A stretch of 64,000 nt of DNA, from NCBI RefSeq assembly GCF_002900095.1, contig NZ_LLKN01000002.1, positions 2,294,001 through 2,358,000 on the forward strand. The letters are read 5' to 3'. This document shows, in pieces, positions 1 to 64,000 of this stretch (position 1 is its first letter; every line of letters starts with the position of its first letter). Below the pieces are notes generated by a model that ran no database searches, had not been told where the DNA came from, and saw only the letters and a program-made list of their open reading frames with translations. A program made the translations under genes and the position numbers. Source of the stretch: Salegentibacter mishustinae (GTDB lineage Bacteria; Bacteroidota; Bacteroidia; Flavobacteriales; Flavobacteriaceae).

Positions 1-737
1 TGGCTTTAGGTATTGCAGATTATTTAATAAAGGAAAACACTTCTCCTGATTTACTATATAAAAGCATTGTGTATAGCCTAGAAAGATTTAAGAATATAGC
101 TGCTCTTGCTAAATCAGAGCAACTATATATAGATCTTTTTAATTTTAACCCACAGCCGACCTGGGTTTATGATATTGAAACATTGAAATTTTTGGATGTC
201 AATAGTTTGGCTATTGAAAGTTATGGATATTCAAAAAAAGAGTTCCTTAATATGACTCTAACAGATATACGTCCTATAGAGGAACAAAAACGTTTACAAG
301 TCTCTGTTAAACTATTAAAATATAATGGTGAGGGATTGAAAAATAGAATTTTTACCCATATTAAAAAAAATAATGAGAGAATAAGGGTTAAGATTGAAAG
401 TAAAATAATAGACTATAGAGGTAAAAAGGCAGTTTTAGTGGTAGCTAGCGATATTACTGAACACCTAAACTATCTTGAAATTATCGAAAAACAAAATGAA
501 GAATTAAGACATACTGCCTGGTTACAGTCCCATGTAGTACGATCTCCCGTAGCCAATATTCTCGGAATAGCAAATCAATTAAACGACGATTCATTATCAA
601 GGCAAGAAGAAAAATTATTTCTAGAGGCTTTACTAAAAAATACGGAAGAACTGGATGGCAGTATACGAAAAGTAGTGGAAAGATCTGAAAAAATTATTAA
701 TGAAGACATTACCTTTAATATGCTAGGTGTCAATTAA
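1..737 (+). CDS. Receiver-PAS signalling protein with a histidine-kinase dimerisation stub (5' end outside window)
   Basis: The reading frame is open from base 3 to the window edge, so the gene starts upstream; the GTG at 69 is internal. The first residues (DYLIK, then SLLY-like and SIVYSLER) match the last helix of a response-regulator receiver domain. A PAS fold follows (roughly the stretch from QLYIDLF through VVASDITEH), then a coiled stretch with an H-box-like LQSHVVRSP resembling a HisKA helix. The protein stops about 65 residues later with no N, G1 or G2 boxes, so no ATPase domain is present. It may be a phosphotransfer or dimerisation partner of another kinase. The domain reading is family knowledge; the missing ATPase domain is seen directly. 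Confidence 0.75.
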   Translation, partial: ALGIADYLIKENTSPDLLYKSIVYSLERFKNIAALAKSEQLYIDLFNFNPQPTWVYDIETLKFLDVNSLAIESYGYSKKEFLNMTLTDIRPIEEQKRLQVSVKLLKYNGEGLKNRIFTHIKKNNERIRVKIESKIIDYRGKKAVLVVASDITEHLNYLEIIEKQNEELRHTAWLQSHVVRSPVANILGIANQLNDDSLSRQEEKLFLEALLKNTEELDGSIRKVVERSEKIINEDITFNMLGVN

Positions 738-980
738 AATTAAGCTCACATTTACTTTTTAAATTTTATTGAAGAGAAAAATTTTACTTAAAAGAACGCT
801 TATAAATTTTGCAATGACAGGTAATTATTTACCAAGCAATCAATATAGAATCCCTTTTTAATAATTGCCTTTACCCTGTTAAAATTCTTGGGAAAGCCCT
901 TGCTCAGAAATTTTTATACTATCTCGAAATCACCAAACATATTAAGGCTTCAGAAATAATAAATACAACTAAAATTTAAA

Positions 981-1012
981 AACTCAAGCCCTTCCCAAAA
1001 AGAGCTTGAGTT
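981..1012 (-). terminator. Rho-independent terminator 3' of the outer-membrane barrel gene
   Basis: A perfect 9-bp stem (aactcaagc at 981-989 with gcttgagtt at 1004-1012) encloses a 14-base loop. On the minus strand it is followed by a run of five T. It lies 15 bp past the stop of the minus-strand gene at 1027. Confidence 0.75.
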
Positions 1013-1026
1013 AGTTTTTCAATTTC

Positions 1027-1917
1027 TTAAAATTGAAATGCATACTGTATTTTAATACCAAAAGCCAGAGTTCTTACTTCGTCCCGATCCTTTAATGCAT
1101 TGATATCCCTTCGAGAAGATAACAAACTGCCAAAGCCAAAATCTGTCGGGTTTTGAGCATTGTAATCAATAAGCCTTGCTCTTGAAGCGTCAGGCTTAAT
1201 ATCATTTAGTCCGTAATCAAGAAAAAGTCCCATATAAAGCGCCTGGCTGTTCTCTAATATCAATTTTACCCCACTTTCCAGATGTGCTACAAAGTTTGTT
1301 TTCAGCTCCAATTCAGACTCAGCATTTTTTACAGCACCAAACTCCCCAAATCCAGCAAATTCAGGACTGGTAAGTTCCACGTCATATTGAGAGTAAAAAC
1401 CACTGGTTTCAAGCGAAGTAGCCGAGCTTTGATATTGTGAATTTAACACTAAACCTGCTTTTACTCCAGCAGCACCATAAAATCGAACCGTACCAGAAGA
1501 TTCATATTGTACCTGGAGCGGAATATTTAAAAAATATACCTCTTGGTTTTCTGAAAAATTAGTAGCTCTATATCTAAATTCGAACTCATCTGCTTCAGCG
1601 TCTTGAGTCAAAAAAGAACCTTGCACAGTGGGCAGAAAGATCGATCCTTCCATATACTGTAATTCGGCACCTGTGCCAAGACTCCAGTTTTCAGTTATGT
1701 AATAAGCATACTTCGCTCCCAGGCCAAAACCATTTTCCATTTCGCTGTCCTGCCCCAAAGCTTCAAACTTTAGTTTGGAAAAAGATCCCTGCAGGTAAAA
1801 GGAAACTTCATTTTTAGATTGCGCTAAAGCCTGCCCTTGTACACTGATTAGTGCAAGAATGAATGCCAATCCTGAAATAGCACTCTTCGTGGCTGCTTTT
1901 ATATTATTAGTTTTCAT
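1027..1917 (-). CDS. Outer-membrane beta-barrel protein
   Basis: This 296-residue protein has a lysine-containing N-terminus, a hydrophobic stretch (SGLAFILALISVQGQALAQ) and a likely signal peptidase site after ALAQ. The rest is alternating polar and hydrophobic strands rich in Gly and aromatic residues, ending in QYAFQF; a terminal Phe is typical of outer-membrane barrels. The order of strands resembles the Bacteroidota OMP_b-brl families, and I cannot name a subfamily. It starts 47 bp after the giant adhesin gene on the same strand and is probably cotranscribed with it. That order recalls SprB-SprF pairs, where a barrel protein helps a type IX-secreted adhesin reach the surface, but the sequence is not clearly PorP/SprF. 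Confidence 0.7.
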   Translation of the reverse strand: MKTNNIKAATKSAISGLAFILALISVQGQALAQSKNEVSFYLQGSFSKLKFEALGQDSEMENGFGLGAKYAYYITENWSLGTGAELQYMEGSIFLPTVQGSFLTQDAEADEFEFRYRATNFSENQEVYFLNIPLQVQYESSGTVRFYGAAGVKAGLVLNSQYQSSATSLETSGFYSQYDVELTSPEFAGFGEFGAVKNAESELELKTNFVAHLESGVKLILENSQALYMGLFLDYGLNDIKPDASRARLIDYNAQNPTDFGFGSLLSSRRDINALKDRDEVRTLAFGIKIQYAFQF

Positions 1918-1964
1918 AGATATATTTAATCATTAAAGTAAATTTCAACAAACACAAAGTGACC

Positions 1965-4900
1965 TTATTTTATAATGAATTTGAGTGATTTACGAATATT
2001 TTTAGTTTCAATTTTAAGAATATACACTCCCATTTCAAGATTGTAAGGTAAAGCTATGCTTGTACTCTTGTTATTCGATTTCATTTGCTTAATAAGCATT
2101 CCATTAAGATTGTGTATCGAAAGGTTCATGCTCTCGAGTTCATCCTTAGGGAAATCTGCTAAAAGCTCCATAGTCCCACCAGAACTTACCGGGTTTGGTG
2201 CTAAAGCAACATTTAAAGAACTCCTTAACTGAATCGCGGAGGTACAAGTTCTTAAAAACTCTCCATCTTCGGTTTCCAATACTACATAGTAAGAACTATC
2301 AGCATCCAACTGGTCATCGGTATTATCACCTGCAGAATAATATTGACCATTGCCAATCACAGAACCATCTTTATACCAACGATAACCTACAAAATTGTAC
2401 CCACCATTAGTTTCCGGGTTATTATTAACCAGTAACACATTATTAAACTTCTGAATCACAATATCCTCGAAATTGAAATTCTTCTCTACGGTTATATGAT
2501 ATGTCTTGGTTGAATTTCCATCTTCAGAAGTTACTATTACGGTCTCCTTATAGATTCCAGGTGCCGGTGTACTCATTGTAAAGGTATTATCGTGATCTAT
2601 TGTTGAGCCTTGATTCTGTTCAAGTTCAATTTGAACCTCATTTTCAGAATTTCCGCAACCAATGAGATAGTAGATATCTACACTAGGATTAGCATAAGTA
2701 GTTCCATTAATAACCGCATTAACTAATCGAGCTTCACTGCCATTAATATTAAGCGTTCTAACAACAGAGGTAGCAGCTTCATAATTTTGATTTCCTGGCT
2801 GGGTAGCCGTAATGGTGATTTGCCCCCCGCCTAGAATTCTTACAAATCCTCGAGGACCAACTGTAGCTGCAGGATCTTCTGTCTCATAGGTATACGAATA
2901 CATTACCGGTAAGCCGGAAGTTGAAGTTGCATCTAATTGTAAATATTCATCTGTTAATTGATCTAAAGCTTCAATTTCATTAAAAGTGATGCTTTGCGAT
3001 GCTTTTTCAATTAGCATATTGGCAGTTAGTACCAGATCTTCATATCCAGGCCTGCTCACTGTAGCAGTAACAGTGTAAGTACCTGCATTAGTTTTCCCGT
3101 TATTAGTATACGATACCGTAGCATCTTCGGGAAGACCGGCTACAAAAATATTGTGCTCGCTTCCATTATAAACAAAGGGCTCGGTATTACCTTCAAAAGT
3201 TACCCCCGTAATCTCAACCTTCTCAATTACTAAAGACACTTCTTTTGTAGTCGCAAGGTAATTCTCAGTTTCTACGGAAGTTATATTAATCTCATAAGTT
3301 CCAGGCTCAGTAAAACCTTCCTGAGGAGAATAACTCAACTCAGTTTCCGAGTGATTTAAACTTGCAATAACGTGCTTTTGAGTACCATCATAAGTAAACA
3401 TTTGTGTAGCATCTGCCGTAATCATTGTCTCTGCTTTTAAAATAGTAAGGGTAGCAGTCAACTCAGTATTCGGGCAAGTTTCGAATTCTGAAGAAAGATT
3501 TGCTGTTACTGTATAAACCCCTGCATTTACAGCTCCGTTTTCAGTTCCTGTTTCAGAAGAAATAGTGTAATCAACAGAAGCACCTGCAGGAAGATTTTTT
3601 ACTTCCAAGGTATGTTCACTTCCATCATACACAAAACTTGCATCCTCAAAAGTTACCGCATTTAACGGTGAGGGCTCTACAATCACTTTTTGCGTTTGCA
3701 TAGCGGTATTTCCGTTTCCATCATCAAAATTCCAGGTAATCGTATAAGATCCAGGTTGATTAAAAGTTAACGGATCTAAAGTTGTCGCAGTCAATACTCC
3801 GCAATTATCTGTAGCTGTTGGAGCAGTAATCCTTCCGGCTACAACTTCACATTTCACTATTACATCATCAAGTTCAGCAACATCAGGAACAGGAGCTACA
3901 TTATCTTCTACGATTACCGTAGCAGTTGCTGAAGATTCATTCCCATTTACATCAATTACCGTTAGGGTAACTGTTACAGGATTATCGACATCAGTACAGC
4001 TAAATTCAGTAATATCCAAACTTATCGTGTCGATCTCACAATTATCGGAAGAACCCTTATTGATATCTTCAGGAGTAATTGTTGCTTCGCCGTTTTCATT
4101 TAATTGCACGGTGATATTTTGCGTCACAACAGTTGGGTCTACATTATCTTCTACCGTTACCGTAGCGGTTGATGAAGATTCATTCCCATTTACGTCAATT
4201 ACCGTTAGGGTAACTGTTACAGGATTATCGACATCAGCACAGTCAAAGCTGGTAATATCCAAACTCATCGTATCGATCTCACAATTATCGGAAGAGCCGT
4301 TATCGATATCTTCCGGAGTAATTGAAGCCATTCCATTAGCATCAAGCTGAACCGTGATAGGTTGAGTTTCAACTACAGGAGCTACGTTGTCTTCTACGGT
4401 TACCAAAGCAGTTGATGAAGATTCATTACCATTTATATCAATTACTGTTAGAGTAACTGTTACAGGAATATCGACATCTACGCAGCTAAATTCTGTGATA
4501 TTCAAACTCATCGTATCGATCTCACAATTATCGGAAGAGCCGTTATCGATATCTTCCGGAGTAATAGAAACCACTCCATTAGCATCAAGCTGAACCGTGA
4601 TAGATTGCGTTTTAACTATAGGAGCTACATTGTCTTCCACAATTACCGTAGCGGTTGCTGAAGATTCATTCCCATTTACATCAATTACCGTTAGGGTAAT
4701 GGTTACAGGATTATCCACATCAGCACAGTCAAAGCTGGTAATATCCAAACTCATCGTGTCGATCTCACAGTTATCTAAAGAGCCGTTATCGATATCTTCC
4801 GGAGTAATTGAAGCCACTCCATTAGCATCAAGCTGAACCGTGATAGGTTGAGTTTCCACAATAGGAGCTACCTTGTCTTCTACGGTTACCAAAGCAGTTG

Positions 4901-7900
4901 ATGAAGATTCATTCCCATTTACATCAATTACCGTTAGGGTAACGGTTACAGGATTATCGACATCAGCACAGTCAAAGCTGGTAATATCCAAACTCATCGT
5001 GTCGATCTCACAGTTATCGGAAGAACCATTATCGATATCTTCAGGAGTAATTGAAGCCACTCCATTGGCATCAAGCTGAACCGTGATAGGTTGAGTTTCC
5101 ACTATAGGTTCTACATTGTCTTCTACGGTTACCGTTGCAGTTGCTGAAGATTCATTCCCGTTTACGTCTATTACCGTTAAAGTAACAGTTACCGGATTAT
5201 CTACATCAGCACAGTCAAAGCTGGTAATATCTAAACTCATCGTGTCGAGCTCACAATTATCGGAAGAACCGTTATCGATATCTTCAGGAGTGATTGAAGC
5301 TACTCCATTGGCATCAAGCTGAACTGTGATAGGTTGAGTTTCTACTACAGGAGCTACATTGTCTTCTACGGTTACCGTTGCAGTTGCTGAAGATTTATTC
5401 CCGTTTACATCGGCTACTGTTAAAGTAACTGTTACAGGATTATCTACATCAGCACAGTCAAAGCTGGTAATATCTAAACTCATCGCGTCGATCTCACAAT
5501 TATCGGAAGAACCGTTATCGATATCTGACGGAGTAATTGAAGCTACTCCATTGGCATCAAGCTGAACCGTGATAGGTTGAGTTTCTACTACAGGAACTAC
5601 ATTGTCTTCTACGGTTACCGTTGCAGTTGCTGAAGATTCATTCCCGTTTACATCTATTACCGTTAAAGTAACAGTTACCGGATTATCTACATCAGCACAG
5701 TCAAAGCTGGTAATATCTAAACTCATCGTGTCGAGCTCACAATTATCGGAAGAACCGTTATCGATATCTTCAGGAGTAATTGAAGCTACTCCATTGGCAT
5801 CAAGCTGAACCGTGATAGGTTGAGTTTCTACTACAGGAGCTATTTCATCTATTACAGTAACGGTTACGATGGTAAAACTTGTGTTTCCTGAAGGATCCTC
5901 AGCGAACAAGGTTACATTATTTTCACCTACCTGCTCACAATGAAAAGTGCTAAAGCCAACAGCTAAATCAAAATCACAATTGTCATAGGTGCCATTATCA
6001 ACCATATCAGGGGTTAAAAATGCCATTCCATTTTCATTCAAGCGCAACTCTATATCTTTTCCTTTTACTACAGGAGCTTCATCATCTAAAGCGGTGAAGT
6101 TAAAAGTTTCAGTTGACGATACGTTTTTAGAATCAGTAACTGTAATAGTAATTCCTGTAGTTGCCTGGATTCCTTCAAGAGGAACTATGGTTACATCATA
6201 ATTAGTTCCATTATGTGCAACACTAATATTTGCATCAGTCACTAAGCTTTGATTATCTGAAGTAGCTGTTACATTTAGGTTTTGATGGGTGTCTTCAGCA
6301 TCTGTTATGTCAACAGTAAAACTGTATGATTCTGAAGGACAGTTCTCTATATCTTCAATTTCAGAAATTTGAGGAGCGGTATTTAATTCAATAATTTTTG
6401 TCCCTGAAAATTCAAAGCAAGATTCATCTCCTGATAGACCACCGTATTCTACAATGTAACCCATAGAACTATTACCTCCATTCAAGTCATTCCATAAGCC
6501 TCCATTTTGATAATATATCTGAAGAGCATGCTCAGAGCCCCCAGAATTGTTCGGCTCTCCATTATTCCAATTTTCAAATTGACCATTTACGCTTTGAGAA
6601 CCATTTGAAAATTGAGTTGCGGCTTCGGGTCCGGTAATCCAATACCATTTTCCTTCCGCTTCCATTTGATTATTATAAACGGTATTTCCTGTTGCCAAAT
6701 TTATTTCAGAAAAACTATCTGATCCTCCTATCCAACCATCACCCGATAGTTTAGTGCGAATAAATTCATTTTCGGTAGCTGAAGTAGCCGTTGCTAAATA
6801 GCCCTGAAGACCATTTAGTGTTTTTGTTGCAGCATCAGCCTTGGCCTGACTCCAGGTAAATGATCCGCTTACATATTCATAATAATGATCATTATCTGAG
6901 TTAGACACTCCTCCGCCAATATTAAATATGATTTCTCTTTGAAGCGTACTGCTGTTAGTAGTGCTGAACTGGACATTCTGAAAAATGTCCTGTAGTTCCT
7001 GAGGAGCTATTGTTCCAGAAATGGTTAAAACTCCGGTTGAGGAATTATAACTACTAGTTACACCAGGGGGCAAAGTAAAACCTGTTGGTAACCCCAACAC
7101 ATCTCCGAACTGAAAGTTATTATTCACAGAAATAATTGCTCCATCAACATTATCCGTTAAATTGATTTGTAAGCTTGCATCCACTACAGCAAAATCCTGT
7201 GATGTAGAAAATATAGTATTTCCATCACTTGGCTGCACAAGAGGATCTGGTTCTTCTATCGCGATACTAGCGTTTTTGGTAGTCTTATTTCCAGAAGCAT
7301 CTTCTACTGTCACAGCTATTTGCAGATTTCCTATATCAGCGCAACTAAAGCTAAAATTAGCCGGTGAAATAGTATAACTACAGTTATCGCCTACAGAAGT
7401 AATAAAATCTGATACAGGAACCGTCAGGCCATTAATAGAAGTAAGTTTCTTTGTTAAATTTTCTAAGCTTAAAGTTGGAAACTCATTGTCTGTAACTGTA
7501 ACTGTAAAAGAGTTTGATGTGCTATTCGTTCCATCGGAAACCTTGTAAGTTACTAAAGTTTCACCCACTGGGAAAGTAGCACCACTTGCTAAACCGTTCT
7601 CTAAAGTAATGGTAGGATTAGCTTCGCAATTATCGGTAGCTTGAGGAGTATTGTAATTCACCACTGCCCCGCACACCCCAGAGTCCACATCCGCCATAAT
7701 ATTGGTTGGGAAACTTGTAAAGGTTGGAGCATCATTGTCGCTAACATTAACCTGAAAAGTATTAGTACTTGTATTGTTACTTGGTTGTCCAGTATTGTCA
7801 GTAGCTGTTACTGTAACTGTAGTACTTCCCAGACCAAATTGGTAAGTTTGAGGATCAATACTTACTCCAGAGATAGCATAAGTTACTGTTGGATTATCAT

Positions 7901-8444
7901 CGCAGTTATCAATGACAGAAACATTAGAAAAAGAACCTGCTATATATTTACAGTCACTCTGGTTTGTACCTACATTCAAATCATTGGCAGTAATAGTAGG
8001 AGCCGATTGATCTTGAAATGTTTGTGTTACGGAATAACCATATAAGCCGGGACATTCCGCGGCAGTTTCAGCTGGTGGTGCGCCAACAAATTCTATTGTA
8101 ACCTCTTCATTACATTTAGCTGGATAAAAATCATAATACACCCAGTCGTTATAATTATTTGCAGAACTACAAGTAGCATGGTCGTTAGGTGAACCTTGTA
8201 ACGGTAAAGAACCAAATCCTGTATTATTATAGTAGCCAGAAGCAGAGATGTTTTCCTGTCCATTACCCTGGTCCACAATTATATAAAAACTACTTAATTG
8301 ACTTTGGCTTACATCGCTATGCCAATGTTCCAGCCAAAAACGTATGGTACCGTCATCCCTAAGTTCCCAGAAGGTTTGAGTAGCGTGGGCATATCCCATA
8401 ACGCTAATTTGCATGAAAGCAATAAATAGTAAAAGTCTTTTCAT
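1965..8444 (-). CDS. Giant secreted adhesin: C-type lectin domain, HYR-like and MBG-like repeats, type IX sorting tail
   Basis: This 2159-residue protein starts with a signal peptide (MKRLLLFIAFMQISVMGYAHA). HYR-like modules with DNC motifs and D-N-x-P starts fill about residues 150-420. A C-type lectin-like domain follows at about 515-668 (WSQAKADA, GYLATATS, WYWITGPE, ENWNNGEPNN, YIVEYG). Eight tandem 81-residue modules occupy about 868-1515, each with a VETQPITVQLDANG strand, a DNC and a VTVTLTVIDVNGNESS strand. MBG-type domains (FVYDGSEH, FTYDGTQKH, FVYNGSEH) follow, then a C-terminal domain of about 80 residues (ALAPNPVSSGG, GVYILKIETK, KFIIK) typical of type IX secretion. It is most likely a cell-surface carbohydrate-binding adhesin. 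Several small plus-strand frames across the repeats are shadows. Confidence 0.9.
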   Translation of the reverse strand: MKRLLLFIAFMQISVMGYAHATQTFWELRDDGTIRFWLEHWHSDVSQSQLSSFYIIVDQGNGQENISASGYYNNTGFGSLPLQGSPNDHATCSSANNYNDWVYYDFYPAKCNEEVTIEFVGAPPAETAAECPGLYGYSVTQTFQDQSAPTITANDLNVGTNQSDCKYIAGSFSNVSVIDNCDDNPTVTYAISGVSIDPQTYQFGLGSTTVTVTATDNTGQPSNNTSTNTFQVNVSDNDAPTFTSFPTNIMADVDSGVCGAVVNYNTPQATDNCEANPTITLENGLASGATFPVGETLVTYKVSDGTNSTSNSFTVTVTDNEFPTLSLENLTKKLTSINGLTVPVSDFITSVGDNCSYTISPANFSFSCADIGNLQIAVTVEDASGNKTTKNASIAIEEPDPLVQPSDGNTIFSTSQDFAVVDASLQINLTDNVDGAIISVNNNFQFGDVLGLPTGFTLPPGVTSSYNSSTGVLTISGTIAPQELQDIFQNVQFSTTNSSTLQREIIFNIGGGVSNSDNDHYYEYVSGSFTWSQAKADAATKTLNGLQGYLATATSATENEFIRTKLSGDGWIGGSDSFSEINLATGNTVYNNQMEAEGKWYWITGPEAATQFSNGSQSVNGQFENWNNGEPNNSGGSEHALQIYYQNGGLWNDLNGGNSSMGYIVEYGGLSGDESCFEFSGTKIIELNTAPQISEIEDIENCPSESYSFTVDITDAEDTHQNLNVTATSDNQSLVTDANISVAHNGTNYDVTIVPLEGIQATTGITITVTDSKNVSSTETFNFTALDDEAPVVKGKDIELRLNENGMAFLTPDMVDNGTYDNCDFDLAVGFSTFHCEQVGENNVTLFAEDPSGNTSFTIVTVTVIDEIAPVVETQPITVQLDANGVASITPEDIDNGSSDNCELDTMSLDITSFDCADVDNPVTVTLTVIDVNGNESSATATVTVEDNVVPVVETQPITVQLDANGVASITPSDIDNGSSDNCEIDAMSLDITSFDCADVDNPVTVTLTVADVNGNKSSATATVTVEDNVAPVVETQPITVQLDANGVASITPEDIDNGSSDNCELDTMSLDITSFDCADVDNPVTVTLTVIDVNGNESSATATVTVEDNVEPIVETQPITVQLDANGVASITPEDIDNGSSDNCEIDTMSLDITSFDCADVDNPVTVTLTVIDVNGNESSSTALVTVEDKVAPIVETQPITVQLDANGVASITPEDIDNGSLDNCEIDTMSLDITSFDCADVDNPVTITLTVIDVNGNESSATATVIVEDNVAPIVKTQSITVQLDANGVVSITPEDIDNGSSDNCEIDTMSLNITEFSCVDVDIPVTVTLTVIDINGNESSSTALVTVEDNVAPVVETQPITVQLDANGMASITPEDIDNGSSDNCEIDTMSLDITSFDCADVDNPVTVTLTVIDVNGNESSSTATVTVEDNVDPTVVTQNITVQLNENGEATITPEDINKGSSDNCEIDTISLDITEFSCTDVDNPVTVTLTVIDVNGNESSATATVIVEDNVAPVPDVAELDDVIVKCEVVAGRITAPTATDNCGVLTATTLDPLTFNQPGSYTITWNFDDGNGNTAMQTQKVIVEPSPLNAVTFEDASFVYDGSEHTLEVKNLPAGASVDYTISSETGTENGAVNAGVYTVTANLSSEFETCPNTELTATLTILKAETMITADATQMFTYDGTQKHVIASLNHSETELSYSPQEGFTEPGTYEINITSVETENYLATTKEVSLVIEKVEITGVTFEGNTEPFVYNGSEHNIFVAGLPEDATVSYTNNGKTNAGTYTVTATVSRPGYEDLVLTANMLIEKASQSITFNEIEALDQLTDEYLQLDATSTSGLPVMYSYTYETEDPAATVGPRGFVRILGGGQITITATQPGNQNYEAATSVVRTLNINGSEARLVNAVINGTTYANPSVDIYYLIGCGNSENEVQIELEQNQGSTIDHDNTFTMSTPAPGIYKETVIVTSEDGNSTKTYHITVEKNFNFEDIVIQKFNNVLLVNNNPETNGGYNFVGYRWYKDGSVIGNGQYYSAGDNTDDQLDADSSYYVVLETEDGEFLRTCTSAIQLRSSLNVALAPNPVSSGGTMELLADFPKDELESMNLSIHNLNGMLIKQMKSNNKSTSIALPYNLEMGVYILKIETKNIRKSLKFIIK
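3900..5843 (-). repeat. Eight tandem 243-bp repeats coding 81-residue adhesin modules
   Basis: The protein reads as eight consecutive 81-residue units, exactly 1944 bp, ending where a divergent module (PDVAELDDVIVKCE) begins. Units 1 and 3 differ at only a few bases over 243 bp, and units 4, 5 and 7 are also close. The outermost unit towards the C-terminus (unit 8) and unit 6 carry the most changes. This pattern fits repeated unequal exchange or gene conversion within the array. Confidence 0.9.
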
Positions 8445-8679
8445 AAAAGAGTAAATTAAGGATAGTTATAAATTATAATTGACCAATTATGTGGTTTAAA
8501 TTGATTTTATAGCAGTCCTTTTAAAGCACTAAAAAGCTTCTACAATTGAATTTAGCCCCACTTAATTCGTGAAGCAAAAAAAAAACTAAAAAAAAGTTAA
8601 AGCGTCTAAAATCAGAAGGAATGAGTGCTCAAATTCGATTTGGATACGTGTTATTTTAAGAAAAAAAGGGGTGAGAAAA

Positions 8680-9843
8680 TTATTTGCACACTAAAGCGTA
8701 TTCGCTTGGACTAACATCTAAATTGCTTTTAAAGATCTTACTAAAAGAAGTTCTACTGGTAAAACCACACTCTTGAGCTAAGGCCTCTATGGTATTGTTC
8801 TGGAGATAACCATTAGCAATTAGATTTCTGGCGTGATCCATTCGTAAACTATTTTTATAGGCCGTAAAACTCATTTCATATTGTTGCTTGAGAAAGTAAG
8901 AAATATGATGAGAAGGCATATTCAATTCCCTCGCACATTCTGTAAGGCTAAAATTTTGATTTAGGTAAGCCTTACTATTTTTTAAGTTTTCTAATTTTAA
9001 GTTTACTTCTTGTTCATCAAGACCAAATTTTAGGACCTCAGTTTCATTTCTTGTTTTAACTTCTTCAACAGGTTTTACTTTTTGCTGTGGGTAACCATAA
9101 AGAATACTTGGAAAATAAATTGGAATTATACCAATTAGAAAGAGTGCTATATAGAGAAAGAAAGTAATGATACCACCATTTTCGCCTAATAATATTAAGG
9201 AACCAAAAATATTAACGAGCATCATTTTTTCCAGCGCATAAATAATAGCAAGCACCGCCATTATCATTAGAATCCCCCAGAAAATCAACAGCCATTTATT
9301 GAGAATACTCTTTAATTCATCATTGTCTCCGTTTTTAATGAAGAATTTTATCTCAGGAAAAAGCACTATTAATACCCCTAATTGCCAAAGGTGTCGCATG
9401 AGCAAATGTTGATCCAGGCTTAGCAGCCAGTATTGTACATTAAGCCTGGTTTCGGGGGTAGTAATAGCTTCGGAAATAATGTTATTATAGAAAGCTTCCG
9501 GTTGAAGATATACATAAGCAACGTCAATAAGCCCTATTAAGAATGGAATAAAAAGAATTAATTCGGCCTTATTCCATTTTAACTGATCTGTTAATACAAC
9601 CTTGAAATAATAATAAATTGGAATAAAAATCAGGTGATATAAAAGCAAGGGCCAAAGAAAGAACCATTTAAAATGCTGTAAATAGCCGCCATCTATAATA
9701 TAAGCTTGCAGGGCATAAACCGATAACACAAAATAAAAACCACCTAAAATACTAGTTGCCAGAGTATTGGTAGATTTTTTAAAAAATAACGTAGTAGATA
9801 AAACGAAACCGAAAATGGCCGCGAGAAACAATATTAAAATCAT
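8680..9843 (-). CDS. Membrane-anchored AraC-family transcriptional regulator
   Basis: This 387-residue protein has about seven hydrophobic helices in the first 250 residues and an AraC-type helix-turn-helix domain at the C-terminus. The two HTH units are visible: LTECARELNMPSHHISYFLK, and IEALAQECGFTSRTSFSKIF followed by GVSPSEY-like VSPSEYAL. The same architecture (multi-TM sensor fused to AraC HTH) is common in Flavobacteriaceae. It lies 235 bp upstream of the adhesin gene on the same strand, so it may regulate the adhesin-barrel pair; that link is inference from position. Confidence 0.85.
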   Translation of the reverse strand: MILILFLAAIFGFVLSTTLFFKKSTNTLATSILGGFYFVLSVYALQAYIIDGGYLQHFKWFFLWPLLLYHLIFIPIYYYFKVVLTDQLKWNKAELILFIPFLIGLIDVAYVYLQPEAFYNNIISEAITTPETRLNVQYWLLSLDQHLLMRHLWQLGVLIVLFPEIKFFIKNGDNDELKSILNKWLLIFWGILMIMAVLAIIYALEKMMLVNIFGSLILLGENGGIITFFLYIALFLIGIIPIYFPSILYGYPQQKVKPVEEVKTRNETEVLKFGLDEQEVNLKLENLKNSKAYLNQNFSLTECARELNMPSHHISYFLKQQYEMSFTAYKNSLRMDHARNLIANGYLQNNTIEALAQECGFTSRTSFSKIFKSNLDVSPSEYALVCK

Positions 9844-11015
9844 TAAATTTTAAATTAATTTTTCGGTATTAAGATCCAATTATCTTTATATATAGAATAA
9901 AGTTTTACAGGATGATCGTGATACCTGCCGGTCAAATTATTTTTTAGGATTTATTTAACAACAAATATAAAAAGATATCTAATATGTTGAGAGTGCTTTG
10001 AAGAAATAATTATAACAAATGAAATTATAGAATATTCAGTTCTCTAAAATTTCGGCACTAGCTGATTAATATATAATTATCAAACTGAAATACTTGATAG
10101 CTTTTAGATTCCAAATTGTGATTACATTGATTTCTTATAAAACCCCGAATTTTGAAACAATTTTTAGGTATAATTTTTAAACATCTGTTTATTGAACATC
10201 AAATCAACTTACACTAAATTAATAAATAGTTTGACCAAAAAAACGTTGGAAGCTTAATTACCCAAGCCATTGTATAATGGCATTCGGTTTATTGTATTTT
10301 CTCACCTTGCTAGTGATAGTACACATTGGTAGCCAGAGAAAAACTGCATACTTTTTTTATCACTTTCAAAGTTTATTTTCCAAGGCATTCCCCAAGTTTC
10401 CGATTAACTGTAACTGATTTCGTAGCTTTCTCATAGTTAAAAAATTTAGATACCTGCTTTTCTTTGCAGGTTGTTTAAACATTGATTTACTTATTCAATC
10501 CGGAGCGCTTTTCTTTTTTGATGCTGATACATTTTCAATATTTAGAATTAGGGAAGGTTTATAAAAACGGAGGGACGACTGGCTTATGCAACCTGGACTA
10601 ACTTCTAAATATTAGTATTTTGCATTACAAAAGGTAGGGATAGCTACAGCTAAAGGGGAATTAGTGAATTGAATAAGAGTTCTTAGAAGTTATGTTCACC
10701 TATTTTCAGGGAAGTCTTTCAAATTAAACCAATACAGAATATAGTGGCGATGTGTTATTACTAATAATAAAACATTTTCATTCCTATCCAATCAATCACG
10801 TTGAGCAAAAGAAAGTATGAGAAATAGATATATCTTTAATTAAGATTAAATCATATTATAAATGGTTTATTAAAAATAAATCAATCTTTTAGTTGGAGAA
10901 AAATAATAAATACCTGCTTTATTTTCCCTAAGCTATACAGGTTTAAAATTTTAATTCAATACTAAACTCGTGGTCCTTAGTTATGGTTAAGGCTTGCGTT
11001 TTTAAAGAAGTCGAT
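9844..11015. other. 1.2-kb intergenic stretch without a recognisable gene
   Basis: The stretch is AT-rich with stops in all frames and no frame that I recognise. It separates the minus-strand adhesin block from the plus-strand ggt-TonB block, so it must hold promoters for both. A short stem (acctgc 10452-10457 with gcaggt 10466-10471) is followed by a weak T tract. It may contain a decayed gene, but no protein similarity can be read by eye. Confidence 0.5.
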
Positions 11016-11023
11016 TACTTTTG
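10994..11023 (+). promoter_or_regulatory. Bacteroidota-type promoter of ggt
   Basis: TACTTTTG at 11016-11023 matches the TAnnTTTG -7 element. A TTG at 10994-10996 sits exactly 19 bases upstream, the expected spacing for the -33 element (TTTG in the consensus, CTTG here). The ATG at 11051 is about 20 bases beyond the predicted start site, which supports that codon. Confidence 0.5.
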
Positions 11024-11050
11024 TTTGTCTTACTTAAAATTCAATATTCT

Positions 11051-12751
11051 ATGAAAGCATACTTTCTAATCTTTTTTTCCCTTCTTATATTTTCATGTAA
11101 GAAATCAGAAAAACCAATAAATGATACGAATACAAACCTGGGGCCAACGGCCGATAGCGCCATGGTGGTTTCTGCCCGTGAAGAAGCTTCTTCCATAGGG
11201 CTTTCTATTTTGCAAAAAGGTGGTAATGCCTTTGATGCTATGGTGGCTACCGAGATGGCTTTAGCGGTTTCCTATCCTTTTGCCGGAAATTTAGGAGGCG
11301 GCGGCTTTATGGTTTATAGAAAAGCAGATGGTGAAACCGGTTCCTTAGATTACCGGGAGAAAGCGCCGCTACTGGCAACTAAAACCATGTATCAGGATGA
11401 AGAAGGAAATGTGATACCAGAAAAAAGTATATATGGGTCTCTTGCAGTAGGCGTTCCCGGCACTGTGGCCGGTATTTTTGCAACTCACGAAAAATTTGGT
11501 TCCATGCCGATAGAAGAAATTTTAGAACCGGTTATTGCTTTGGCTAAAAGAGGTTTTGTGGTTACCGAAAATCAAAAAAATACCCTGGCAAATTACAGGG
11601 AGCAGTTTCTAAAGGAAAATAAAGATACTATCATTTTTGCAAAAACATATCAGGCCGGTGATACTATTAAAAATCTTCAGCTGGCTAAGACCTTAGAGCG
11701 TATTATGCAAAATGGGAAAGAAGAATTTTACGGGGGAGAAACCGGACAGAAAATGATAGCATATCTTCAGGAAAGAGGCGGTATTATGAGTATGAAAGAC
11801 CTAAAGGAATATCAAACTCATTGGCGTGATCCTATAGAAGTAAACTATAAAGACTTAACGATTATTTCTATGCCTCCGCCATCAAGTGGTGGAATTGTAT
11901 TAGGTCAAATCTTAAAGATGCTGGAACCTTATCCTTTAGATGAATTTGGCCATAATTCGGTTGAAAGCATACAGGTTTTAACTGAAGCTGAGCGAAGAGC
12001 TTATGCTGATAGAAGCTTTTACCTGGGCGATCCAGATTTTGTAGATATTCCCGCTGACACTTTACTAAGTGACGCTTACCTTTCTTCCCGAATGGATGAT
12101 TTTAGTTTTGATCAGGCCACTCCCTCTTCCAGTATAAGTTATGGCGAACTTCCCGGTTATGAAAGTGATGAAACCACGCATTATTCCATAGTAGACCAAT
12201 TTGGAAATGCCATTGCGGTAACCACCACTTTAAATGGAGCTTATGGATCTAAAATGTATATAGAAGAACTTGGTTTCTTTCTGAATAATGAAATGAACGA
12301 TTTCAGCTCTAAACCTGGGGTACCTAATATGTTTGGGCTTATTGGTGCAGAGGCTAATTCTATAGAACCTGGAAAGAAAATGCTAAGTTCTATGACTCCT
12401 ACCATCGTAGAGAAAAATGGTGAATTATGGATCACGCTCGGATCACCGGGGGGTTCTACCATTATTACTTCTGTTTTACAAACCATTCTGAATGTAAAAG
12501 AATTTGGGATGAGTATGCAGGAAGCGGTAGATGCCCCTCGTTTTCACCACCAATGGTTACCTGATGAAATTCTTTTTGAACCTAAAGGTTTTGAAGCGCA
12601 CATCCTGGATTCCTTAGAACAAAAAGGGTATCATATAAACGAAGGAGAATCCAGGATTATTGGAAAAGTAGACGCTATAAAAGTTCTGCCTAATGGTCGT
12701 TTAGAAGGCGGTGCTGATAAAAGAGGAGACGATTCTGCTAAAGGTTATTGA
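11051..12751 (+). CDS. ggt: Gamma-glutamyltranspeptidase, lipoprotein form
   Basis: The enzyme cleaves the gamma-glutamyl bond of glutathione and similar peptides, transferring it to water or an acceptor. The start chosen is ATG 11051 (566 residues) because the next residues form a lipoprotein signal peptide with lipobox IFSC; an earlier TTG at 11021 overlaps the promoter. Family signatures are the Gly-rich GNAFDAMVA, FAGNLGGGGFMVY and SPGGSTIITSV, and the autoprocessing site TTHYS, whose first Thr (about residue 375) would become the N-terminal nucleophile of the small subunit. The lipobox suggests anchoring in the periplasm or outer membrane. The 98-bp gap to the TonB receptor suggests possible cotranscription. 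Confidence 0.93.
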   Translation: MKAYFLIFFSLLIFSCKKSEKPINDTNTNLGPTADSAMVVSAREEASSIGLSILQKGGNAFDAMVATEMALAVSYPFAGNLGGGGFMVYRKADGETGSLDYREKAPLLATKTMYQDEEGNVIPEKSIYGSLAVGVPGTVAGIFATHEKFGSMPIEEILEPVIALAKRGFVVTENQKNTLANYREQFLKENKDTIIFAKTYQAGDTIKNLQLAKTLERIMQNGKEEFYGGETGQKMIAYLQERGGIMSMKDLKEYQTHWRDPIEVNYKDLTIISMPPPSSGGIVLGQILKMLEPYPLDEFGHNSVESIQVLTEAERRAYADRSFYLGDPDFVDIPADTLLSDAYLSSRMDDFSFDQATPSSSISYGELPGYESDETTHYSIVDQFGNAIAVTTTLNGAYGSKMYIEELGFFLNNEMNDFSSKPGVPNMFGLIGAEANSIEPGKKMLSSMTPTIVEKNGELWITLGSPGGSTIITSVLQTILNVKEFGMSMQEAVDAPRFHHQWLPDEILFEPKGFEAHILDSLEQKGYHINEGESRIIGKVDAIKVLPNGRLEGGADKRGDDSAKGY

Positions 12752-12849
12752 GCGAAAACGATTGAAAGTGTTAAAATACAGAATTGTAATTCATTGTTAA
12801 TCAGTTTTTAAGGCTAATTACATACCTTTATTAACTAAAATATTGAATT

Positions 12850-15723
12850 ATGATGAAAAATTACTTCCTAATCTGTTTTCTATTTCTGGGAACACTTGCT
12901 TTTTCACAAGAACAGGAAATTAGCGGAACAGTTGTAGATGATCAATCCCAACCTTTACCGGGCGTATCGGTTGCGATTAAAGGAACTAACCAGGGAACTG
13001 TTACCGATTTTGATGGAAAGTATTCCATTGATGCTTCCCTTGGGCAAACATTAGTTTTTACTTTTGTAGGTTTTGATGCCCGGGAAGTAAAAATAGACCA
13101 AACGACCATAGATGTTCAAATGGTTGCCGGTACCGCTTTGGGAGAAGTGGTTTTAGTGGGTTCCAGAAGCCGAAGCCGAACCGTAACAGAATCTGCTGTA
13201 CCGGTAGATGTGCTGGATATTCAGGAAATACAAACTGCAGTACCGCAGGTTAATCTTAACCAAATGCTTAATTATGTAGCCCCTTCATTTTCTTCCAATA
13301 CACAAACTATTGCTGATGGAACAGACCATATTGACCCTGCTTCTTTAAGAGGTCTTGGTCCAGACCAGGTATTAGTGCTCATAAATGGCAAAAGGCGGCA
13401 TAATTCTTCTTTAATAAATGTAAATGGATCTTTTGGTCGTGGAAGTGTAGGAACCGATCTAAATGCAATTCCCGCTGCGGCTATTCAACGGATTGAAGTT
13501 TTAAGAGATGGTGCAGCTGCACAATATGGATCTGATGCCATTGCCGGGGTTATTAACATAGTTTTGAACGAAGAAGTCGGAGAGCTAAACCTGAATGTAA
13601 CTTCAGGAGCAAATTTCTCGAAAAACGCTAACAAACAAACAGGTGGAATAGATGGCGAAACTGTAAACGTTGCAGCAAGTTATGGAATTGATCTTGGTGA
13701 TAATGGAGGGTTTGTAAATTTCTCAGGGGACTTTGATTATCGAGAGCCTTATAACCGAATGGCCGAATGGGAAGGTTCCATTTTTAATGCATATAACGCC
13801 ATAGAACGCGTAGGATTAAATAATGGTGCAGATATTTCTAATTTAAGCAATAGCCAAATTCAGCAATTTGCACAGCAGGTTACTTATTTTGATTCTGAAT
13901 TTCAAAATCAGATCGCTACAGCGGAAGACAGGTCTACCTTACAGGATCTACTTGGTATGGATGTAACCGAAGCCGAATTGGATGCACGTGGGCAGCAGCG
14001 AAGTGACTATAATATGCGGGTTGGACAATCGGCTCTTCGGGGCGGACGTTTTTTTGCTAACCTTTCGCTTCCGCTAGATGAAAATGGAACCGAACTATAT
14101 TCTTTTGCTGGAATTAGTTCAAGAAGAGGAGAATCTGCAGGATTCTACCGGTTACCTAATCAAAGCCGAACCTATACTCCTATTTATATTGATGGATTTC
14201 TTCCGCGTATAAATTCAAAAATCAAAGATCAATCCCTGGCAGTTGGGATTAAGGGAATGGTTGGTGACTGGAGTGTTGATTTCAGTAATACTTTCGGAAA
14301 AAACAGGTTTGATTATTTAATTTCAAATACCTCCAATGCTTCTTTAGAAGGAGCTTCTGCAACCAGCTTCGATGCCGGAGGATTTTCATTTGCCCAGAAC
14401 ACCACCAACCTCGATGTTTCTCAATTTTATGAAAATGTATTTGAAGGTCTTAACATAGCTTTTGGTGCAGAACATCGCTGGGAAAAATATGAGATCACGG
14501 CAGGAGAAAGAGCCTCTTATGAGCAGTATACCGAAGACGGCCAGGTAATCACAAGTGCCGATCAAATTCCAGCACAGGATTTCTTCGGAAATTCAAGGGC
14601 AGGAGGTTCTCAGGTTTTTCCGGGATTTAGTCCGCAAAACGAAGTTTCCCGGGAACGAAGCAGTGTCGCAGGTTATTTTGATATAGAAGCCGATTTCACC
14701 GATAAATTTCTATTAACTTTTGCTTCCCGATTTGAGAACTATTCAGATTTTGGTTCTACTTTAAATTTTAAGCTGGCCTCCCGCTACAAACTTAGTGAGA
14801 ATGTAAATATTAGAGCTGCGGCTAACACTGGTTTTAGAGCTCCTTCCCTACACCAACTTAATTTTAATTCTACCTCTACCATTTTTAATGATGAAGGTGT
14901 TCCGGTAGAAGTGGGAACATTCTCTAACGATAGCCGTGCAGCACAATTGTTGGGCATCCCAGAATTAAAAGAAGAAACTTCCAGGAGTGTAAGTGTTGGG
15001 ATAACCGCAAAAATCCCTGAAGCAAACCTCTCTTTTACCGTAGATGGTTATTTTGTAGCTATAGATGATAGGGTTGTTTATACTGGCCAGTTTAGGGGTC
15101 CCGGGACAGGTACAGAATTAGACCAGTTGCTATCCCAGGCTAATGCCACAGCAGCTGCATTTTTTGCAAACGCTATAGATACAGAATCAAAAGGGATAGA
15201 TGCGGTAATTACCCATAATACTGTTCTGGGTGAAAACCTTCGTTTGAAATCAGATCTTGCTGCTACTTTTTCTAAAACACAACAAGTTGGAGATATCCAG
15301 GCTTCTCCAGAATTGGAGCGAGCAGGTTTAGTAGATACGTATTTCCCAGAAGACAGCCGTATATATTTAGAAGAAGCGGTGCCAAGAACAAAACTTAACT
15401 TAAGCAATAGTCTTATCGCCGGAAAATTCAATTTTTTCCTTAGAAATGTTTACTTCGGAAAAGTGACTGAAGCGGTTTCAGACCCAACCCGTCAACAGGT
15501 TTTTGATGGCAAAGTGATAACCGATCTTTCTGTAGGGTTTAAAGCAACTGATGCCTTAACCTTAACACTTGGATCTAATAACATCTTTGATATCTACCCT
15601 GAAGCAGCAGATCCTGCTTTTGACAACCGTAGCAGCGGAAGGTTCGATTGGTCTCGAAGCGCACAGCAGTTTGGTTTTTCAGGAAGGTTTCTATTCGCCA
15701 GGTTAAGTATTAACCTTCAATAA
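12850..15723 (+). CDS. TonB-dependent outer-membrane receptor with carboxypeptidase-like N-domain
   Basis: This 957-residue protein has a signal peptide ending near LAFSQ, then a carboxypeptidase-regulatory-like domain (ISGTVVDDQSQPLPGVSVAI, about residues 24-110). A plug domain follows (LRGLGPDQVLVLINGKRR, IPAAAIQRIEVLRDGAAAQYGSDAIAGVINIVL region, about 120-235), then a long beta barrel ending in LSINLQ. It imports a ligand across the outer membrane using TonB energy. No SusD-like lipoprotein follows, so it is not a standard SusCD pair. Its neighbour ggt makes a peptide or glutathione-related substrate conceivable, but the ligand cannot be read from sequence. Confidence 0.9.
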   Translation: MMKNYFLICFLFLGTLAFSQEQEISGTVVDDQSQPLPGVSVAIKGTNQGTVTDFDGKYSIDASLGQTLVFTFVGFDAREVKIDQTTIDVQMVAGTALGEVVLVGSRSRSRTVTESAVPVDVLDIQEIQTAVPQVNLNQMLNYVAPSFSSNTQTIADGTDHIDPASLRGLGPDQVLVLINGKRRHNSSLINVNGSFGRGSVGTDLNAIPAAAIQRIEVLRDGAAAQYGSDAIAGVINIVLNEEVGELNLNVTSGANFSKNANKQTGGIDGETVNVAASYGIDLGDNGGFVNFSGDFDYREPYNRMAEWEGSIFNAYNAIERVGLNNGADISNLSNSQIQQFAQQVTYFDSEFQNQIATAEDRSTLQDLLGMDVTEAELDARGQQRSDYNMRVGQSALRGGRFFANLSLPLDENGTELYSFAGISSRRGESAGFYRLPNQSRTYTPIYIDGFLPRINSKIKDQSLAVGIKGMVGDWSVDFSNTFGKNRFDYLISNTSNASLEGASATSFDAGGFSFAQNTTNLDVSQFYENVFEGLNIAFGAEHRWEKYEITAGERASYEQYTEDGQVITSADQIPAQDFFGNSRAGGSQVFPGFSPQNEVSRERSSVAGYFDIEADFTDKFLLTFASRFENYSDFGSTLNFKLASRYKLSENVNIRAAANTGFRAPSLHQLNFNSTSTIFNDEGVPVEVGTFSNDSRAAQLLGIPELKEETSRSVSVGITAKIPEANLSFTVDGYFVAIDDRVVYTGQFRGPGTGTELDQLLSQANATAAAFFANAIDTESKGIDAVITHNTVLGENLRLKSDLAATFSKTQQVGDIQASPELERAGLVDTYFPEDSRIYLEEAVPRTKLNLSNSLIAGKFNFFLRNVYFGKVTEAVSDPTRQQVFDGKVITDLSVGFKATDALTLTLGSNNIFDIYPEAADPAFDNRSSGRFDWSRSAQQFGFSGRFLFARLSINLQ

Positions 15724-15741
15724 ATGAGACTTTAAAAAAAT

Positions 15742-15777
15742 CTAACACTCCATATATGGGAGTGTTAGGTTTTTTTT
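15742..15777 (+). terminator. Strong rho-independent terminator after the TonB receptor
   Basis: A perfect 10-bp stem (ctaacactcc 15742-15751 with ggagtgttag 15759-15768) has a 7-base loop and is followed by eight T. An A run on the other side means it may work in both directions. Confidence 0.9.
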
Positions 15778-15880
15778 ATAACTGGAATAATAGCATCTAA
15801 AATAATCTATATTTTGATTCTAAGAATACAATCCTATACTGGGCATACGAATTAAAACAGAATATTACCAGAATTGATTT

Positions 15881-16648
15881 TCATTCTTTTATTTCTTTTC
15901 TGATCAAATGTAAAATAGATTCCAGGTCTTGCATCGTAGGTAAGTAATGTGCCCGCTCGGTCGCGTAACTTGTGAAAATAAACATCAGAATATTGTTTTC
16001 AAATGCTGTAGAGTTTAATAAATGTAAATTGCTAATCTCATTTTCACTTTGAGGTAAACCGATCTGATCATACACGCTTGTTTGTTCTAAAATTGTTCTA
16101 AGACTGCTCTTATCTGTTCTGAACATGTCCAGGACCTTTTCCCTTTGAACACTTAATTCCTTCTCCTGTCTTGAAATATCTTCCATGGTAGACAGCCAGT
16201 TAGTTAGTTGCCTCCTTAATTCAGTATTCGAAAGGTTCTTAAGATTACCGGAATTGATCATTTCATTCAGGAGTGAATTATTTGGATTAAATGCGATATC
16301 ATTAGAGAAAGTATTATACAAAAGATTTGAAAACACTACTTCAGTTGGAGTTTCATTTTTATAGGTTATGTATTGCAATATTTTCCTGGAATTATTAGCA
16401 TTGCTTTTATTTACTGCGATCAATTCTTTTAACTTCATTCTACTGGTTTCAAATTCTTGTTCTAAACCAAGTAAATATGTGTGTTCATAATTTTTGTTTA
16501 TTCGGTTTTGATTAGCATTATTGATCGCCAGCGCTATCAAAATCCCAATTACCACCAGGATGATCTCTCCCAGGGCATAGAATAAGTATTTGGTGAACTT
16601 TTTCTCTGACAATAAATTCAACCTGATCTTTCTGAAAAATCTTATCAT
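15881..16648 (-). CDS. DUF6090-type membrane-anchored protein
   Basis: This 255-residue protein has a basic N-terminus (MIRFFRKIRLNLLSEKKFTKYLFYALGEI), one membrane helix (IILVVIGILIALAINN) and then a mostly helical soluble part. This N-terminal signature (F-x-K-Y-x-x-YAxGEIxLVVIGILIALxINN) is that of DUF6090, an abundant flavobacterial family of unknown function. It starts 4 bp after the DUF4386 gene and is probably cotranscribed with it. A second member sits at 18496 in the same cluster. Confidence 0.8.
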   Translation of the reverse strand: MIRFFRKIRLNLLSEKKFTKYLFYALGEIILVVIGILIALAINNANQNRINKNYEHTYLLGLEQEFETSRMKLKELIAVNKSNANNSRKILQYITYKNETPTEVVFSNLLYNTFSNDIAFNPNNSLLNEMINSGNLKNLSNTELRRQLTNWLSTMEDISRQEKELSVQREKVLDMFRTDKSSLRTILEQTSVYDQIGLPQSENEISNLHLLNSTAFENNILMFIFTSYATERAHYLPTMQDLESILHLIRKEIKE

Positions 16649-16652
16649 CCTT

Positions 16653-17276
16653 TTAAATTTCAGTGGAATTCTTACCTCCTTTTAATATGAGCCAAATGGC
16701 AAACGACATTTCGCCAATAATACTGGGAATAGCGACCAGTATTAAAAATGTGGATTGATAATCGCTATAATTAGAAATTAAAAAATGTGCAGTAGTATCA
16801 AGCATATACATTATTCCTGCAAGCGTAAGAAAAATTGCAATAATCAATGGTTTCTTGATAATTATGCCTAAAAGGATCAGGTGTATTCCGAAAAAGAATA
16901 AACCAATTAGCCAGATGGTATTAAAAATATCAACTTGTCTTAAAATTTCAGTTTCTGTGGTAGATTTTAGTGCAATTGGAAGCGCAAATATGGCTACACC
17001 CATAATGGCAGCATGCATCATCCTGAAAAATATACTTAAACCGGTCCAGAGATTTCTTTGATATAACTTGTAAAGCCCCCAGGCAACTACGACGTCAAAT
17101 ACAACAGTGATCAGGAATGCCAGTATGCCAAATCTGACTATTAAAGCGCTATTCTGAACGGTTTCAAGAGGCGATTCAATGATAGCTTCAAGAACAAAAA
17201 AATTGGCGAATATGGCAGCAAAAAAAATTATCCAATAACTTAAACCGGTAATTATTGATAATCTTCTTGCTTCCAT
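16653..17276 (-). CDS. DUF4386-type integral membrane protein
   Basis: This 207-residue protein has about six hydrophobic helices and begins with RRLSIITGLSYWIIFFAAIFANF, a start typical of DUF4386 proteins. The function of the family is unknown. It is followed after 4 bp by the DUF6090 gene on the same strand. No catalytic motif is visible. Confidence 0.75.
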   Translation of the reverse strand: MEARRLSIITGLSYWIIFFAAIFANFFVLEAIIESPLETVQNSALIVRFGILAFLITVVFDVVVAWGLYKLYQRNLWTGLSIFFRMMHAAIMGVAIFALPIALKSTTETEILRQVDIFNTIWLIGLFFFGIHLILLGIIIKKPLIIAIFLTLAGIMYMLDTTAHFLISNYSDYQSTFLILVAIPSIIGEMSFAIWLILKGGKNSTEI

Positions 17277-17389
17277 TTCAACATATTAAATTTTAAAAAT
17301 TCCCTAAGTCTAGCATTGAGAAAAGAAATTAAACTATTGCAGTATAGCATCTTACCTAATAAAATTAATATATTTTTTTAAATTTTCGA

Positions 17390-18424
17390 CTATTCTTTTT
17401 TCTTCACTATTTTCACAATTCTATTATAAATAATTTCCGCTAAATTCCAGTCATATCCATTGAAATTAGTTGTATTATTAAATTGTATAACAACTGTATC
17501 AATATCTTCGTGGTATTCCGCTATACTTTGATAACCAGGGATTAGTCCTGTATGATTGTAAACGTAAACAGAGGAATAAATTTCCTGTTCTCCTTCCTTA
17601 AACACCGAACCATCGTTTAATGATCTTATAAAAATACCCACATCCTCTGCTGTTGCCAGCATTAGACCTGTATCTTCAAACTTAAAATCTTGATCAATTC
17701 CAACATAATAGCCACTCATAACCTTATCGATATCCACTTCTTGAAGCGAACCAAAAGTGTTTTTTAATCCTAGAGGTATCAAAATTTCTTCTTTGATAAA
17801 TTGTTGATTTGAGTATCCCAGTGTTTTATCAATTAGATCTTCGATCAACATATAGTTAGTATTGGAGTATCCATAATCTTCTCCAGGTTCAAAATTAGCC
17901 GGTAAATCTAATGCGTATTCAAGTGTTTCCTGTCTACTTTCTGGAGGTTCTATCCAGAAGTCGGGATGATCTACAAAATTTGGAATACCACTCCTATGTT
18001 GCAACATCATTCTCAAAGTTATTTCTTCTGAATTTTCAATTCTTCCTGCAAGTTCTGGAAAGTAATCAGCGAGTGTTTTATCCAAAGACAAACGTTCTGC
18101 TTTGACTAATTTTGCGGTAGCCACAGCAACATAGAGCTTGGTAATGCTAGCGATTTTAAACAAGGCTTGCGGATAGGCAGGTATTTTCTCCTCTCGATTG
18201 TGCCAGCCTGCCGCATAAAATTCCGGAGGTTTTCCTGCATGGTCCACATACACGATCATTCCATCAAATCCATGATCAATTCCTTCTTCCAGTTGCTCCT
18301 GTACTGTATTAGGAAGCGGTAAAATCCAGGCTTTTACTAAAATCCAGGGAACAAACCATAAAGAGGATATACTTGCAACTATTAATACTATTCTAAGTAT
18401 TCGTTTTACTCTTTTTTTAGCCAT
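17390..18424 (-). CDS. Serine hydrolase, class C beta-lactamase / penicillin-binding fold
   Basis: This 344-residue protein has one N-terminal membrane helix (about residues 9-29) and an exported catalytic domain. The three family motifs are visible: SITK (S93-K96, nucleophile and general base), YSN (Y186-N188) and HTG (H291-G293, in the position of KTG). The family includes D-Ala-D-Ala peptidases, esterases and beta-lactamases; the substrate cannot be predicted. It sits among DUF6090 and DUF4386 genes on one strand, an arrangement that may be a unit but has no known meaning. Confidence 0.88.
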   Translation of the reverse strand: MAKKRVKRILRIVLIVASISSLWFVPWILVKAWILPLPNTVQEQLEEGIDHGFDGMIVYVDHAGKPPEFYAAGWHNREEKIPAYPQALFKIASITKLYVAVATAKLVKAERLSLDKTLADYFPELAGRIENSEEITLRMMLQHRSGIPNFVDHPDFWIEPPESRQETLEYALDLPANFEPGEDYGYSNTNYMLIEDLIDKTLGYSNQQFIKEEILIPLGLKNTFGSLQEVDIDKVMSGYYVGIDQDFKFEDTGLMLATAEDVGIFIRSLNDGSVFKEGEQEIYSSVYVYNHTGLIPGYQSIAEYHEDIDTVVIQFNNTTNFNGYDWNLAEIIYNRIVKIVKKKE

Positions 18425-18495
18425 GCCATTCGATAATTACTCCTTAAACTTTGCTATGATTTACTAAATAGGTTTTCGAATGCAAAATAAGAAAG

Positions 18496-19260
18496 TTAAT
18501 CCTTGGTTTGTGCATCTATTTCATTTAGTACCCCCTGACCTACTTTTTTTAGTTGACTATACTGATAAACCATAGTTTCTAACTGAAAGGCGGCTAAGCT
18601 AATAACATTTCGGTAAGGAGCAGATGCAGTATATTCTGAAAAGACCTGGTAATACTCAGATTGGGGTGTAGCTCTTATTTTGAGGGAGTCCTGGGGAAGG
18701 AAAGCTGAAGCCAGAATTAAAGAGGTATCGAATTGGGTAGAAAGATAGGTCTCCTGATTTACTACGTAGTCGTTATAACTTTTTTCATTCTCCGCTATGT
18801 CCTCTATAATACTGTGGTAGTTGATCAAAAGAGAATCTAAAGGGGTATTATTGATCTTTCCAAAATAGGCTGAATTTTTTAATGCTTCATATCCGCCGGT
18901 ATTAGGTTTGAAGTAATAATCTGCAAAGGCAACGCCGCAAGACATCAATAAAAGTAAGTCCTCATCTTCTGTTTTATCTAATATGCGTATTCGAGCCTTT
19001 TTACATTGTGTGGCTGTTTGTGTTCTATACTTAGATAATGTATCTAGAATGCGCAGATCTTCCAAGGTATGAACTTTTATTTTGCCTAAATACTCATTTA
19101 AGGCCAGGTTATCTTTCCTGGTCTGGTTCCAATTGTTGATTTGTAAGGCAATTAAGATCCCAATAACAAGAAGTACTATTTCGCCAATCGCATAAAGAAA
19201 ATACTTGCTATACTTATTTTTTGTAAGTAGTCTTTGGCGAATATTTCTAAAGATTTTCAT
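18496..19260 (-). CDS. DUF6090-type membrane-anchored protein, second copy
   Basis: The start chosen is ATG 19260 (MKIFRNIRQRLL, 254 residues); two earlier codons of the open frame begin with TTG. The N-terminal signature matches the protein at 15881: KYSKYFLYAIGEIVLLVIGILIALQINNWNQ, with a single membrane helix. The remaining 200 residues are predicted helical and soluble. Similarity between the two copies is confined to the N-terminal 45 residues by eye, so they are old paralogues rather than a recent duplication. Confidence 0.8.
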   Translation of the reverse strand: MKIFRNIRQRLLTKNKYSKYFLYAIGEIVLLVIGILIALQINNWNQTRKDNLALNEYLGKIKVHTLEDLRILDTLSKYRTQTATQCKKARIRILDKTEDEDLLLLMSCGVAFADYYFKPNTGGYEALKNSAYFGKINNTPLDSLLINYHSIIEDIAENEKSYNDYVVNQETYLSTQFDTSLILASAFLPQDSLKIRATPQSEYYQVFSEYTASAPYRNVISLAAFQLETMVYQYSQLKKVGQGVLNEIDAQTKD

Positions 19261-20126
19261 TACCAATAAATTAATGGTTAGTATAAATTTAAGACTTCTT
19301 TTTGATTTAGGCTTAGAATCATCTACCTAATATACTGACAATTAAAGCATAGACCTATGAATTTAAAAAATCGTATTCCTAGAATATACTCATCAAGAAG
19401 GAATTGGAATGAACGTTTAAATTTTAAAGATTTTTAAGTTTAGATATTCCTATATGTTCTTCAAAGTAAATTCCTATATATAGGACATTCACGTAAAAAT
19501 TGGTTAAGTAAACTATCGCATATATGATAATATCCGTTCAGCGCATTTCCACTACATTTCGCAAAAGCTTCATTTCGGTAAAGACGTTTCACTACTATGG
19601 TCCTGGACACCTTCGCAAATTTCAACTTTTATTGCGCTAGTTCGATGAAAAATCGGAACACTCCATTAAAGTTCGAAATTTTTCGAGGAAGTCCGCCAGA
19701 TTGAATTTCTTAATATAATTCTATTTTCTGCTCCTTGCCTATTCTTCCAATTGCCTATCCGAAGAACTACCGGACATCACTTACGCTATTTTAAGATTAA
19801 TATCAACCATTAATTTAAGCTCATTTCTTAAATTAATACAGAAGTAAAAACGACTATAGCCTCTACATTAATCAAAAGAATACCGTCAAATTTAAAGCAG
19901 TTGAATCTTTTCTATATTAATAGGCAATTAGCAAAAACCTGCATTTCCCATATTGGTAAATTTCTCTCCACCTGGTACAATTCGCCCCACTTAAAAAAAA
20001 TCGTAAATTATTATATAAGAATTTAAATAACTGTAAATAAGAAACATACACTCTTACTTAATAAGTATCTTTAAATACAGGTATATAATTTGGACTTAGC
20101 ATTATACGTTTTCCATAAGAGTTATT
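19261..20126. other. 866-bp intergenic stretch, no gene recognised
   Basis: There are stops in all frames. Around 19540-19700 the base composition is less AT-rich, and there are short inverted repeats such as TCGAAATTTTTCGA near 19674-19687. This could be a decayed end of the mobile region to its right; no att site or direct repeat pair could be established by eye. Confidence 0.4.
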
Positions 20127-20306
20127 ATGCAATTAAAAATATATAAAATACTGGCTCTATGCATCCTGCTTGCACTGGGCTCATCTTTATACCTGCACAA
20201 GAATTTTTACTATTCGATTTGGCTAGACAATCAGCTTACTATATTATTCCTACTCTTTACTTTTATATTTACCCTAGTATTGATTACAAAAATTAAAAAT
20301 TTCTAA
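20127..20306 (+). CDS. Small two-helix membrane protein (59 residues)
   Basis: An ATG frame of 59 codons reads MQLKIYKILALCILLALGSS and then, after an aromatic linker (LHKNFYYSIWLDNQ), a second hydrophobic helix (LTILFLLFTFIFTLVLI) ending in basic KIKNF. The clean two-helix layout with positive ends suggests a real small membrane protein. No family is recognised. It stands alone between long non-coding stretches. Confidence 0.45.
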   Translation: MQLKIYKILALCILLALGSSLYLHKNFYYSIWLDNQLTILFLLFTFIFTLVLITKIKNF

Positions 20307-21089
20307 GCATCCAGGTTTTTAAGTGTGTAAATAAAATTCATATTTTAAGGGTTACCATACCCATCATTCTTTACATTCTGCTTCCTGCTCCTTCTCTACT
20401 CTTCCATTTCCTTATATATAATATTCCCGGCCTTTACTGCCTTTACCTTTTTCTGTAATGCAAAATACCAAGATTTAAAAGTTAGTCCGGACTGCATAAA
20501 GCCGGTTGCTTTGCTCCCTTTTTATAAGTCCTCCCTAATTCTAAACCTTGAAAATGGATCAGCATCAGAAAAAGGTAACAGTGAAGGCTCTGCGGGAAGT
20601 AAATCTAATATCGACAAAATGAAATCATACAAAATCCATAAAAAGGAATCGGAATTAAAAAATCGAAAAAGGAAAACGCTCAGGATACAATAAGTAAATC
20701 ACTTCAAAAAAGCTCAAAAAGCAATTATGAAGTAATAAAATATAAAATCGAGCTAAACCATAGTTTATATAAATCTCAATTATTTGATTATTTTTCTATA
20801 TTAAACTTTAAAGATTTTCTTTTCAAATCATAAAAAACAGAATTCAGTTTTTAACATTTAAAAGGCTATTAAATTCATTTTAATAGTCAACTTTTTTGTC
20901 CCTGCGGGACGAAAAGGTAGAGCAAGAGGGTAACGGGCAGAGCCCCGTTAAGAACTACCTTTTAAAATACAAATAACTGTTTATTAGTTACTTAAACAAT
21001 TTTATTCAAGGGTTCAATTTAAAAAGAAGTTGTTTTATTACTAAAAACCTTTGAAAACCATTGAGAAATGGCAGAAATATTACTAAAAA
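20307..21089. other. Non-coding stretch with a structured palindrome cluster near its right end
   Basis: Apart from the nested hairpins at 20866-20963 (listed separately) nothing is recognised. One frame is open from about 20420 to 20693 but its residue composition is random-looking and it lacks a credible start. The stretch lies between a lone small gene and a mobilisation pseudogene, so it is probably part of an eroded mobile element. Confidence 0.4.
20866..20963. repeat. Cluster of nested inverted repeats (REP-like or structured RNA)
   Basis: Three structures lie next to each other: an 8-bp stem (ctattaaa 20866-20873 with tttaatag 20879-20886); a stem around gtccc-tgc-gggac extended by T/A pairs (20893-20915); and a larger structure in which aaaaggtag (20912-20920) pairs with ctacctttt (20955-20963) and encloses taacggg/cccgtta (20931-20937 with 20944-20950). 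The GC-rich cores stand out from the AT-rich surroundings. Such dense palindromes resemble extragenic palindromic elements, but an RNA gene is also possible. Confidence 0.6.
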
Positions 21090-21430
21090 ATGGATGAAGA
21101 ATATAGAAAAGACTAGTTCGAGACTCTTAAGATCAAGACTTCCGTAGCCAAAAAATTTAGACAGTTCAGCAGGTCTTTATCTAAATCTCAATCAATGACA
21201 CTATTATCGATGGTTGATTTTTTTTTGAAATGAATAGTATTTCGTCCACTGAAATGATGGGTCTAAAAATGGAGACTCTGGAAAACCTTATCAAAAAAAG
21301 AATTAATGCAGTGTTCGCAATAACCAGGGATATGGAAAAGAATAAAGTAAACCCCACTTTAGCTGTTTTAGAATCTCTAATATTCCATTCACAAATATTT
21401 AAAATATTAGCTTTGCAAAGCAAAAATTAA
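21090..21430 (+). pseudogene. BfmA/BtgA-like mobilisation protein pseudogene
   Basis: The frame starting at ATG 21090 reads MDEEYRKD, a TAG stop at 21114-21116, then FETLKIKTSVAKKFRQFSRS, LSKSQSMTLLSMVDFF. A nine-T run at 21218-21226 shifts the frame; with one more T it would continue EMNSISSTEMMGLKMETLEN, LIKKRINAVFAITRDMEKNK, VNPTLAVLESL and end at 21430. The two halves together match the layout of the Bacteroidota BfmA/BtgA mobilisation accessory proteins (KFRxFSRxLSKSQSxTLxxMLDFF, then a coiled KKRINAVxAIxRDxEK segment). One nonsense codon and one frameshift mean it is very likely dead. It marks the region as a former mobilisable element. Confidence 0.7.
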
Positions 21431-21469
21431 TTGTCTTAAGTAAATATTACATTATAGGTTCCTGAAAAG

Positions 21470-22738
21470 ATGAATTTAAAACAGAAGAAAAAATTATTAA
21501 AGTATTTAAATATTTTAGACCATCCTGTCCGATTCAATCCTTTCGTTTTCAGTCGAGCTTTTTTACTATGGGCTTTACTTGGATTGATTGGTGGTGTAAT
21601 AGCTGGAGTTTATTGGGTTGGACTTGAATTTCTAACTCATCAATTAGCATTTTTTAATGGTTGGCAGGTAATTCCTGTAATGGCCATTAGTGGACTTTTA
21701 GCCGGGTTGATAATTCATTTCATAGGAGACCCAGGAGAAATACATTTGATTGTAAATAATATTCGATTTAATAAGGGAAAACTTGACCCAAAAAATAATC
21801 CTTCAATGGTGCTTTCCTCCCTTTTGTGTGTTGCATCAGGTGGAAGTCTGGGACCAGAAGCACCTTTGGTACAAGTTACAGGGTCAACAGGTACCTGGTT
21901 AGGAAAATTATTTCGGCTCAAGGGCGAAGAACTAAGGTCTTTAAGTATCGCAGGAATGGCTTCAGGGTTTACTGCTTTATTTGGAGCACCTTTAGGCGGT
22001 AGTTTATTTTCTTTAGAAATACTTCATCACAAGCACGCAGTAGAATATTACAAAGCCATAATTCCTGCATTTGTAGCAAGTTGTTTTAGTTATTTGGTTT
22101 TTGCCTTAATTATTCATTTGGGTCTTGGTCCTATTTGGGATCTATCTGCTTATCAATACTCAGGAATTTTTGATTTCGCTTATGCAGTTTTATTCGCAGT
22201 AATTGGGGCTGCTTTTGGATGGGCGTTTATTTTTTGCACCAAATTTTTCAAATCACTTTTTGAAAAAAAACCACTTCCTATCTATATCAAAACATTAATT
22301 GGCGGGATCTTACTTGGTATCATAGCCTTTTATTTACCACTAACAAGATACTTTGGACATCATGAGATCAACGAGTTACTTACAGGAAATTTCTCATTAA
22401 GTTTATTGTTTGCAATTTTAGTTTTTAAGATCATAGCTATTTCAATAACCGTTACCTCGGGATGGAGAGGTGGATTCATTATTCCACTATTTTTTGTTGG
22501 TACAACTTTAGGAATAATTATCCATCATCTATTTCCGTCTATTAACCTGTCTTTAGCGATTGTAAGTTGTATGGCGGCAATAAATGCTTGTGTAACTCGA
22601 ACACCAATGAGTACAACCATTTTACTGGCTACCTTAACAGGCTTTGGTCATATTATCCCAATCTTATTTGCAAGTCTCACAGGTTATTTTTTAGCTCCTA
22701 GAATACCTTTTATAGGTTCACAATTGGGAAAGGAGTAA
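21470..22738 (+). CDS. ClC-family voltage-gated chloride channel or chloride/proton antiporter
   Basis: This 422-residue protein has many membrane helices. The ClC signatures are present: GGSLGPEAP (residues 124-132) corresponds to the GREGP motif, with E130 in the gating-glutamate position, and GWRGGFIIP (about 330-340) corresponds to GxFxP. The conserved gating Glu argues for a proton-coupled exchanger or a gated channel. The C-terminus has no CBS domains. It sits just downstream of the mobilisation pseudogene and convergent with the DnaC-like module, so it may be cargo of that element. Confidence 0.9.
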   Translation: MNLKQKKKLLKYLNILDHPVRFNPFVFSRAFLLWALLGLIGGVIAGVYWVGLEFLTHQLAFFNGWQVIPVMAISGLLAGLIIHFIGDPGEIHLIVNNIRFNKGKLDPKNNPSMVLSSLLCVASGGSLGPEAPLVQVTGSTGTWLGKLFRLKGEELRSLSIAGMASGFTALFGAPLGGSLFSLEILHHKHAVEYYKAIIPAFVASCFSYLVFALIIHLGLGPIWDLSAYQYSGIFDFAYAVLFAVIGAAFGWAFIFCTKFFKSLFEKKPLPIYIKTLIGGILLGIIAFYLPLTRYFGHHEINELLTGNFSLSLLFAILVFKIIAISITVTSGWRGGFIIPLFFVGTTLGIIIHHLFPSINLSLAIVSCMAAINACVTRTPMSTTILLATLTGFGHIIPILFASLTGYFLAPRIPFIGSQLGKE

Positions 22739-22777
22739 TTAGGTTCTGAAGGTACATACTGAAAATTAACTATCAAG

Positions 22778-23434
22778 CTATTTTCTTTTATCGGCAGTTT
22801 TTTCATCAAAAGTGACCAAATTAAAAAGCTGGCGCATTCTGCTTTTTACCCTCGATCCATAGCGCTCTTCAAGTTCATCGGAATCTAAATTTGTTGTAGC
22901 GTGAGTTCTTATTTTATGACTAAGAAACAATTCATATCGGGAAAGTAGAATTTCTCCCATCACATTGCAATCCTGACCATAGAACCTTCCTGCCGGTTCA
23001 ACACCAAGGTCATCAAAGCATAAATAACTGCTATTTCCATAATCTTCAATTGTTTTAAACCCTAAATGGTGAAAAGCAAAAGCAATATTTCTGCAGGGAA
23101 TAACCTGATATTCTTTTTGGTGGGGCACCAGGTATCGTAACAGCTTAAGAAAGCTTGTTTTTCCACAACCCACAGGCCCGGTTAGTAAAATTCCTTTTGC
23201 AGGATCAAGATCGAATTCCTGGCATTTTTCCTTATCCGCAATGATGTAATTACAAAGTTTGAAAAGTAATTTTTCATCTTTTCTGTACAGCTGAAATTCT
23301 TTTCCAAAGAGCATCTTGCCTTTTACCTGGAGATATTCTAGCATCAGTGGAAAATCATAAAATACTTCTTTTCCTCTAAATTTTCCAATCTTATAAACCA
23401 CTCCGCCTTCTATTATTTCACAAGGGTTTTCCAT
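22778..23434 (-). CDS. DnaC/IstB-like ATPase
   Basis: This 218-residue AAA+ protein has Walker A GPVGCGKTS (residues 86-94), Walker B YLCFDDLG (D139-D140) and a sensor-like region HATTNLDSDELEERYGSRVKSRM, typical of DnaC/IstB helicase-loader relatives. Its start overlaps the end of the upstream gene by 17 bp. The set of HTH protein, middle protein and ATPase resembles the replication or excision modules of Bacteroidota mobile elements, so a role in element replication is likely. No transposase gene is adjacent, so an IstB role in an IS21 element is less likely. Confidence 0.8.
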   Translation of the reverse strand: MENPCEIIEGGVVYKIGKFRGKEVFYDFPLMLEYLQVKGKMLFGKEFQLYRKDEKLLFKLCNYIIADKEKCQEFDLDPAKGILLTGPVGCGKTSFLKLLRYLVPHQKEYQVIPCRNIAFAFHHLGFKTIEDYGNSSYLCFDDLGVEPAGRFYGQDCNVMGEILLSRYELFLSHKIRTHATTNLDSDELEERYGSRVKSRMRQLFNLVTFDEKTADKRK

Positions 23435-24125
23435 AGTTCTTTTCTTTTTTAATTTTTAAATAATCAGGATTTTTCATTTTTAAATTCTGCTGAATCTCTT
23501 TAGATTTTTTCATCCACCGATGTGCTAAAGTCTGCCAGTTTACTACTGGGGTATCGCGATTAATTTTCCAACCTACAGCTTCGTAGTGTAGATAGAATTT
23601 AGAAGCTTCATTATCTGGCCAACCTTTTTCTTTAAAATATTTTAAAACTTCAAATTCACTTTTTGGCCAATAAGTTTTATTCTGTTTAATATGTTTAATA
23701 TTGTTTATTTCATATACCGAAGCTATTTCGCTACTCTTACCGGACTCTTCTGCAACCTGTTCTAAAAAAGTTTCAAACTTATCCAGATCATCTACACTAC
23801 AAATTGAATGCTCATCTTCTGCTTGTTCCTCACTAGTCCAAAAAATGGACATCTTAACCTGGCTACCCTTTAAGGGGTTTTTAGAAGGCAAGTACAAAAT
23901 GTAATTCCAATCACTTAATTCTCTAATGCATTTATGGTAAGTTGAAAGCGAACCAACCTTTGAAGCTTCCATAATTTCCTGCCTTTGTATATAGAATTGT
24001 TTACAAAACCTAAATACATTCCAATACTGGAATAAAGCATAGTAAATACTTACGTGTGAGGGATTTAACCGTTTGTCTTCATTAAATCGATAGAAAACCT
24101 CGGTAAGATGTTTTATGTAATTCAT
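23418..24125 (-). CDS. Replication-associated protein of a mobile element (unnamed family)
   Basis: The start chosen is ATG 24125 (MNYIKHLTEVFYRF, 235 residues), one base past the stop of the HTH gene; a GTG at 24134 is nine bases upstream. The N-terminal half resembles a winged-helix replication-initiation domain: NPSHVSIYYALFQYWNVFRF, then a ASKVGSLSTYHKCIRELSDW helix-turn-helix and a wing ending with MSIFW. The C-terminal part (about 150-225) has the WPKSEFEVLKYFKEKGWPDN, ASKFYLHYEAVGW region often found in phage or plasmid replication proteins. The exact role is inferred from neighbours. Confidence 0.6.
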   Translation of the reverse strand: MNYIKHLTEVFYRFNEDKRLNPSHVSIYYALFQYWNVFRFCKQFYIQRQEIMEASKVGSLSTYHKCIRELSDWNYILYLPSKNPLKGSQVKMSIFWTSEEQAEDEHSICSVDDLDKFETFLEQVAEESGKSSEIASVYEINNIKHIKQNKTYWPKSEFEVLKYFKEKGWPDNEASKFYLHYEAVGWKINRDTPVVNWQTLAHRWMKKSKEIQQNLKMKNPDYLKIKKEKNYGKPL

Positions 24126-24126
24126 A

Positions 24127-24405
24127 TTAATCACTGTTATCTATCTTATACTTCTCCATTAATCGTTGCACGTCTTCCCAGTCATAAAAGACGGTACCCC
24201 CTATTTTTGTGTAAGGAAGATTCCCATTTATTCGGATATTCTGTAAAGTTCCCCAACTAATATCTAGCAGTTTTCTCACTTCAGAAGATTTCAAATACCT
24301 TTTATGGATTCCGGTTGAATGCTCTCTCAGTAATTTTTTAAGCTCCTCAAATAACTCTAGCTTAAAATTCATTAGATCATCGGTGGTAATTATTTCTTTT
24401 GGCAT
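24127..24405 (-). CDS. Excisionase-like helix-turn-helix protein
   Basis: This 92-residue protein has a MerR/excisionase type HTH: YLKSSEVRKLLDISWGTLQN, IRINGNLPYTKIGGTVFYDW and EDVQRLMEKY. This is the HTH_17 layout found in the small DNA-binding proteins of Bacteroidota integrative and mobilisable elements. It is the first gene of a three-gene module. An imperfect inverted repeat lies 20-60 bp upstream. Confidence 0.85.
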   Translation of the reverse strand: MPKEIITTDDLMNFKLELFEELKKLLREHSTGIHKRYLKSSEVRKLLDISWGTLQNIRINGNLPYTKIGGTVFYDWEDVQRLMEKYKIDNSD

Positions 24406-24425
24406 TTTTAAAATGGTTTTAGTTT

Positions 24426-24467
24426 AAAATCCCACCGATGGTTATACTTTTTACACGGCGGGATTTT
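24426..24467 (-). promoter_or_regulatory. Imperfect inverted repeat upstream of the excisionase-like gene
   Basis: aaaatcccaccg (24426-24437) and cggcgggatttt (24456-24467) are inverted copies with one mismatch, separated by 18 bases. The position just upstream of the HTH gene suggests an operator for autoregulation or a 5' leader hairpin. Confidence 0.45.
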
Positions 24468-24816
24468 GTTGATTTGACTTCTAATACAAATTTGAGTAGC
24501 TTTAAGAAAATAATTTCACTAGTTCCACCTGACTACGAGAAAATTTAACACCATTCCTAAATGGACGTAAATGAGGCTGAAATTGAGGAGTTTGGACAAT
24601 TTTGAAGAGAAAAAATTTTAAAAAGGGAATAGAAATTGCATTTTCGGAGTTACGTTCACCTACCGAAAATTATAGCTCATTTTCACGGTTCACTTTTTGT
24701 TAAAAATTTCAGGTAATTTTCGTCCAGAAATTGGGTGAAACTAGCTTTCCTACCCTTATTATATAGCAATTACCCAGCTTGATTAAAGACTACTCAAATA
24801 GGGAAATTATATTTAC
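24468..24816. other. Non-coding stretch upstream of the HTH module
   Basis: There is no gene in any frame. It lies between the divergent starts of the minus-strand HTH module and the plus-strand small gene at 24913. It ends in two direct copies of a motif described at 24817-24881. Confidence 0.4.
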
Positions 24817-24881
24817 GACGCCATATTTTATAGCTCATTAGGATAAAACAAATAAGAAGACGCCATATTTTGTCGCCAGTT
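24817..24881 (+). promoter_or_regulatory. Two direct copies of a gacgccatatttt motif
   Basis: Copy one begins at 24817 and copy two at 24859, exactly 42 bp apart. The first 13 bases (gacgccatatttt) are identical and the next dozen are partly conserved. Copy two continues gtcgccagtt, which recurs with small changes at 29507-29530 upstream of another small gene. It is probably a promoter or regulator site. Confidence 0.4.
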
Positions 24882-24912
24882 AGATATATTATTGCAGTAC
24901 AAAATAAAAGCG

Positions 24913-25149
24913 ATGCGAACATTAGAAATAAAACTTTCCGAAGAACAATACCAACATATTCAGGAAGAGATCCAATATGGCGGCAGGAAAAACCTTGAAG
25001 AAGAAACGATGGGAGGCTATGAAATTACGCTTCACGTTGGTGTGCCTAATATCTATACTTATCTGGAGATGAATTATATTAATAAAATAGATCTGGGCGA
25101 AGTGGAGTGGAGTTTTAAAAATCTTAATAAACAATCTTCCGATAACTAA
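24913..25149 (+). CDS. Small hypothetical protein (78 residues)
   Basis: The start ATG 24913 gives MRTLEIKLSEEQYQHIQEEI, then GGRKNLEEETMGGYEITLHV and a short acidic tail. The first in-frame codon of the open frame, at 24892, is not a standard start with upstream sequence support. Predicted structure is helix, then strands. No family is recognised. The regulatory motif repeated 30-95 bp upstream supports expression. Confidence 0.6.
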   Translation: MRTLEIKLSEEQYQHIQEEIQYGGRKNLEEETMGGYEITLHVGVPNIYTYLEMNYINKIDLGEVEWSFKNLNKQSSDN

Positions 25150-25318
25150 AGGATAGAAAGAAAAGGCAGCTGCTAGAAACCTCGATTTCAAACCTAATGT
25201 ATTGGAGTCCAATTATATTAAAGTGCTTATTGATATTTCTATACTAACAGGAATAAACGCTTAATAATCCTTTTTATGGCCTATCGCCTAACCTGGAGAA
25301 TAAGTTCTTAACTGATAT

Positions 25319-25355
25319 AAAAAACCCGATACTATCATTGATAATATCGGGTTTT
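25319..25355 (-). terminator. Terminator 3' of katG, probably bidirectional
   Basis: An 11-bp stem (aaaacccgata 25321-25331 with tatcgggtttt 25345-25355) has a 13-base loop. In the minus direction it ends with six T, 20 bp past the katG stop. Confidence 0.85.
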
Positions 25356-25375
25356 GAATATAAGCTGAATGAAGT

Positions 25376-27673
25376 TTAATCGTCTTTAACGTCGTATCTA
25401 TCCAGCATCATCACTTTATCCCATGCTTTCACAAAATCTTTAATAAATCGTTCTTTTCCATCATCAGCGCCGTATACTTCGGCGATATTTCGCAGTTGTG
25501 CATTAGAACCAAAAATCAGGTCGCAACGGGTCGCTGTATATTTAATATTTCCGGTCTCTCGATCTCTAATGTCAAAAAGCATTTCCCTGTCGTTCTGAGG
25601 AACCCATTCATAGTCCATACTTAAAAGAACCTTGAAGAAATCGGTGCTTAAAGTTCCAGGACGATCAGTAAAAACTCCGTGTTTGGAGTGATCAAAATTT
25701 TGATCCAAAACTCTAAGGCCGGCAGTTAGAACAGTCCATTCCGGTGCATTTAGCGTAAGTAGCTGTGCGCGATCCAGGAAGATTCTTTCAGCAGGTATGT
25801 TGTAACCCACTTTATCATTGTGATAATTTTTAAAACCATCTGAAACTGGTTTCAGCCAGTCAAAACTTTCCACGTCGGTCTGCTCTGCAATGGCATCTGT
25901 ACGGCCTGGAGTAAAAGGTACATTTACGTCGAAGCCACCATCTTTGGATGCCTTTTCGATAGCTGCACAACCGCCAAGCACTACAAGGTCTGCCAGGGAA
26001 ACCCTTTTGTTTCCAGACTGGTTTCCGTTGAAATCATCTTTGATCGATCTTAGCGTTGACAAAACTTTATTGAGTTCATCAGGTCTGTTTAGATCCCAAT
26101 TATTTTGTGGCTCCAACGCGATACGAGCACCATTGGCTCCTCCACGCTTATCTGAATCACGATAAATAGCTGCAGAAGACCAGGCTGCTGAAACCAATGC
26201 CGAAACCGAGAGGCCGCTGTCCAGAATATTTTGTTTTAGGCTGGTGATTTCTGCTTCCTCAATAAGATCGAAATCTCTTTTTGGTACCGGATCCTGCCAT
26301 ATTAAATCCTCTTCTGGAACTTCCGGCCCCAGGTAACGATCTTTTGGACCCATGTCTCTATGAGTCAATTTATACCAGGCTTTTGAAAAGGCGTTGGTGA
26401 AATACTCAAAGTCATTCAGGAATTTTTGACAGATTTCATTATAAGCAGGATCTACTTTTAGAGCAATATCTGAGGTCATCATCATCAAGTCGTTCATCTT
26501 TCCTTCCTCATGAGCATCCGGTGTTTTGGGAGCATTTGGATCCTTGGGAGTCCATTGAATTGCTCCGGCAGGACTTTCAGTCTTTTCCCATTCAAATTTG
26601 AAAAGATTTATGAGGTAATTATTATCCCAGCTTGTAGGGTCGGGCGTCCAGGAACCTTCAATTCCGTTGGTCATGGTGTATTTTCCAAAGCCGGTTCCTT
26701 CAGAATTTTGCCAGCCCATACCCATAGCCTGCATTGGTGCTGCTTCTGGAGCAGGACCAATTTTATCTGCGCTCGCCATTCCATGGCTTTTTCCGAAGGC
26801 ATGTCCACCTGCGATCAATGCAACGGTTTCCTCATCGTTCATCGCCATACGCTTAAAAGATTCACGAATGGCCATTGCAGAGTCCTTAGGTTCGCCGTTT
26901 CCGCCGGGACCTTCAGGATTTACATAGATCAGAGCCTGGTGTGTTGCGGCCAATGGGTTCTCCAGGTCACGGTTCGGATCTGATGGTTCTCCTTTCCAGC
27001 GTAAATTCTGGGTTACCATCTCCTCAGGGTGCCCGTCATAATACTCCCCAACTTTAGATTCTTTAAAAGGCTTACCGTTCCAGAATTCAGGTCCCCAATA
27101 AGTGCTGCGATCGGGCTCCCAGGCATCACGACGCCCACCTCCAAAACCGAATGTTGGGAAATTCATGATCTCCAAAGCACAGTTTCCGGTAAGTACAATA
27201 AGATCTGCCCAGGAAAGAGAAGCTCCGTATTTTTGTTTTATAGGCCAAAGTAGTCTTCTGGATTTATCGATATTTCCGTTGTCCCACCAGGAATTAATAG
27301 GACCGAAACGTTGCAGTGCCTGCCCTGCTCCTCCACGACCATCTGCAATACGATAAGTCCCGGCAGAATGCCAGGCCATTCGAATCATTTGAGGGCCATA
27401 GTTATTATAATCTGCCGGCCACCAGTCTTTGGAGTCCACCAGCATTGCTTTTATATCTTTCTTTAATTCCTGAAGATCAATTTTATTGAAAGCTTCCTTA
27501 TAATTTTCATCGCTCAACGGGTTTGCTACCGGTTGTTCCTGGTGAAGTAACTCTACCTGTAATCGGTTAGGCCACCAGTCGTCAAGTTGCGGTGATTTTC
27601 CCATCGCTCCGCCAACTCTGGTTCCTCTAAAAGGACACTGAGCCAGGTTTTCTGGATTATCCATGTTTTTCAT
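25376..27673 (-). CDS. katG: Bifunctional catalase-peroxidase KatG
   Basis: This heme enzyme removes hydrogen peroxide by catalase and peroxidase reactions. It is 765 residues, the normal length for two fused peroxidase-type halves. The active site is visible: R98, W101 and H102 in IRMAWHSAG on the distal side, and proximal H291 in [10 protein letters not shown]. The W101-Y250-M276 triad would form the covalent adduct needed for catalase activity; the 26-residue Y-M spacing equals that of the Mycobacterium enzyme. No signal peptide is seen, so it is cytoplasmic. The upstream 300 bp hold no obvious regulator site. Confidence 0.97.
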
Positions 27674-27998
27674 AATAATAAGTATTCTTGGATTAAATAA
27701 TAATTTTAATGTCGATTGGCTATTATCTTTCCCGGTAACAAATTTTCAGTTCTAGCCTTGTAACCTGACCTAATGATCCAATACCGAAGAGCTATAGTGA
27801 TCTTTTAAATAGATATTGAAAAAAGGAAGAAAAATGTAGTCGTAATTATCGTTTGATTTTAAAAAGTAGAATTTAGGCAGATACTGACTAAATATAGGGT
27901 CTACAACCGTTAATTTTTTTTTAAAACATATGATTACACTAAAGACATTTTGAATTATCTTTCCCATTAAACCACGGTTTTATCTAATCCGCTGAGAA
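27674..27998. other. Divergent promoter region between katG and the MATE gene
   Basis: This is 325 bp without a credible gene. The two neighbours are transcribed away from it, so both promoters should lie here. No clear TAnnTTTG element with a correctly spaced -33 was found on either strand. Confidence 0.4.
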
Positions 27999-29423
27999 AT
28001 GGAAGAAAGTTCTCAATCAATACCGGTAAAGTCGCCTAAAAGGAATTTGTGGAAAGCACTTTTAGAAGCTATTAAAGGTACAGAGGTCGATTATACTACA
28101 ATCAGTCTGAATCGTGCTATATTTCTTTTAGCCGTTCCTATGATTCTTGAACTGGTTATGGAATCAACCTTTGCACTGGTTGACATTTATTTTGTTGGTA
28201 AGCTGGGAGCCTCAGCTGTGGCCTCTGTAGGTCTTACTGAAACCTATTTGTTTCTGTTATATTCTATTGGAATGGGACTCGCTATGGCAGTAACAGCAAT
28301 CATTGCCAGGCGAATTGGTGAGAAGAAAGGAGAAAATGCAGCTGAATCTGCCGTGCAATCCATCATCCTTGCCATTCTATTCGCTATACCATTTTCCATA
28401 GCGGGGATTTTTTATGCTGAAGAACTTTTAGGCCTAATGGGAGCAGACGATTGGACTCTTACTAATGGCATTTCCTATTTTCAATGGATGTTAGGAGGGA
28501 ATGTAGTAATAATGTTGCTATTTGTTATTAATGCGGTTTTTCGCGGGGCGGGAGATGCAGCTATAGCCATGTGGGTATTGGGAATCGCCAATGGAATAAA
28601 TATCGTTCTGGATCCTTTGCTGATCTTTGGATGGGGACCAATTCCTTCTATGGGATTGGAAGGTGCAGCCATCGCAACCAATATTGGTCGCAGCCTGGGG
28701 GTACTCGTGCAGCTATGGATATTATTCCGAGGAGGAAAACACATTAAGGTGAAACTTTCACAATTGTATTGGAATACCAAAGCTATGCTCATTATTTTAA
28801 AAACATCAATGGGCGGCATAGGTCAAATGATCATAGGGATGACTTCCTGGATATTTTTAATGCGGATCCTGGCAGATATAGGAAGCGAAGCTGTGGCAGG
28901 AGCCACCATTGCACTTAGAATAATGTTATTTTGTATGATGCCTGCCTGGGGACTTTCTAATGCAGCCACTACCCTTGTAGGTCAAAACCTGGGCGCGAAA
29001 GATCCTCAACGAGCAGAATCCAGCATCTGGAAAATCGGTAAATATAATATGATCTTCTTGCTCCTGGTGTCAATTGTATTCTTCTTCTTTAATGAAAGGC
29101 TTATTGGATATTTTTCAGATACTCCCGAAGTAATTAAAGTAGGAGGAAAATGGTTGGAGATCCTTTCCTATTCCTTTTTCATTTATGGTTGGTGGATGGT
29201 AACCACCCAGGCATTTAATGGCTCTGGAGATACCACCACTCCAACAAAAATTAATTTTGTGTTTTTTTGGTTGATCCAGATTCCACTGGCTTATTTCCTC
29301 GCAATAAATCAGGATTGGGGATACTCTGGTGTATTTTGGGCTGTGTTTTTTTCAGAAACAAGCGCGGCTATCTTTACACTTTGGCTTTTTACCCGGGGAA
29401 AATGGAAAACTCAAAAAGTATAA
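27999..29423 (+). CDS. MATE-family multidrug/toxin exporter
   Basis: This 474-residue protein has twelve membrane helices. The first half contains the usual family segment LAVPMILELVMESTFALVDI, YFVGKLGASAVASVGLTE, and the second half has the equivalent TTLVGQNLGAKDPQRAESS repeat. These proteins export cationic drugs or metabolites using a sodium or proton gradient. It has an unusually long cytoplasmic N-terminus (about 40 residues) before the first helix. It is divergent from katG. Confidence 0.9.
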   Translation: MEESSQSIPVKSPKRNLWKALLEAIKGTEVDYTTISLNRAIFLLAVPMILELVMESTFALVDIYFVGKLGASAVASVGLTETYLFLLYSIGMGLAMAVTAIIARRIGEKKGENAAESAVQSIILAILFAIPFSIAGIFYAEELLGLMGADDWTLTNGISYFQWMLGGNVVIMLLFVINAVFRGAGDAAIAMWVLGIANGINIVLDPLLIFGWGPIPSMGLEGAAIATNIGRSLGVLVQLWILFRGGKHIKVKLSQLYWNTKAMLIILKTSMGGIGQMIIGMTSWIFLMRILADIGSEAVAGATIALRIMLFCMMPAWGLSNAATTLVGQNLGAKDPQRAESSIWKIGKYNMIFLLLVSIVFFFFNERLIGYFSDTPEVIKVGGKWLEILSYSFFIYGWWMVTTQAFNGSGDTTTPTKINFVFFWLIQIPLAYFLAINQDWGYSGVFWAVFFSETSAAIFTLWLFTRGKWKTQKV

Positions 29424-29506
29424 ACTTAGATTTTAATCGGCGCTATCCAATTATTTATTCCTTCCAGGCTTTTCGAACATTTTCAAAAGCCAAAATTTAT
29501 TTATAG

Positions 29507-29532
29507 GCGTCATATTTTGTCGTGCCAGTTTG
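29507..29532 (+). promoter_or_regulatory. Third copy of the catattttgtcg motif
   Basis: ggcgtcatattttgtcgtgccagttt differs from the copy at 24859 by two substitutions near its left end and a two-base insertion. It lies 29 bp upstream of the start of a small gene, as the other copy does. Confidence 0.4.
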
Positions 29533-29560
29533 TTTAATTTGCTATATCAAAAATGAAAGA

Positions 29561-29788
29561 GTGAGTAGATCTAAACGCAAAACGCCAATTCTTACCAATG
29601 GTAAGGCTCCGTCTGAAAAAGATGAAAAGCAAAAAGCCAATCGCAAATTACGAAGAATCGTAAAAGAAAAATTAGCAGTTTTAGAAGAAGAGCTTCCGCA
29701 GAAAAAAGAAGTTTCCGATCGCTGGAATTGGGAAAAAGACGGTAAATCTTACCGAGCAGATCTAACCAAGAAAGAAAAAACCAAGTAA
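29561..29788 (+). CDS. Small basic conserved flavobacterial protein
   Basis: The start chosen is GTG 29561, giving a 75-residue protein beginning VSRSKRKTPILTNGKAPSEK and continuing with NRKLRRIVK, ELPQKKEVSDRWNWEKDGKS. The SRSKRKTPI start and the EVSDxWxxxKDGK end are features I recognise from short unannotated genes in Flavobacteriaceae. The open frame extends 13 codons upstream but that part overlaps the motif region. Highly basic; perhaps nucleic-acid binding, but function is unknown. Its stop is 1 bp before the next gene. Confidence 0.7.
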   Translation: MSRSKRKTPILTNGKAPSEKDEKQKANRKLRRIVKEKLAVLEEELPQKKEVSDRWNWEKDGKSYRADLTKKEKTK

Positions 29789-29789
29789 A

Positions 29790-30278
29790 ATGAATATACT
29801 TTACCTCCACGGACTCCATAGTAAATTAAGTGACGAAAAAAGAGAAGTACTGAAACAATACGGCCAGGTTTTAGCACCTGATATAGATTATTCAGAAAAA
29901 CATTTTCAACCCGATCTTATCCTAAAGGAATTCCCGAATACAGAATTCAATGTGGTAATGGGAAGTAGTATGGGTGCGTTAAATGCCTATGCTATTTCAG
30001 AAATCGTAGGCCGGTCGGCTTTATTGTTTAATCCGCCTTTAATTAAATATGAGGAAAGAGGAGCCAGCCATAAATTCACCCACGGATTATCCTCAAAACA
30101 TATTTTACTGGGTGGAAGTGATGATGTAGTAGATGCCGCTAAAACCCTAAACTTTTTAGGACAAAACCTGCAAAAATCAGAACTGAATATCAAAGTTCTA
30201 CCGGAATTAGGTCATCGTATCCCTATAGATGTTTTCACTGATCAGGTTAAAGAATTCTTTAAAGATGTTTGTGCTTAA
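29790..30278 (+). CDS. YqiA/YcfP-like alpha/beta hydrolase
   Basis: This 162-residue protein has the YqiA layout: MNILYLHGLHS at the start, nucleophile elbow GSSMGALNA (Ser in GxSxG form), and a C-terminal LGHRIP with the catalytic His. A DD pair in LLGGSDDVV provides an acidic residue. The family has esterase members. It starts 1 bp after the small basic gene, so the two are cotranscribed. Confidence 0.8.
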   Translation: MNILYLHGLHSKLSDEKREVLKQYGQVLAPDIDYSEKHFQPDLILKEFPNTEFNVVMGSSMGALNAYAISEIVGRSALLFNPPLIKYEERGASHKFTHGLSSKHILLGGSDDVVDAAKTLNFLGQNLQKSELNIKVLPELGHRIPIDVFTDQVKEFFKDVCA

Positions 30279-30285
30279 TTAAAAA

Positions 30286-30365
30286 CGTCATGCCGAACTC
30301 GTTTCGGCATCTAACATAAAAGTATCCATGCTCAACTTAGACCCTGAAACCTGTTCAGGGTGACG
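30286..30365. repeat. REP-like composite palindrome (80 bp)
   Basis: The ends are inverted (cgtca at 30286-30290 and tgacg at 30361-30365). Inside are two hairpins: tgccgaactcgtttcggca at 30291-30309 and accctgaaacctgttcagggt at 30341-30361. This GTCATGCCGAAC...CCTGTTCAGGGTGAC form is the pattern of interspersed extragenic palindromes known from many Flavobacteria. It sits just past the hydrolase stop and may also act as a terminator or mRNA stabiliser. Confidence 0.75.
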
Positions 30366-30438
30366 ATTAAGCTGAGCTAGGAATATTCAAAATTAAATAA
30401 CCTAAACTGCGATTTACCGTTCTATTAAACAAAAAACT

Positions 30439-31335
30439 ATGTCTTTACGCCAAACTATAAAACGCCATTATAAAATTATCTCTCTGCTTAGGTTACGCCC
30501 TATGAGTTATGAGGATGTTCAGGATGAAATGGCTGATGATCCCTGTTCTGTTGAGGAAAAGCTACTAACTTCTCAACGTACTTTTCAACGAGACCTGGAG
30601 GATATAGAATCTATACATAACATTGTAATAAAATGTAATCGAAGTACTAATAAATATTACATCAACGAGGATGTTGAGGAAACGCATTCTCAAAGATTAC
30701 GGGAAAATTTTGACCTTTTAAATGCCATTAGACTTTCCAAGAGTTTTGGAAACCAACTTATTTTTGAGGAAAGAAAACCCCTGGGCACACATCATTTAGC
30801 GGGTTTATTACACGCCAGTCAGAATTTTTTAGAAGTAAAGTTTGAATATCACAAATTCTGGGATACATCAATTAGTAATCGCAGGGTTAAGCCTATTGCG
30901 CTTAAAGAAGCCCGGAACCGTTGGTACCTGATTGCTGAAGATACCAAAGATGATATTATTAAAAACTTTTCGCTCGATCGAATTAAAAACCTGGAAATTA
31001 CCAAAGACAAGTTTAAGCCAATTGAATACCAGGCGTACGAAGAATTCAAGGATAGCTTCGGAATAATAAACGGCACAAATGAAGAGCCGCTTAAGGTTAT
31101 CCTATCGTTTACCCCCAGGGAAGGCAGGTATGTAGAATCACTTCCACTACACCATAGTCAGCAGTTAATTTTGAGTAACGAGGAGGAGATCAGGTTTAGT
31201 TATTTTATTCGTCCTACCTACGATTTTAGAATGGAAATACTCTCTTATGGCGACCAAATAAAAGTAATAGAACCGGAAAGTCTAAAATCGGAAATCAAAA
31301 AAGAATTAAAGTCTTGTTTAGGCAACTATGAATAG
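30439..31335 (+). CDS. WYL-domain transcriptional regulator
   Basis: This 298-residue protein has an N-terminal winged helix (KIISLLRLRPMSYEDVQDEM, SQRTFQRDLEDIESI) and a C-terminal WYL domain. The WYL motif appears as NRWYLIAED within KPIALKEARNRWYLIAEDTK, followed by the SLDRIKNLEI strand. WYL proteins bind ligands or nucleic acid and often control defence, DNA repair or mobile-element genes. It precedes a methyltransferase by 38 bp and lies 2 kb upstream of the restriction operon; control of that operon is possible but unproven. Confidence 0.88.
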   Translation: MSLRQTIKRHYKIISLLRLRPMSYEDVQDEMADDPCSVEEKLLTSQRTFQRDLEDIESIHNIVIKCNRSTNKYYINEDVEETHSQRLRENFDLLNAIRLSKSFGNQLIFEERKPLGTHHLAGLLHASQNFLEVKFEYHKFWDTSISNRRVKPIALKEARNRWYLIAEDTKDDIIKNFSLDRIKNLEITKDKFKPIEYQAYEEFKDSFGIINGTNEEPLKVILSFTPREGRYVESLPLHHSQQLILSNEEEIRFSYFIRPTYDFRMEILSYGDQIKVIEPESLKSEIKKELKSCLGNYE

Positions 31336-31373
31336 CTGCTTATCTAATAGAGAAGTCAACTGAATCCAACATA

Positions 31374-32039
31374 ATGACCAAGAAGAATCAACTAAAAAAG
31401 CCCTGGCCAACTAAAGATGCTATGGCTCAGATATATGAAAACAACCTTTGGGGCGGTAATCAATCAGAATTTTTCTCTGGAGATGGCTCGCATAATCCCG
31501 AGTTGATAAATCCATATTTAGAAACTTTGACCTCTTTTCTTACTGCTTTTAAAACTCCTCCGGTGGTTTGTGATCTGGGTTGTGGTGATTTTAATATTGG
31601 TAAAGAATTGGTTAAGCTTTCCAAAGAGTATATTGCCATAGACATAGTTCCAGAGCTTATAGCGCATAACAAGAAAACATTTAAAACAGAAAATTTAGAA
31701 TTTCATTCTTTGGATATCGCAGAAGATGAATTGCCTGCCGCAGACTGTGTCATTCTAAGACAGGTTTTGCAACATTTATCGAATGCCGAAATTAAAAGTG
31801 TGGTAGAAAAGTTATATGATTATAAATATGTTATTCTAACCGAGCATTTACCGGAAGGGAACTTTGAACCCAATCAAGATATTATTTCCGGACAGGGAAT
31901 CAGATTAAAAAAGCAAAGTGGTGTAAACCTTTTAGCGCCGCCATTTAATTTTAAGGCTGAGGAGGAAAAACAGTTATTAGCAATTAAGTCAACCAGATTT
32001 AAAGGAGTTCTAGTAACTACGCTTTATAAAGTATTTTAA
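31374..32039 (+). CDS. Class I SAM-dependent methyltransferase
   Basis: This 221-residue protein has motif I VCDLGCGDFNIGKEL, acidic motif II IAIDIVPELI, and the motif IV region DCVILRQVLQHLSN. The N-terminus (PWPTKDAMAQIYENNLWGG) is characteristic of a small-molecule methyltransferase branch. The substrate is unknown. It is probably cotranscribed with the WYL regulator. Confidence 0.8.
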   Translation: MTKKNQLKKPWPTKDAMAQIYENNLWGGNQSEFFSGDGSHNPELINPYLETLTSFLTAFKTPPVVCDLGCGDFNIGKELVKLSKEYIAIDIVPELIAHNKKTFKTENLEFHSLDIAEDELPAADCVILRQVLQHLSNAEIKSVVEKLYDYKYVILTEHLPEGNFEPNQDIISGQGIRLKKQSGVNLLAPPFNFKAEEEKQLLAIKSTRFKGVLVTTLYKVF

Positions 32040-32198
32040 ACCCTTCTTAAATTTAGATGATTAGTAGTCAGTCCAAAGAGAAGTCAAGGGATAAGCACAG
32101 ATTTCACTTGAATCCACGAGTGAAACCATAGGAATACATACGTTTTTCAACACTGGAAAAAATGAACAATTATAAATTATTATCTATTAAATTTTAAA

Positions 32199-32639
32199 AT
32201 GATTATCAAATGAATTGTATATATTTTTCTCATCAGCTGTGTAATCAATGCTAACGTTTTGGCTCAGGCAGTAAAAGAAGAAAATAAATATGGAGAGAAG
32301 CTTTATTTTGTTGAGGGCAATACGCTAAAGCAAAAGGATAAATATGGCGAGGACCTATTTTACTGGAATAGCGAAGAAATTAAACTGAAGAATAAATACG
32401 GCAAAAGCCTTTATTTTTTGGATGGTAACACGGTAAAACTGGAAAATAAATATGGGGATCGCTTATATGAGTTTGATGGATATTATATCCGGTACCGTGA
32501 TAAGTACGGTCCTAAAATCTGGTATTTAGATGGTAGAGTATTAAAACGAAAAGATAAATACGGCGAACCGGTTTATTATTTTGAAGGCATCCCTGATAAA
32601 TGGGTACTGGTAGCTCTGCTGGATCTTGCCAGGGAATGA
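32199..32639 (+). pseudogene. Secreted KYG-repeat protein with a stop codon in its signal peptide
   Basis: From ATG 32199 the frame reads MIIK, a TGA stop (32211-32213), then IVYIFLISCVINANVLAQ, a clear signal-peptide core and cleavage site, and then the mature protein. One base change (for example CGA to TGA) would have created the stop. The mature part has six repeats of exactly 18 residues, each starting KYG and containing an aromatic pair and a D/E-G (KYGEKLYFVEGNTLKQKD and variants), then WVLVALLDLARE. The TTG at 32259 could start an unexported product. A read-through codon or late mutation is possible; I treat the gene as probably inactivated. Confidence 0.55.
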
Positions 32640-32720
32640 TTTGAAAATTTTAATTTACGAGCTTACGACACCGGTTGTCTTTAACGTATTCCATATTAGC
32701 CGCAATAAATAAAGACAATT

Positions 32721-33134
32721 ATGGAAGCTATACCCTTCTTCAGCGGACTATCAAAAACACAATCATTTGAAAAACTTTCAGAATTCACTATCAAAGAAGC
32801 GCTACTGGCTTGTGTGTTATCGGATTTTGATCCCGATTCTTTTATAATAGAAAATCACGATAATCGCTGCCTTACTTTTAATAATGAAAAATATCTTTTC
32901 TTTATATTGATCGAAGAAGACCATGAAATTCTTGCTGAAATCAAAGAGGCCATGGAAACCATTAAACATTTACATACTGCTATTATTCAAATAGAACTCG
33001 ACCTTGATCTTTCAGATTATAAAAGGTATTATCGTTTAAGTATAAACAATATTATTAATGGCGGAATCCAAAGAGAAATTCCAGAGAAAAACCTCTTTTT
33101 CACCTTATTAAAAGATTTATACGGTAAAAACTGA
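32721..33134 (+). CDS. Hypothetical protein (137 residues)
   Basis: The frame starts with ATG MEAIPFFSGLSKTQSFEKLS and is rich in acidic residues and Ile/Leu. It contains a mixed helix and strand pattern with no signal peptide. No family is recognised. It lies 177 bp upstream of the restriction operon on the same strand. Confidence 0.55.
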   Translation: MEAIPFFSGLSKTQSFEKLSEFTIKEALLACVLSDFDPDSFIIENHDNRCLTFNNEKYLFFILIEEDHEILAEIKEAMETIKHLHTAIIQIELDLDLSDYKRYYRLSINNIINGGIQREIPEKNLFFTLLKDLYGKN

Positions 33135-33310
33135 AAATGAACTATAATTTTTCACAGTAAAAACTCAGCGATTCTCTTTAAATAGCTTTTAAAGCTTTAA
33201 GATTTTATTTAGATTTACCAATCCTATTTTAAATCAAGCCCCCTACTCCTTGATTTTATGTGGCTTTCAACCAACCACCGATTTAAAATGAAATTATTAT
33301 TTCACAAAAC

Positions 33311-35854
33311 ATGTCTTTGTCAATGAAGAACGAAGCGCATGCAAGAATAAAAATCAACAAACTGCTTGAAGAAGCAGGTTGGCGATTTTTTGATAATGGC
33401 AAGGGGAAGGCTAATATCCTTCTGGAAAACCGTGTGAAGATTACCCAGGAATTGATGGATGCCTGGGGGAATGATTATGAAGAAACCACAGATGGTTCCT
33501 TAGATTTTCTGCTTCTCGATTCTAACGATAAGCCAATTTGTGTTCTGGAAGCAAAGAAAGAAAGCCTTCATCCACTTACCGCTAAGGAACAGGCAAGGAA
33601 ATATGCCAGGTCTGTCGACTCTCGGTTTATAATATTATCTAACGGAATTATTCACTTTCTCTGGGATCTGAAAAAAGGAAATCCTAAACCTATTTATCAA
33701 TTTCCTTCTGCTGATGAGATTGGAGCAATTAAGGAATGGAAACCAGATAGGAAGGCTTTAGCACAGGAAAGAATTTCAGAAGATTATATTGCCAAAGTGC
33801 AGATGCCCGATTATGCACAGAGGCCAGAATGGAAAGGTTCGGTTAAGGATAGTAAGGATTTTATCTGGACGAATGGTCTACGATTTCTAAGAAAATATCA
33901 GATTAAAGCAGTCGAAAAACTCCAGGAATCAGTAAAGAAGGGTAATGATCGCTTCCTTTTTGAAATGGCTACAGGTACGGGTAAAACACTTACTTCAGCG
34001 GCTGTAATCCGATTGTTTTTAAGAACCGAAAATGCAAGAAGAGTACTTTTTCTTGTTGATAGGTTAGAACTTGAAGATCAGGCTTGGAAAGCATTTACAA
34101 ATTACTTAAAACCTGATTACAGTACATTCATTTACAAAGAACATAAAAGTGATTGGAGAAAAGCCGACATAATCGTTACTACAATTCAATCACTAATGTT
34201 CAATGATAAATACCGTTATTATTTTAAACCTACTGATTTTGACTTATTAATTTCAGATGAATCACATCGATCCATTTCTGGAAATGCACGCGCTGTTTTT
34301 GAATATTTTCATGGATATAAATTAGGTCTTACAGCAACTCCAAAGGACTATCTAAAAGGGGTTAATATCGATAAAACTCGAGAGAATGATCCACGTGAGG
34401 TAGAACGGAGATTGCTTCGAGATACCTACTCAACTTTTGGGTGTGAAGGTGGAGACCCAACTTTTCGATATTCTCTATTGGACGGAGTAAAAGATGGATA
34501 TTTAATTAATCCGAAGGTTCTTGATGCCAGAACAGAAATTACAACCCAACTTTTAACTGATGAAGGTTATGCAGTTACTATAACTAATGAGGAGGGTGAA
34601 GAGGAAGAAGAAGTTTTTGTTTCCAGAGACTTCGAAAAGAAATTCTTTTCAGAAAAAACAAATAGTAGTTTTTGTCAGAGCTTTCTGGATAACGCACTTC
34701 GTGATCCCATTACCAAAGAGATCGGTAAATCTATTTTGTTCGCAGTAAGCCAGAACCACGCTAGAAAGATCACCGAAATTCTGAATGAGTTTGCGGAACA
34801 ACTTTTTCCTGGTAAATATAATTCTGATTTTGCAGTACAGGTAACTTCTCAGGTCGCAGATGCACAGCAAATGACCATAAATTTCACCAATAATAATCTT
34901 AACGGAAAAACCGGTTGGTTAGAAGGTTATAAATCATCCAAAACAAGGGTTTGCGTAACGGTAGGGATGATGACTACTGGTTATGATTGTCCAGATCTTC
35001 TGAATATCTGTATGATGAGGCCTATTTTTAGTCCTGCAGATTTTGTTCAGATTAAAGGAAGAGGAACCCGAAAGCATACGTTTGAGTTTATTGGTAAAAA
35101 CGACCTGGGGGAAGAAGAAAAAATTCAATTTGAAAAAGAGATTTTCAAGCTGTTTGATTTCTTTGCGAACTGTGAATATTTTGAAGAGAAATTCGATTAT
35201 GATGAAAAACTAAACCTTCCAAAACCAAAGAAAGGGAATGATGGAGGCGAAGGTGATCCAAGGAATTTAGAGAAATATACGAGTTACAAACCTGATCCAT
35301 TACTCACGGTTAACGAGCAGACAATAGGCTACGAGGGAATGAAAATTGATCGTATGCTCTTTAAAAAGTTTGAGGATCGAATAGTAATGGATGACATTAT
35401 AAAAAAGAATGTTGAACTAGGGAACTGGGAGCAAGTGGTCACACACATCCAGCAGGAGATTTTTGATAAACCAGATGAATATTTTGATCTGGAAAAGCTT
35501 AGAAAAGCGGCAAAAATAGACCGAAAGGTTTCTATAAGGGAAGTCGTGGAAAAAATATTTGGAATTATTCCAAAATTTAAATCTAAGGATGAATTACTTG
35601 AAGAAGAGTTTACCAAATTTATGTCTCTTTATCCACCTGGGGAGGATGTGAACATCAGAGCTTTAAAATACTTTTTTAAAGCCTATATAGTAGATCAGGA
35701 TATTCGTAAGATTATCAATGCAAAGGATTTTCACGCCTTACAAACCAACCCTACATTAACCATAGCTCAATTTAAAAAGGTTGATGCCAAATACCGCGAA
35801 GTAATTCCGGGTTATATAAAAGATTATATCAATTTAAAGCAGTTCGCTGCCTGA
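33311..35854 (+). CDS. hsdR: Type I restriction enzyme R subunit (HsdR), EcoEI-like
   Basis: This is the DNA-translocating, cleaving subunit of a type I restriction-modification complex. The 847-residue protein has an N-terminal nuclease with D65, E80 and K82 (PD-D/ExK type, in SLDFLLLD and VLEAKK). SF2 helicase motifs follow: Walker A ATGTGKT (220-226), DESH (316-319), TATPKDY, MMTTGYDCPD and QIKGRGTRK. The C-terminal helical part would bind the methylase. Length and order match EcoEI/KpnI-type HsdR. It is 10 bp from the M-S gene, so they form one operon. Confidence 0.95.
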   Translation: MSLSMKNEAHARIKINKLLEEAGWRFFDNGKGKANILLENRVKITQELMDAWGNDYEETTDGSLDFLLLDSNDKPICVLEAKKESLHPLTAKEQARKYARSVDSRFIILSNGIIHFLWDLKKGNPKPIYQFPSADEIGAIKEWKPDRKALAQERISEDYIAKVQMPDYAQRPEWKGSVKDSKDFIWTNGLRFLRKYQIKAVEKLQESVKKGNDRFLFEMATGTGKTLTSAAVIRLFLRTENARRVLFLVDRLELEDQAWKAFTNYLKPDYSTFIYKEHKSDWRKADIIVTTIQSLMFNDKYRYYFKPTDFDLLISDESHRSISGNARAVFEYFHGYKLGLTATPKDYLKGVNIDKTRENDPREVERRLLRDTYSTFGCEGGDPTFRYSLLDGVKDGYLINPKVLDARTEITTQLLTDEGYAVTITNEEGEEEEEVFVSRDFEKKFFSEKTNSSFCQSFLDNALRDPITKEIGKSILFAVSQNHARKITEILNEFAEQLFPGKYNSDFAVQVTSQVADAQQMTINFTNNNLNGKTGWLEGYKSSKTRVCVTVGMMTTGYDCPDLLNICMMRPIFSPADFVQIKGRGTRKHTFEFIGKNDLGEEEKIQFEKEIFKLFDFFANCEYFEEKFDYDEKLNLPKPKKGNDGGEGDPRNLEKYTSYKPDPLLTVNEQTIGYEGMKIDRMLFKKFEDRIVMDDIIKKNVELGNWEQVVTHIQQEIFDKPDEYFDLEKLRKAAKIDRKVSIREVVEKIFGIIPKFKSKDELLEEEFTKFMSLYPPGEDVNIRALKYFFKAYIVDQDIRKIINAKDFHALQTNPTLTIAQFKKVDAKYREVIPGYIKDYINLKQFAA

Positions 35855-35864
35855 TAAAGATTAT

Positions 35865-38486
35865 ATGTTAGATAGTACTACTCGCAAGAGGATTGACGAT
35901 TGTCGTGATATTTTAGTAGGAAAATTACCGGACCCCAAAGCACAAATTGAACAGATTACCATAGGCTTGATATACAAGTTTATGGACGATATGGATAAAG
36001 AAGCGATTGAATTAGGAGGAAAGCCTAAATTCTTTTCTAATTTCAAACTTCCAGATCCTGAGCATCCGGAAGATCGCTCAAAGGATAAACTTGTTCAATT
36101 TGAACAATACAGATGGGATAATTTATTCAATAGCAAAGTGACGGCTGCAGAGATGCTGCGACTGTATTCTGAAGCTATTGAGAATATGGAAAAGAACCCG
36201 AACATACCTCAGTTGTTTCGAGATATTTTCAATAACGCCTATTTGCCTTACCGCGATCCCGAAACTCTTAAGATGTTTTTAAAAACGATTGGGGAGTTTG
36301 AATACACTCATAGTGAAAAGCTGGGAGATGCGTTCGAATATTTATTGCAGGTGATGGGTTCTCAGGGAGATGCAGGTCAATTTAGAACTCCGAGGCATAT
36401 TATTGATTTCCTGGTTGCAATTGTAGATCCGGGAAAGAATGATACTATACTCGATCCAGCCTGTGGTACGGCAGGATTTCTAATTTCTGCCTACAAACAT
36501 ATCCTATTAAAGAATGCAAAGGCTAATGAAAAAGGGCTTGACATTTATAGTTATAATAATAAAAATGATAAACCACCTTTTAATAATCTCGGAGATAATC
36601 TAACACCAGACCAGAAGAAGAAGCTTGTGCAGAATTTTGCTGGCTACGATATCTCGCCTGATATGGTGAGGCTGAGTTTGGTGAATTTATATCTCCACGG
36701 GTTCCCTGAACCACATGTTCATGAATATGATACCCTGAGTAGTGAAGCGAGATGGAATGAAAATTTTGATGTGATCCTGGCGAATCCTCCCTTTATGAGT
36801 CCTAAAGGAGGGATTAGACCACACAAGAAATTTACGATTAGTAGTAAGCGAAGTGAGGTACTTTTTGTTGATTATATAGCGGAACATCTCAATCCAAAAG
36901 GTCGAGCCGGAATTATTGTTCCTGAAGGGGTTATTTTTCAGAGCGGAACAGCCTATAAGGATCTGCGTAAAATGTTAATCGAAAACCAACTTTATGCAGT
37001 TGTTAGTTTACCTGCCGGAGTTTTTAATCCCTATAGTGGAGTAAAAACCTCCATTCTCTTATTGGATGCTGAAATAGCTAAAAAAAGTAACGAAGTTCTT
37101 TTTATCAAGATCAAAAATGACGGTTATAATCTTGGTGCACAAAGAACTGCTATGAAAGGAGGTCAGTTAGAAGAAGCTATTATTACCGCTAAAGCTTTTA
37201 AAAATTTAATTTCAAAAGGAGAGGATTTTGCAAATACTTCCTTCGCTCATTCAGTATATAAAAAGGAAATTGCTAAAAGTGGGGAGTATAATTTAAATGG
37301 AGATAGATATAAAAATATTGATGCTGTAAATTCTAAGTTCGAATTTGTCAAACTTTCAGAAATATGTGATGTCCGAGATGGAACTCACGACAGTCCAAAA
37401 TATGTTGAAAATGGATATCCATTAATTACTTCTAAAAATATTAAAGATGGGTATATTGATTTTTCAAATGTTAATAATATATCTGAAGAGGACCTTAATA
37501 GAGTAAATAAAAGGTCTTTTGTTGACGATGGAGATATTATTATGCCAATGATAGGTACTATAGGTAACCCTATAGTTGTGAAAAAGGAACAGGAATTTGC
37601 AATAAAAAATTTGGCTCTTATAAAATTTGAAGAAAGATCAAGAATCAATAATCACTATTTAAAGGCAGTTCTTGCATCAGATTATTTTAGTGAAAATTAT
37701 AAAAATTTCTCGTCAGGTTCAACTCAAAAATTTATCTCTTTAACTTTCATAAGAAACCTTGAAATTCCCCTACCACCTCTACCCATTCAGGAGGAAATTG
37801 TAGCTGAAATTGAAGGCTATCAAAAGATTATTGATGGGGCTAAAGCGGTAGTAGAAAACTATAAACCAAAAATTGAAATTGATCCGAAGTGGGAGATGGT
37901 GGAATTTAAAGATGCACCTCTGGAAATTATCGACGGTGATCGAGGAAAAAACTATCCAAAAAAATCAGATTTTAATAGTGAAGGGTTCTGCTTATTCCTA
38001 AGTACAAAAAATGTTAGAGATAACGGTTTTTTATTTGAAGATCTATCATTTATCTCTGAGGAAAAAGATAAGGCATTAAGAAAGGGAAAGCTTGATAGAG
38101 AGGACGTTTTACTTACTACAAGGGGGACAGTTGGAAATACGGCGTACTATGATAGTTCAGTAGCCTATAATAACATTCGAATAAATTCCGGAATGCTGAT
38201 ATTTAGAACCGAACAGAATAAATTATTACCTGAGTACTTATATTATTTTTTCCAATCTGAAAATTGTAAGTCTCAGTTCAAGAAAATAATATCCGGTGCT
38301 GCTCAACCTCAATTACCAATAAGAAGCCTGAAAAATGCATATATACCAATACCGACTCCAGAGATCCAAATTAAAATCGTAAATAAAATAAAAAAAGAAC
38401 TAACCTTAGTGGATGCTAATCATGAGCTCATTGAGATTTTTAAGCAAAAAATAAAAGATAGAATTGCTAAAATTTGGGGGGAATAA
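35865..38486 (+). CDS. hsdMS: Fused type I methylase and specificity subunits (HsdM-HsdS)
   Basis: This 873-residue protein joins two subunits usually made separately. The M part (about 1-480) has a helical HsdM N-domain, GQFRTPRHII, motif I DPACGTAGF (197-205) and the catalytic NPPF (307-310), so it makes N6-methyladenine. The S part (about 490-873) has two target-recognition domains, beginning FEFVKLSEICDVRDGTH and WEMVEFKDAPLEIIDGDRG, joined by the conserved helix IPLPPLPIQEEIVAEIEGYQ. The reading frame is continuous with no frameshift. Each recognition domain ends with a helix, as in normal HsdS. The adjacent HsdR makes a type I enzyme likely, but the fusion also resembles type IIG architecture. 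Confidence 0.92.
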   Translation: MLDSTTRKRIDDCRDILVGKLPDPKAQIEQITIGLIYKFMDDMDKEAIELGGKPKFFSNFKLPDPEHPEDRSKDKLVQFEQYRWDNLFNSKVTAAEMLRLYSEAIENMEKNPNIPQLFRDIFNNAYLPYRDPETLKMFLKTIGEFEYTHSEKLGDAFEYLLQVMGSQGDAGQFRTPRHIIDFLVAIVDPGKNDTILDPACGTAGFLISAYKHILLKNAKANEKGLDIYSYNNKNDKPPFNNLGDNLTPDQKKKLVQNFAGYDISPDMVRLSLVNLYLHGFPEPHVHEYDTLSSEARWNENFDVILANPPFMSPKGGIRPHKKFTISSKRSEVLFVDYIAEHLNPKGRAGIIVPEGVIFQSGTAYKDLRKMLIENQLYAVVSLPAGVFNPYSGVKTSILLLDAEIAKKSNEVLFIKIKNDGYNLGAQRTAMKGGQLEEAIITAKAFKNLISKGEDFANTSFAHSVYKKEIAKSGEYNLNGDRYKNIDAVNSKFEFVKLSEICDVRDGTHDSPKYVENGYPLITSKNIKDGYIDFSNVNNISEEDLNRVNKRSFVDDGDIIMPMIGTIGNPIVVKKEQEFAIKNLALIKFEERSRINNHYLKAVLASDYFSENYKNFSSGSTQKFISLTFIRNLEIPLPPLPIQEEIVAEIEGYQKIIDGAKAVVENYKPKIEIDPKWEMVEFKDAPLEIIDGDRGKNYPKKSDFNSEGFCLFLSTKNVRDNGFLFEDLSFISEEKDKALRKGKLDREDVLLTTRGTVGNTAYYDSSVAYNNIRINSGMLIFRTEQNKLLPEYLYYFFQSENCKSQFKKIISGAAQPQLPIRSLKNAYIPIPTPEIQIKIVNKIKKELTLVDANHELIEIFKQKIKDRIAKIWGE

Positions 38487-39223
38487 TGGAAGAAGCTTAC
38501 GAAATATTAGATTATTTGCCCATTCGGTTTAAGGAAGCTACTGAAGAAGAATATATTAAATTTCTGTGGGAAGCTTTTGAGAGTAATTATCAAAATGAGA
38601 AATACCAGTTTTCATTTATGGCTTACCATATGCTCTTTATGAGCTCTGTCTATTTCAATGTCTGGCAAATAAAATCTATTAGAGAAGACGATTTTCATAA
38701 AATTCGGTTAGGTTTTAATGAAGATTTCGGAAATGCTACCAGCCCCTTTAATTTCAGCAAAGAGAATGAATCAAGAGTTCTTGATCTCTTAAGATATACC
38801 TGTGCTTCCCATTCAGATGTCAAATCTTTAATTGGACAGTATAAAAAGCTTGTAAAAGAGAGGAATGGAGTTGCACACGCAAATGGGTCAATTCCTTTCA
38901 GGACTAGCTCATATTTAGAGACAAGAGTTAGTGACATAATTCGATATACTGCAGAAATTCAATCTTACAGTAAGCCAATTATTCAGGAATGTTTTAAGAA
39001 GTTTTTAATTGAAAGTCAGGATGAAGAGACAAGGCCATATGTTGATATTTCGGAACAAATTAATGAGGTTTTAATACATGAACATTATTTGTCTCAAAAG
39101 GACCTGGAATTTTGTCTGGAGTATGATATTTCAAATTTAGCTGATGAACCCAATTATATTGAAATAGAGAAAATTTTTCAAGAACTCCAAACTCAGTATT
39201 CACCTGAAGATCTCGAAGTTTAA
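38486..39223 (+). CDS. HEPN-like protein of the restriction operon
   Basis: The start ATG 38486 overlaps the last base of the hsdMS stop (TAATG), so translation is coupled; this gives 245 residues. The N-terminal half is helical with an ERNGVAHANG segment, in which R126-N127-x3-H131 is the R-x4-H signature of HEPN RNases. The motif sits at the end of a long helix, as in the family. The C-terminal half is acidic and helical (ISEQINEVLIHEHYLSQKDL). HEPN proteins often act as RNA-cleaving effectors or toxins in defence loci; here it lies between HsdS and DUF262 genes. The domain call rests on the motif and context only. Confidence 0.6.
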   Translation: MEEAYEILDYLPIRFKEATEEEYIKFLWEAFESNYQNEKYQFSFMAYHMLFMSSVYFNVWQIKSIREDDFHKIRLGFNEDFGNATSPFNFSKENESRVLDLLRYTCASHSDVKSLIGQYKKLVKERNGVAHANGSIPFRTSSYLETRVSDIIRYTAEIQSYSKPIIQECFKKFLIESQDEETRPYVDISEQINEVLIHEHYLSQKDLEFCLEYDISNLADEPNYIEIEKIFQELQTQYSPEDLEV

Positions 39224-39239
39224 TCCAAGCCTTTTACTA

Positions 39240-40562
39240 ATGTCAAAAATTTGCCCTCCAGAAATTATATCTGTAAAGAATTTAGTTACCACTAAGATTG
39301 AAATTCCAGGCTATCAACGCCCATATAAATGGCGATTGAAAAATGTGGATGATTTACTTAATGATATTATATTTTTTAGTTCAAAAAAACCTTCTTACAG
39401 GTTAGGTACGGTAATTATCGATAGGTCAAATGATATTGACGAAATTGTTGATGGTCAACAGAGACTATTAACCTTAGTACTTATTTCGAAAGCCTTAGAG
39501 GAAAAATCAATGCTAGAAGAATCAGATAAGTTTGAAATTCCTCTATTAAAAGAAGACTTTACACATTCTATTTCCAGAATGAACCTCTTAAGAAATTACC
39601 AACATATTTTGACAAGAATTGGAGATTTCAAACCAGAGGTAATAAAATTTTTCCTTTACCAATGTGAGTTGGTGAAGGTTTCTATAGGTAGTATAAGAGA
39701 GGCATTTCAATTCTTTGATTCTCAAAATTCAAGAGGAAAAGCTTTGTATCCTCATAATTTGCTAAAAGCATTTCATTTAAGAGAAATGGAGGACGCAAGC
39801 GACGATGAGAAAATTAATGCTGTTCAGAATTGGGATGCAACGGAATCTTTAAAACTAAAAAATTTGTTTGGAAGCTATCTATATAAAGTTCGAAAGTGGT
39901 CTAAAGGTAAAGCAGCAATGGACTTAACAAATGATGAATTAGATATTTTTAAAGGTATTAAACTGAGTCAGGCGGAGCAATTCCCTTATGCCAGAAGTTT
40001 TGAAATGAATAATACTTTTCTAAACAATTATGATAAATTTTCTGAAGATTCTAATCCCCCTGCATATCCACAACAATTAGATGGGGTTATTATAAATGGA
40101 AAACGATTTTTTGAATTTACTAATCAGACCCTGGCTAATATTGAGTTTATTACGAACTATGATAGTGAGTTCTGGAATGCAATTTATTCTAATCAAACTT
40201 CTAATATTCTTAAATTTTTAAGAGGTAATGGTGGCCAAAATAGAAAGGGAGATCAATATTGTAAATTGTTATTTGAAAATACCATACTATATTATTATAG
40301 CAAGTTTCACAACCATCAATTAGAAAAGATACTACCTATAATTTTCTTATGGTCCTTCAGAGAAAGATTAAACCTGAAAGCCGTGAGGTATGAAACTATC
40401 AATAATCATGCGAATCACTACAATAGTCTTTTCCACACTATAAAGGAAGCGCTTGATCCTTCTGAATTACTTTTATACCAATTAAAACCAGTAAAATTTA
40501 ATTTTGAGAATGTCTACGGATTAGATGTAATATTTGAGAAATATAATAAGTTAAAATCATAA
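39240..40562 (+). CDS. DUF262-domain protein, first of two
   Basis: This 440-residue protein starts with the DUF262 (ParB-like nucleotide-binding) core: YQRPYKW (25-31) and DGQQR (71-75). The middle part (SIREAFQFFDSQNSRGKALYPHNLLKAFHL) resembles the helical region following DUF262 in GmrSD-type proteins. No H-x-x-P HNH motif is found at the C-terminus, so it lacks the DUF1524 nuclease of its neighbour. The next gene overlaps its stop by one base. It may work as a partner of the second DUF262 protein. Confidence 0.8.
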   Translation: MSKICPPEIISVKNLVTTKIEIPGYQRPYKWRLKNVDDLLNDIIFFSSKKPSYRLGTVIIDRSNDIDEIVDGQQRLLTLVLISKALEEKSMLEESDKFEIPLLKEDFTHSISRMNLLRNYQHILTRIGDFKPEVIKFFLYQCELVKVSIGSIREAFQFFDSQNSRGKALYPHNLLKAFHLREMEDASDDEKINAVQNWDATESLKLKNLFGSYLYKVRKWSKGKAAMDLTNDELDIFKGIKLSQAEQFPYARSFEMNNTFLNNYDKFSEDSNPPAYPQQLDGVIINGKRFFEFTNQTLANIEFITNYDSEFWNAIYSNQTSNILKFLRGNGGQNRKGDQYCKLLFENTILYYYSKFHNHQLEKILPIIFLWSFRERLNLKAVRYETINNHANHYNSLFHTIKEALDPSELLLYQLKPVKFNFENVYGLDVIFEKYNKLKS

Positions 40563-42475
40563 TGAACCAACCTGTTTTTGTTCCCATAGGAGAGCTTTTC
40601 CAAGATTGTAAATATTCCATTCCTTTATACCAAAGAGAATATGCCTGGACAATAGAACATATTTCTCAACTACTTTCAGATATAGCAAGTAATGCAGAGA
40701 AAAACTTTGAGACAAACTACTATCTAGGCACGCTAGTTTTATTTGATGAAGGTGAAAACTTTCAAGCTATAGACGGACAGCAACGGCTTACAACCTTATT
40801 CCTGTTACTGTGTCATTTAAAAACACGGGAAAGTAGAAATTTCACTCAGGATTCTATTTGCTTCGATTCGAGAGACCGATCAACCAGAACCTTAAGGGCA
40901 ATATTTAATGGGGATAATGATATTGATCACGCAGAACCAAATATTCTCGCAGGTTGGGAATCTATTCAACAGCAGTTCGAAAACATTTGTAAGGAGTTTT
41001 CTCTTTCGACTGATAAGTTCATTGACTATCTTGAAGATAAGGTTCAATTGTTAAAAGTTTTTGTTCCTGAGCATACTGATTTAAATCATTATTTTGAAAT
41101 CATGAATGTGCGAGGTGAGCAGTTAGAAAAGCACGAGGTATTGAAATCGAGGTTGATGGAAAGGTTAGAGACTGAACAGGATCGAAATCTATTCTCGAAG
41201 GTGTGGGATTCATGCAGTGATATGAATAAATATTTGCAGCTTTCCCTGGTTAAAACTAATAAGGATATTGAAAAAGTTTTTGGTGAGAATTGGAATGAAC
41301 TGCCTTCAAAATATGAAGAGTTATTTGATAAATATGCAGACTTTCAGGAGGAATTGGATTCTGAAAAGAAGAATAAAGAGAAGAAAGATGATCTTTCTTT
41401 GGAAGAATTATTAAAAGCCAAGGTGGCTGTGGATCCAGAAAAGTCCAAAAATCAGGAAGAATGGAGTAGTTTAACCTCAGTAATAAATTTTCCTAATTTT
41501 TTATTGCAGGTTCTCAGTGTTTTTTGTCCCGAAACGGATATTGCTTTGGATGATAAAAGGTTGCTAGAACAGTTTGAACCTTTTTATTCAGGTAAGATGG
41601 ATAAATTCCCACTCCCGGAAGTTTTTGTGAAGGAGTTTTGTTATGCCCTTTTCAAATCGAAATTTCTTTTTGATAAATATATAATAAGGAATAGAGAAGA
41701 AAATAATGAAACTGAGTGGCTATTAAGAGAAATCAGACCCTACAGTAAAGGTTACAATTGGGTTGAGACATTTGGTGCTAATAAGAATGATAATATTCAG
41801 GAGAATATAATTATGTTACAATCAATGTTTCATGTTTCCTTTCCTACCCGGAATTATAAAAACTGGTTTACTGCAGTACTAAATTATTTATACAAGAATG
41901 AAAATAGAGGCAAAATAAAAGGTGATGAATTCAAAACCCATTTAATGAAAATGAGTGATTCATTCTATTTTGATCGTGATGGTGCAGAACCTCTGCCGTA
42001 TCGTAAAATAATTTTTGAAAATAATTGCGAGGCAGAAAAGGACTCTGTTAATGAAGAATCATTTATAATGGGGGTTGATACAAAGAATTTTGTGTTCAAC
42101 AGGTTGGATTATAAGTTATGGGAAAAAAGAGATGAATTAACATGGCCTGAGAATTCGATTAAAATAATCAACAACTTTAAATTTACCTTTAGGAGTTCTG
42201 TGGAACATTTTTATCCAAGAAATCCGAACACAGGTCTGAAAGCAACTTATAATGTTGATAAATTTGGAAACCTCTGTTTGATTGATAGAGGGAAAAATTC
42301 TCAATTAAGTAATAATGAACCTTTGGCAAAAGTAAGCTTCTATAAAAACACTTCTAACGTTGATAGCCTAAAACTGCATTTAATGATGGCTGATGCGGAT
42401 AAATGGGCAGAAGAGAAAATTGTGGAGTGTCATGAAAATGCTATGAAAGAAATGCTGAACTCCCCATCTGTTTAA
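40562..42475 (+). CDS. DUF262-DUF1524 protein, GmrSD-like nuclease
   Basis: This 637-residue protein has DUF262 motifs YQREYAW (23-29) and DGQQR (71-75), a central helical region (EIMNVRGEQLEKHEVLKSRL) and a C-terminal DUF1524-like His-Me motif: EHFYPR (548-553), then NLCLI and KNSQLSNN (about 578-585). In GmrSD the DUF262 part uses nucleotide and DUF1524 cuts modified DNA; related proteins occur in SspE and other defence systems. Its ATG overlaps the stop of the first DUF262 gene, so the two are coupled. It ends the plus-strand operon, converging with the GIY-YIG gene. Confidence 0.85.
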   Translation: MNQPVFVPIGELFQDCKYSIPLYQREYAWTIEHISQLLSDIASNAEKNFETNYYLGTLVLFDEGENFQAIDGQQRLTTLFLLLCHLKTRESRNFTQDSICFDSRDRSTRTLRAIFNGDNDIDHAEPNILAGWESIQQQFENICKEFSLSTDKFIDYLEDKVQLLKVFVPEHTDLNHYFEIMNVRGEQLEKHEVLKSRLMERLETEQDRNLFSKVWDSCSDMNKYLQLSLVKTNKDIEKVFGENWNELPSKYEELFDKYADFQEELDSEKKNKEKKDDLSLEELLKAKVAVDPEKSKNQEEWSSLTSVINFPNFLLQVLSVFCPETDIALDDKRLLEQFEPFYSGKMDKFPLPEVFVKEFCYALFKSKFLFDKYIIRNREENNETEWLLREIRPYSKGYNWVETFGANKNDNIQENIIMLQSMFHVSFPTRNYKNWFTAVLNYLYKNENRGKIKGDEFKTHLMKMSDSFYFDRDGAEPLPYRKIIFENNCEAEKDSVNEESFIMGVDTKNFVFNRLDYKLWEKRDELTWPENSIKIINNFKFTFRSSVEHFYPRNPNTGLKATYNVDKFGNLCLIDRGKNSQLSNNEPLAKVSFYKNTSNVDSLKLHLMMADADKWAEEKIVECHENAMKEMLNSPSV

Positions 42476-43039
42476 TTAATGTTTACCAATCCAGGGTTTC
42501 ATTTTTTCTCTTAACTCCCTTTCTAGATGCTTTAATAAGAATTGTTTGATGTCTTTTGGACTATCCTTCAAATCTTCAGGTAGCTCCCAAAAAGAATATT
42601 TTATGTTTTGAGGTGTGAAAAACTTTCTATCCTTGAGCTTTAATCCATAGGTTGTAATTTCGCCTTTGTGATTTATATGTTCATTTATTCTGCTACCTAA
42701 ATTTTCAGCTTTACCAATATAAAATGGATACCAGTTTTCGGTGTTGATCTCATCGTAAAAGGAAAATTTTGATTTTATAATCCTGGGATAATTACTATAA
42801 CCATCAAAATTCCAATCTGCTGATAACTCTTCAAGAGAATAGGCTTTTAAAGGCTTGATGTAAAATACATAAATACCAAACCTCTTGAATAGCCTTCTAT
42901 ATTTTGTGCCACTAATAAATTCAGCATTTAACCTGAAATCATTAATAATAGCGCTGTAAATATTCGCATCATTAAACCTTTTTCTGGTCTTTGTCCACAA
43001 AGATTTAAATTCTGAATTAAAATTAATTATCTCATTCAT
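42476..43039 (-). CDS. GIY-YIG nuclease-like protein
   Basis: This 187-residue protein has GIY at 55-57 (RFGIYVFYI) and YIG at 107-109 (YPFYIGKAENLGSRINEHI), with R117 in the usual position and a C-terminal HLERELREKMKPWIGKH segment carrying the conserved Glu and Pro. The fold is known from homing endonucleases, UvrC and some restriction enzymes. An insert of about 45 residues separates the two motifs. It ends at the base after the DUF262-DUF1524 stop, on the opposite strand. It is likely a nuclease, perhaps part of the island; the target is unknown. Confidence 0.75.
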   Translation of the reverse strand: MNEIINFNSEFKSLWTKTRKRFNDANIYSAIINDFRLNAEFISGTKYRRLFKRFGIYVFYIKPLKAYSLEELSADWNFDGYSNYPRIIKSKFSFYDEINTENWYPFYIGKAENLGSRINEHINHKGEITTYGLKLKDRKFFTPQNIKYSFWELPEDLKDSPKDIKQFLLKHLERELREKMKPWIGKH

Positions 43040-43040
43040 A

Positions 43041-43346
43041 TTAATCTAATCCAAAGAAATCATCAACATCAAACCCTTCCCTGCTGTCTTCATCAGGAAA
43101 CATCATATTTAAGGTTGCATCTCTACGCTCATCTGGTGTTTCCCATTCTTTATTAAGCCTGTCAAACCGATTCTGCAAAATTTCGAGTTCCTGTAATTTT
43201 TTATCGTCAAATTCACCTTCCCAAGCATTACCAAACATATCCTGAATTTGATAATATAAATCCTGTAGTTTTTCGTCATCATCATAGTCGAAATCCTCTA
43301 AAAGATTTTCCATTTCCTCAATTCGAGCTTCTATAAGTTTTTTCAT
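43041..43346 (-). CDS. Acidic hypothetical protein (101 residues)
   Basis: This strongly acidic helical protein (MKKLIEARIEEMENLLEDFD, ending DDFFGLD) has charged coiled-coil character. It lies 26 bp after the 505-residue gene and 1 bp before the GIY-YIG gene, so all three are likely one operon. Acidic partners of nucleases can act as inhibitors or DNA mimics; this is only a suggestion from composition. Confidence 0.65.
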   Translation of the reverse strand: MKKLIEARIEEMENLLEDFDYDDDEKLQDLYYQIQDMFGNAWEGEFDDKKLQELEILQNRFDRLNKEWETPDERRDATLNMMFPDEDSREGFDVDDFFGLD

Positions 43347-43372
43347 TTTTTAATTTGTTTAACCGATGAATA

Positions 43373-44890
43373 TTAGCCAGCCTTCATATATAATTTAGGC
43401 TCTGGACCTCTGTTATCTATAAGTACTTCAGATTCTCTGGAGAAACTGTTTAATGCCTCTAAGTTTAAAGAATGAACCGTCTCTATACTCTTTTTATTAA
43501 TGTCACCAAGAAGGTCGAATTGTTCCTGAGCGGTCTGAATCAAAGACTGAATATCTGCCTTGTCAATATTACTTTCTGATTTTAATTCTGTAAATCTGGT
43601 AAGTATGATTTTCTGAAAGTTTTTCACTTCTTTATCTAAGGAGCTATGTAGTAAATCTTCTTTTTTAAAACTGCTTAATTCAGCTTTCAGTTCTCCTATT
43701 TTAGCTATCCTGTCACCTGATAAGTCCTTTACAGCGAGATTCATTTTTAATTCAATCAGTCTTGAAATTTGGTAAAGTTCTTCTGCAGTGATAGCAGACT
43801 TAAAGGTGTAGAAAGGAGCCAAATCATCTATCTTATTATTAATCTTTTTCACTTTACCTTTTGAATTTGAAAGCACCTTCCCCACAGAACCACTAACGGA
43901 TTTCCAACGACGGCCAATGCTGGATGTTGAAACTTTATCTACAGCGCCATTTACTCCTCCCTTCAAACTAATAAGAGCTTTTTCTAAATTGTTTGCGTCA
44001 CTCAAATCTAATTCTCCTTGTTCTAATTCAAAATTTTCTGGTCGCACAAATTGGATAAGTGAGTTAATAGCTTCTTTGCTAGCAATGAAATATTCATTTC
44101 TGATAACCTGTAAGTCGTATGATATTTGTTTCAGGTTTACAAAATCTTCTATAGTAAAAGCTGATTTGTTACTGTATTTCTGCAATTGATGAAAGGCATA
44201 TTTCATTTTAGCCTCTCTTTCAATATGATGCATTCTTTCAAGGTTATCTAGTTTATCTAGTACTTTATTTAATTGGGTGGTAATACCATTAAAATAATAC
44301 TGGCCTGTCAGGATACTGGCAAACTGAATTGCCAGCAGAGGATTGAAGGCAGATCCGCCTGCCTGGGTGAACCCAGCATGTTGTTGAAATTGGCCATTTC
44401 CACCTCGGGTAATAGAACCAAAAGTACCATTTTGATATCTTATTAATTTATCAGGACTAACAGTTGCTTGAAATAGACCTTTTGTAGATTGGGTCGCAGC
44501 TCCCCCTATGGAGGCTCCGGTAGATGCTAAGCTTGACATCATCGAAGAAAGCTGGTATTGTCCCTCTTGCGAATGTCCAATTTCAAAGAAGTCTTTTGAA
44601 ATTAATTCACTTTCCTTAAGTGAAAAGCTAATTTGGTTATTTTCATTTTTACCTCCTAAACTAAATTTACGAATGATAGGCAATTTAATTTCATGTCCCT
44701 CTTCTTCATTTTCAGGGTTTTGAGCATTTAGATATTTTATCTCTGTTTTCGTTGGATTGGCTTTGAGATATGATATTTCTGCTATTAGTTTCTCATTTTG
44801 CGCAGTTAAAAGTTTTTGGTTCTCTAGGTTTTCGAGATTGTTTTCTCTTAATTTATCGATTCCTAAAATAGATTGTATCCAATTTTTCAT
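43373..44890 (-). CDS. Unrecognised protein with coiled coils and a central Gly/Ala/Gln-rich hydrophobic segment
   Basis: This 505-residue protein begins with a coiled-coil helix (RENNLENLENQKLLTAQNEK), then a strand-rich part, then a segment rich in Gly, Ala and Gln (SSMMSSLASTGASIGGAATQ) and a hydrophobic AFNPLLAIQFASILTGQYYF stretch (about residues 182-202). The C-terminal half is long charged helices. The organisation recalls membrane-active or scaffold proteins, but I recognise no family and no catalytic motif. It is upstream of the acidic protein and GIY-YIG genes in the same direction. Confidence 0.7.
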   Translation of the reverse strand: MKNWIQSILGIDKLRENNLENLENQKLLTAQNEKLIAEISYLKANPTKTEIKYLNAQNPENEEEGHEIKLPIIRKFSLGGKNENNQISFSLKESELISKDFFEIGHSQEGQYQLSSMMSSLASTGASIGGAATQSTKGLFQATVSPDKLIRYQNGTFGSITRGGNGQFQQHAGFTQAGGSAFNPLLAIQFASILTGQYYFNGITTQLNKVLDKLDNLERMHHIEREAKMKYAFHQLQKYSNKSAFTIEDFVNLKQISYDLQVIRNEYFIASKEAINSLIQFVRPENFELEQGELDLSDANNLEKALISLKGGVNGAVDKVSTSSIGRRWKSVSGSVGKVLSNSKGKVKKINNKIDDLAPFYTFKSAITAEELYQISRLIELKMNLAVKDLSGDRIAKIGELKAELSSFKKEDLLHSSLDKEVKNFQKIILTRFTELKSESNIDKADIQSLIQTAQEQFDLLGDINKKSIETVHSLNLEALNSFSRESEVLIDNRGPEPKLYMKAG

Positions 44891-44906
44891 GTGTGATTAA
44901 GATTGA

Positions 44907-46886
44907 TTAATTCGGAATGTTTAATTCTTTTTTACATTTTTCTCTAAAGTACTCATAGATCATCACCATTGCCAGAGTATCTAGTTCACAATACCTGAGT
45001 AAACTTTCCCTGATCGCTTTTCTTTCAATTCTAGGTACATCCTTAAACTGTAATTTTTGGTAGGCGAAGAGAGCGGCTCCTCCATCCTTGATTTCAGTAA
45101 GGCTTTCCGAAACTTTTTCTAATTGTTCATTATCCCAGCCATCAAAGACCGAGGGTAATGCCTTATATGGGCTAACCGGCTTTCCGTTCTCGAACTTCAG
45201 AAATACATGATCATCTGTAAAATTCCTGCTGGTGAGATTTAAATTGGCTATTGGCTGCTGGTATTTTTTCTGCAGGAATTCACTGGAATGCAGAACCGCT
45301 GGGAGAATTGCTTTGATTGAGTTTGATCCGCCGGTCACAGGATCGTAATAATAATTTACCACGGTCTTTTGAAGATCTATCATATCCCTATCACCACACC
45401 ATATTTTTGCATTTTTACCAGTGTTGTGGCTAATAGTTTCTATAAAATCCAATAACTCCTGTTTGTCCGGTTCATCAGAGGTGAGTAACTGATTATAGAC
45501 CACATTTACTATGGTGTTCTCATGATTATGATACCTGAAAATACTGCCATCATTCTGTGATAAGGAATTCTTTAACGCCCTAATAAAATCGAAATTTGGA
45601 AAAGCTCCAATTTCAGTATTCAGGTACTCGCTGAAATGCTCTACCGTTCCATCTTCGTAAACAGTATGATGGCTAAATTGGAATGCCAGCTGCTCATATG
45701 GATGCATTCCGGCTACAAATGGAATTGCCACCGCAGTAGTTTCAAAATCGATAAAATTCAGCGGATATTTCCAGGAACCCAGTTCTTCCCGCAGGTTATC
45801 AATATCAAAATAAGGAGAATCATCCTGTTCCTGATGTTTTTCTACCTGGAGCCACTGTCGCTCAGACCGGCTTAACTTTCCTGCTGCCGGCCGAATATCA
45901 ATATCATTTTCGGTTAACTCATCCATGAAGTAACGACCCTCTTCAATAGCCTGTTTTGCCGGATTATACCAGACATCATAAACTTTGGGCTGATCGATCC
46001 TTTCCTTTGATATCTGTAATTGCTCCTGCCAGCATTCATGAAAACCGCTTTTGAAGCCATTGGAATGATTCTCTGTGATAAACTCACAGCCTTTACAATG
46101 CGGGCCTATCTCAGTAAACAGTTTAGAATCCTCCCGGTAATGCACTCTGAAATGTTCTACAGTTTCTTGAAAAGAGCGGGTATCATCCACCGGATTCTGA
46201 TTCAGGATCAGATCTATCTCTTCATCAACATTGATGTCAAATAAAATAGGATTACCCAGATCTGCTTTGGTAAGCCCTTCTTTTTTCTCGATACCTGTGC
46301 GCAAATCTGAGTTGGAAATAACTTTAAAGCATTGATGCAGTCCATCTACAGTGGTTACGGCATCTTTATCGGCAAGTTTAAGATAGGAAGATATGTCCCA
46401 TTCAGGATAGCAACACTGAATAACATATTTTTGAAAAGCAATATCATATAAGTAAAGGTCCCAGCCACCGCCCAGTTTCCCATTTGATTTAATAAAGGAT
46501 TGATGATCTACACTCCTGATGGACTTGGCTTTTACCTCAATAAGTTTGATATTATTTCCTTTTTTCACAAGTATATCTACCCTTACAAAAAGGTTATCGA
46601 CCAGGAATGCAGGTTCAAAGATTGTTATATTTTCCTGTTCAAGAAGTTTTCGTGTTTTTTCAGCCAGCAGGTCGTAATTATAATCATCTCCAATAATGGC
46701 AATGCCATCGGGATAATCCATTCTTGCGAGTTCTTCAACCTGAAACCCACCTTGTGCAAGTGCCTCCAGGAATGAATCGGAATCGCTCTTATTTTTATAC
46801 TCTTCCTTACGGGTATAATAAAGTTTGGTAGGACAATCTAGGGCCAGTTTAAAACGGGATTTAGTTAGATATCTTGGAGACGGCAT
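44907..46886 (-). CDS. DUF2779 protein: RecB-like nuclease with DnaQ-like exonuclease domain
   Basis: The start chosen is ATG 46886 (MPSPRYLTKSRFKLALDCPT, 659 residues), the usual start of this family; 14 further codons upstream are open but unusual. The N-terminal part is a RecB/Cas4-like nuclease with C18, D104 and E117-V-K119 (LIEVKAKS) and a cysteine set (CKGCEF, later HECW) that may hold an iron-sulfur cluster as in Cas4. The C-terminal part has a DnaQ/RNase H-like NFIDFETTAVAIPF exonuclease motif. Family function is unknown; the architecture points to DNA or RNA degradation and it is often found in defence regions. Confidence 0.85.
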   Translation of the reverse strand: MPSPRYLTKSRFKLALDCPTKLYYTRKEEYKNKSDSDSFLEALAQGGFQVEELARMDYPDGIAIIGDDYNYDLLAEKTRKLLEQENITIFEPAFLVDNLFVRVDILVKKGNNIKLIEVKAKSIRSVDHQSFIKSNGKLGGGWDLYLYDIAFQKYVIQCCYPEWDISSYLKLADKDAVTTVDGLHQCFKVISNSDLRTGIEKKEGLTKADLGNPILFDINVDEEIDLILNQNPVDDTRSFQETVEHFRVHYREDSKLFTEIGPHCKGCEFITENHSNGFKSGFHECWQEQLQISKERIDQPKVYDVWYNPAKQAIEEGRYFMDELTENDIDIRPAAGKLSRSERQWLQVEKHQEQDDSPYFDIDNLREELGSWKYPLNFIDFETTAVAIPFVAGMHPYEQLAFQFSHHTVYEDGTVEHFSEYLNTEIGAFPNFDFIRALKNSLSQNDGSIFRYHNHENTIVNVVYNQLLTSDEPDKQELLDFIETISHNTGKNAKIWCGDRDMIDLQKTVVNYYYDPVTGGSNSIKAILPAVLHSSEFLQKKYQQPIANLNLTSRNFTDDHVFLKFENGKPVSPYKALPSVFDGWDNEQLEKVSESLTEIKDGGAALFAYQKLQFKDVPRIERKAIRESLLRYCELDTLAMVMIYEYFREKCKKELNIPN

Positions 46887-47150
46887 GTTAAATAGTTTAT
46901 AGATAACTCTTAAAAATAATAAGTCCAAAAGCTAGAACCTGTCGTTTTGAAGAAAAATATTAGTCATCACTAACAATTAAAAATGAAACATCCCTCTAGA
47001 ACTTCTTCGAAATAGTAAATCGGACTTATATAAATCTTAAGATTCAAATCTTCCAAAAAACATTTAACTATTAAATATTATTTCAATAGTGGTATAATGC
47101 AAACAAGATTGGGTAGTGAAGGCCTAGAAGATTTTTTAATAATATATAGG

Positions 47151-49262
47151 TTAATTAATAAAGATTTTATCTATTTCTATTTGTTTGTCTTTATCTACGC
47201 CAAATTTCAGGGCGTATCGATCTAAAATTTTCCTTTCAATGTTACTTATTCCACCGTCTTCTAAAAATTCCTTTATTTCTTGAATATAATTCAACTCATT
47301 TTCAGCATAACCTGTTGTCAGTATTTCATTTTCGATAATTAACGCATCTTCTTCGGATATACCATACCTTTTTATTTTTCGGTTCAAAATATTCCTTTCC
47401 ATATCATCTATGATTCCATCATCCTCAATCATAACCAACACATCTTCTCTATACTTTTTCAAATTTGTATCGATCTCCTTATTATTATTGTTTTCGTCAA
47501 TTAAAAGTTTAGATTCAATGTTTTTATTTGGCTGCAAATTCTCGACATCCTCAAATTCAACAGTTAGGATCCATTCATGTGTGTTTTTCGAAGATGTAGC
47601 AATTTCGTTCTCACCATTATAGGTAACTCCAATTTTGGGCAATAATAATTTTAATTCAGCATCAATTTGTTTCAACTCATGAGAAGAAATATTTTCACTC
47701 TGAGAACTAGAAATTATTTCATTATGTGCCATAATGTTACCATTTAATCTTTGATCAACTAATCTTTGCCAATTTAGGTCAGAATGGTACCAGATTAAAT
47801 TTGTTGGAACAAAAGGGGCTTTGACTGGTTTGAAAACTTGTTTCTTTGAAATTTTTAATTTTCCATCAATCAAGGTGTTTTCGGTATTCTCTCCTTTATA
47901 GTTAACATGAGCGCTGTTAATTTTATAGTCAATTTTGGCGTCTACTTCGGTACTGGATGTCGCCTTTTGATCTGAAGAGTTACTTTTAGAACTAGAAATT
48001 TCTAAACTTTTAGCGCCCAGGCATTGGAGGAGATAACTAAATTCATTTATTCTGTCGAGAAAAAGTTCTTCACTATAATCCTTTAAAGGTAGATAAAGGT
48101 TTTGCTTATGAGGGTGGCAGGTATATATCTCGTTAAGATGCGGATGTCCTATAGGAAATTTGATATTTAATGGAAGGTCATTTTTCTTTAAAATAACAAT
48201 TTCATTCGATTTTGTAGAGTGGATATCTTCTCCAATAAAAATTAATTTGCGTTGATTATACGAAATATCTGAAAAGACTTGCTTGAGTTTACTATAGGAT
48301 TCCTCTTTTAGAATAAAAGCGTCTTTTTTATACTTCGCTTCCTCATAATTCTCTTCGCTTTTAGCTAAATAATTTATTGCCGGTAAAAAGTTATTTGTTT
48401 TCATTAAAATTTCACCCTTCAGTTCATAAGAATATGGAGGCGCCTCGTCATTATCAGGATATTTTTCAATGTATCTATCAATTACTTTTAAAGCTTCTTC
48501 AAATTCTTCCAAATTGATTAAGGATAAGGTCCTATTTATATAGTAAAATATAGTGTTTTCATAGGATATGTCTTCAACTTCATATGTGTTTCTAAAATCA
48601 TCCAAGGTATTTAAGGCTTCCTTAAAATTATTATTTTCAATCAGATCTATAATTTTTGTTTTTGATTCATTATGTTCATTGATGGAAGCAAAACTGATTT
48701 GTTTTTTATAATCTACAATTTCATTGAAAAGATCATTTAAAATTCTACAAGTTTCTAAATCATCTGTACAAAATTCGCCCGTGTATATATCTGAATGATG
48801 AGTTTCATTCTTATAATAAAACCTAAAAAAACATTCTTCATCGTCCGAATACATAAGCTCTACAAGATCGATATCTTCCCATAATATAATTGCCTGTTGG
48901 TAATCTGTCTTTCCGTTACTTTCATTCTCTATAGTTGATGAATTAATAATACCTTCCTCAACTATTAGAAGTGATTCATAAAAATTTAGATTTTTGCTTT
49001 CCCAGAAATTTGATTGATCGTCTGAAAAACTAAAGACGAAAGCAAGCAATAAATTGTTTTCGGCTTCTATTAAATTTTCTTCCTCTTCAAATGCAGCATT
49101 AGTCTCAATTAGTAATTTATTGTAAGCATTTCTACCTATAATCCGTTTTTCATCGTATGATAGTAGCTGTCCTTCTTCTTCTAGATACACATCACCGAAA
49201 AAATTAAGCTTGTTTGAGCATAAACTAAAGGTATACTTGATAATATTGGAAATCTCACTCAT
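47151..49262 (-). CDS. Unrecognised TPR-like protein with duplicated acidic-helix modules at the C-terminus
   Basis: The start chosen is ATG 49262 (MSEISNIIKYTFSLCS, 703 residues); eight upstream codons are poor. The N-terminal third has no recognised domain. Residues of about 190-340 contain helical pairs resembling tetratricopeptides (EALKVIDRYIEKYPDNDEAP, SYELKGEILMKTNNFLPAIN). The C-terminus has two copies of a short module: IEDDGIIDDMERNILNRKIK, RYGISEEDALIIE, and LEDGGISNIERKILDRYALK, FGVDKDKQIEI, which resemble the acidic TerB-like helices found in signalling or defence proteins. The protein is not in an obvious operon with its neighbours. Function unknown. Confidence 0.65.
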   Translation of the reverse strand: MSEISNIIKYTFSLCSNKLNFFGDVYLEEEGQLLSYDEKRIIGRNAYNKLLIETNAAFEEEENLIEAENNLLLAFVFSFSDDQSNFWESKNLNFYESLLIVEEGIINSSTIENESNGKTDYQQAIILWEDIDLVELMYSDDEECFFRFYYKNETHHSDIYTGEFCTDDLETCRILNDLFNEIVDYKKQISFASINEHNESKTKIIDLIENNNFKEALNTLDDFRNTYEVEDISYENTIFYYINRTLSLINLEEFEEALKVIDRYIEKYPDNDEAPPYSYELKGEILMKTNNFLPAINYLAKSEENYEEAKYKKDAFILKEESYSKLKQVFSDISYNQRKLIFIGEDIHSTKSNEIVILKKNDLPLNIKFPIGHPHLNEIYTCHPHKQNLYLPLKDYSEELFLDRINEFSYLLQCLGAKSLEISSSKSNSSDQKATSSTEVDAKIDYKINSAHVNYKGENTENTLIDGKLKISKKQVFKPVKAPFVPTNLIWYHSDLNWQRLVDQRLNGNIMAHNEIISSSQSENISSHELKQIDAELKLLLPKIGVTYNGENEIATSSKNTHEWILTVEFEDVENLQPNKNIESKLLIDENNNNKEIDTNLKKYREDVLVMIEDDGIIDDMERNILNRKIKRYGISEEDALIIENEILTTGYAENELNYIQEIKEFLEDGGISNIERKILDRYALKFGVDKDKQIEIDKIFIN

Positions 49263-49550
49263 TTGTTTAATTAATATAATAATCAATTATTCATTTCTAA
49301 AATACTTCTCTTTATTAAATCTAAGAATTAGGCTAATGCATTATATATTCAATTAGTAAATGTGTGGATCCTGGAAGTTATCGTAGGAAAATTCAACTCT
49401 CATTCAAAAACTGAATATAATTATTCATTAATTCCTAAATCTTCATTGGCGCAACAGGGTTTGCTGAGTGGATTTTAAAACATAATCCATCAAAGTGCAT
49501 TTTTTATTTCTGTTTGAACACATTTGGATGTAAATAGCAATAAGGTGTGG

Positions 49551-49667
49551 TTACTTAAAGGCATTATGGAATCTGATCTTTTTATCATAAAATGTGGAAT
49601 CAGGAGGACCATATTTTTCTTTTAGTAACTTCTCTTTTCGTATTTTTTTGATATCCAGAGTAACCAT
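49551..49667 (-). CDS. Possible small protein (38 residues)
   Basis: An ATG frame reads MVTLDIKKIRKEKLLKEKYG, PPDSTFYDKKIRFHNAFK. It is basic and could be a fragment. There is no recognised family; the short length makes it uncertain. Confidence 0.3.
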   Translation of the reverse strand: MVTLDIKKIRKEKLLKEKYGPPDSTFYDKKIRFHNAFK

Positions 49668-49697
49668 TACTCGATTTATTTTATATAAAATTAAACA

Positions 49698-49826
49698 CTA
49701 ATTCTCCTCGTCTTCTTCTATACATCCCCATTCATATCCGCAATTATTACACTCGTAACAAACCCCATTAAAGAAATAATCATCGTGATTACATACTTCA
49801 CCGTCTGGATCAATTTTCTGTTGCAT
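49698..49826 (-). CDS. Cysteine-rich small protein, possible zinc ribbon (42 residues)
   Basis: The frame reads MQQKIDPDGEVCNHDDYFFN, GVCYECNNCGYEWGCIEEDE and then EN. The cysteines in CYECNNC and the following GC, with CNH upstream, look like zinc ligands. It is 54 bp past the stop of the 127-residue gene on the same strand. Confidence 0.5.
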   Translation of the reverse strand: MQQKIDPDGEVCNHDDYFFNGVCYECNNCGYEWGCIEEDEEN

Positions 49827-49879
49827 ATTCAATATTTTTAAAATTATTATTTTATTTAGTTACTCTTATATTATACTTC

Positions 49880-50263
49880 CTACGTTGTAATATTACCTTT
49901 AAACCTATATATTCTCTTAGCAACTTTTCTGTTCTCGCCACCCAATTCTATATTGGGATTTTTTTCATTGAAATTACCTACTACCTTTCCACTATTATCA
50001 TCCTCGTAAATTTCTTCTATTTCAACATCAACGGCATTTGCAATACGATGAGCAATGGCAAGTTCCTGACTTACTTTGGCGTTTAATTCATTCATTTCTG
50101 CCTCTGCTCTTTTTTTATTTAGTTCCGCTTGTATTTTAAGGATATTTCCCCCTTCTAATATGGTTTCGGATATAACTTGAGATTTTTTTATATTATCAAA
50201 AATCATTGAATGAATTGGAAATAGGGATTTAATAACCTTATTTGTATTTTTTTCTTGTTTCAT
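49880..50263 (-). CDS. Hypothetical protein (127 residues)
   Basis: The protein starts MKQEKNTNKVIKSLFPIHSM, with a central helix rich in Lys, Glu and Ala (AELNKKRAEAEMNELNAKVS) and a C-terminal basic RKVAKRIYRFKGN. It overlaps the end of the truncated glycosylase-like frame by 26 bp. No family is recognised. Confidence 0.5.
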   Translation of the reverse strand: MKQEKNTNKVIKSLFPIHSMIFDNIKKSQVISETILEGGNILKIQAELNKKRAEAEMNELNAKVSQELAIAHRIANAVDVEIEEIYEDDNSGKVVGNFNEKNPNIELGGENRKVAKRIYRFKGNITT

Positions 50264-50528
50264 GGTTTGTGTTCATATTGATTAAAAAAGGGAATAGAGC
50301 AGATTGCGTGAATTCTTCCATAATTTCACCATGCCAGTTGAAGTATCCTCCTCCGGGATTATACCCGATCAAAAGGATCTTTGGTCGCTCCAAAAGCGGA
50401 CTGAACAGCAATTGACAGCCTTTATATAAAGATTGGATTTCAGGATTTTCTTTTGCTAACCCTACGATTTGTTGATGCAAAAGAAGAGCTCCTTCAGAAA
50501 TTTCTGAATAGGTTGAAGCAGGCTTCAT
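50238..50528 (-). pseudogene. Truncated uracil-DNA-glycosylase-like gene (5' fragment)
   Basis: The frame of 96 residues starts MKPASTYSEISEGALLLHQQ and contains LERPKILLIGYNPGGGYFNW, the Gly-Pro rich active-site loop seen in UDG-superfamily proteins (usually about 200-240 residues). It then runs into HGEIMEEFTQSALFPFLINM and stops, without the rest of the fold. The right half therefore appears lost by deletion or substituted by the unrelated start of the next gene. It suggests past rearrangement at the edge of the island. Confidence 0.5.
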
Positions 50529-51032
50529 GTTCTGGTTTCGTTATTTGGGGATTTTGAGGGTAGGGACTTAAAATCTTGTTAAAGATAAAATTAATTTTAA
50601 GGATTTATTACGGAAATCCGCATTTTTTATTGAATTTATTCCGATACCATTGAATATTAATTAATTACTATTATTTTTTTAATATACTCATCAATTCCTA
50701 AAAAGGCATTACAGAAACTAACCCTCACAGCAAAAAATCCGGCTCCTTGTTATTCTTATAGTTCATAGTAATATTACTTTCGGTTTTGTAATCAGAATAA
50801 GATTCCGCTTCGTCCTTTAATTTTCCTTTACCCCTACATATTGGAAAAGTCACAGACTGAAGCGGATCTATTCTTAACATTAAACAACACGAAGCTATTA
50901 ACTTCGCTACTTATATTTTCAAAGATGAAAGGAAAGGACGCCAAACTATGACGTGAGAGAATTAATGCTGAAAAAAAATACTACTATAAACCTGCAAAAC
51001 ACCAGCCGACGCTAATTAATATAATAAGCCAG
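50529..51032. other. Non-coding stretch upstream of the TPR-kinase gene
   Basis: This 504-bp stretch has stops in all frames. It contains a loose inverted pair (gattccgcttc near 50811 and gaagcggatc near 50860). It probably carries the promoter of the sensor kinase gene at 51071. Confidence 0.4.
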
Positions 51033-51055
51033 GCCGTTATTTTTTAGCGGCTTTT
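51033..51055 (+). terminator. Hairpin with T-rich tail just upstream of the kinase gene
   Basis: gccgtta (51033-51039) pairs with tagcggc (51045-51051) with one G-T pair and a five-base loop, followed by ttttattta. It lies in the leader, 16 bp before the ATG, so it may be an attenuator rather than an upstream terminator. Confidence 0.4.
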
Positions 51056-51070
51056 ATTTAATTTCGCTTT

Positions 51071-52996
51071 ATGGACCTACGCCCCCTCCTTCATTTTTAT
51101 AGCATTTTATGTTTCTTCCTGCTTTGCTCCTGCACCAATGAAAAGATGTCTTCTGAGTCTTATGAACAAACCAAGACAGATTCTTCATTTACCTATTTTG
51201 AAAAGGGAAAAAATTCCAAAGAAATCAGGGGAAAAATCTCTAATTTCAATAAGGCACTTCAAAGCATCGCGGATAAAAACGACACCCTTTACCCTCTCCT
51301 CTTAGACTATAAAATATATTATCATCAGCGTTTAAAGGAATATGATAGCGCGCTTATTTTTGCAGATAGTCTTGAGCGATTGGCTACTTTCAAAAAAGAT
51401 ACAGAGTGGCTCGCTCTTGCGCTTTACCGAAAAGCAGTTATTAACCGTGATTTAGATGATCAGGAAAAAGTTTTTCTATATGCTTTTGAGGCACGTAAAA
51501 GCTATCTTCAATTAGGGGATGGTGCAAAAGCAGCACGTAGAAGCCTGGAAATGGCAATAGCTCAAAGTAGGATGCAGGATTATACTGGAAGCCAGGAATC
51601 AGCTACTGAAGCTTTACGCCATCTTAATAAAGAAAAAGATCTTCAGTATCTAAGCAGTGCGCATAACATTATAGCGATTGCATATCGAAATCAGGGCTTT
51701 TATAAAGATGCCCTTAAGGAATATGAAAATGCCCTTCGTTACGCCTCTAATTTAGATGATAGTTTAACCTATAAAAACAACATTGGATTAGTATATCGGG
51801 ACTTAGAAAATTACGAGAAAGCAATTTCAATTTTTAAGGAAAGCTATTCCAAGGTTTCTGAGAATGACTACAGTTCTAAAGCAAGATATTTAAACAATCT
51901 GGAATTTACGAAATGGTTAGAAAATAATGATAAGGATGTTTCTCCAGGATTGCTAAAAGCTCTGGAATGGAGAAAATCTTCAAATGATAATACTGGAATT
52001 GTATCAAGTTATGAGAATTTAGCGAAGTATTACGAAAAGACTAATAAAAATTTAGCTCTTGAATATTCTGAAAAATGGTTGAATGCCGCTAAGGAAAATA
52101 ACAATCTCCAGGCTCAAATAGATGCATTAAAACAACTTCTCGTAATTACTCCTGGCGACAAGGATTATATTTCAGACTATATTCAGCTTAGCGATAGTTT
52201 AAAGAAGATAAACTTACAGGCCAAAAATACCTTTGCCAAAATAAAATTTGATGAGGAACGAAAACAACAGCAGATTTCCGGCTTAGAGGCTTCGGCGGCT
52301 GTACAGGCCTTAGAAAACCAGAAGATTAGAACTCGGAATTACATCTTGATATTTATCGCAATACTTGCAATTACATTAGCAATTTTCATCGTTTATTATC
52401 TAAGAGAAAAACATAGAAAAGAGAAGATTCGCGAGACCCATAAAACAGAAACCAGGATCTCTAAGAAGATCCACGATGAGCTGGCCAATGATGTTTATAA
52501 TGTGATGAGTAGCCTGGAAGCAATTGCGCCTACAGCAACGATGGACAGAATTGAACATATTTATAACCGCACCCGAAATATTTCCAGGGAAAACAATGAA
52601 ATTAATACCGGGGAGGGATATCTCGATCAGCTAGTGTCATCGCTATCTTCTAATTGTCCCAGAGATGCCAGACTTATTTTAAGCGGGGAAAAAACCATTG
52701 CCTGGAATGATTTGAATACCGAAAAGAAACTCGTTATTTACAGGGCTTTGCAGGAAATCATGGTCAATATGAATAAACACAGCAAAGCAAGTTTGGTGGC
52801 AATTATATTTTCTTCTGAAAAGAATCTATTAAAAATTCAATATTCCGATAACGGGATTGGTGTTAAAAATGAAAGCCTTAAATCAGGAAATGGCGTTCAA
52901 AATATGGAAAACCGTATTTTTTCTATAAATGGAAAACTTAAATTTGATACCGAACAAGAAAGTGGTTTAAAAATACTCATCCAAATTCCATTATAG
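51071..52996 (+). CDS. Sensor histidine kinase with tetratricopeptide sensor domain, lipoprotein-like N-terminus
   Basis: This 641-residue protein has an N-terminus with lipobox-like LLCSC, six or so TPR units (for example SSAHNIIAIAYRNQGFYKDA, YKNNIGLVYRDLENYEKAIS), one membrane helix (YILIFIAILAITLAIFIVYY, about 423-443) and a kinase core. The H-box SKKIHDELANDVYNVMSSLE (H468) and the N and G1 boxes (LQEIMVNMNKHSKA, YSDNGIGV) show a HisKA_3-type kinase. The architecture is typical of flavobacterial TPR kinases paired with LuxR-like regulators. Its partner starts 9 bp downstream. Confidence 0.9.
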   Translation: MDLRPLLHFYSILCFFLLCSCTNEKMSSESYEQTKTDSSFTYFEKGKNSKEIRGKISNFNKALQSIADKNDTLYPLLLDYKIYYHQRLKEYDSALIFADSLERLATFKKDTEWLALALYRKAVINRDLDDQEKVFLYAFEARKSYLQLGDGAKAARRSLEMAIAQSRMQDYTGSQESATEALRHLNKEKDLQYLSSAHNIIAIAYRNQGFYKDALKEYENALRYASNLDDSLTYKNNIGLVYRDLENYEKAISIFKESYSKVSENDYSSKARYLNNLEFTKWLENNDKDVSPGLLKALEWRKSSNDNTGIVSSYENLAKYYEKTNKNLALEYSEKWLNAAKENNNLQAQIDALKQLLVITPGDKDYISDYIQLSDSLKKINLQAKNTFAKIKFDEERKQQQISGLEASAAVQALENQKIRTRNYILIFIAILAITLAIFIVYYLREKHRKEKIRETHKTETRISKKIHDELANDVYNVMSSLEAIAPTATMDRIEHIYNRTRNISRENNEINTGEGYLDQLVSSLSSNCPRDARLILSGEKTIAWNDLNTEKKLVIYRALQEIMVNMNKHSKASLVAIIFSSEKNLLKIQYSDNGIGVKNESLKSGNGVQNMENRIFSINGKLKFDTEQESGLKILIQIPL

Positions 52997-53005
52997 ATTA
53001 AGGCT

Positions 53006-53671
53006 ATGTTTAAAAAGGTATTAGTTGCAGAAGATATGGACAGCATTAACCACGCTGTAGCATCTATTTTAAATGAATTGAATATTCCGGAAATAACTCA
53101 CGCGCAATACTGTGACAAGGCATGGCTTTTGGCAAAAAAAGCCTCACAAGATGACGAACCTTTCGATTTACTTGTTTGCGATCTCTCATTTAAAGAAGAT
53201 CATTGGGATGAAAAGATCAAATCAGGTAAAGAATTGATCGCTCTTTTAAAATCTGAATATCCCGATCTTAAAGTTCTTGTGAATTCTATAGAAGATCATC
53301 CCCAAACGGTAAGAGAATTATGGGAATCTGGTAATATAGACGGCTATGTTTGTAAAGATCGCAGAGGATTAAAAGAACTAAAAATAGCGATCGAAAAACT
53401 ATGGGAAGGGCAAACTTATAACTCCCCAGCAATAGAGAAGGCTTTAAACCAAAATAATTTATTAGTTCTAAACGATTTTGAGATCAATATTGTAAAATTT
53501 CTTTCCAACGGACTTACCCAGGATCAAATGCAAGAGGAATTAAAAACTCTGAATATAAAGCCCAGCAGTAAAAGTGCGATTGAAAAAAGACTAAAAGATT
53601 TGAGAGAAGAGTTTAACGCCAACACGAATCCTCATTTGGTATCCATAATGAAAGATCTTCAACTGATTTAA
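53006..53671 (+). CDS. Response regulator with C-terminal DNA-binding helices
   Basis: This 221-residue protein has a receiver domain with acidic pair E9-D10 and phospho-acceptor D59 in LLVCDLSFKED, followed by an unusual acidic loop (HWDEKIKSGKE). The conserved Thr/Ser is in LVNSI and the Lys in YVCKD. The C-terminal half has a LuxR/sigma4-like layout (LNDFEINIVKFLSNGLTQDQ, KSAIEKRLKDLREEF). It is the partner of the upstream TPR-kinase. Confidence 0.85.
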   Translation: MFKKVLVAEDMDSINHAVASILNELNIPEITHAQYCDKAWLLAKKASQDDEPFDLLVCDLSFKEDHWDEKIKSGKELIALLKSEYPDLKVLVNSIEDHPQTVRELWESGNIDGYVCKDRRGLKELKIAIEKLWEGQTYNSPAIEKALNQNNLLVLNDFEINIVKFLSNGLTQDQMQEELKTLNIKPSSKSAIEKRLKDLREEFNANTNPHLVSIMKDLQLI

Positions 53672-53901
53672 GTTTTAATATTTTGGCCATATTGAGTTGA
53701 ATTTATTTTAAAAAAGAATGGTATATTTTAACTTGAAAATGTCTAGAAAACATGAGTCGAAACGTTAAAGTTTGTTAAAGCGAGACCAATTCGGTGACCA
53801 ATAAATTTCACCCCTTTGGGAGGACCTGTAAACACTATAAAGTTGAAATTCCGGTCGTCCCCTCCGAAAGCACTTTAAACAATAACCCCTGAATTTTATT
53901 A

Positions 53902-53928
53902 CAAAAAAAGGGCGGTTAAAACCGCCCC
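53902..53928 (-). terminator. Terminator 3' of the 138-residue gene
   Basis: The stem gggcggtt (53910-53917) with aaccgccc (53920-53927) is very stable. On the minus strand it is followed by seven T. It lies 35 bp beyond the stop of the gene at 53963. Confidence 0.85.
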
Positions 53929-53962
53929 AAATTAGTCAACCAAACACAGTCTAATTTAAAAA

Positions 53963-54379
53963 CTAGTTGAAACTAACTTTTAAGAATTTAAAGATTAAAG
54001 CTTTAAGCTGTCGAAAATCTTTAAAATGTTTGCGAAGCGTAGTTTTAAAAACCAGGTGATCTTTTAAGTAAAAGTTTTCACATTGCACATCGTCACATTC
54101 TTTTAAGCCTTCCAGTTTATTTTTGTAATCGAAGAAAGTGCTTAAGTGAAACTCATTTGCTTTATTTATTAGCTCAAGTTGCTTCTTTAAATAAGAGGCA
54201 TCTTCTTTATTTATCGCTACACTTACAGTTTCCTTCAAGCCCGATCCCAGAATATTGCTAAAGAAATCAATTTCCTCACTAATAATAACAAGGCGGTCTT
54301 CCCAGTCTTCTGATTCCGATTGGATACTTAAAATTTGTATTTCTTCATCATTATGATGTTCCTGAAATTTTTCCATCAT
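53963..54379 (-). CDS. Hypothetical protein (138 residues)
   Basis: An acidic N-terminal half (MMEKFQEHHNDEEIQILSIQ) precedes helices with a C-rich loop KECDDVQCENFYL and a basic C-terminus (FKDFRQLKALIFKF). No family is recognised. It starts 6 bp after the Gre-like gene and is followed by a strong terminator, so it is likely the last gene of an operon with gdhA. Confidence 0.65.
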   Translation of the reverse strand: MMEKFQEHHNDEEIQILSIQSESEDWEDRLVIISEEIDFFSNILGSGLKETVSVAINKEDASYLKKQLELINKANEFHLSTFFDYKNKLEGLKECDDVQCENFYLKDHLVFKTTLRKHFKDFRQLKALIFKFLKVSFN

Positions 54380-54385
54380 CTTCCT

Positions 54386-54799
54386 TTATTTTTGCATTTT
54401 TACTTCCCTCTTCATTTGCTCCACTTTTATAATATTGATAAGGTTTTTGCCCGTAGGAAATTCCCATTCTACCTCATCTCCCTGCGCATAACCAAATAAA
54501 GCCAGGCCCATAGGAGCAAGTATAGAAATCTTATTTTCTTTGATATTGCTATGATCTGGAGTGACAATCTGGTATGTTCTATTTACACCAAAGGGAGTAG
54601 CGATTTCAACTTTAGAGTTGAATCTCACCACATCTTCAGGCATATTTTTTTCACTCACAATTTTAGCTAAATCAAGCTCGTTCTTTAGTTTTTCTATGGA
54701 GGCACGATAACTATTATCTTTATAATATTGCGCCATGGAAACTATACGCTTTAAAAGCTCATATTCTACCTCTTCAATTATAATGACATCATATTTCAT
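54386..54799 (-). CDS. GreA/GreB-C-domain / Rnk-like protein
   Basis: This 137-residue protein begins with a short coiled helix and ends with the GreA/GreB C-terminal FKBP-like fold: LAPMGLALFGYAQGDEVEWEFP. This is the Rnk layout: a nucleoside-diphosphate-kinase regulator that binds RNA polymerase. It lies 17 bp after gdhA on the same strand. Confidence 0.85.
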   Translation of the reverse strand: MKYDVIIIEEVEYELLKRIVSMAQYYKDNSYRASIEKLKNELDLAKIVSEKNMPEDVVRFNSKVEIATPFGVNRTYQIVTPDHSNIKENKISILAPMGLALFGYAQGDEVEWEFPTGKNLINIIKVEQMKREVKMQK

Positions 54800-54816
54800 T
54801 TCTTCACCACAATTAA

Positions 54817-56097
54817 TTAAGGAAAAATACCGCGCTGGTTATAAGCAGTCTCTATCCTGGAAATAGCCAGAATATAAGCCGCTGTTCTCCAGTCGGTGTT
54901 TCGTTCTTCAACTTCTTTTTCAACTTTTTTAAATACCTGAAGTAATTTTTTCTCTAATTTCTGCATCACTTCATCAAGCTCCCATAATTCACCATTTCTA
55001 TTTTGCAGCCATTCAAAATAACTACCTATTACTCCTCCTGAATTACATAAAATATCAGGGATCACGGTGATTCCCTTTTCTAAAAGAATCGCTTCACCTT
55101 CTTCGTTTGTAGGACCGTTAGCTCCTTCAGCAACTATAGTGGCCTTTATTGTATAAGCATTATCGCCTGTAATCTGGTTACCAAGAGCGGCAGGAATTAA
55201 AATATCGCATTCCAAACCGAAGAATTCTGCAGGATCCATCTCGTTTGCTTCAGTAAAGCCCTGGATAGAACCTTTTCGTGGACTCGAATGTTCAAATAAT
55301 TTTTCTACTGAAATTCCTTCTTCATTAAATAAGGTGGCGTGCGCATCCTGTACCGCAATCATTTTGGCACCATCTTCTATCAAGAACTTTGAAGCCCAAT
55401 AGCCTACATTTCCAAATCCCTGTACTATAAATGTTTTGTCTTTTAAAGATTCTCCCCGAGATTTCACAAGTTCCTTGGTGGTTAAATACACTCCAAAACC
55501 GGTAGCGCGGTCGCGGCCTTCCAAACCACCTGAACCCACAGGTTTTCCGGTTACTACGTGCTGATTTTGCGAACGTTCTGAAGTAGAAATTGTAGACATA
55601 TAAGTATCTGCAATCCAGGCCATGGTTTGCGCATTGGTATTTACATCTGGTGCAGGAATATCGTGTTCCGGACCTATATTTTCGCCTAAGGCATAGGTGA
55701 ATCTACGGGTAATTCGTTCCAGTTCTGCATCAGAATAATTTCGGGGATCTATCTGGATTCCTCCTTTTGCGCCGCCATAAGGCAAACCGGCCAAAGAGGT
55801 TTTCCAGGTCATCCACATGGCAAGGGCTTTGGCAGCATCTACATCTACCGTTGGGTGGTAACGTAAACCGCCTTTATATGGTCCCAGGGCATTATTATGT
55901 TGCACCCGGTAACCGGTAAAAATCTCTACTTTCCCATTATCCATTTTCACCGGAAAATGTACCACTATCTCGTTATTGGTAATTTCAAGTATTTTCTTAA
56001 TATTCGGGTTTAGATCAATGATTTCGGCCGTTTTATTAAACTGTTTAATAACCGTATCATACATACTTTGTTTGGGCATTGACTTTGTCGCTATCAT
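54817..56097 (-). CDS. gdhA: Glutamate dehydrogenase (Glu/Leu/Phe/Val family)
   Basis: This 426-residue enzyme interconverts glutamate and 2-oxoglutarate plus ammonia. The substrate region PYKGGLRYHPTVDVDAAKAL, AMWMTWKTSLAGLPYGGAKGGI with its catalytic Lys, and the Rossmann GFGNVGYWAS for the nicotinamide nucleotide, are typical. The length is normal for a hexameric enzyme. Upstream by 12 bp lies a small cysteine-rich gene and downstream the Rnk-like gene. Confidence 0.95.
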   Translation of the reverse strand: MIATKSMPKQSMYDTVIKQFNKTAEIIDLNPNIKKILEITNNEIVVHFPVKMDNGKVEIFTGYRVQHNNALGPYKGGLRYHPTVDVDAAKALAMWMTWKTSLAGLPYGGAKGGIQIDPRNYSDAELERITRRFTYALGENIGPEHDIPAPDVNTNAQTMAWIADTYMSTISTSERSQNQHVVTGKPVGSGGLEGRDRATGFGVYLTTKELVKSRGESLKDKTFIVQGFGNVGYWASKFLIEDGAKMIAVQDAHATLFNEEGISVEKLFEHSSPRKGSIQGFTEANEMDPAEFFGLECDILIPAALGNQITGDNAYTIKATIVAEGANGPTNEEGEAILLEKGITVIPDILCNSGGVIGSYFEWLQNRNGELWELDEVMQKLEKKLLQVFKKVEKEVEERNTDWRTAAYILAISRIETAYNQRGIFP

Positions 56098-56109
56098 TCT
56101 TTTAAAATT

Positions 56110-56274
56110 TTATTGAAAATGTTCACAATACATTTTTCGGTTGTCTTTCCAGGAGCAGTGGTGCCTTAAATCGCAATTAAAACAAAGCGTTTTAAAAAGT
56201 TCACTACCTGCGTGCTGTAGCTCCTTTTCGCTCTCCTCCATAACTGATGGTCTTTCCATTTCAACTATATTCAT
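56110..56274 (-). CDS. Small cysteine-rich protein upstream of gdhA (54 residues)
   Basis: The frame reads MNIVEMERPSVMEESEKELQ, HAGSELFKTLCFNCDLRHHC, SWKDNRKMYCEHFQ. The four cysteines (C31, C34, C40, C50) with nearby His fit a zinc or iron-sulfur centre. The 12-bp distance to gdhA indicates cotranscription. A plus-strand frame through this region is a shadow. Confidence 0.6.
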   Translation of the reverse strand: MNIVEMERPSVMEESEKELQHAGSELFKTLCFNCDLRHHCSWKDNRKMYCEHFQ

Positions 56275-56444
56275 AGAATCTGTATTTTGGAAGACCTTAA
56301 AGCTAAAGCTGTGCCCTAAAAATTAAAAAATGAGTAGGATAATTTTAATCGATTGATTATCAATGAAAAGAAAATAAAAATAGCATTCTTCTTATTTTCT
56401 CTACTGAAAAGAAATTACCCGGATGGGAGATAATTACCCGGAGC

Positions 56445-57764
56445 TTATTTAATCTTTTCGCGTAAGGTTTTACGGTCTATTTGAAGGATTTCTGCAGCTT
56501 TAGATTTATTTTGATCTACCGCGGCAAGAACTTTTAGAATATGCTTTTTTTCGACTTCCTTTAAAGCAACTAATTCTTCGTCTACAGCGGGAACCTGGTA
56601 TTTTATTGAAGGAGGTAAATCTTGCGGAAGAATTTCGTTTTCACTCATAATTATGGCCCGTTGAATTACGTTCTCTAATTCCCGAATATTCCCCGGCCAA
56701 TTATAACGTTTTAAAATTTCAACAGTTTTATCAGATAACTTTAAACCACTCTTTCCGTAATCTCGCTGGTATTTATCCAGAAAAGTTTTGGCAAGTGCTA
56801 AAATATCCTCTTTTCGTTCCCGCAAAGGCGGTGTTAAAATATCTACCACATTTAAACGATAATAAAGATCTTCCCTAAAAGTTCCTTTTTCCACCATTTC
56901 GCGTAAATCACTGTTAGTTGCGGCAATTACCCGAACCTGGATTTTTTCTGAATTTCTGGCACCCAGTTTTCGAACTTCTTTTTCCTGAAGTACACGTAAT
57001 AATCTAACCTGAACCGCCAGTGAAGCCGTACCAATTTCATCTAAAAAAATAGTACCGCCATTTGCCGCCTGAAAGTAACCTTCACGGGTTTCTGAAGCAC
57101 CGGTATAAGCTCCTTTGGTGGAGCCAAATAATTCTGATTCCAGTAAATTCTCTGGAATAGCACCACAATTCACCGCGATAAAAGGATTTTGGGCAAAAGA
57201 TCCTTTATAGTGAATTGCCCGCGCCACCAGTTCTTTCCCGGTACCGCTCTCCCCTCTTATTAAAATTGTAGCCCGATTATTTTTCACTCTCTCTATAATA
57301 TCTACCAATTCTTCAAATTTTGCTGAAGAGCCAACCATCCCGCCGTAATTGGATCTAATTTCGTTTGTAGAGGAGTTTTTTTTCGCTGATGTTCGGTTAA
57401 CTAAAGATTTTTTAACTGAAGTAAGTAACTCGGTTTTTGTAAAAGGTTTTGGCAAATAATCCAACGCGCCAGATTTTATTGCTGTAAGTGCATTATCTAT
57501 AGAAGGATAACCGGTAATTACAAGTTTTGGAATTTCAGGATAATGATCGTCTACGTATTTCACTAATTCCATCCCGTTCATTTCCGGCATTTGTAGATCG
57601 GTAATTAATAAATCTATACTGCTGTGCTTTAAAATATCTATAGCTTCCATCACCGACCCTGCCTTGTAAGTATGGTAATTCTCCTGTTTTAGGTGACGAT
57701 CCAGTACTTCCAGCATATCGTAATCATCATCTACGATTAGTAAGTTTTCTTTGCGTATAGACAT
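56445..57764 (-). CDS. Sigma-54-dependent response regulator, NtrC type
   Basis: This 439-residue activator has a receiver domain with D56 as phospho-acceptor, an AAA+ domain with Walker A GESGTGKE (170-177) and the sigma-54 contact loop GAYTGA (217-222), and a C-terminal HTH (SKAAEILQIDRKTLREKI) of the Fis type. It turns on sigma-54 promoters when phosphorylated. It begins 1 bp after the end of its kinase gene, so the two are coupled. Confidence 0.95.
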   Translation of the reverse strand: MSIRKENLLIVDDDYDMLEVLDRHLKQENYHTYKAGSVMEAIDILKHSSIDLLITDLQMPEMNGMELVKYVDDHYPEIPKLVITGYPSIDNALTAIKSGALDYLPKPFTKTELLTSVKKSLVNRTSAKKNSSTNEIRSNYGGMVGSSAKFEELVDIIERVKNNRATILIRGESGTGKELVARAIHYKGSFAQNPFIAVNCGAIPENLLESELFGSTKGAYTGASETREGYFQAANGGTIFLDEIGTASLAVQVRLLRVLQEKEVRKLGARNSEKIQVRVIAATNSDLREMVEKGTFREDLYYRLNVVDILTPPLRERKEDILALAKTFLDKYQRDYGKSGLKLSDKTVEILKRYNWPGNIRELENVIQRAIIMSENEILPQDLPPSIKYQVPAVDEELVALKEVEKKHILKVLAAVDQNKSKAAEILQIDRKTLREKIK

Positions 57765-57765
57765 C

Positions 57766-58866
57766 TTAGAAGTTTAATGGTAATTTAATTTTAAAGATAC
57801 TCCCTTTTGGGCTGTTTGGGGCAATACTAATTTCTCCTTTATGACTTTTAATAATGCCGTGGACCACACTTAAACCAAGCCCGGAGCCCTCTCCCAGCGG
57901 CTTAGTAGTATAAAAAGGTTCAAAAATTTTATCTTTTACTTCAGGATCAATTCCTTTTCCTTCATCGGCAATTTCAATAGTATAATGCATTTGGTCGCTA
58001 TAAACCGAAATAAGAATTTGCGAATTTTCGGGTGAATAATAAATCGCATTAATTACCAAGTTAAAAAAGACCTGGGTTAGTTGTATGGGGTCCACCTGTG
58101 CCTTTAAAGCAGGATCCTGAATATTAAATTTAAACCGAATTTTCGCTTTCTTAAAATTAGGCTTTAAAAGCGAAAGTGCCTGGGTAATTACCGGTTCCAC
58201 TTCAATTTTTTTAATGTCTTGCGGCATATCACAGGAGAAAAACATCAGTTTTTTTACTACCTCCCTGGAATAAATCGCTGAATTAATAATCTTTTGTGCA
58301 TCCCGCTTTGTTTGTTTTTCAGAAGTTTTTTCTTCAATAAATTCGGCGAACCCCAGGATGTTACCAAGCGGAGTATTTAGCTCGTGAGCTATTCCCGCGG
58401 TTATTTCTCCTAATATAGCTAAACGGTCATTTCTTGCGGCTATTAGTTTGAGATGTTCTTCCTGAATTTTAATATTTTGACGTTCAAAAAAAAGGGCGAT
58501 CTCATAGGCTATCTTATCCAAAAGTCTTTGTTCTTCTACCAGAAAATGCGCTTTAGATAAATCTGAAGCCGGGTAATGCACTTTAATAAAGCCTACTTCA
58601 TTTTCAGAAATTTTAATTATACTTTTCTGGGAATAAGCTTTTTTTGGAATTGGGTTGGAGCTTAAATGATAAGATTCACATTGTATCTCTACAGTAGCCA
58701 ACTCTGGAAAACGCCAGGCATTTTTAAGAATTTGCAGAATAGATTTCAAAGTAGCTTCATAAGAACCATCAAATTCTCTTAAGGCAGACGAAACCTGGTA
58801 AAGACAGGAGAGTTCTTTAATTCGCTCTTGCAACTTTTCTTCTATCGAAATACTTTGGGCATCCAT
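57766..58866 (-). CDS. Sensor histidine kinase, partner of the NtrC-type regulator
   Basis: This 366-residue protein has no membrane helix. The N-terminal half is a GAF-like region with coiled-coil ends, then H161 in GIAHELNTPLGNILGF and the ATPase boxes (FFNLVINAIYYSP, DEGKGIDPEV, GEGSGLGLSVVHGII). A cytoplasmic kinase fits sensing of an internal signal. It precedes the regulator on the same strand. Confidence 0.93.
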   Translation of the reverse strand: MDAQSISIEEKLQERIKELSCLYQVSSALREFDGSYEATLKSILQILKNAWRFPELATVEIQCESYHLSSNPIPKKAYSQKSIIKISENEVGFIKVHYPASDLSKAHFLVEEQRLLDKIAYEIALFFERQNIKIQEEHLKLIAARNDRLAILGEITAGIAHELNTPLGNILGFAEFIEEKTSEKQTKRDAQKIINSAIYSREVVKKLMFFSCDMPQDIKKIEVEPVITQALSLLKPNFKKAKIRFKFNIQDPALKAQVDPIQLTQVFFNLVINAIYYSPENSQILISVYSDQMHYTIEIADEGKGIDPEVKDKIFEPFYTTKPLGEGSGLGLSVVHGIIKSHKGEISIAPNSPKGSIFKIKLPLNF

Positions 58867-59063
58867 CTCTAAAGGCTTCTTTTAGCAAATATAGATAGAA
58901 AGAGTTGTTAAAGATAAAAATGCCGATGAACAATTAAAACCTCATCTAATTTCCGGTTTCAGAAAACTAAAATCAAAAATATATAATCAAAGATATTTAG
59001 TGATATTCTCATTGTATATTTGAATATTAAACCCTGAATAATTGTACTTGTTTAAAAATATAA

Positions 59064-60120
59064 ATGAAAATAGGAGCCTTCAATTTCTTATTGGAATAGG
59101 AGCTGTTCTTTTGATCTCTTTTATTTTTATCTCTTTATTGACTTTATTGGTTATCACGTAGTGGCACTAGTCTTACTTTTAATGGTTTCTATTTTAGCCA
59201 TGTTTTTTAAGATTCTTCCAGTGGTGATCGTGGCAGAGTTGAGTGCCTTAACCTGGAATTTTTTATTTATTCAACCTCAATTAACCTTTAAAATAAACAC
59301 CCCTGAAGATGCACTTCTGTTTTTAATGTATTTTGTGATCGCTGTCATGAATGCGGTATTTACAACCAAAATAAGAAAGGCAGAAGCCCAGGCCAGGAAA
59401 AGAAAGGAAAAAGAAAAAACTATCCATTTATATAATACGCTGGTTAATTCGCTCTCGCACGAATTAAAAACACCCATTGCTGCCATAATTGGATCTGTAG
59501 ACACGCTGAAGGAAAATACGCAAAAGCTTTCTGCAGAAAACACCATGGATCTCTACAATGAAATTGAAATTGCCGGAAATAGACTAAATGGGCAGGTAAA
59601 AAACCTCCTCAATATGAGTCGTTTAGAAAGTGGAGCTATTAGCTTACAACTTAATTGGTATGATATAAATGAGATTATTTATAATTTGATTGACCATAAC
59701 CAAATAGGCGACAATAAGCATAGAATAATCTATCATTCTAAAGACCTGCCCCTTTTTCAATTTGATGGAACTTTAATTGAACAGATATTACATAATATTA
59801 TTCATAATGCTATTCAATATACTCCTGAAGGATCCACGATTAAAATTGATGCCACAGCAACAGATCTAGCTTGTATTATTAAAATTTCAGATAATGGGAA
59901 CGGATTTCCAGAGGAATATATAGAACGGGTTTTTGAAAAATTTTATCGATTACCAAAATCGGTTACCGGAGGAACTGGCCTTGGCCTTTCTATAGCCCAG
60001 GGATTTGCCCAGGCTCATAATGGCAAAATTGAATTACGAAATAAAGTAGAAGGTGGTGCAGAATTCACTATTACCATTCCTGCAAAAATGACCGACCCAA
60101 AACATTATCAAAATGAATAA
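59064..60120 (+). pseudogene. KdpD-like sensor kinase with apparently frameshifted 5' end
   Basis: The intact part (from GTG 59161, 319 residues) has three hydrophobic helices (VALVLLLMVSILAMFFKILP and beyond), then the H-box NSLSHELKTPIAAIIGSVDT and ATPase boxes ISDNGNGFPEEY, GGTGLGLSIAQGFA, as in the C-terminal part of KdpD. In other frames upstream is MK, then NRSLQFLIGIGAVLLISFIF, and the DFIGYHVVA start of the next helix; one extra A near 59067-59070 and one extra T near 59134-59136 would join ATG 59064 to the main frame. So the first membrane helix is present but out of frame. This may be a real lesion or a base error. The KdpD N-terminal cytoplasmic domains are absent. The kinase domain itself is intact. 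Confidence 0.65.
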
Positions 60121-60790
60121 TGCAGAAATTCTTATTATAGATGATGAGCCACAAATTAGAAAATTGCTCAAAATTACCCTGGAAAGCAACGATTATAAAG
60201 TGGTTTTAGCCGAAACAGGTAAAGAAGGTGTTCATCTTGTAGCAAATCATACTCCCGATCTTGTTATTTTAGACCTGGGTCTCCCCGACAAAAGCGGCCA
60301 TTTAGTTTTAAAAGATCTTAGAGAATGGTATGATAAGTCTATCATCATACTTTCTGTACAGGACGACGAGGCAGATATCATTAAAGCTCTTGATAATGGA
60401 GCATCAGATTATCTTACCAAACCATTTAGAACCGGTGAGCTTTTAGCCAGGATTAGAGCTTCCCTGAGAATTAGTTTGAATACCGATTCCCAGCCAAATT
60501 TGGTTACAGGCGATTTGGAAATAGATCTAAGCTCAAGAATAGTAAAGAGAGATGAGCATATTATAAAATTAACTGCTACCGAATATAATTTAATCGCCCT
60601 TTTAGCAAAAAACCAGGGTAGAGTATTAACCCATCAATTTTTATTAAAAGAAGTTTGGGGCCTGGGTTCTCAAAACGAAACCCAATATCTCAGGGTTTTT
60701 GTTGCACAACTTCGAAAAAAACTTGAAAAGAATCCTAATAACCCTAAACACTTAATTACAGAAAGTGGTGTAGGTTATCGTTTTGTCTAA
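60113..60790 (+). CDS. KdpE/OmpR-type response regulator
   Basis: This 225-residue regulator has D54 as phospho-acceptor (LVILDLGLPDKSG), KPF near residue 105, and an OmpR-type winged helix at the end (LTATEYNLIALLAKNQGRVL, YLRVFVAQLRKKLE). It overlaps the kinase gene by 8 bp. The KdpD/KdpE-like pair directly upstream of trkH and trkA suggests control of potassium uptake, although no kdpFABC operon is visible. Confidence 0.93.
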   Translation: MNNAEILIIDDEPQIRKLLKITLESNDYKVVLAETGKEGVHLVANHTPDLVILDLGLPDKSGHLVLKDLREWYDKSIIILSVQDDEADIIKALDNGASDYLTKPFRTGELLARIRASLRISLNTDSQPNLVTGDLEIDLSSRIVKRDEHIIKLTATEYNLIALLAKNQGRVLTHQFLLKEVWGLGSQNETQYLRVFVAQLRKKLEKNPNNPKHLITESGVGYRFV

Positions 60791-60850
60791 TCTTTATAAA
60801 ATCTTTATTCCCTTGGCGTATATTTTATATTCTACTTATAACCTTAAAAC

Positions 60851-60858
60851 TAACTTTG
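60851..60858 (+). promoter_or_regulatory. TAnnTTTG -7 element upstream of the small membrane protein and trkH
   Basis: TAACTTTG matches the Bacteroidota -7 consensus exactly, but the -33 position (about 19 bases upstream) reads TATT rather than TTTG. It lies 24 bp before the GTG of the small gene. The site supports a separate promoter for the Trk genes. Confidence 0.35.
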
Positions 60859-60881
60859 CAGTACAACTTAATAAGAGTACT

Positions 60882-61022
60882 GTGGCGAAACCTCAGAAAA
60901 AATCAGAAACCAGGAACAACCAATCCTATTTCCATCTTAAATGGCCAGCAATTATAATTGGAGTCTTAGTGGTAATTCTAATAATATTATTTGATCACTG
61001 TACCCGTCAGGGAACTATATAA
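60882..61022 (+). CDS. Small single-helix membrane protein preceding trkH (46 residues)
   Basis: From GTG 60882 the frame reads VAKPQKKSETRNNQSYFHLK, then helix WPAIIIGVLVVILIILF and a short tail. The open frame continues upstream to a TTG that overlaps the regulator gene, but the promoter-like TAACTTTG at 60851 favours the shorter form. It lies 11 bp from trkH. It might be an accessory membrane peptide; no family is recognised. Confidence 0.45.
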   Translation: MAKPQKKSETRNNQSYFHLKWPAIIIGVLVVILIILFDHCTRQGTI

Positions 61023-61033
61023 CAAAAGATAGG

Positions 61034-62821
61034 ATGTCATCATTTTTCAAGAATATTTTGCCAAAAATATATCAGGAATATAACCTGAATAAAGTCTCAG
61101 GGATTTTTAGCATATTTGGAATTATCCTTCTCATTTTCGATTTGGGTTTTACCCACCTGGCAAGCGAAAAACTTTTTTTAAAGAACCTTTATTATGTGGT
61201 TATAAGTGTTGGGTTTTTAATTGTGTTAATTAGAAGTCTAATACCCAAACAGACAATCCCTAAAAAAGTACTTTTTTTCGACTGGACGCTCAGTATTATC
61301 TTTGGGTTACTCATTCTAATTAAAACAGATTTTATAATAGAAAATTTTAGTTTTCTACAGGTTTTTAATCACATGGGGTGGATTTACTTAGTACTCTGCC
61401 TCTTTTTTATCCGAGAAGTTTCTTCTTTTAAAGTAAACTTTAAGAAAGAATATTTGAATCCGGCTCAATTGTTTGTTGGCAGTTTTCTTTTAATAATTTT
61501 TTTGGGCACCTTATTACTGCTACTTCCCAAAGCAACACACTCAGGGATAGGTTTAATAGATGCTCTCTTTACTTCTACCAGCGCTGTTTGTGTTACAGGA
61601 TTGATTGTAGTTGATACCGGAAGTTACTTTACCACATTCGGGCAAACAGTGATTATGATCTTAATTCAGTTAGGCGGTCTCGGAATTATGACCTTTGCCA
61701 GTTATTTTAGCTACTTTTTTAGGGGTAATACTTCTTATGCCAATCAGCTTATGTTAAAGGATATCAGCAATTCAGAGAAAATAGGTGAAGTTTTTGTAGT
61801 CTTAAAAAAAATATTGCTTTTAACCTTTAGTATTGAAGCAGTAGGAGCCTTTTTTATTTACCTCAATTTAGATAAAGCTTTAATAAACTCAGTATCTGAG
61901 CGTATTTTCTTTTCTGTTTTTCATAGTATTTCGGGTTTCTGTAATGCAGGCTTCTCTACCCTGGAAAATAGTTTATATGAACCTGGATTTCAATTTAACT
62001 ATCCGCTACACCTAATTATTGCCTGTTTATTTATTTTGGGTGGTATTGGATTTCCTATTCTATTAAACCTTTATAAATATTTGAGGTATTATTTTATTCA
62101 AAAATTAAAGAAGTTTAAAGATCCTAAACAAGTTACTTATATCCCCTGGGTTTTAAATCTTAACTCGAGAATTGTTCTATTTACTACCATTATTCTTTTA
62201 GTGGTGGGCACGGGATTTTTCTATATGTTTGAATACAATAATACGCTAAGCGGGCATAGTGAATTTGGTAAAATTGTTACGGCATTTTTTGGGGCTGCAA
62301 CTCCAAGAACAGCAGGTTTCAATTCTATTGACACCTCGGCTTTAAATTTTTCAACTTTAATGCTGATTTTTCTTTTAATGTGGATTGGTGCCTCTCCAGC
62401 TTCTACAGGAGGGGGAATAAAAACAAGTACATTTGCCCTGGCTACTCTAAATTTTTTCAGTCTTGCTAAAGGAAAAGATAGAATAGAGGTATATAAAAGA
62501 GAGGTATCTAATATCTCTATAAGAAGGGCTTTTGCTATTATTTCTCTATCTCTTTTAGTCATTGGAATTTCTTTATCGCTTATATCATTTTTTGAACCAG
62601 CTCAAGCGATTATACCTATTACTTTTGAAGCTTTTTCAGCATATAGTACGGTAGGTTTAAGTATGGGAATCACTGCCGGTTTAAGTTCAAGTTCTAAACT
62701 GGTAATAATCGCTACCATGTTTATAGGCCGGGTTAGCATGCTTACCTTACTTATAGCCATATTGCGCAATATTAAACACCTTAACTATCGTTACCCTTCA
62801 GAAGAGATATTAATCAACTAA
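61034..62821 (+). CDS. trkH: TrkH-family potassium uptake protein
   Basis: This 595-residue membrane protein has an extra N-terminal membrane region (about 140 residues) before the TrkH core. Four pore-loop signatures are visible: TSAVCVTGLIVVDTG, HSISGFCNAGFS, AATPRTAGFNS and FSAYSTVGLS, each with a Gly in the selectivity-filter position. It imports potassium with a RCK partner, here the next gene, 10 bp downstream. Confidence 0.95.
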   Translation: MSSFFKNILPKIYQEYNLNKVSGIFSIFGIILLIFDLGFTHLASEKLFLKNLYYVVISVGFLIVLIRSLIPKQTIPKKVLFFDWTLSIIFGLLILIKTDFIIENFSFLQVFNHMGWIYLVLCLFFIREVSSFKVNFKKEYLNPAQLFVGSFLLIIFLGTLLLLLPKATHSGIGLIDALFTSTSAVCVTGLIVVDTGSYFTTFGQTVIMILIQLGGLGIMTFASYFSYFFRGNTSYANQLMLKDISNSEKIGEVFVVLKKILLLTFSIEAVGAFFIYLNLDKALINSVSERIFFSVFHSISGFCNAGFSTLENSLYEPGFQFNYPLHLIIACLFILGGIGFPILLNLYKYLRYYFIQKLKKFKDPKQVTYIPWVLNLNSRIVLFTTIILLVVGTGFFYMFEYNNTLSGHSEFGKIVTAFFGAATPRTAGFNSIDTSALNFSTLMLIFLLMWIGASPASTGGGIKTSTFALATLNFFSLAKGKDRIEVYKREVSNISIRRAFAIISLSLLVIGISLSLISFFEPAQAIIPITFEAFSAYSTVGLSMGITAGLSSSSKLVIIATMFIGRVSMLTLLIAILRNIKHLNYRYPSEEILIN

Positions 62822-62831
62822 AGCAAACTAC

Positions 62832-63530
62832 ATGAAATATATTATTATAGGTTTAGGCAATTTTGGTGCTTCCCTGGCAGAGAAATTAACTTCCATGGGA
62901 AACGAGGTGATTGGCGTAGATAGTAACCTGGATAAAGTGGAAGCCATTAAAGAAAAAATTACCCACGCTATAAGTCTTGATGCTACCGATATTAATGCGG
63001 TAACTAACTTACCGCTGGAAGATACTGATATAGTAATTGTTGGTATTGGAGAGGATAAAGGTGCTAATATCATGACAACCGCATTAATGAAACAACTTAA
63101 AGTTAAGAGGTTGATTAGTCGGGCCGTGGCTCCTTTACAGGAAACAGTTTTAGAAGCAATGGGTGTGGAAGAAATAATTCATCCTGAAGAGGAAACTGCA
63201 GAACGCTGGGCTAAAAAGCTTAACCTGGAAGGCGTAGTTGACTCATTTGAAGTTACAGGAGATTACAGCATTGTAGAAAGTGAGATCCCCAAAAAATTTG
63301 ATGGCAAAACATTAGAGGAAATTGGTTTAAAGGAAGATTATAATGTTATTGTGCTTACTACCATTAAATATATGAAAGGTAGAAATGAAATAGGAGCCGC
63401 TAAACAGGTATCTGATGTTCAGGGTGTAGCTACAAGGAACACTAAATTACATTATGGAGATATTATGGTTTTATACGGGAATAACCGGGATATAAAAAAG
63501 CTGTTAAAAGAGGTTAGGAAAAACTCTTAG
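62832..63530 (+). CDS. trkA: TrkA/KtrA-like potassium-uptake regulator
   Basis: This 232-residue cytoplasmic protein has a Rossmann RCK-N domain (GLGNFGASLA, then VIGVDSNLDKVE) that binds NAD(H) or ATP, and an RCK-C domain (about 135-230). One RCK pair is present, as in KtrA/CglK types, rather than the duplicated form of enteric TrkA. It is the regulatory ring for the adjacent TrkH. Confidence 0.93.
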   Translation: MKYIIIGLGNFGASLAEKLTSMGNEVIGVDSNLDKVEAIKEKITHAISLDATDINAVTNLPLEDTDIVIVGIGEDKGANIMTTALMKQLKVKRLISRAVAPLQETVLEAMGVEEIIHPEEETAERWAKKLNLEGVVDSFEVTGDYSIVESEIPKKFDGKTLEEIGLKEDYNVIVLTTIKYMKGRNEIGAAKQVSDVQGVATRNTKLHYGDIMVLYGNNRDIKKLLKEVRKNS

Positions 63531-63606
63531 TCCCCCAAACTATTGGTATCCAGAACAGTTTTTTTAATTTTAAGTTTTGAAAATTCTGAAAAAAATCAGC
63601 CCGTTT

Positions 63607-63646
63607 ATAAAAAAGGACCTTAAAAAATATTTGAGGTCCTTTTTTC
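63607..63646 (+). terminator. Terminator after the trkH-trkA operon
   Basis: aaaaggacct (63611-63620) pairs with aggtcctttt (63634-63643) and is followed by T-rich ttcttt. Poly-A on the other side makes it bidirectional, also serving the minus-strand gene that ends at 63705. Confidence 0.85.
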
Positions 63647-63704
63647 TTTAGAGCCATTGTTTCAGTTGATACAGTTCAACTAAAAATTTCCTGTATTTCT
63701 TCTT

Positions 63705-64000
63705 TTAATTAGTTTCAAGTTCTTCCCAGGCCTTTTGCAGAGTTTGTAAAAAAACTTCTGAAGGCTGAGCTCCCGAAATAGCAAATTTATCATCAAAAAC
63801 AAAAAAGGGAACTCCTCTTACTCCTATATTTCGTGCTTCCATTTCGTCTTGTTTCACCTCATAGCTAAAGGCATCAGAGGCCAGCATATCTTTCACTTCA
63901 TTAGAATTTATTCCAACTGAAGTAGCGATTTCTTCTATTACTTTGGGGTCATCTATATTTTTACCTTCTGTAAAATGGGCTTTAAATAAAGCTTCTTCAG
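63705..64000 (-). CDS. DsbA-family FrnE-like oxidoreductase (3' part; gene runs past the window)
   Basis: The minus-strand frame is open to the window edge, so the start lies outside. The visible end reads EEALFKAHFTEGKNIDDPKV, IEEIATSVGI, then ARNIGVRGVPFFVFDDKFAI, SGAQPSEVFLQTL, the conserved cis-Pro loop (GVPFF) and helix of FrnE/DsbA-like thioredoxin-fold proteins. The internal GTG at 63896 is not the true start. The catalytic CxxC lies outside the window. Confidence 0.85.
   Translation of the reverse strand, partial: EEALFKAHFTEGKNIDDPKVIEEIATSVGINSNEVKDMLASDAFSYEVKQDEMEARNIGVRGVPFFVFDDKFAISGAQPSEVFLQTLQKAWEELETN

Follow-up and report, generated by a model that had tools for sequence, protein, structure and literature searches.

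The locus examined here raises the question of whether five closely packed genes, which join a type I restriction enzyme to a HEPN-domain protein and a pair of DUF262 proteins, form one conserved defence system or a core to which other elements have been added. The genes lie within a 64,000-nucleotide stretch of Salegentibacter mishustinae DNA, analysed as a whole and called here the window. An earlier note on this DNA had described a co-directional set encoding HsdR, a fused HsdM-HsdS, a HEPN protein and two DUF262 proteins. The positions (33311-42475, all on the + strand) and the junctions were borne out, and Pfam domains upheld the gene identities. The first gene, hsdR (33311..35854, +), encodes the type I restriction (motor/nuclease) subunit of 847 aa, with matches to PF04313/PF13588 (HSDR_N) and PF04851 (ResIII); a PD-(D/E)xK-like EAK motif and the helicase motifs GTGKT and DESH can be recognized by eye. 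After 10 bp follows hsdMS (35865..38486, +), an 873 aa protein combining an N6-adenine methyltransferase (N6_Mtase) with a specificity part that includes two Methylase_S stretches. The fusion is real, as a fused protein aligning end to end is found again in most relatives. By Pfam the expected type I features are present: an HSDR_N nuclease and SF2 motor in HsdR, and HsdM plus HsdS with two target recognition domains in a single chain.

The third gene encodes a HEPN-domain protein of 245 aa, a predicted RNase (38486..39223, +; marginal match to PF18735). Its ATG begins at 38486, on the last base of the hsdMS stop codon, giving a one-base overlap (-1); the listed open reading frame begins at an upstream TTG (38474), whereas the alignment of homologues starts at the ATG. 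Following a gap of 16 bp, DUF262-A (39240..40562, +; 440 aa; TgvA-like) carries GmrSD_N and DUF7834 domains, and a domain search found no nuclease domain in it. DUF262-B (40562..42475, +; 637 aa; TgvB-like) has GmrSD_N and a C-terminal GmrSD_C/DUF1524 nuclease domain; base 40562 is common to the stop codon of the former and the ATG of the latter (-1). GC content is about 0.36 at hsdR and drops to about 0.32 across the HEPN gene and the DUF262 pair, too weak a trend for arguing recent insertion.

Several other genes surround the operon. A regulator with WYL and WCX domains (30439-31335, +) lies about 2 kb upstream of hsdR; WYL regulators have been reported alongside defence islands (PMC9122601). 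Between the two, at 32259-32639 (+), the translation gives a 126 aa protein built from a repeated KYG-type unit. Directly after the operon, three genes (42476-44890, -) run convergent with it: the first encodes a GIY-YIG-like protein of 187 aa, below the Pfam cut-off, and the others proteins of 101 aa and 505 aa without Pfam match. A gene for a DUF2779 protein of 673 aa (44907-46928, -) adjoins this cluster.

The match of the HEPN protein to HEPN_RiboL-PSP (PF18735) is marginal, scoring 28.6 bits where the cut-off is 28.4. The Rx4-6H motif of the HEPN superfamily is present as RN(x3)H, and the residues R126-N127-x3-H131 are invariant in 61 of 61 intact sequences, the window's included (12 interrupted or truncated copies and locus L106 were omitted from this comparison). 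Residues conserved elsewhere in the protein include W60, Q61, Q159 and D206. The predicted structure is all helical, with a pLDDT of 92, and its best matches among solved structures include the HEPN-type proteins 2q00, 3c8g and 7bxo, with modest Z scores. Foldseek, proposed in the earlier note as a check, returned no match for the model at E ≤ 0.001. The HEPN fold is thus a tentative assignment that leans on a second structure aligner and on the motif. The protein has no match at E ≤ 0.01 in PADLOC or NCBIfam, and a sequence search of solved structures gave a single match at chance level (E 0.29).

To follow the HEPN gene across genomes, 84,980 species, one genome each, were scanned with nothing but an alignment of four HEPN proteins, which kept hsd genes from influencing the choice of loci. 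The scan returned 198 pattern matches, 73 of which encode a relative. In 68 of the 73 loci the HEPN gene is preceded, on its own strand, by an hsdMS gene of the window's family, a grouping far beyond chance, and in 63 an hsdR of the window's family is present as well. Five loci make up the exceptions to the hsdMS linkage: in L060 and L081 the available sequence begins about 1,020 and 11 bases before the HEPN gene, L057 and L105 contain hsd remnants, and L106 is a 36-residue match with hsd genes absent nearby, probably a chance match that was nonetheless retained in the denominator. By their record titles, the loci cover about a dozen phyla: Bacteroidota, Chlorobiota, Pseudomonadota, Acidobacteriota, Planctomycetota, Verrucomicrobiota, Nitrospirota, Spirochaetota, Gemmatimonadota, Latescibacterota, Armatimonadota, Actinomycetota and delta-proteobacterial groups, many of them metagenome bins in which single assignments may be wrong. 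A scan of a viral collection gave 26 pattern matches and one relative, on a contig (L107) that holds the hsdR-hsdMS-HEPN trio by BLAST. On a Paracoccus zhejiangensis plasmid (L026) the HEPN gene follows genes annotated as N-6 DNA methylase and helicase, the trio here resting on annotation plus the HEPN match. Thus, the earlier note's concern that HEPN homologues might rarely adjoin hsd genes did not materialize; the HEPN gene is closely linked to hsdR-hsdMS, and the link is much stronger than had been proposed.

Among 57 measurable loci (60 intact loci, three without a preceding ORF), 39 have the preceding stop codon within -4 to +4 bp of the HEPN start. In the window and 45 loci, HEPN distances track those of HsdM and HsdR (Spearman 0.68 and 0.64; none of 500 permutations gave a correlation as high), HsdR and HsdM distances correlating at 0.84 in the same set. 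Clearly mismatched HEPN proteins occur in L053 and in a group of gamma/beta-proteobacterial loci. The mismatches are what one would expect if all these genes had simply gathered in defence islands and not even HEPN and hsdMS were functionally tied. Such clustering is in keeping with the free variation of the neighbouring genes described below and with the report that GmrSD homologues have type I genes as defence neighbours more often than any others (PMC4619093), and it does fit the window's DUF262 pair. It leaves unexplained, however, why a single hsdMS family should precede HEPN in the same order and strand across so many phyla, and why the stop and start codons lie so close; we regard it as improbable. 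HEPN as a chance neighbour was rejected on the 68 of 73 count.

The reverse association is weaker. Among 395 genomes of the phylum, six match the HEPN protein at E ≤ 0.001, the window's own included. In G098, G117 and G358 the gene directly follows a fused hsdMS of the same family, the G117 copy being frameshifted; G032 has only a stop-containing remnant, downstream of hsdMS and a DUF4917-like gene, and G289 gave a weak match (E 3.3e-4). The window's HsdR family is found in 20 of the 395 genomes (E ≤ 1e-150); when all 20 neighbourhoods were mapped, four had HEPN (one frameshifted), one had a remnant, and none was found in the other 15. HEPN therefore goes with the hsd core, which itself is often found without HEPN, as would fit an add-on that needs the core and a core that does not need the add-on.

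The DUF262 pair behaves differently. In DUF262-A the DGQQR motif at 71-75 is invariant in eight aligned sequences, the window's included, as are DGQQR at 71-75, H549, N570 and N579 in DUF262-B. Judged by these features, the pair is a TgvAB-type arrangement, GmrSD-like and type IV. The DUF262 proteins match TgvA and TgvB, a published system known from within type I operons (PMC11411939). In Vibrio cholerae, tgvA and tgvB lie within a type I cluster and both are required; they protect against Tevenvirinae with modified cytosine, protection being abolished by mutation of the His-Me site (PMC11411939). In 41,142 genomes that five-gene V. cholerae cluster gave 79 hits and tgvAB alone 1,341 (PMC11411939).

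At E ≤ 1e-10, DUF262-A matches occur in 7 of the 395 genomes from the phylum, and at E ≤ 1e-20 in 11 of 397 from the family; both counts include the window. Relatives of DUF262-A are present on 913 plasmid records, 854 of them from Klebsiella. Thirteen genome loci of the pair were mapped (all six other phylum matches and seven of the ten other family matches): seven have adjacent hsd genes, in about four different positions, and none has the window's HEPN. One of seven plasmid regions viewed has an adjoining hsdS and six do not; a plasmid search with HEPN matched only the Paracoccus record. Type I genes thus adjoin the pair in 8 of the 20 loci viewed, a lower bound because hsd genes were recognized by BLASTP at 1e-4 to the window's own or by annotation, and because of contig ends (L159). 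The nearest relative (L154, 46%) lies next to a gene for a KAP NTPase, and hsd genes were not observed there. The pair thus probably joined the window's operon separately. In the one Klebsiella record viewed (L028) the pair adjoins the anti-phage gene hhe. Three pair-carrying type I operons (L020, L022, L156) encode a protein of about 237 aa after the putative hsdR, which we take to be a YgjP-like metallopeptidase.

Conversely, neither DUF262 gene was found by tblastn (1e-8) in any of the 73 HEPN loci; in 58 of these the sequence extends for 4 kb or more beyond HEPN. L068 and L085 have remote DUF262 proteins only, encoded on the opposite strand. Among the loci examined, the pair joins the hsdR-hsdMS-HEPN trio only in the window. 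A conserved five-gene system was rejected on this count: the new composite claimed in the earlier note fails, the pair being a free module elsewhere, and none of the 73 HEPN loci holds all five genes. The same figures bear on the reading of the five genes as a single co-operating machine, where the type I complex would be needed by HEPN and the DUF262 pair alike. The tight packing with its two one-base overlaps speaks for it, and TgvAB on its own gave 10- to 100-fold less protection than the full cluster against several phages; but that effect was independent of HsdR cutting, its authors suggesting stoichiometry as the cause (PMC11411939), and in 12 of the 20 viewed loci no hsd gene was seen beside the pair. 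We consider such a machine highly improbable.

What the window shares with its relatives is a site around the HEPN gene that holds different genes in different bacteria. In 26 loci more than 500 bp separate the end of the hsdMS alignment from HEPN, and 24 of these intervals hold an ORF of at least 150 aa. These cargo genes fall into 15 families (BLASTP 1e-5), some of which, the SIR2-like ones for example, have a broader fold in common. With one representative per family, Pfam gave matches above the curated cut-off for 11 of the 15, one below it and none for three; the names are putAbiC, SIR2-like (two families), AAA_13, ABC-3C CTD10 (two, one with DUF2326), DUF4917, Mrr_cat, AAA_21, HerA/DUF87 and reverse transcriptase. 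A PADLOC scan covering nine cargo proteins and one DUF6602 protein identified the reverse transcriptase as DRT UG13b, the DUF4917 protein as PDC-S21, the Mrr protein as PDC-S02 and the AAA_13 protein as PDC-S06, weakly similar to PrrC as well; matches were weak for the putAbiC protein and two SIR2-like ones, and absent for two proteins of one family (L054, L074). By these similarities, many cargo families are known or candidate defence genes. Cargo also lies 3' of HEPN: L049 has a DUF4917-related gene there and L053 one for a weakly GHKL-ATPase-like protein, and relatives of both stand before HEPN in other loci.

Exchange at this site is most evident in Flavobacteriaceae, where HsdR proteins 94-99% identical are followed by differing 3' genes: hsdMS-HEPN (L034, L036), hsdMS-putAbiC-HEPN (L035), hsdMS-SIR2-HEPN (L086) and hsdMS-DUF6602 without HEPN (L128). 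In L137 the slot after hsdMS is taken by DUF3644/EC042_2821, another HEPN clade (PMC3710099). DUF6602 proteins straight after hsdMS replace HEPN in L128 (by Pfam) and, judged by eye, in L133, L134 and L142; the L128 protein resembles PD-(D/E)xK and NucC-type effectors in PADLOC. One uncharacterized cargo family of 453-677 aa recurs in L054 (8583-9944), L074 (4277-6280), L096 (7989-9992) and L053 (10791-12824); its L054 and L074 members have no Pfam match and that of L053 has weak similarity to GHKL ATPases. The family is a candidate new defence gene of the hsdMS/HEPN site. Two more uncharacterized proteins recur together in two Flavobacteriaceae, one in the interval between hsdR and hsdMS and the other after HEPN (L037, 5681-6685 and 10727-11761; L086, 5675-6682 and 10736-11776); the L037 copies have no Pfam match.

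Because the site takes different defence genes across bacteria, the five genes of the window share an operon and a theme and need not be a single machine. Together, these observations lead us to favour, with moderate confidence and partly by analogy, a type I enzyme to which a PrrC-like HEPN RNase is tethered and whose operon has an exchangeable cargo site, occupied here by a TgvAB-like pair. The core would be a type I restriction-modification enzyme with fused HsdMS and a small HEPN protein as its companion. Going by the domains, the methyltransferase would mark host DNA, and HsdR with HsdMS would cut unmarked phage DNA. HEPN would act as a second-line RNase, silenced by contact with the Hsd complex and released once that complex is inhibited or overwhelmed, as PrrC is in the PrrI system. 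By analogy with TgvAB, the pair added at the 3' end would recognize sugar-modified cytosines through both DUF262 domains and cut through the His-Me nuclease of DUF262-B, covering modified phage DNA that escapes the type I enzyme. The layered design sketched in the earlier note thus holds up as stacked layers and fails as one conserved five-gene system. Its pairing of a type I enzyme for unmodified DNA with DUF262-DUF1524 for modified DNA was already published, with phage data, as TgvAB of V. cholerae (PMC11411939); its HEPN as an abortive or suicidal layer corresponds to a general proposal already in print for HEPN linked to restriction-modification (PMC3710099, PMC3506569).

For the HEPN protein, RNase activity, toxicity and control or tethering by Hsd are what we infer, tethering being favoured because of the analogy with PrrC. 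The main rival holds that HEPN is signalled rather than tethered: the Hsd complex, on unmodified or stalled phage DNA, would activate it as an abortive effector. The hsdMS linkage and the motif data fit this equally. The HEPN frame is open beside incomplete hsd genes in L057, L045 and L054, and the intact HEPN beside hsd remnants in L057 suits a protein that is harmless unless switched on; given these three loci, the notion that HEPN decays only while hsd is intact was dropped. Nine loci with complete hsdR have a shortened or interrupted HEPN (L075, L090, L091, L096, L097, L099, L102, L103, L104), again as an activated effector would allow, and restriction therefore seems not to need HEPN. L057 and these nine loci speak against HsdMS as sole antidote. 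Against an activated effector stand the precedent of PrrC, a tethered RNase (PMC3710099, PMC3506569), and the protein itself, which, apart from HEPN, has about 80 additional helical residues and gave no sign of a sensor domain. We judge activation by signal unlikely, though a serious contender, and retain the tethered RNase as the preferred reading.

Links between HEPN and restriction-modification, in at least 16 clades, were published in 2013 (PMC3710099), and the combination of type I with TgvAB in 2024 (PMC11411939). We found no description of a HEPN gene fixed to a fused HsdMS in titles and abstract openings or in passages of PMC3710099, PMC3506569 and PMC12839542. The DUF262 pair is ordinary, and the fixed HEPN partner with its exchangeable defence genes looks newly noticed. 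More tentatively, and short of an even bet, hsdR-hsdMS-[exchangeable defence gene]-HEPN might be an unnamed, broad type I supersystem in which the HEPN RNase is the obligate partner of this HsdMS family, which leashes or triggers it, and in which abortive-infection genes are swapped at the junction while the core stays near-identical; if so, the unnamed proteins at the hsdMS/HEPN junction are predicted new defence genes. The proposal that immunity is coupled to suicide is more than ten years old, and PrrC-PrrI is the one worked example in passages of PMC3710099 and PMC3506569. A small one-domain HEPN protein, found almost only with one HsdMS family, would offer a clean second model free of an ATPase domain, and natural versions with and without HEPN on near-identical HsdR (L034 and L128, 96%) add to its value. 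The variable hsdMS-HEPN site can serve as bait for new anti-phage genes, because both its borders are fixed.

Four known systems bear comparison. As with PrrC and PrrI, a type I operon of the window encodes a second-line HEPN RNase (predicted here) (PMC3710099, PMC3506569). The PrrC chain has an ABC NTPase domain, whereas the window protein consists of HEPN and a helical C-terminal part, with only HEPN models matching and no ABC NTPase domain among them; tethering is reported for PrrC and only predicted for the window protein (PMC3710099, PMC3506569). The Ribo L-PSP-HEPN family (PF18735) is the best Pfam match and shares the Rx4H motif, but its row in PMC3710099 gives an endoRNase L-PSP fusion and a ParB operon, not a fixed hsdMS partner. 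The rlo genes of Campylobacter type I loci are likewise accessory genes within operons, RloF having DUF262; the likeness is one of description, and the passages on them in PMC4619093 and PMC11411939 describe no fixed HEPN marker. TgvAB shares with the window pair two adjacent DUF262 genes with DUF1524 in the second only, DGQQR in both, His-Me residues in B and a location inside a type I operon, H549/N570/N579 presumably corresponding to the published H571/N602 (PMC11411939). The window differs in that its proteins are 35-40% identical to seven aligned pairs (the V. cholerae sequences not among them), its type I family is unlike those beside other pairs, and its pair follows HEPN at the end of the operon.
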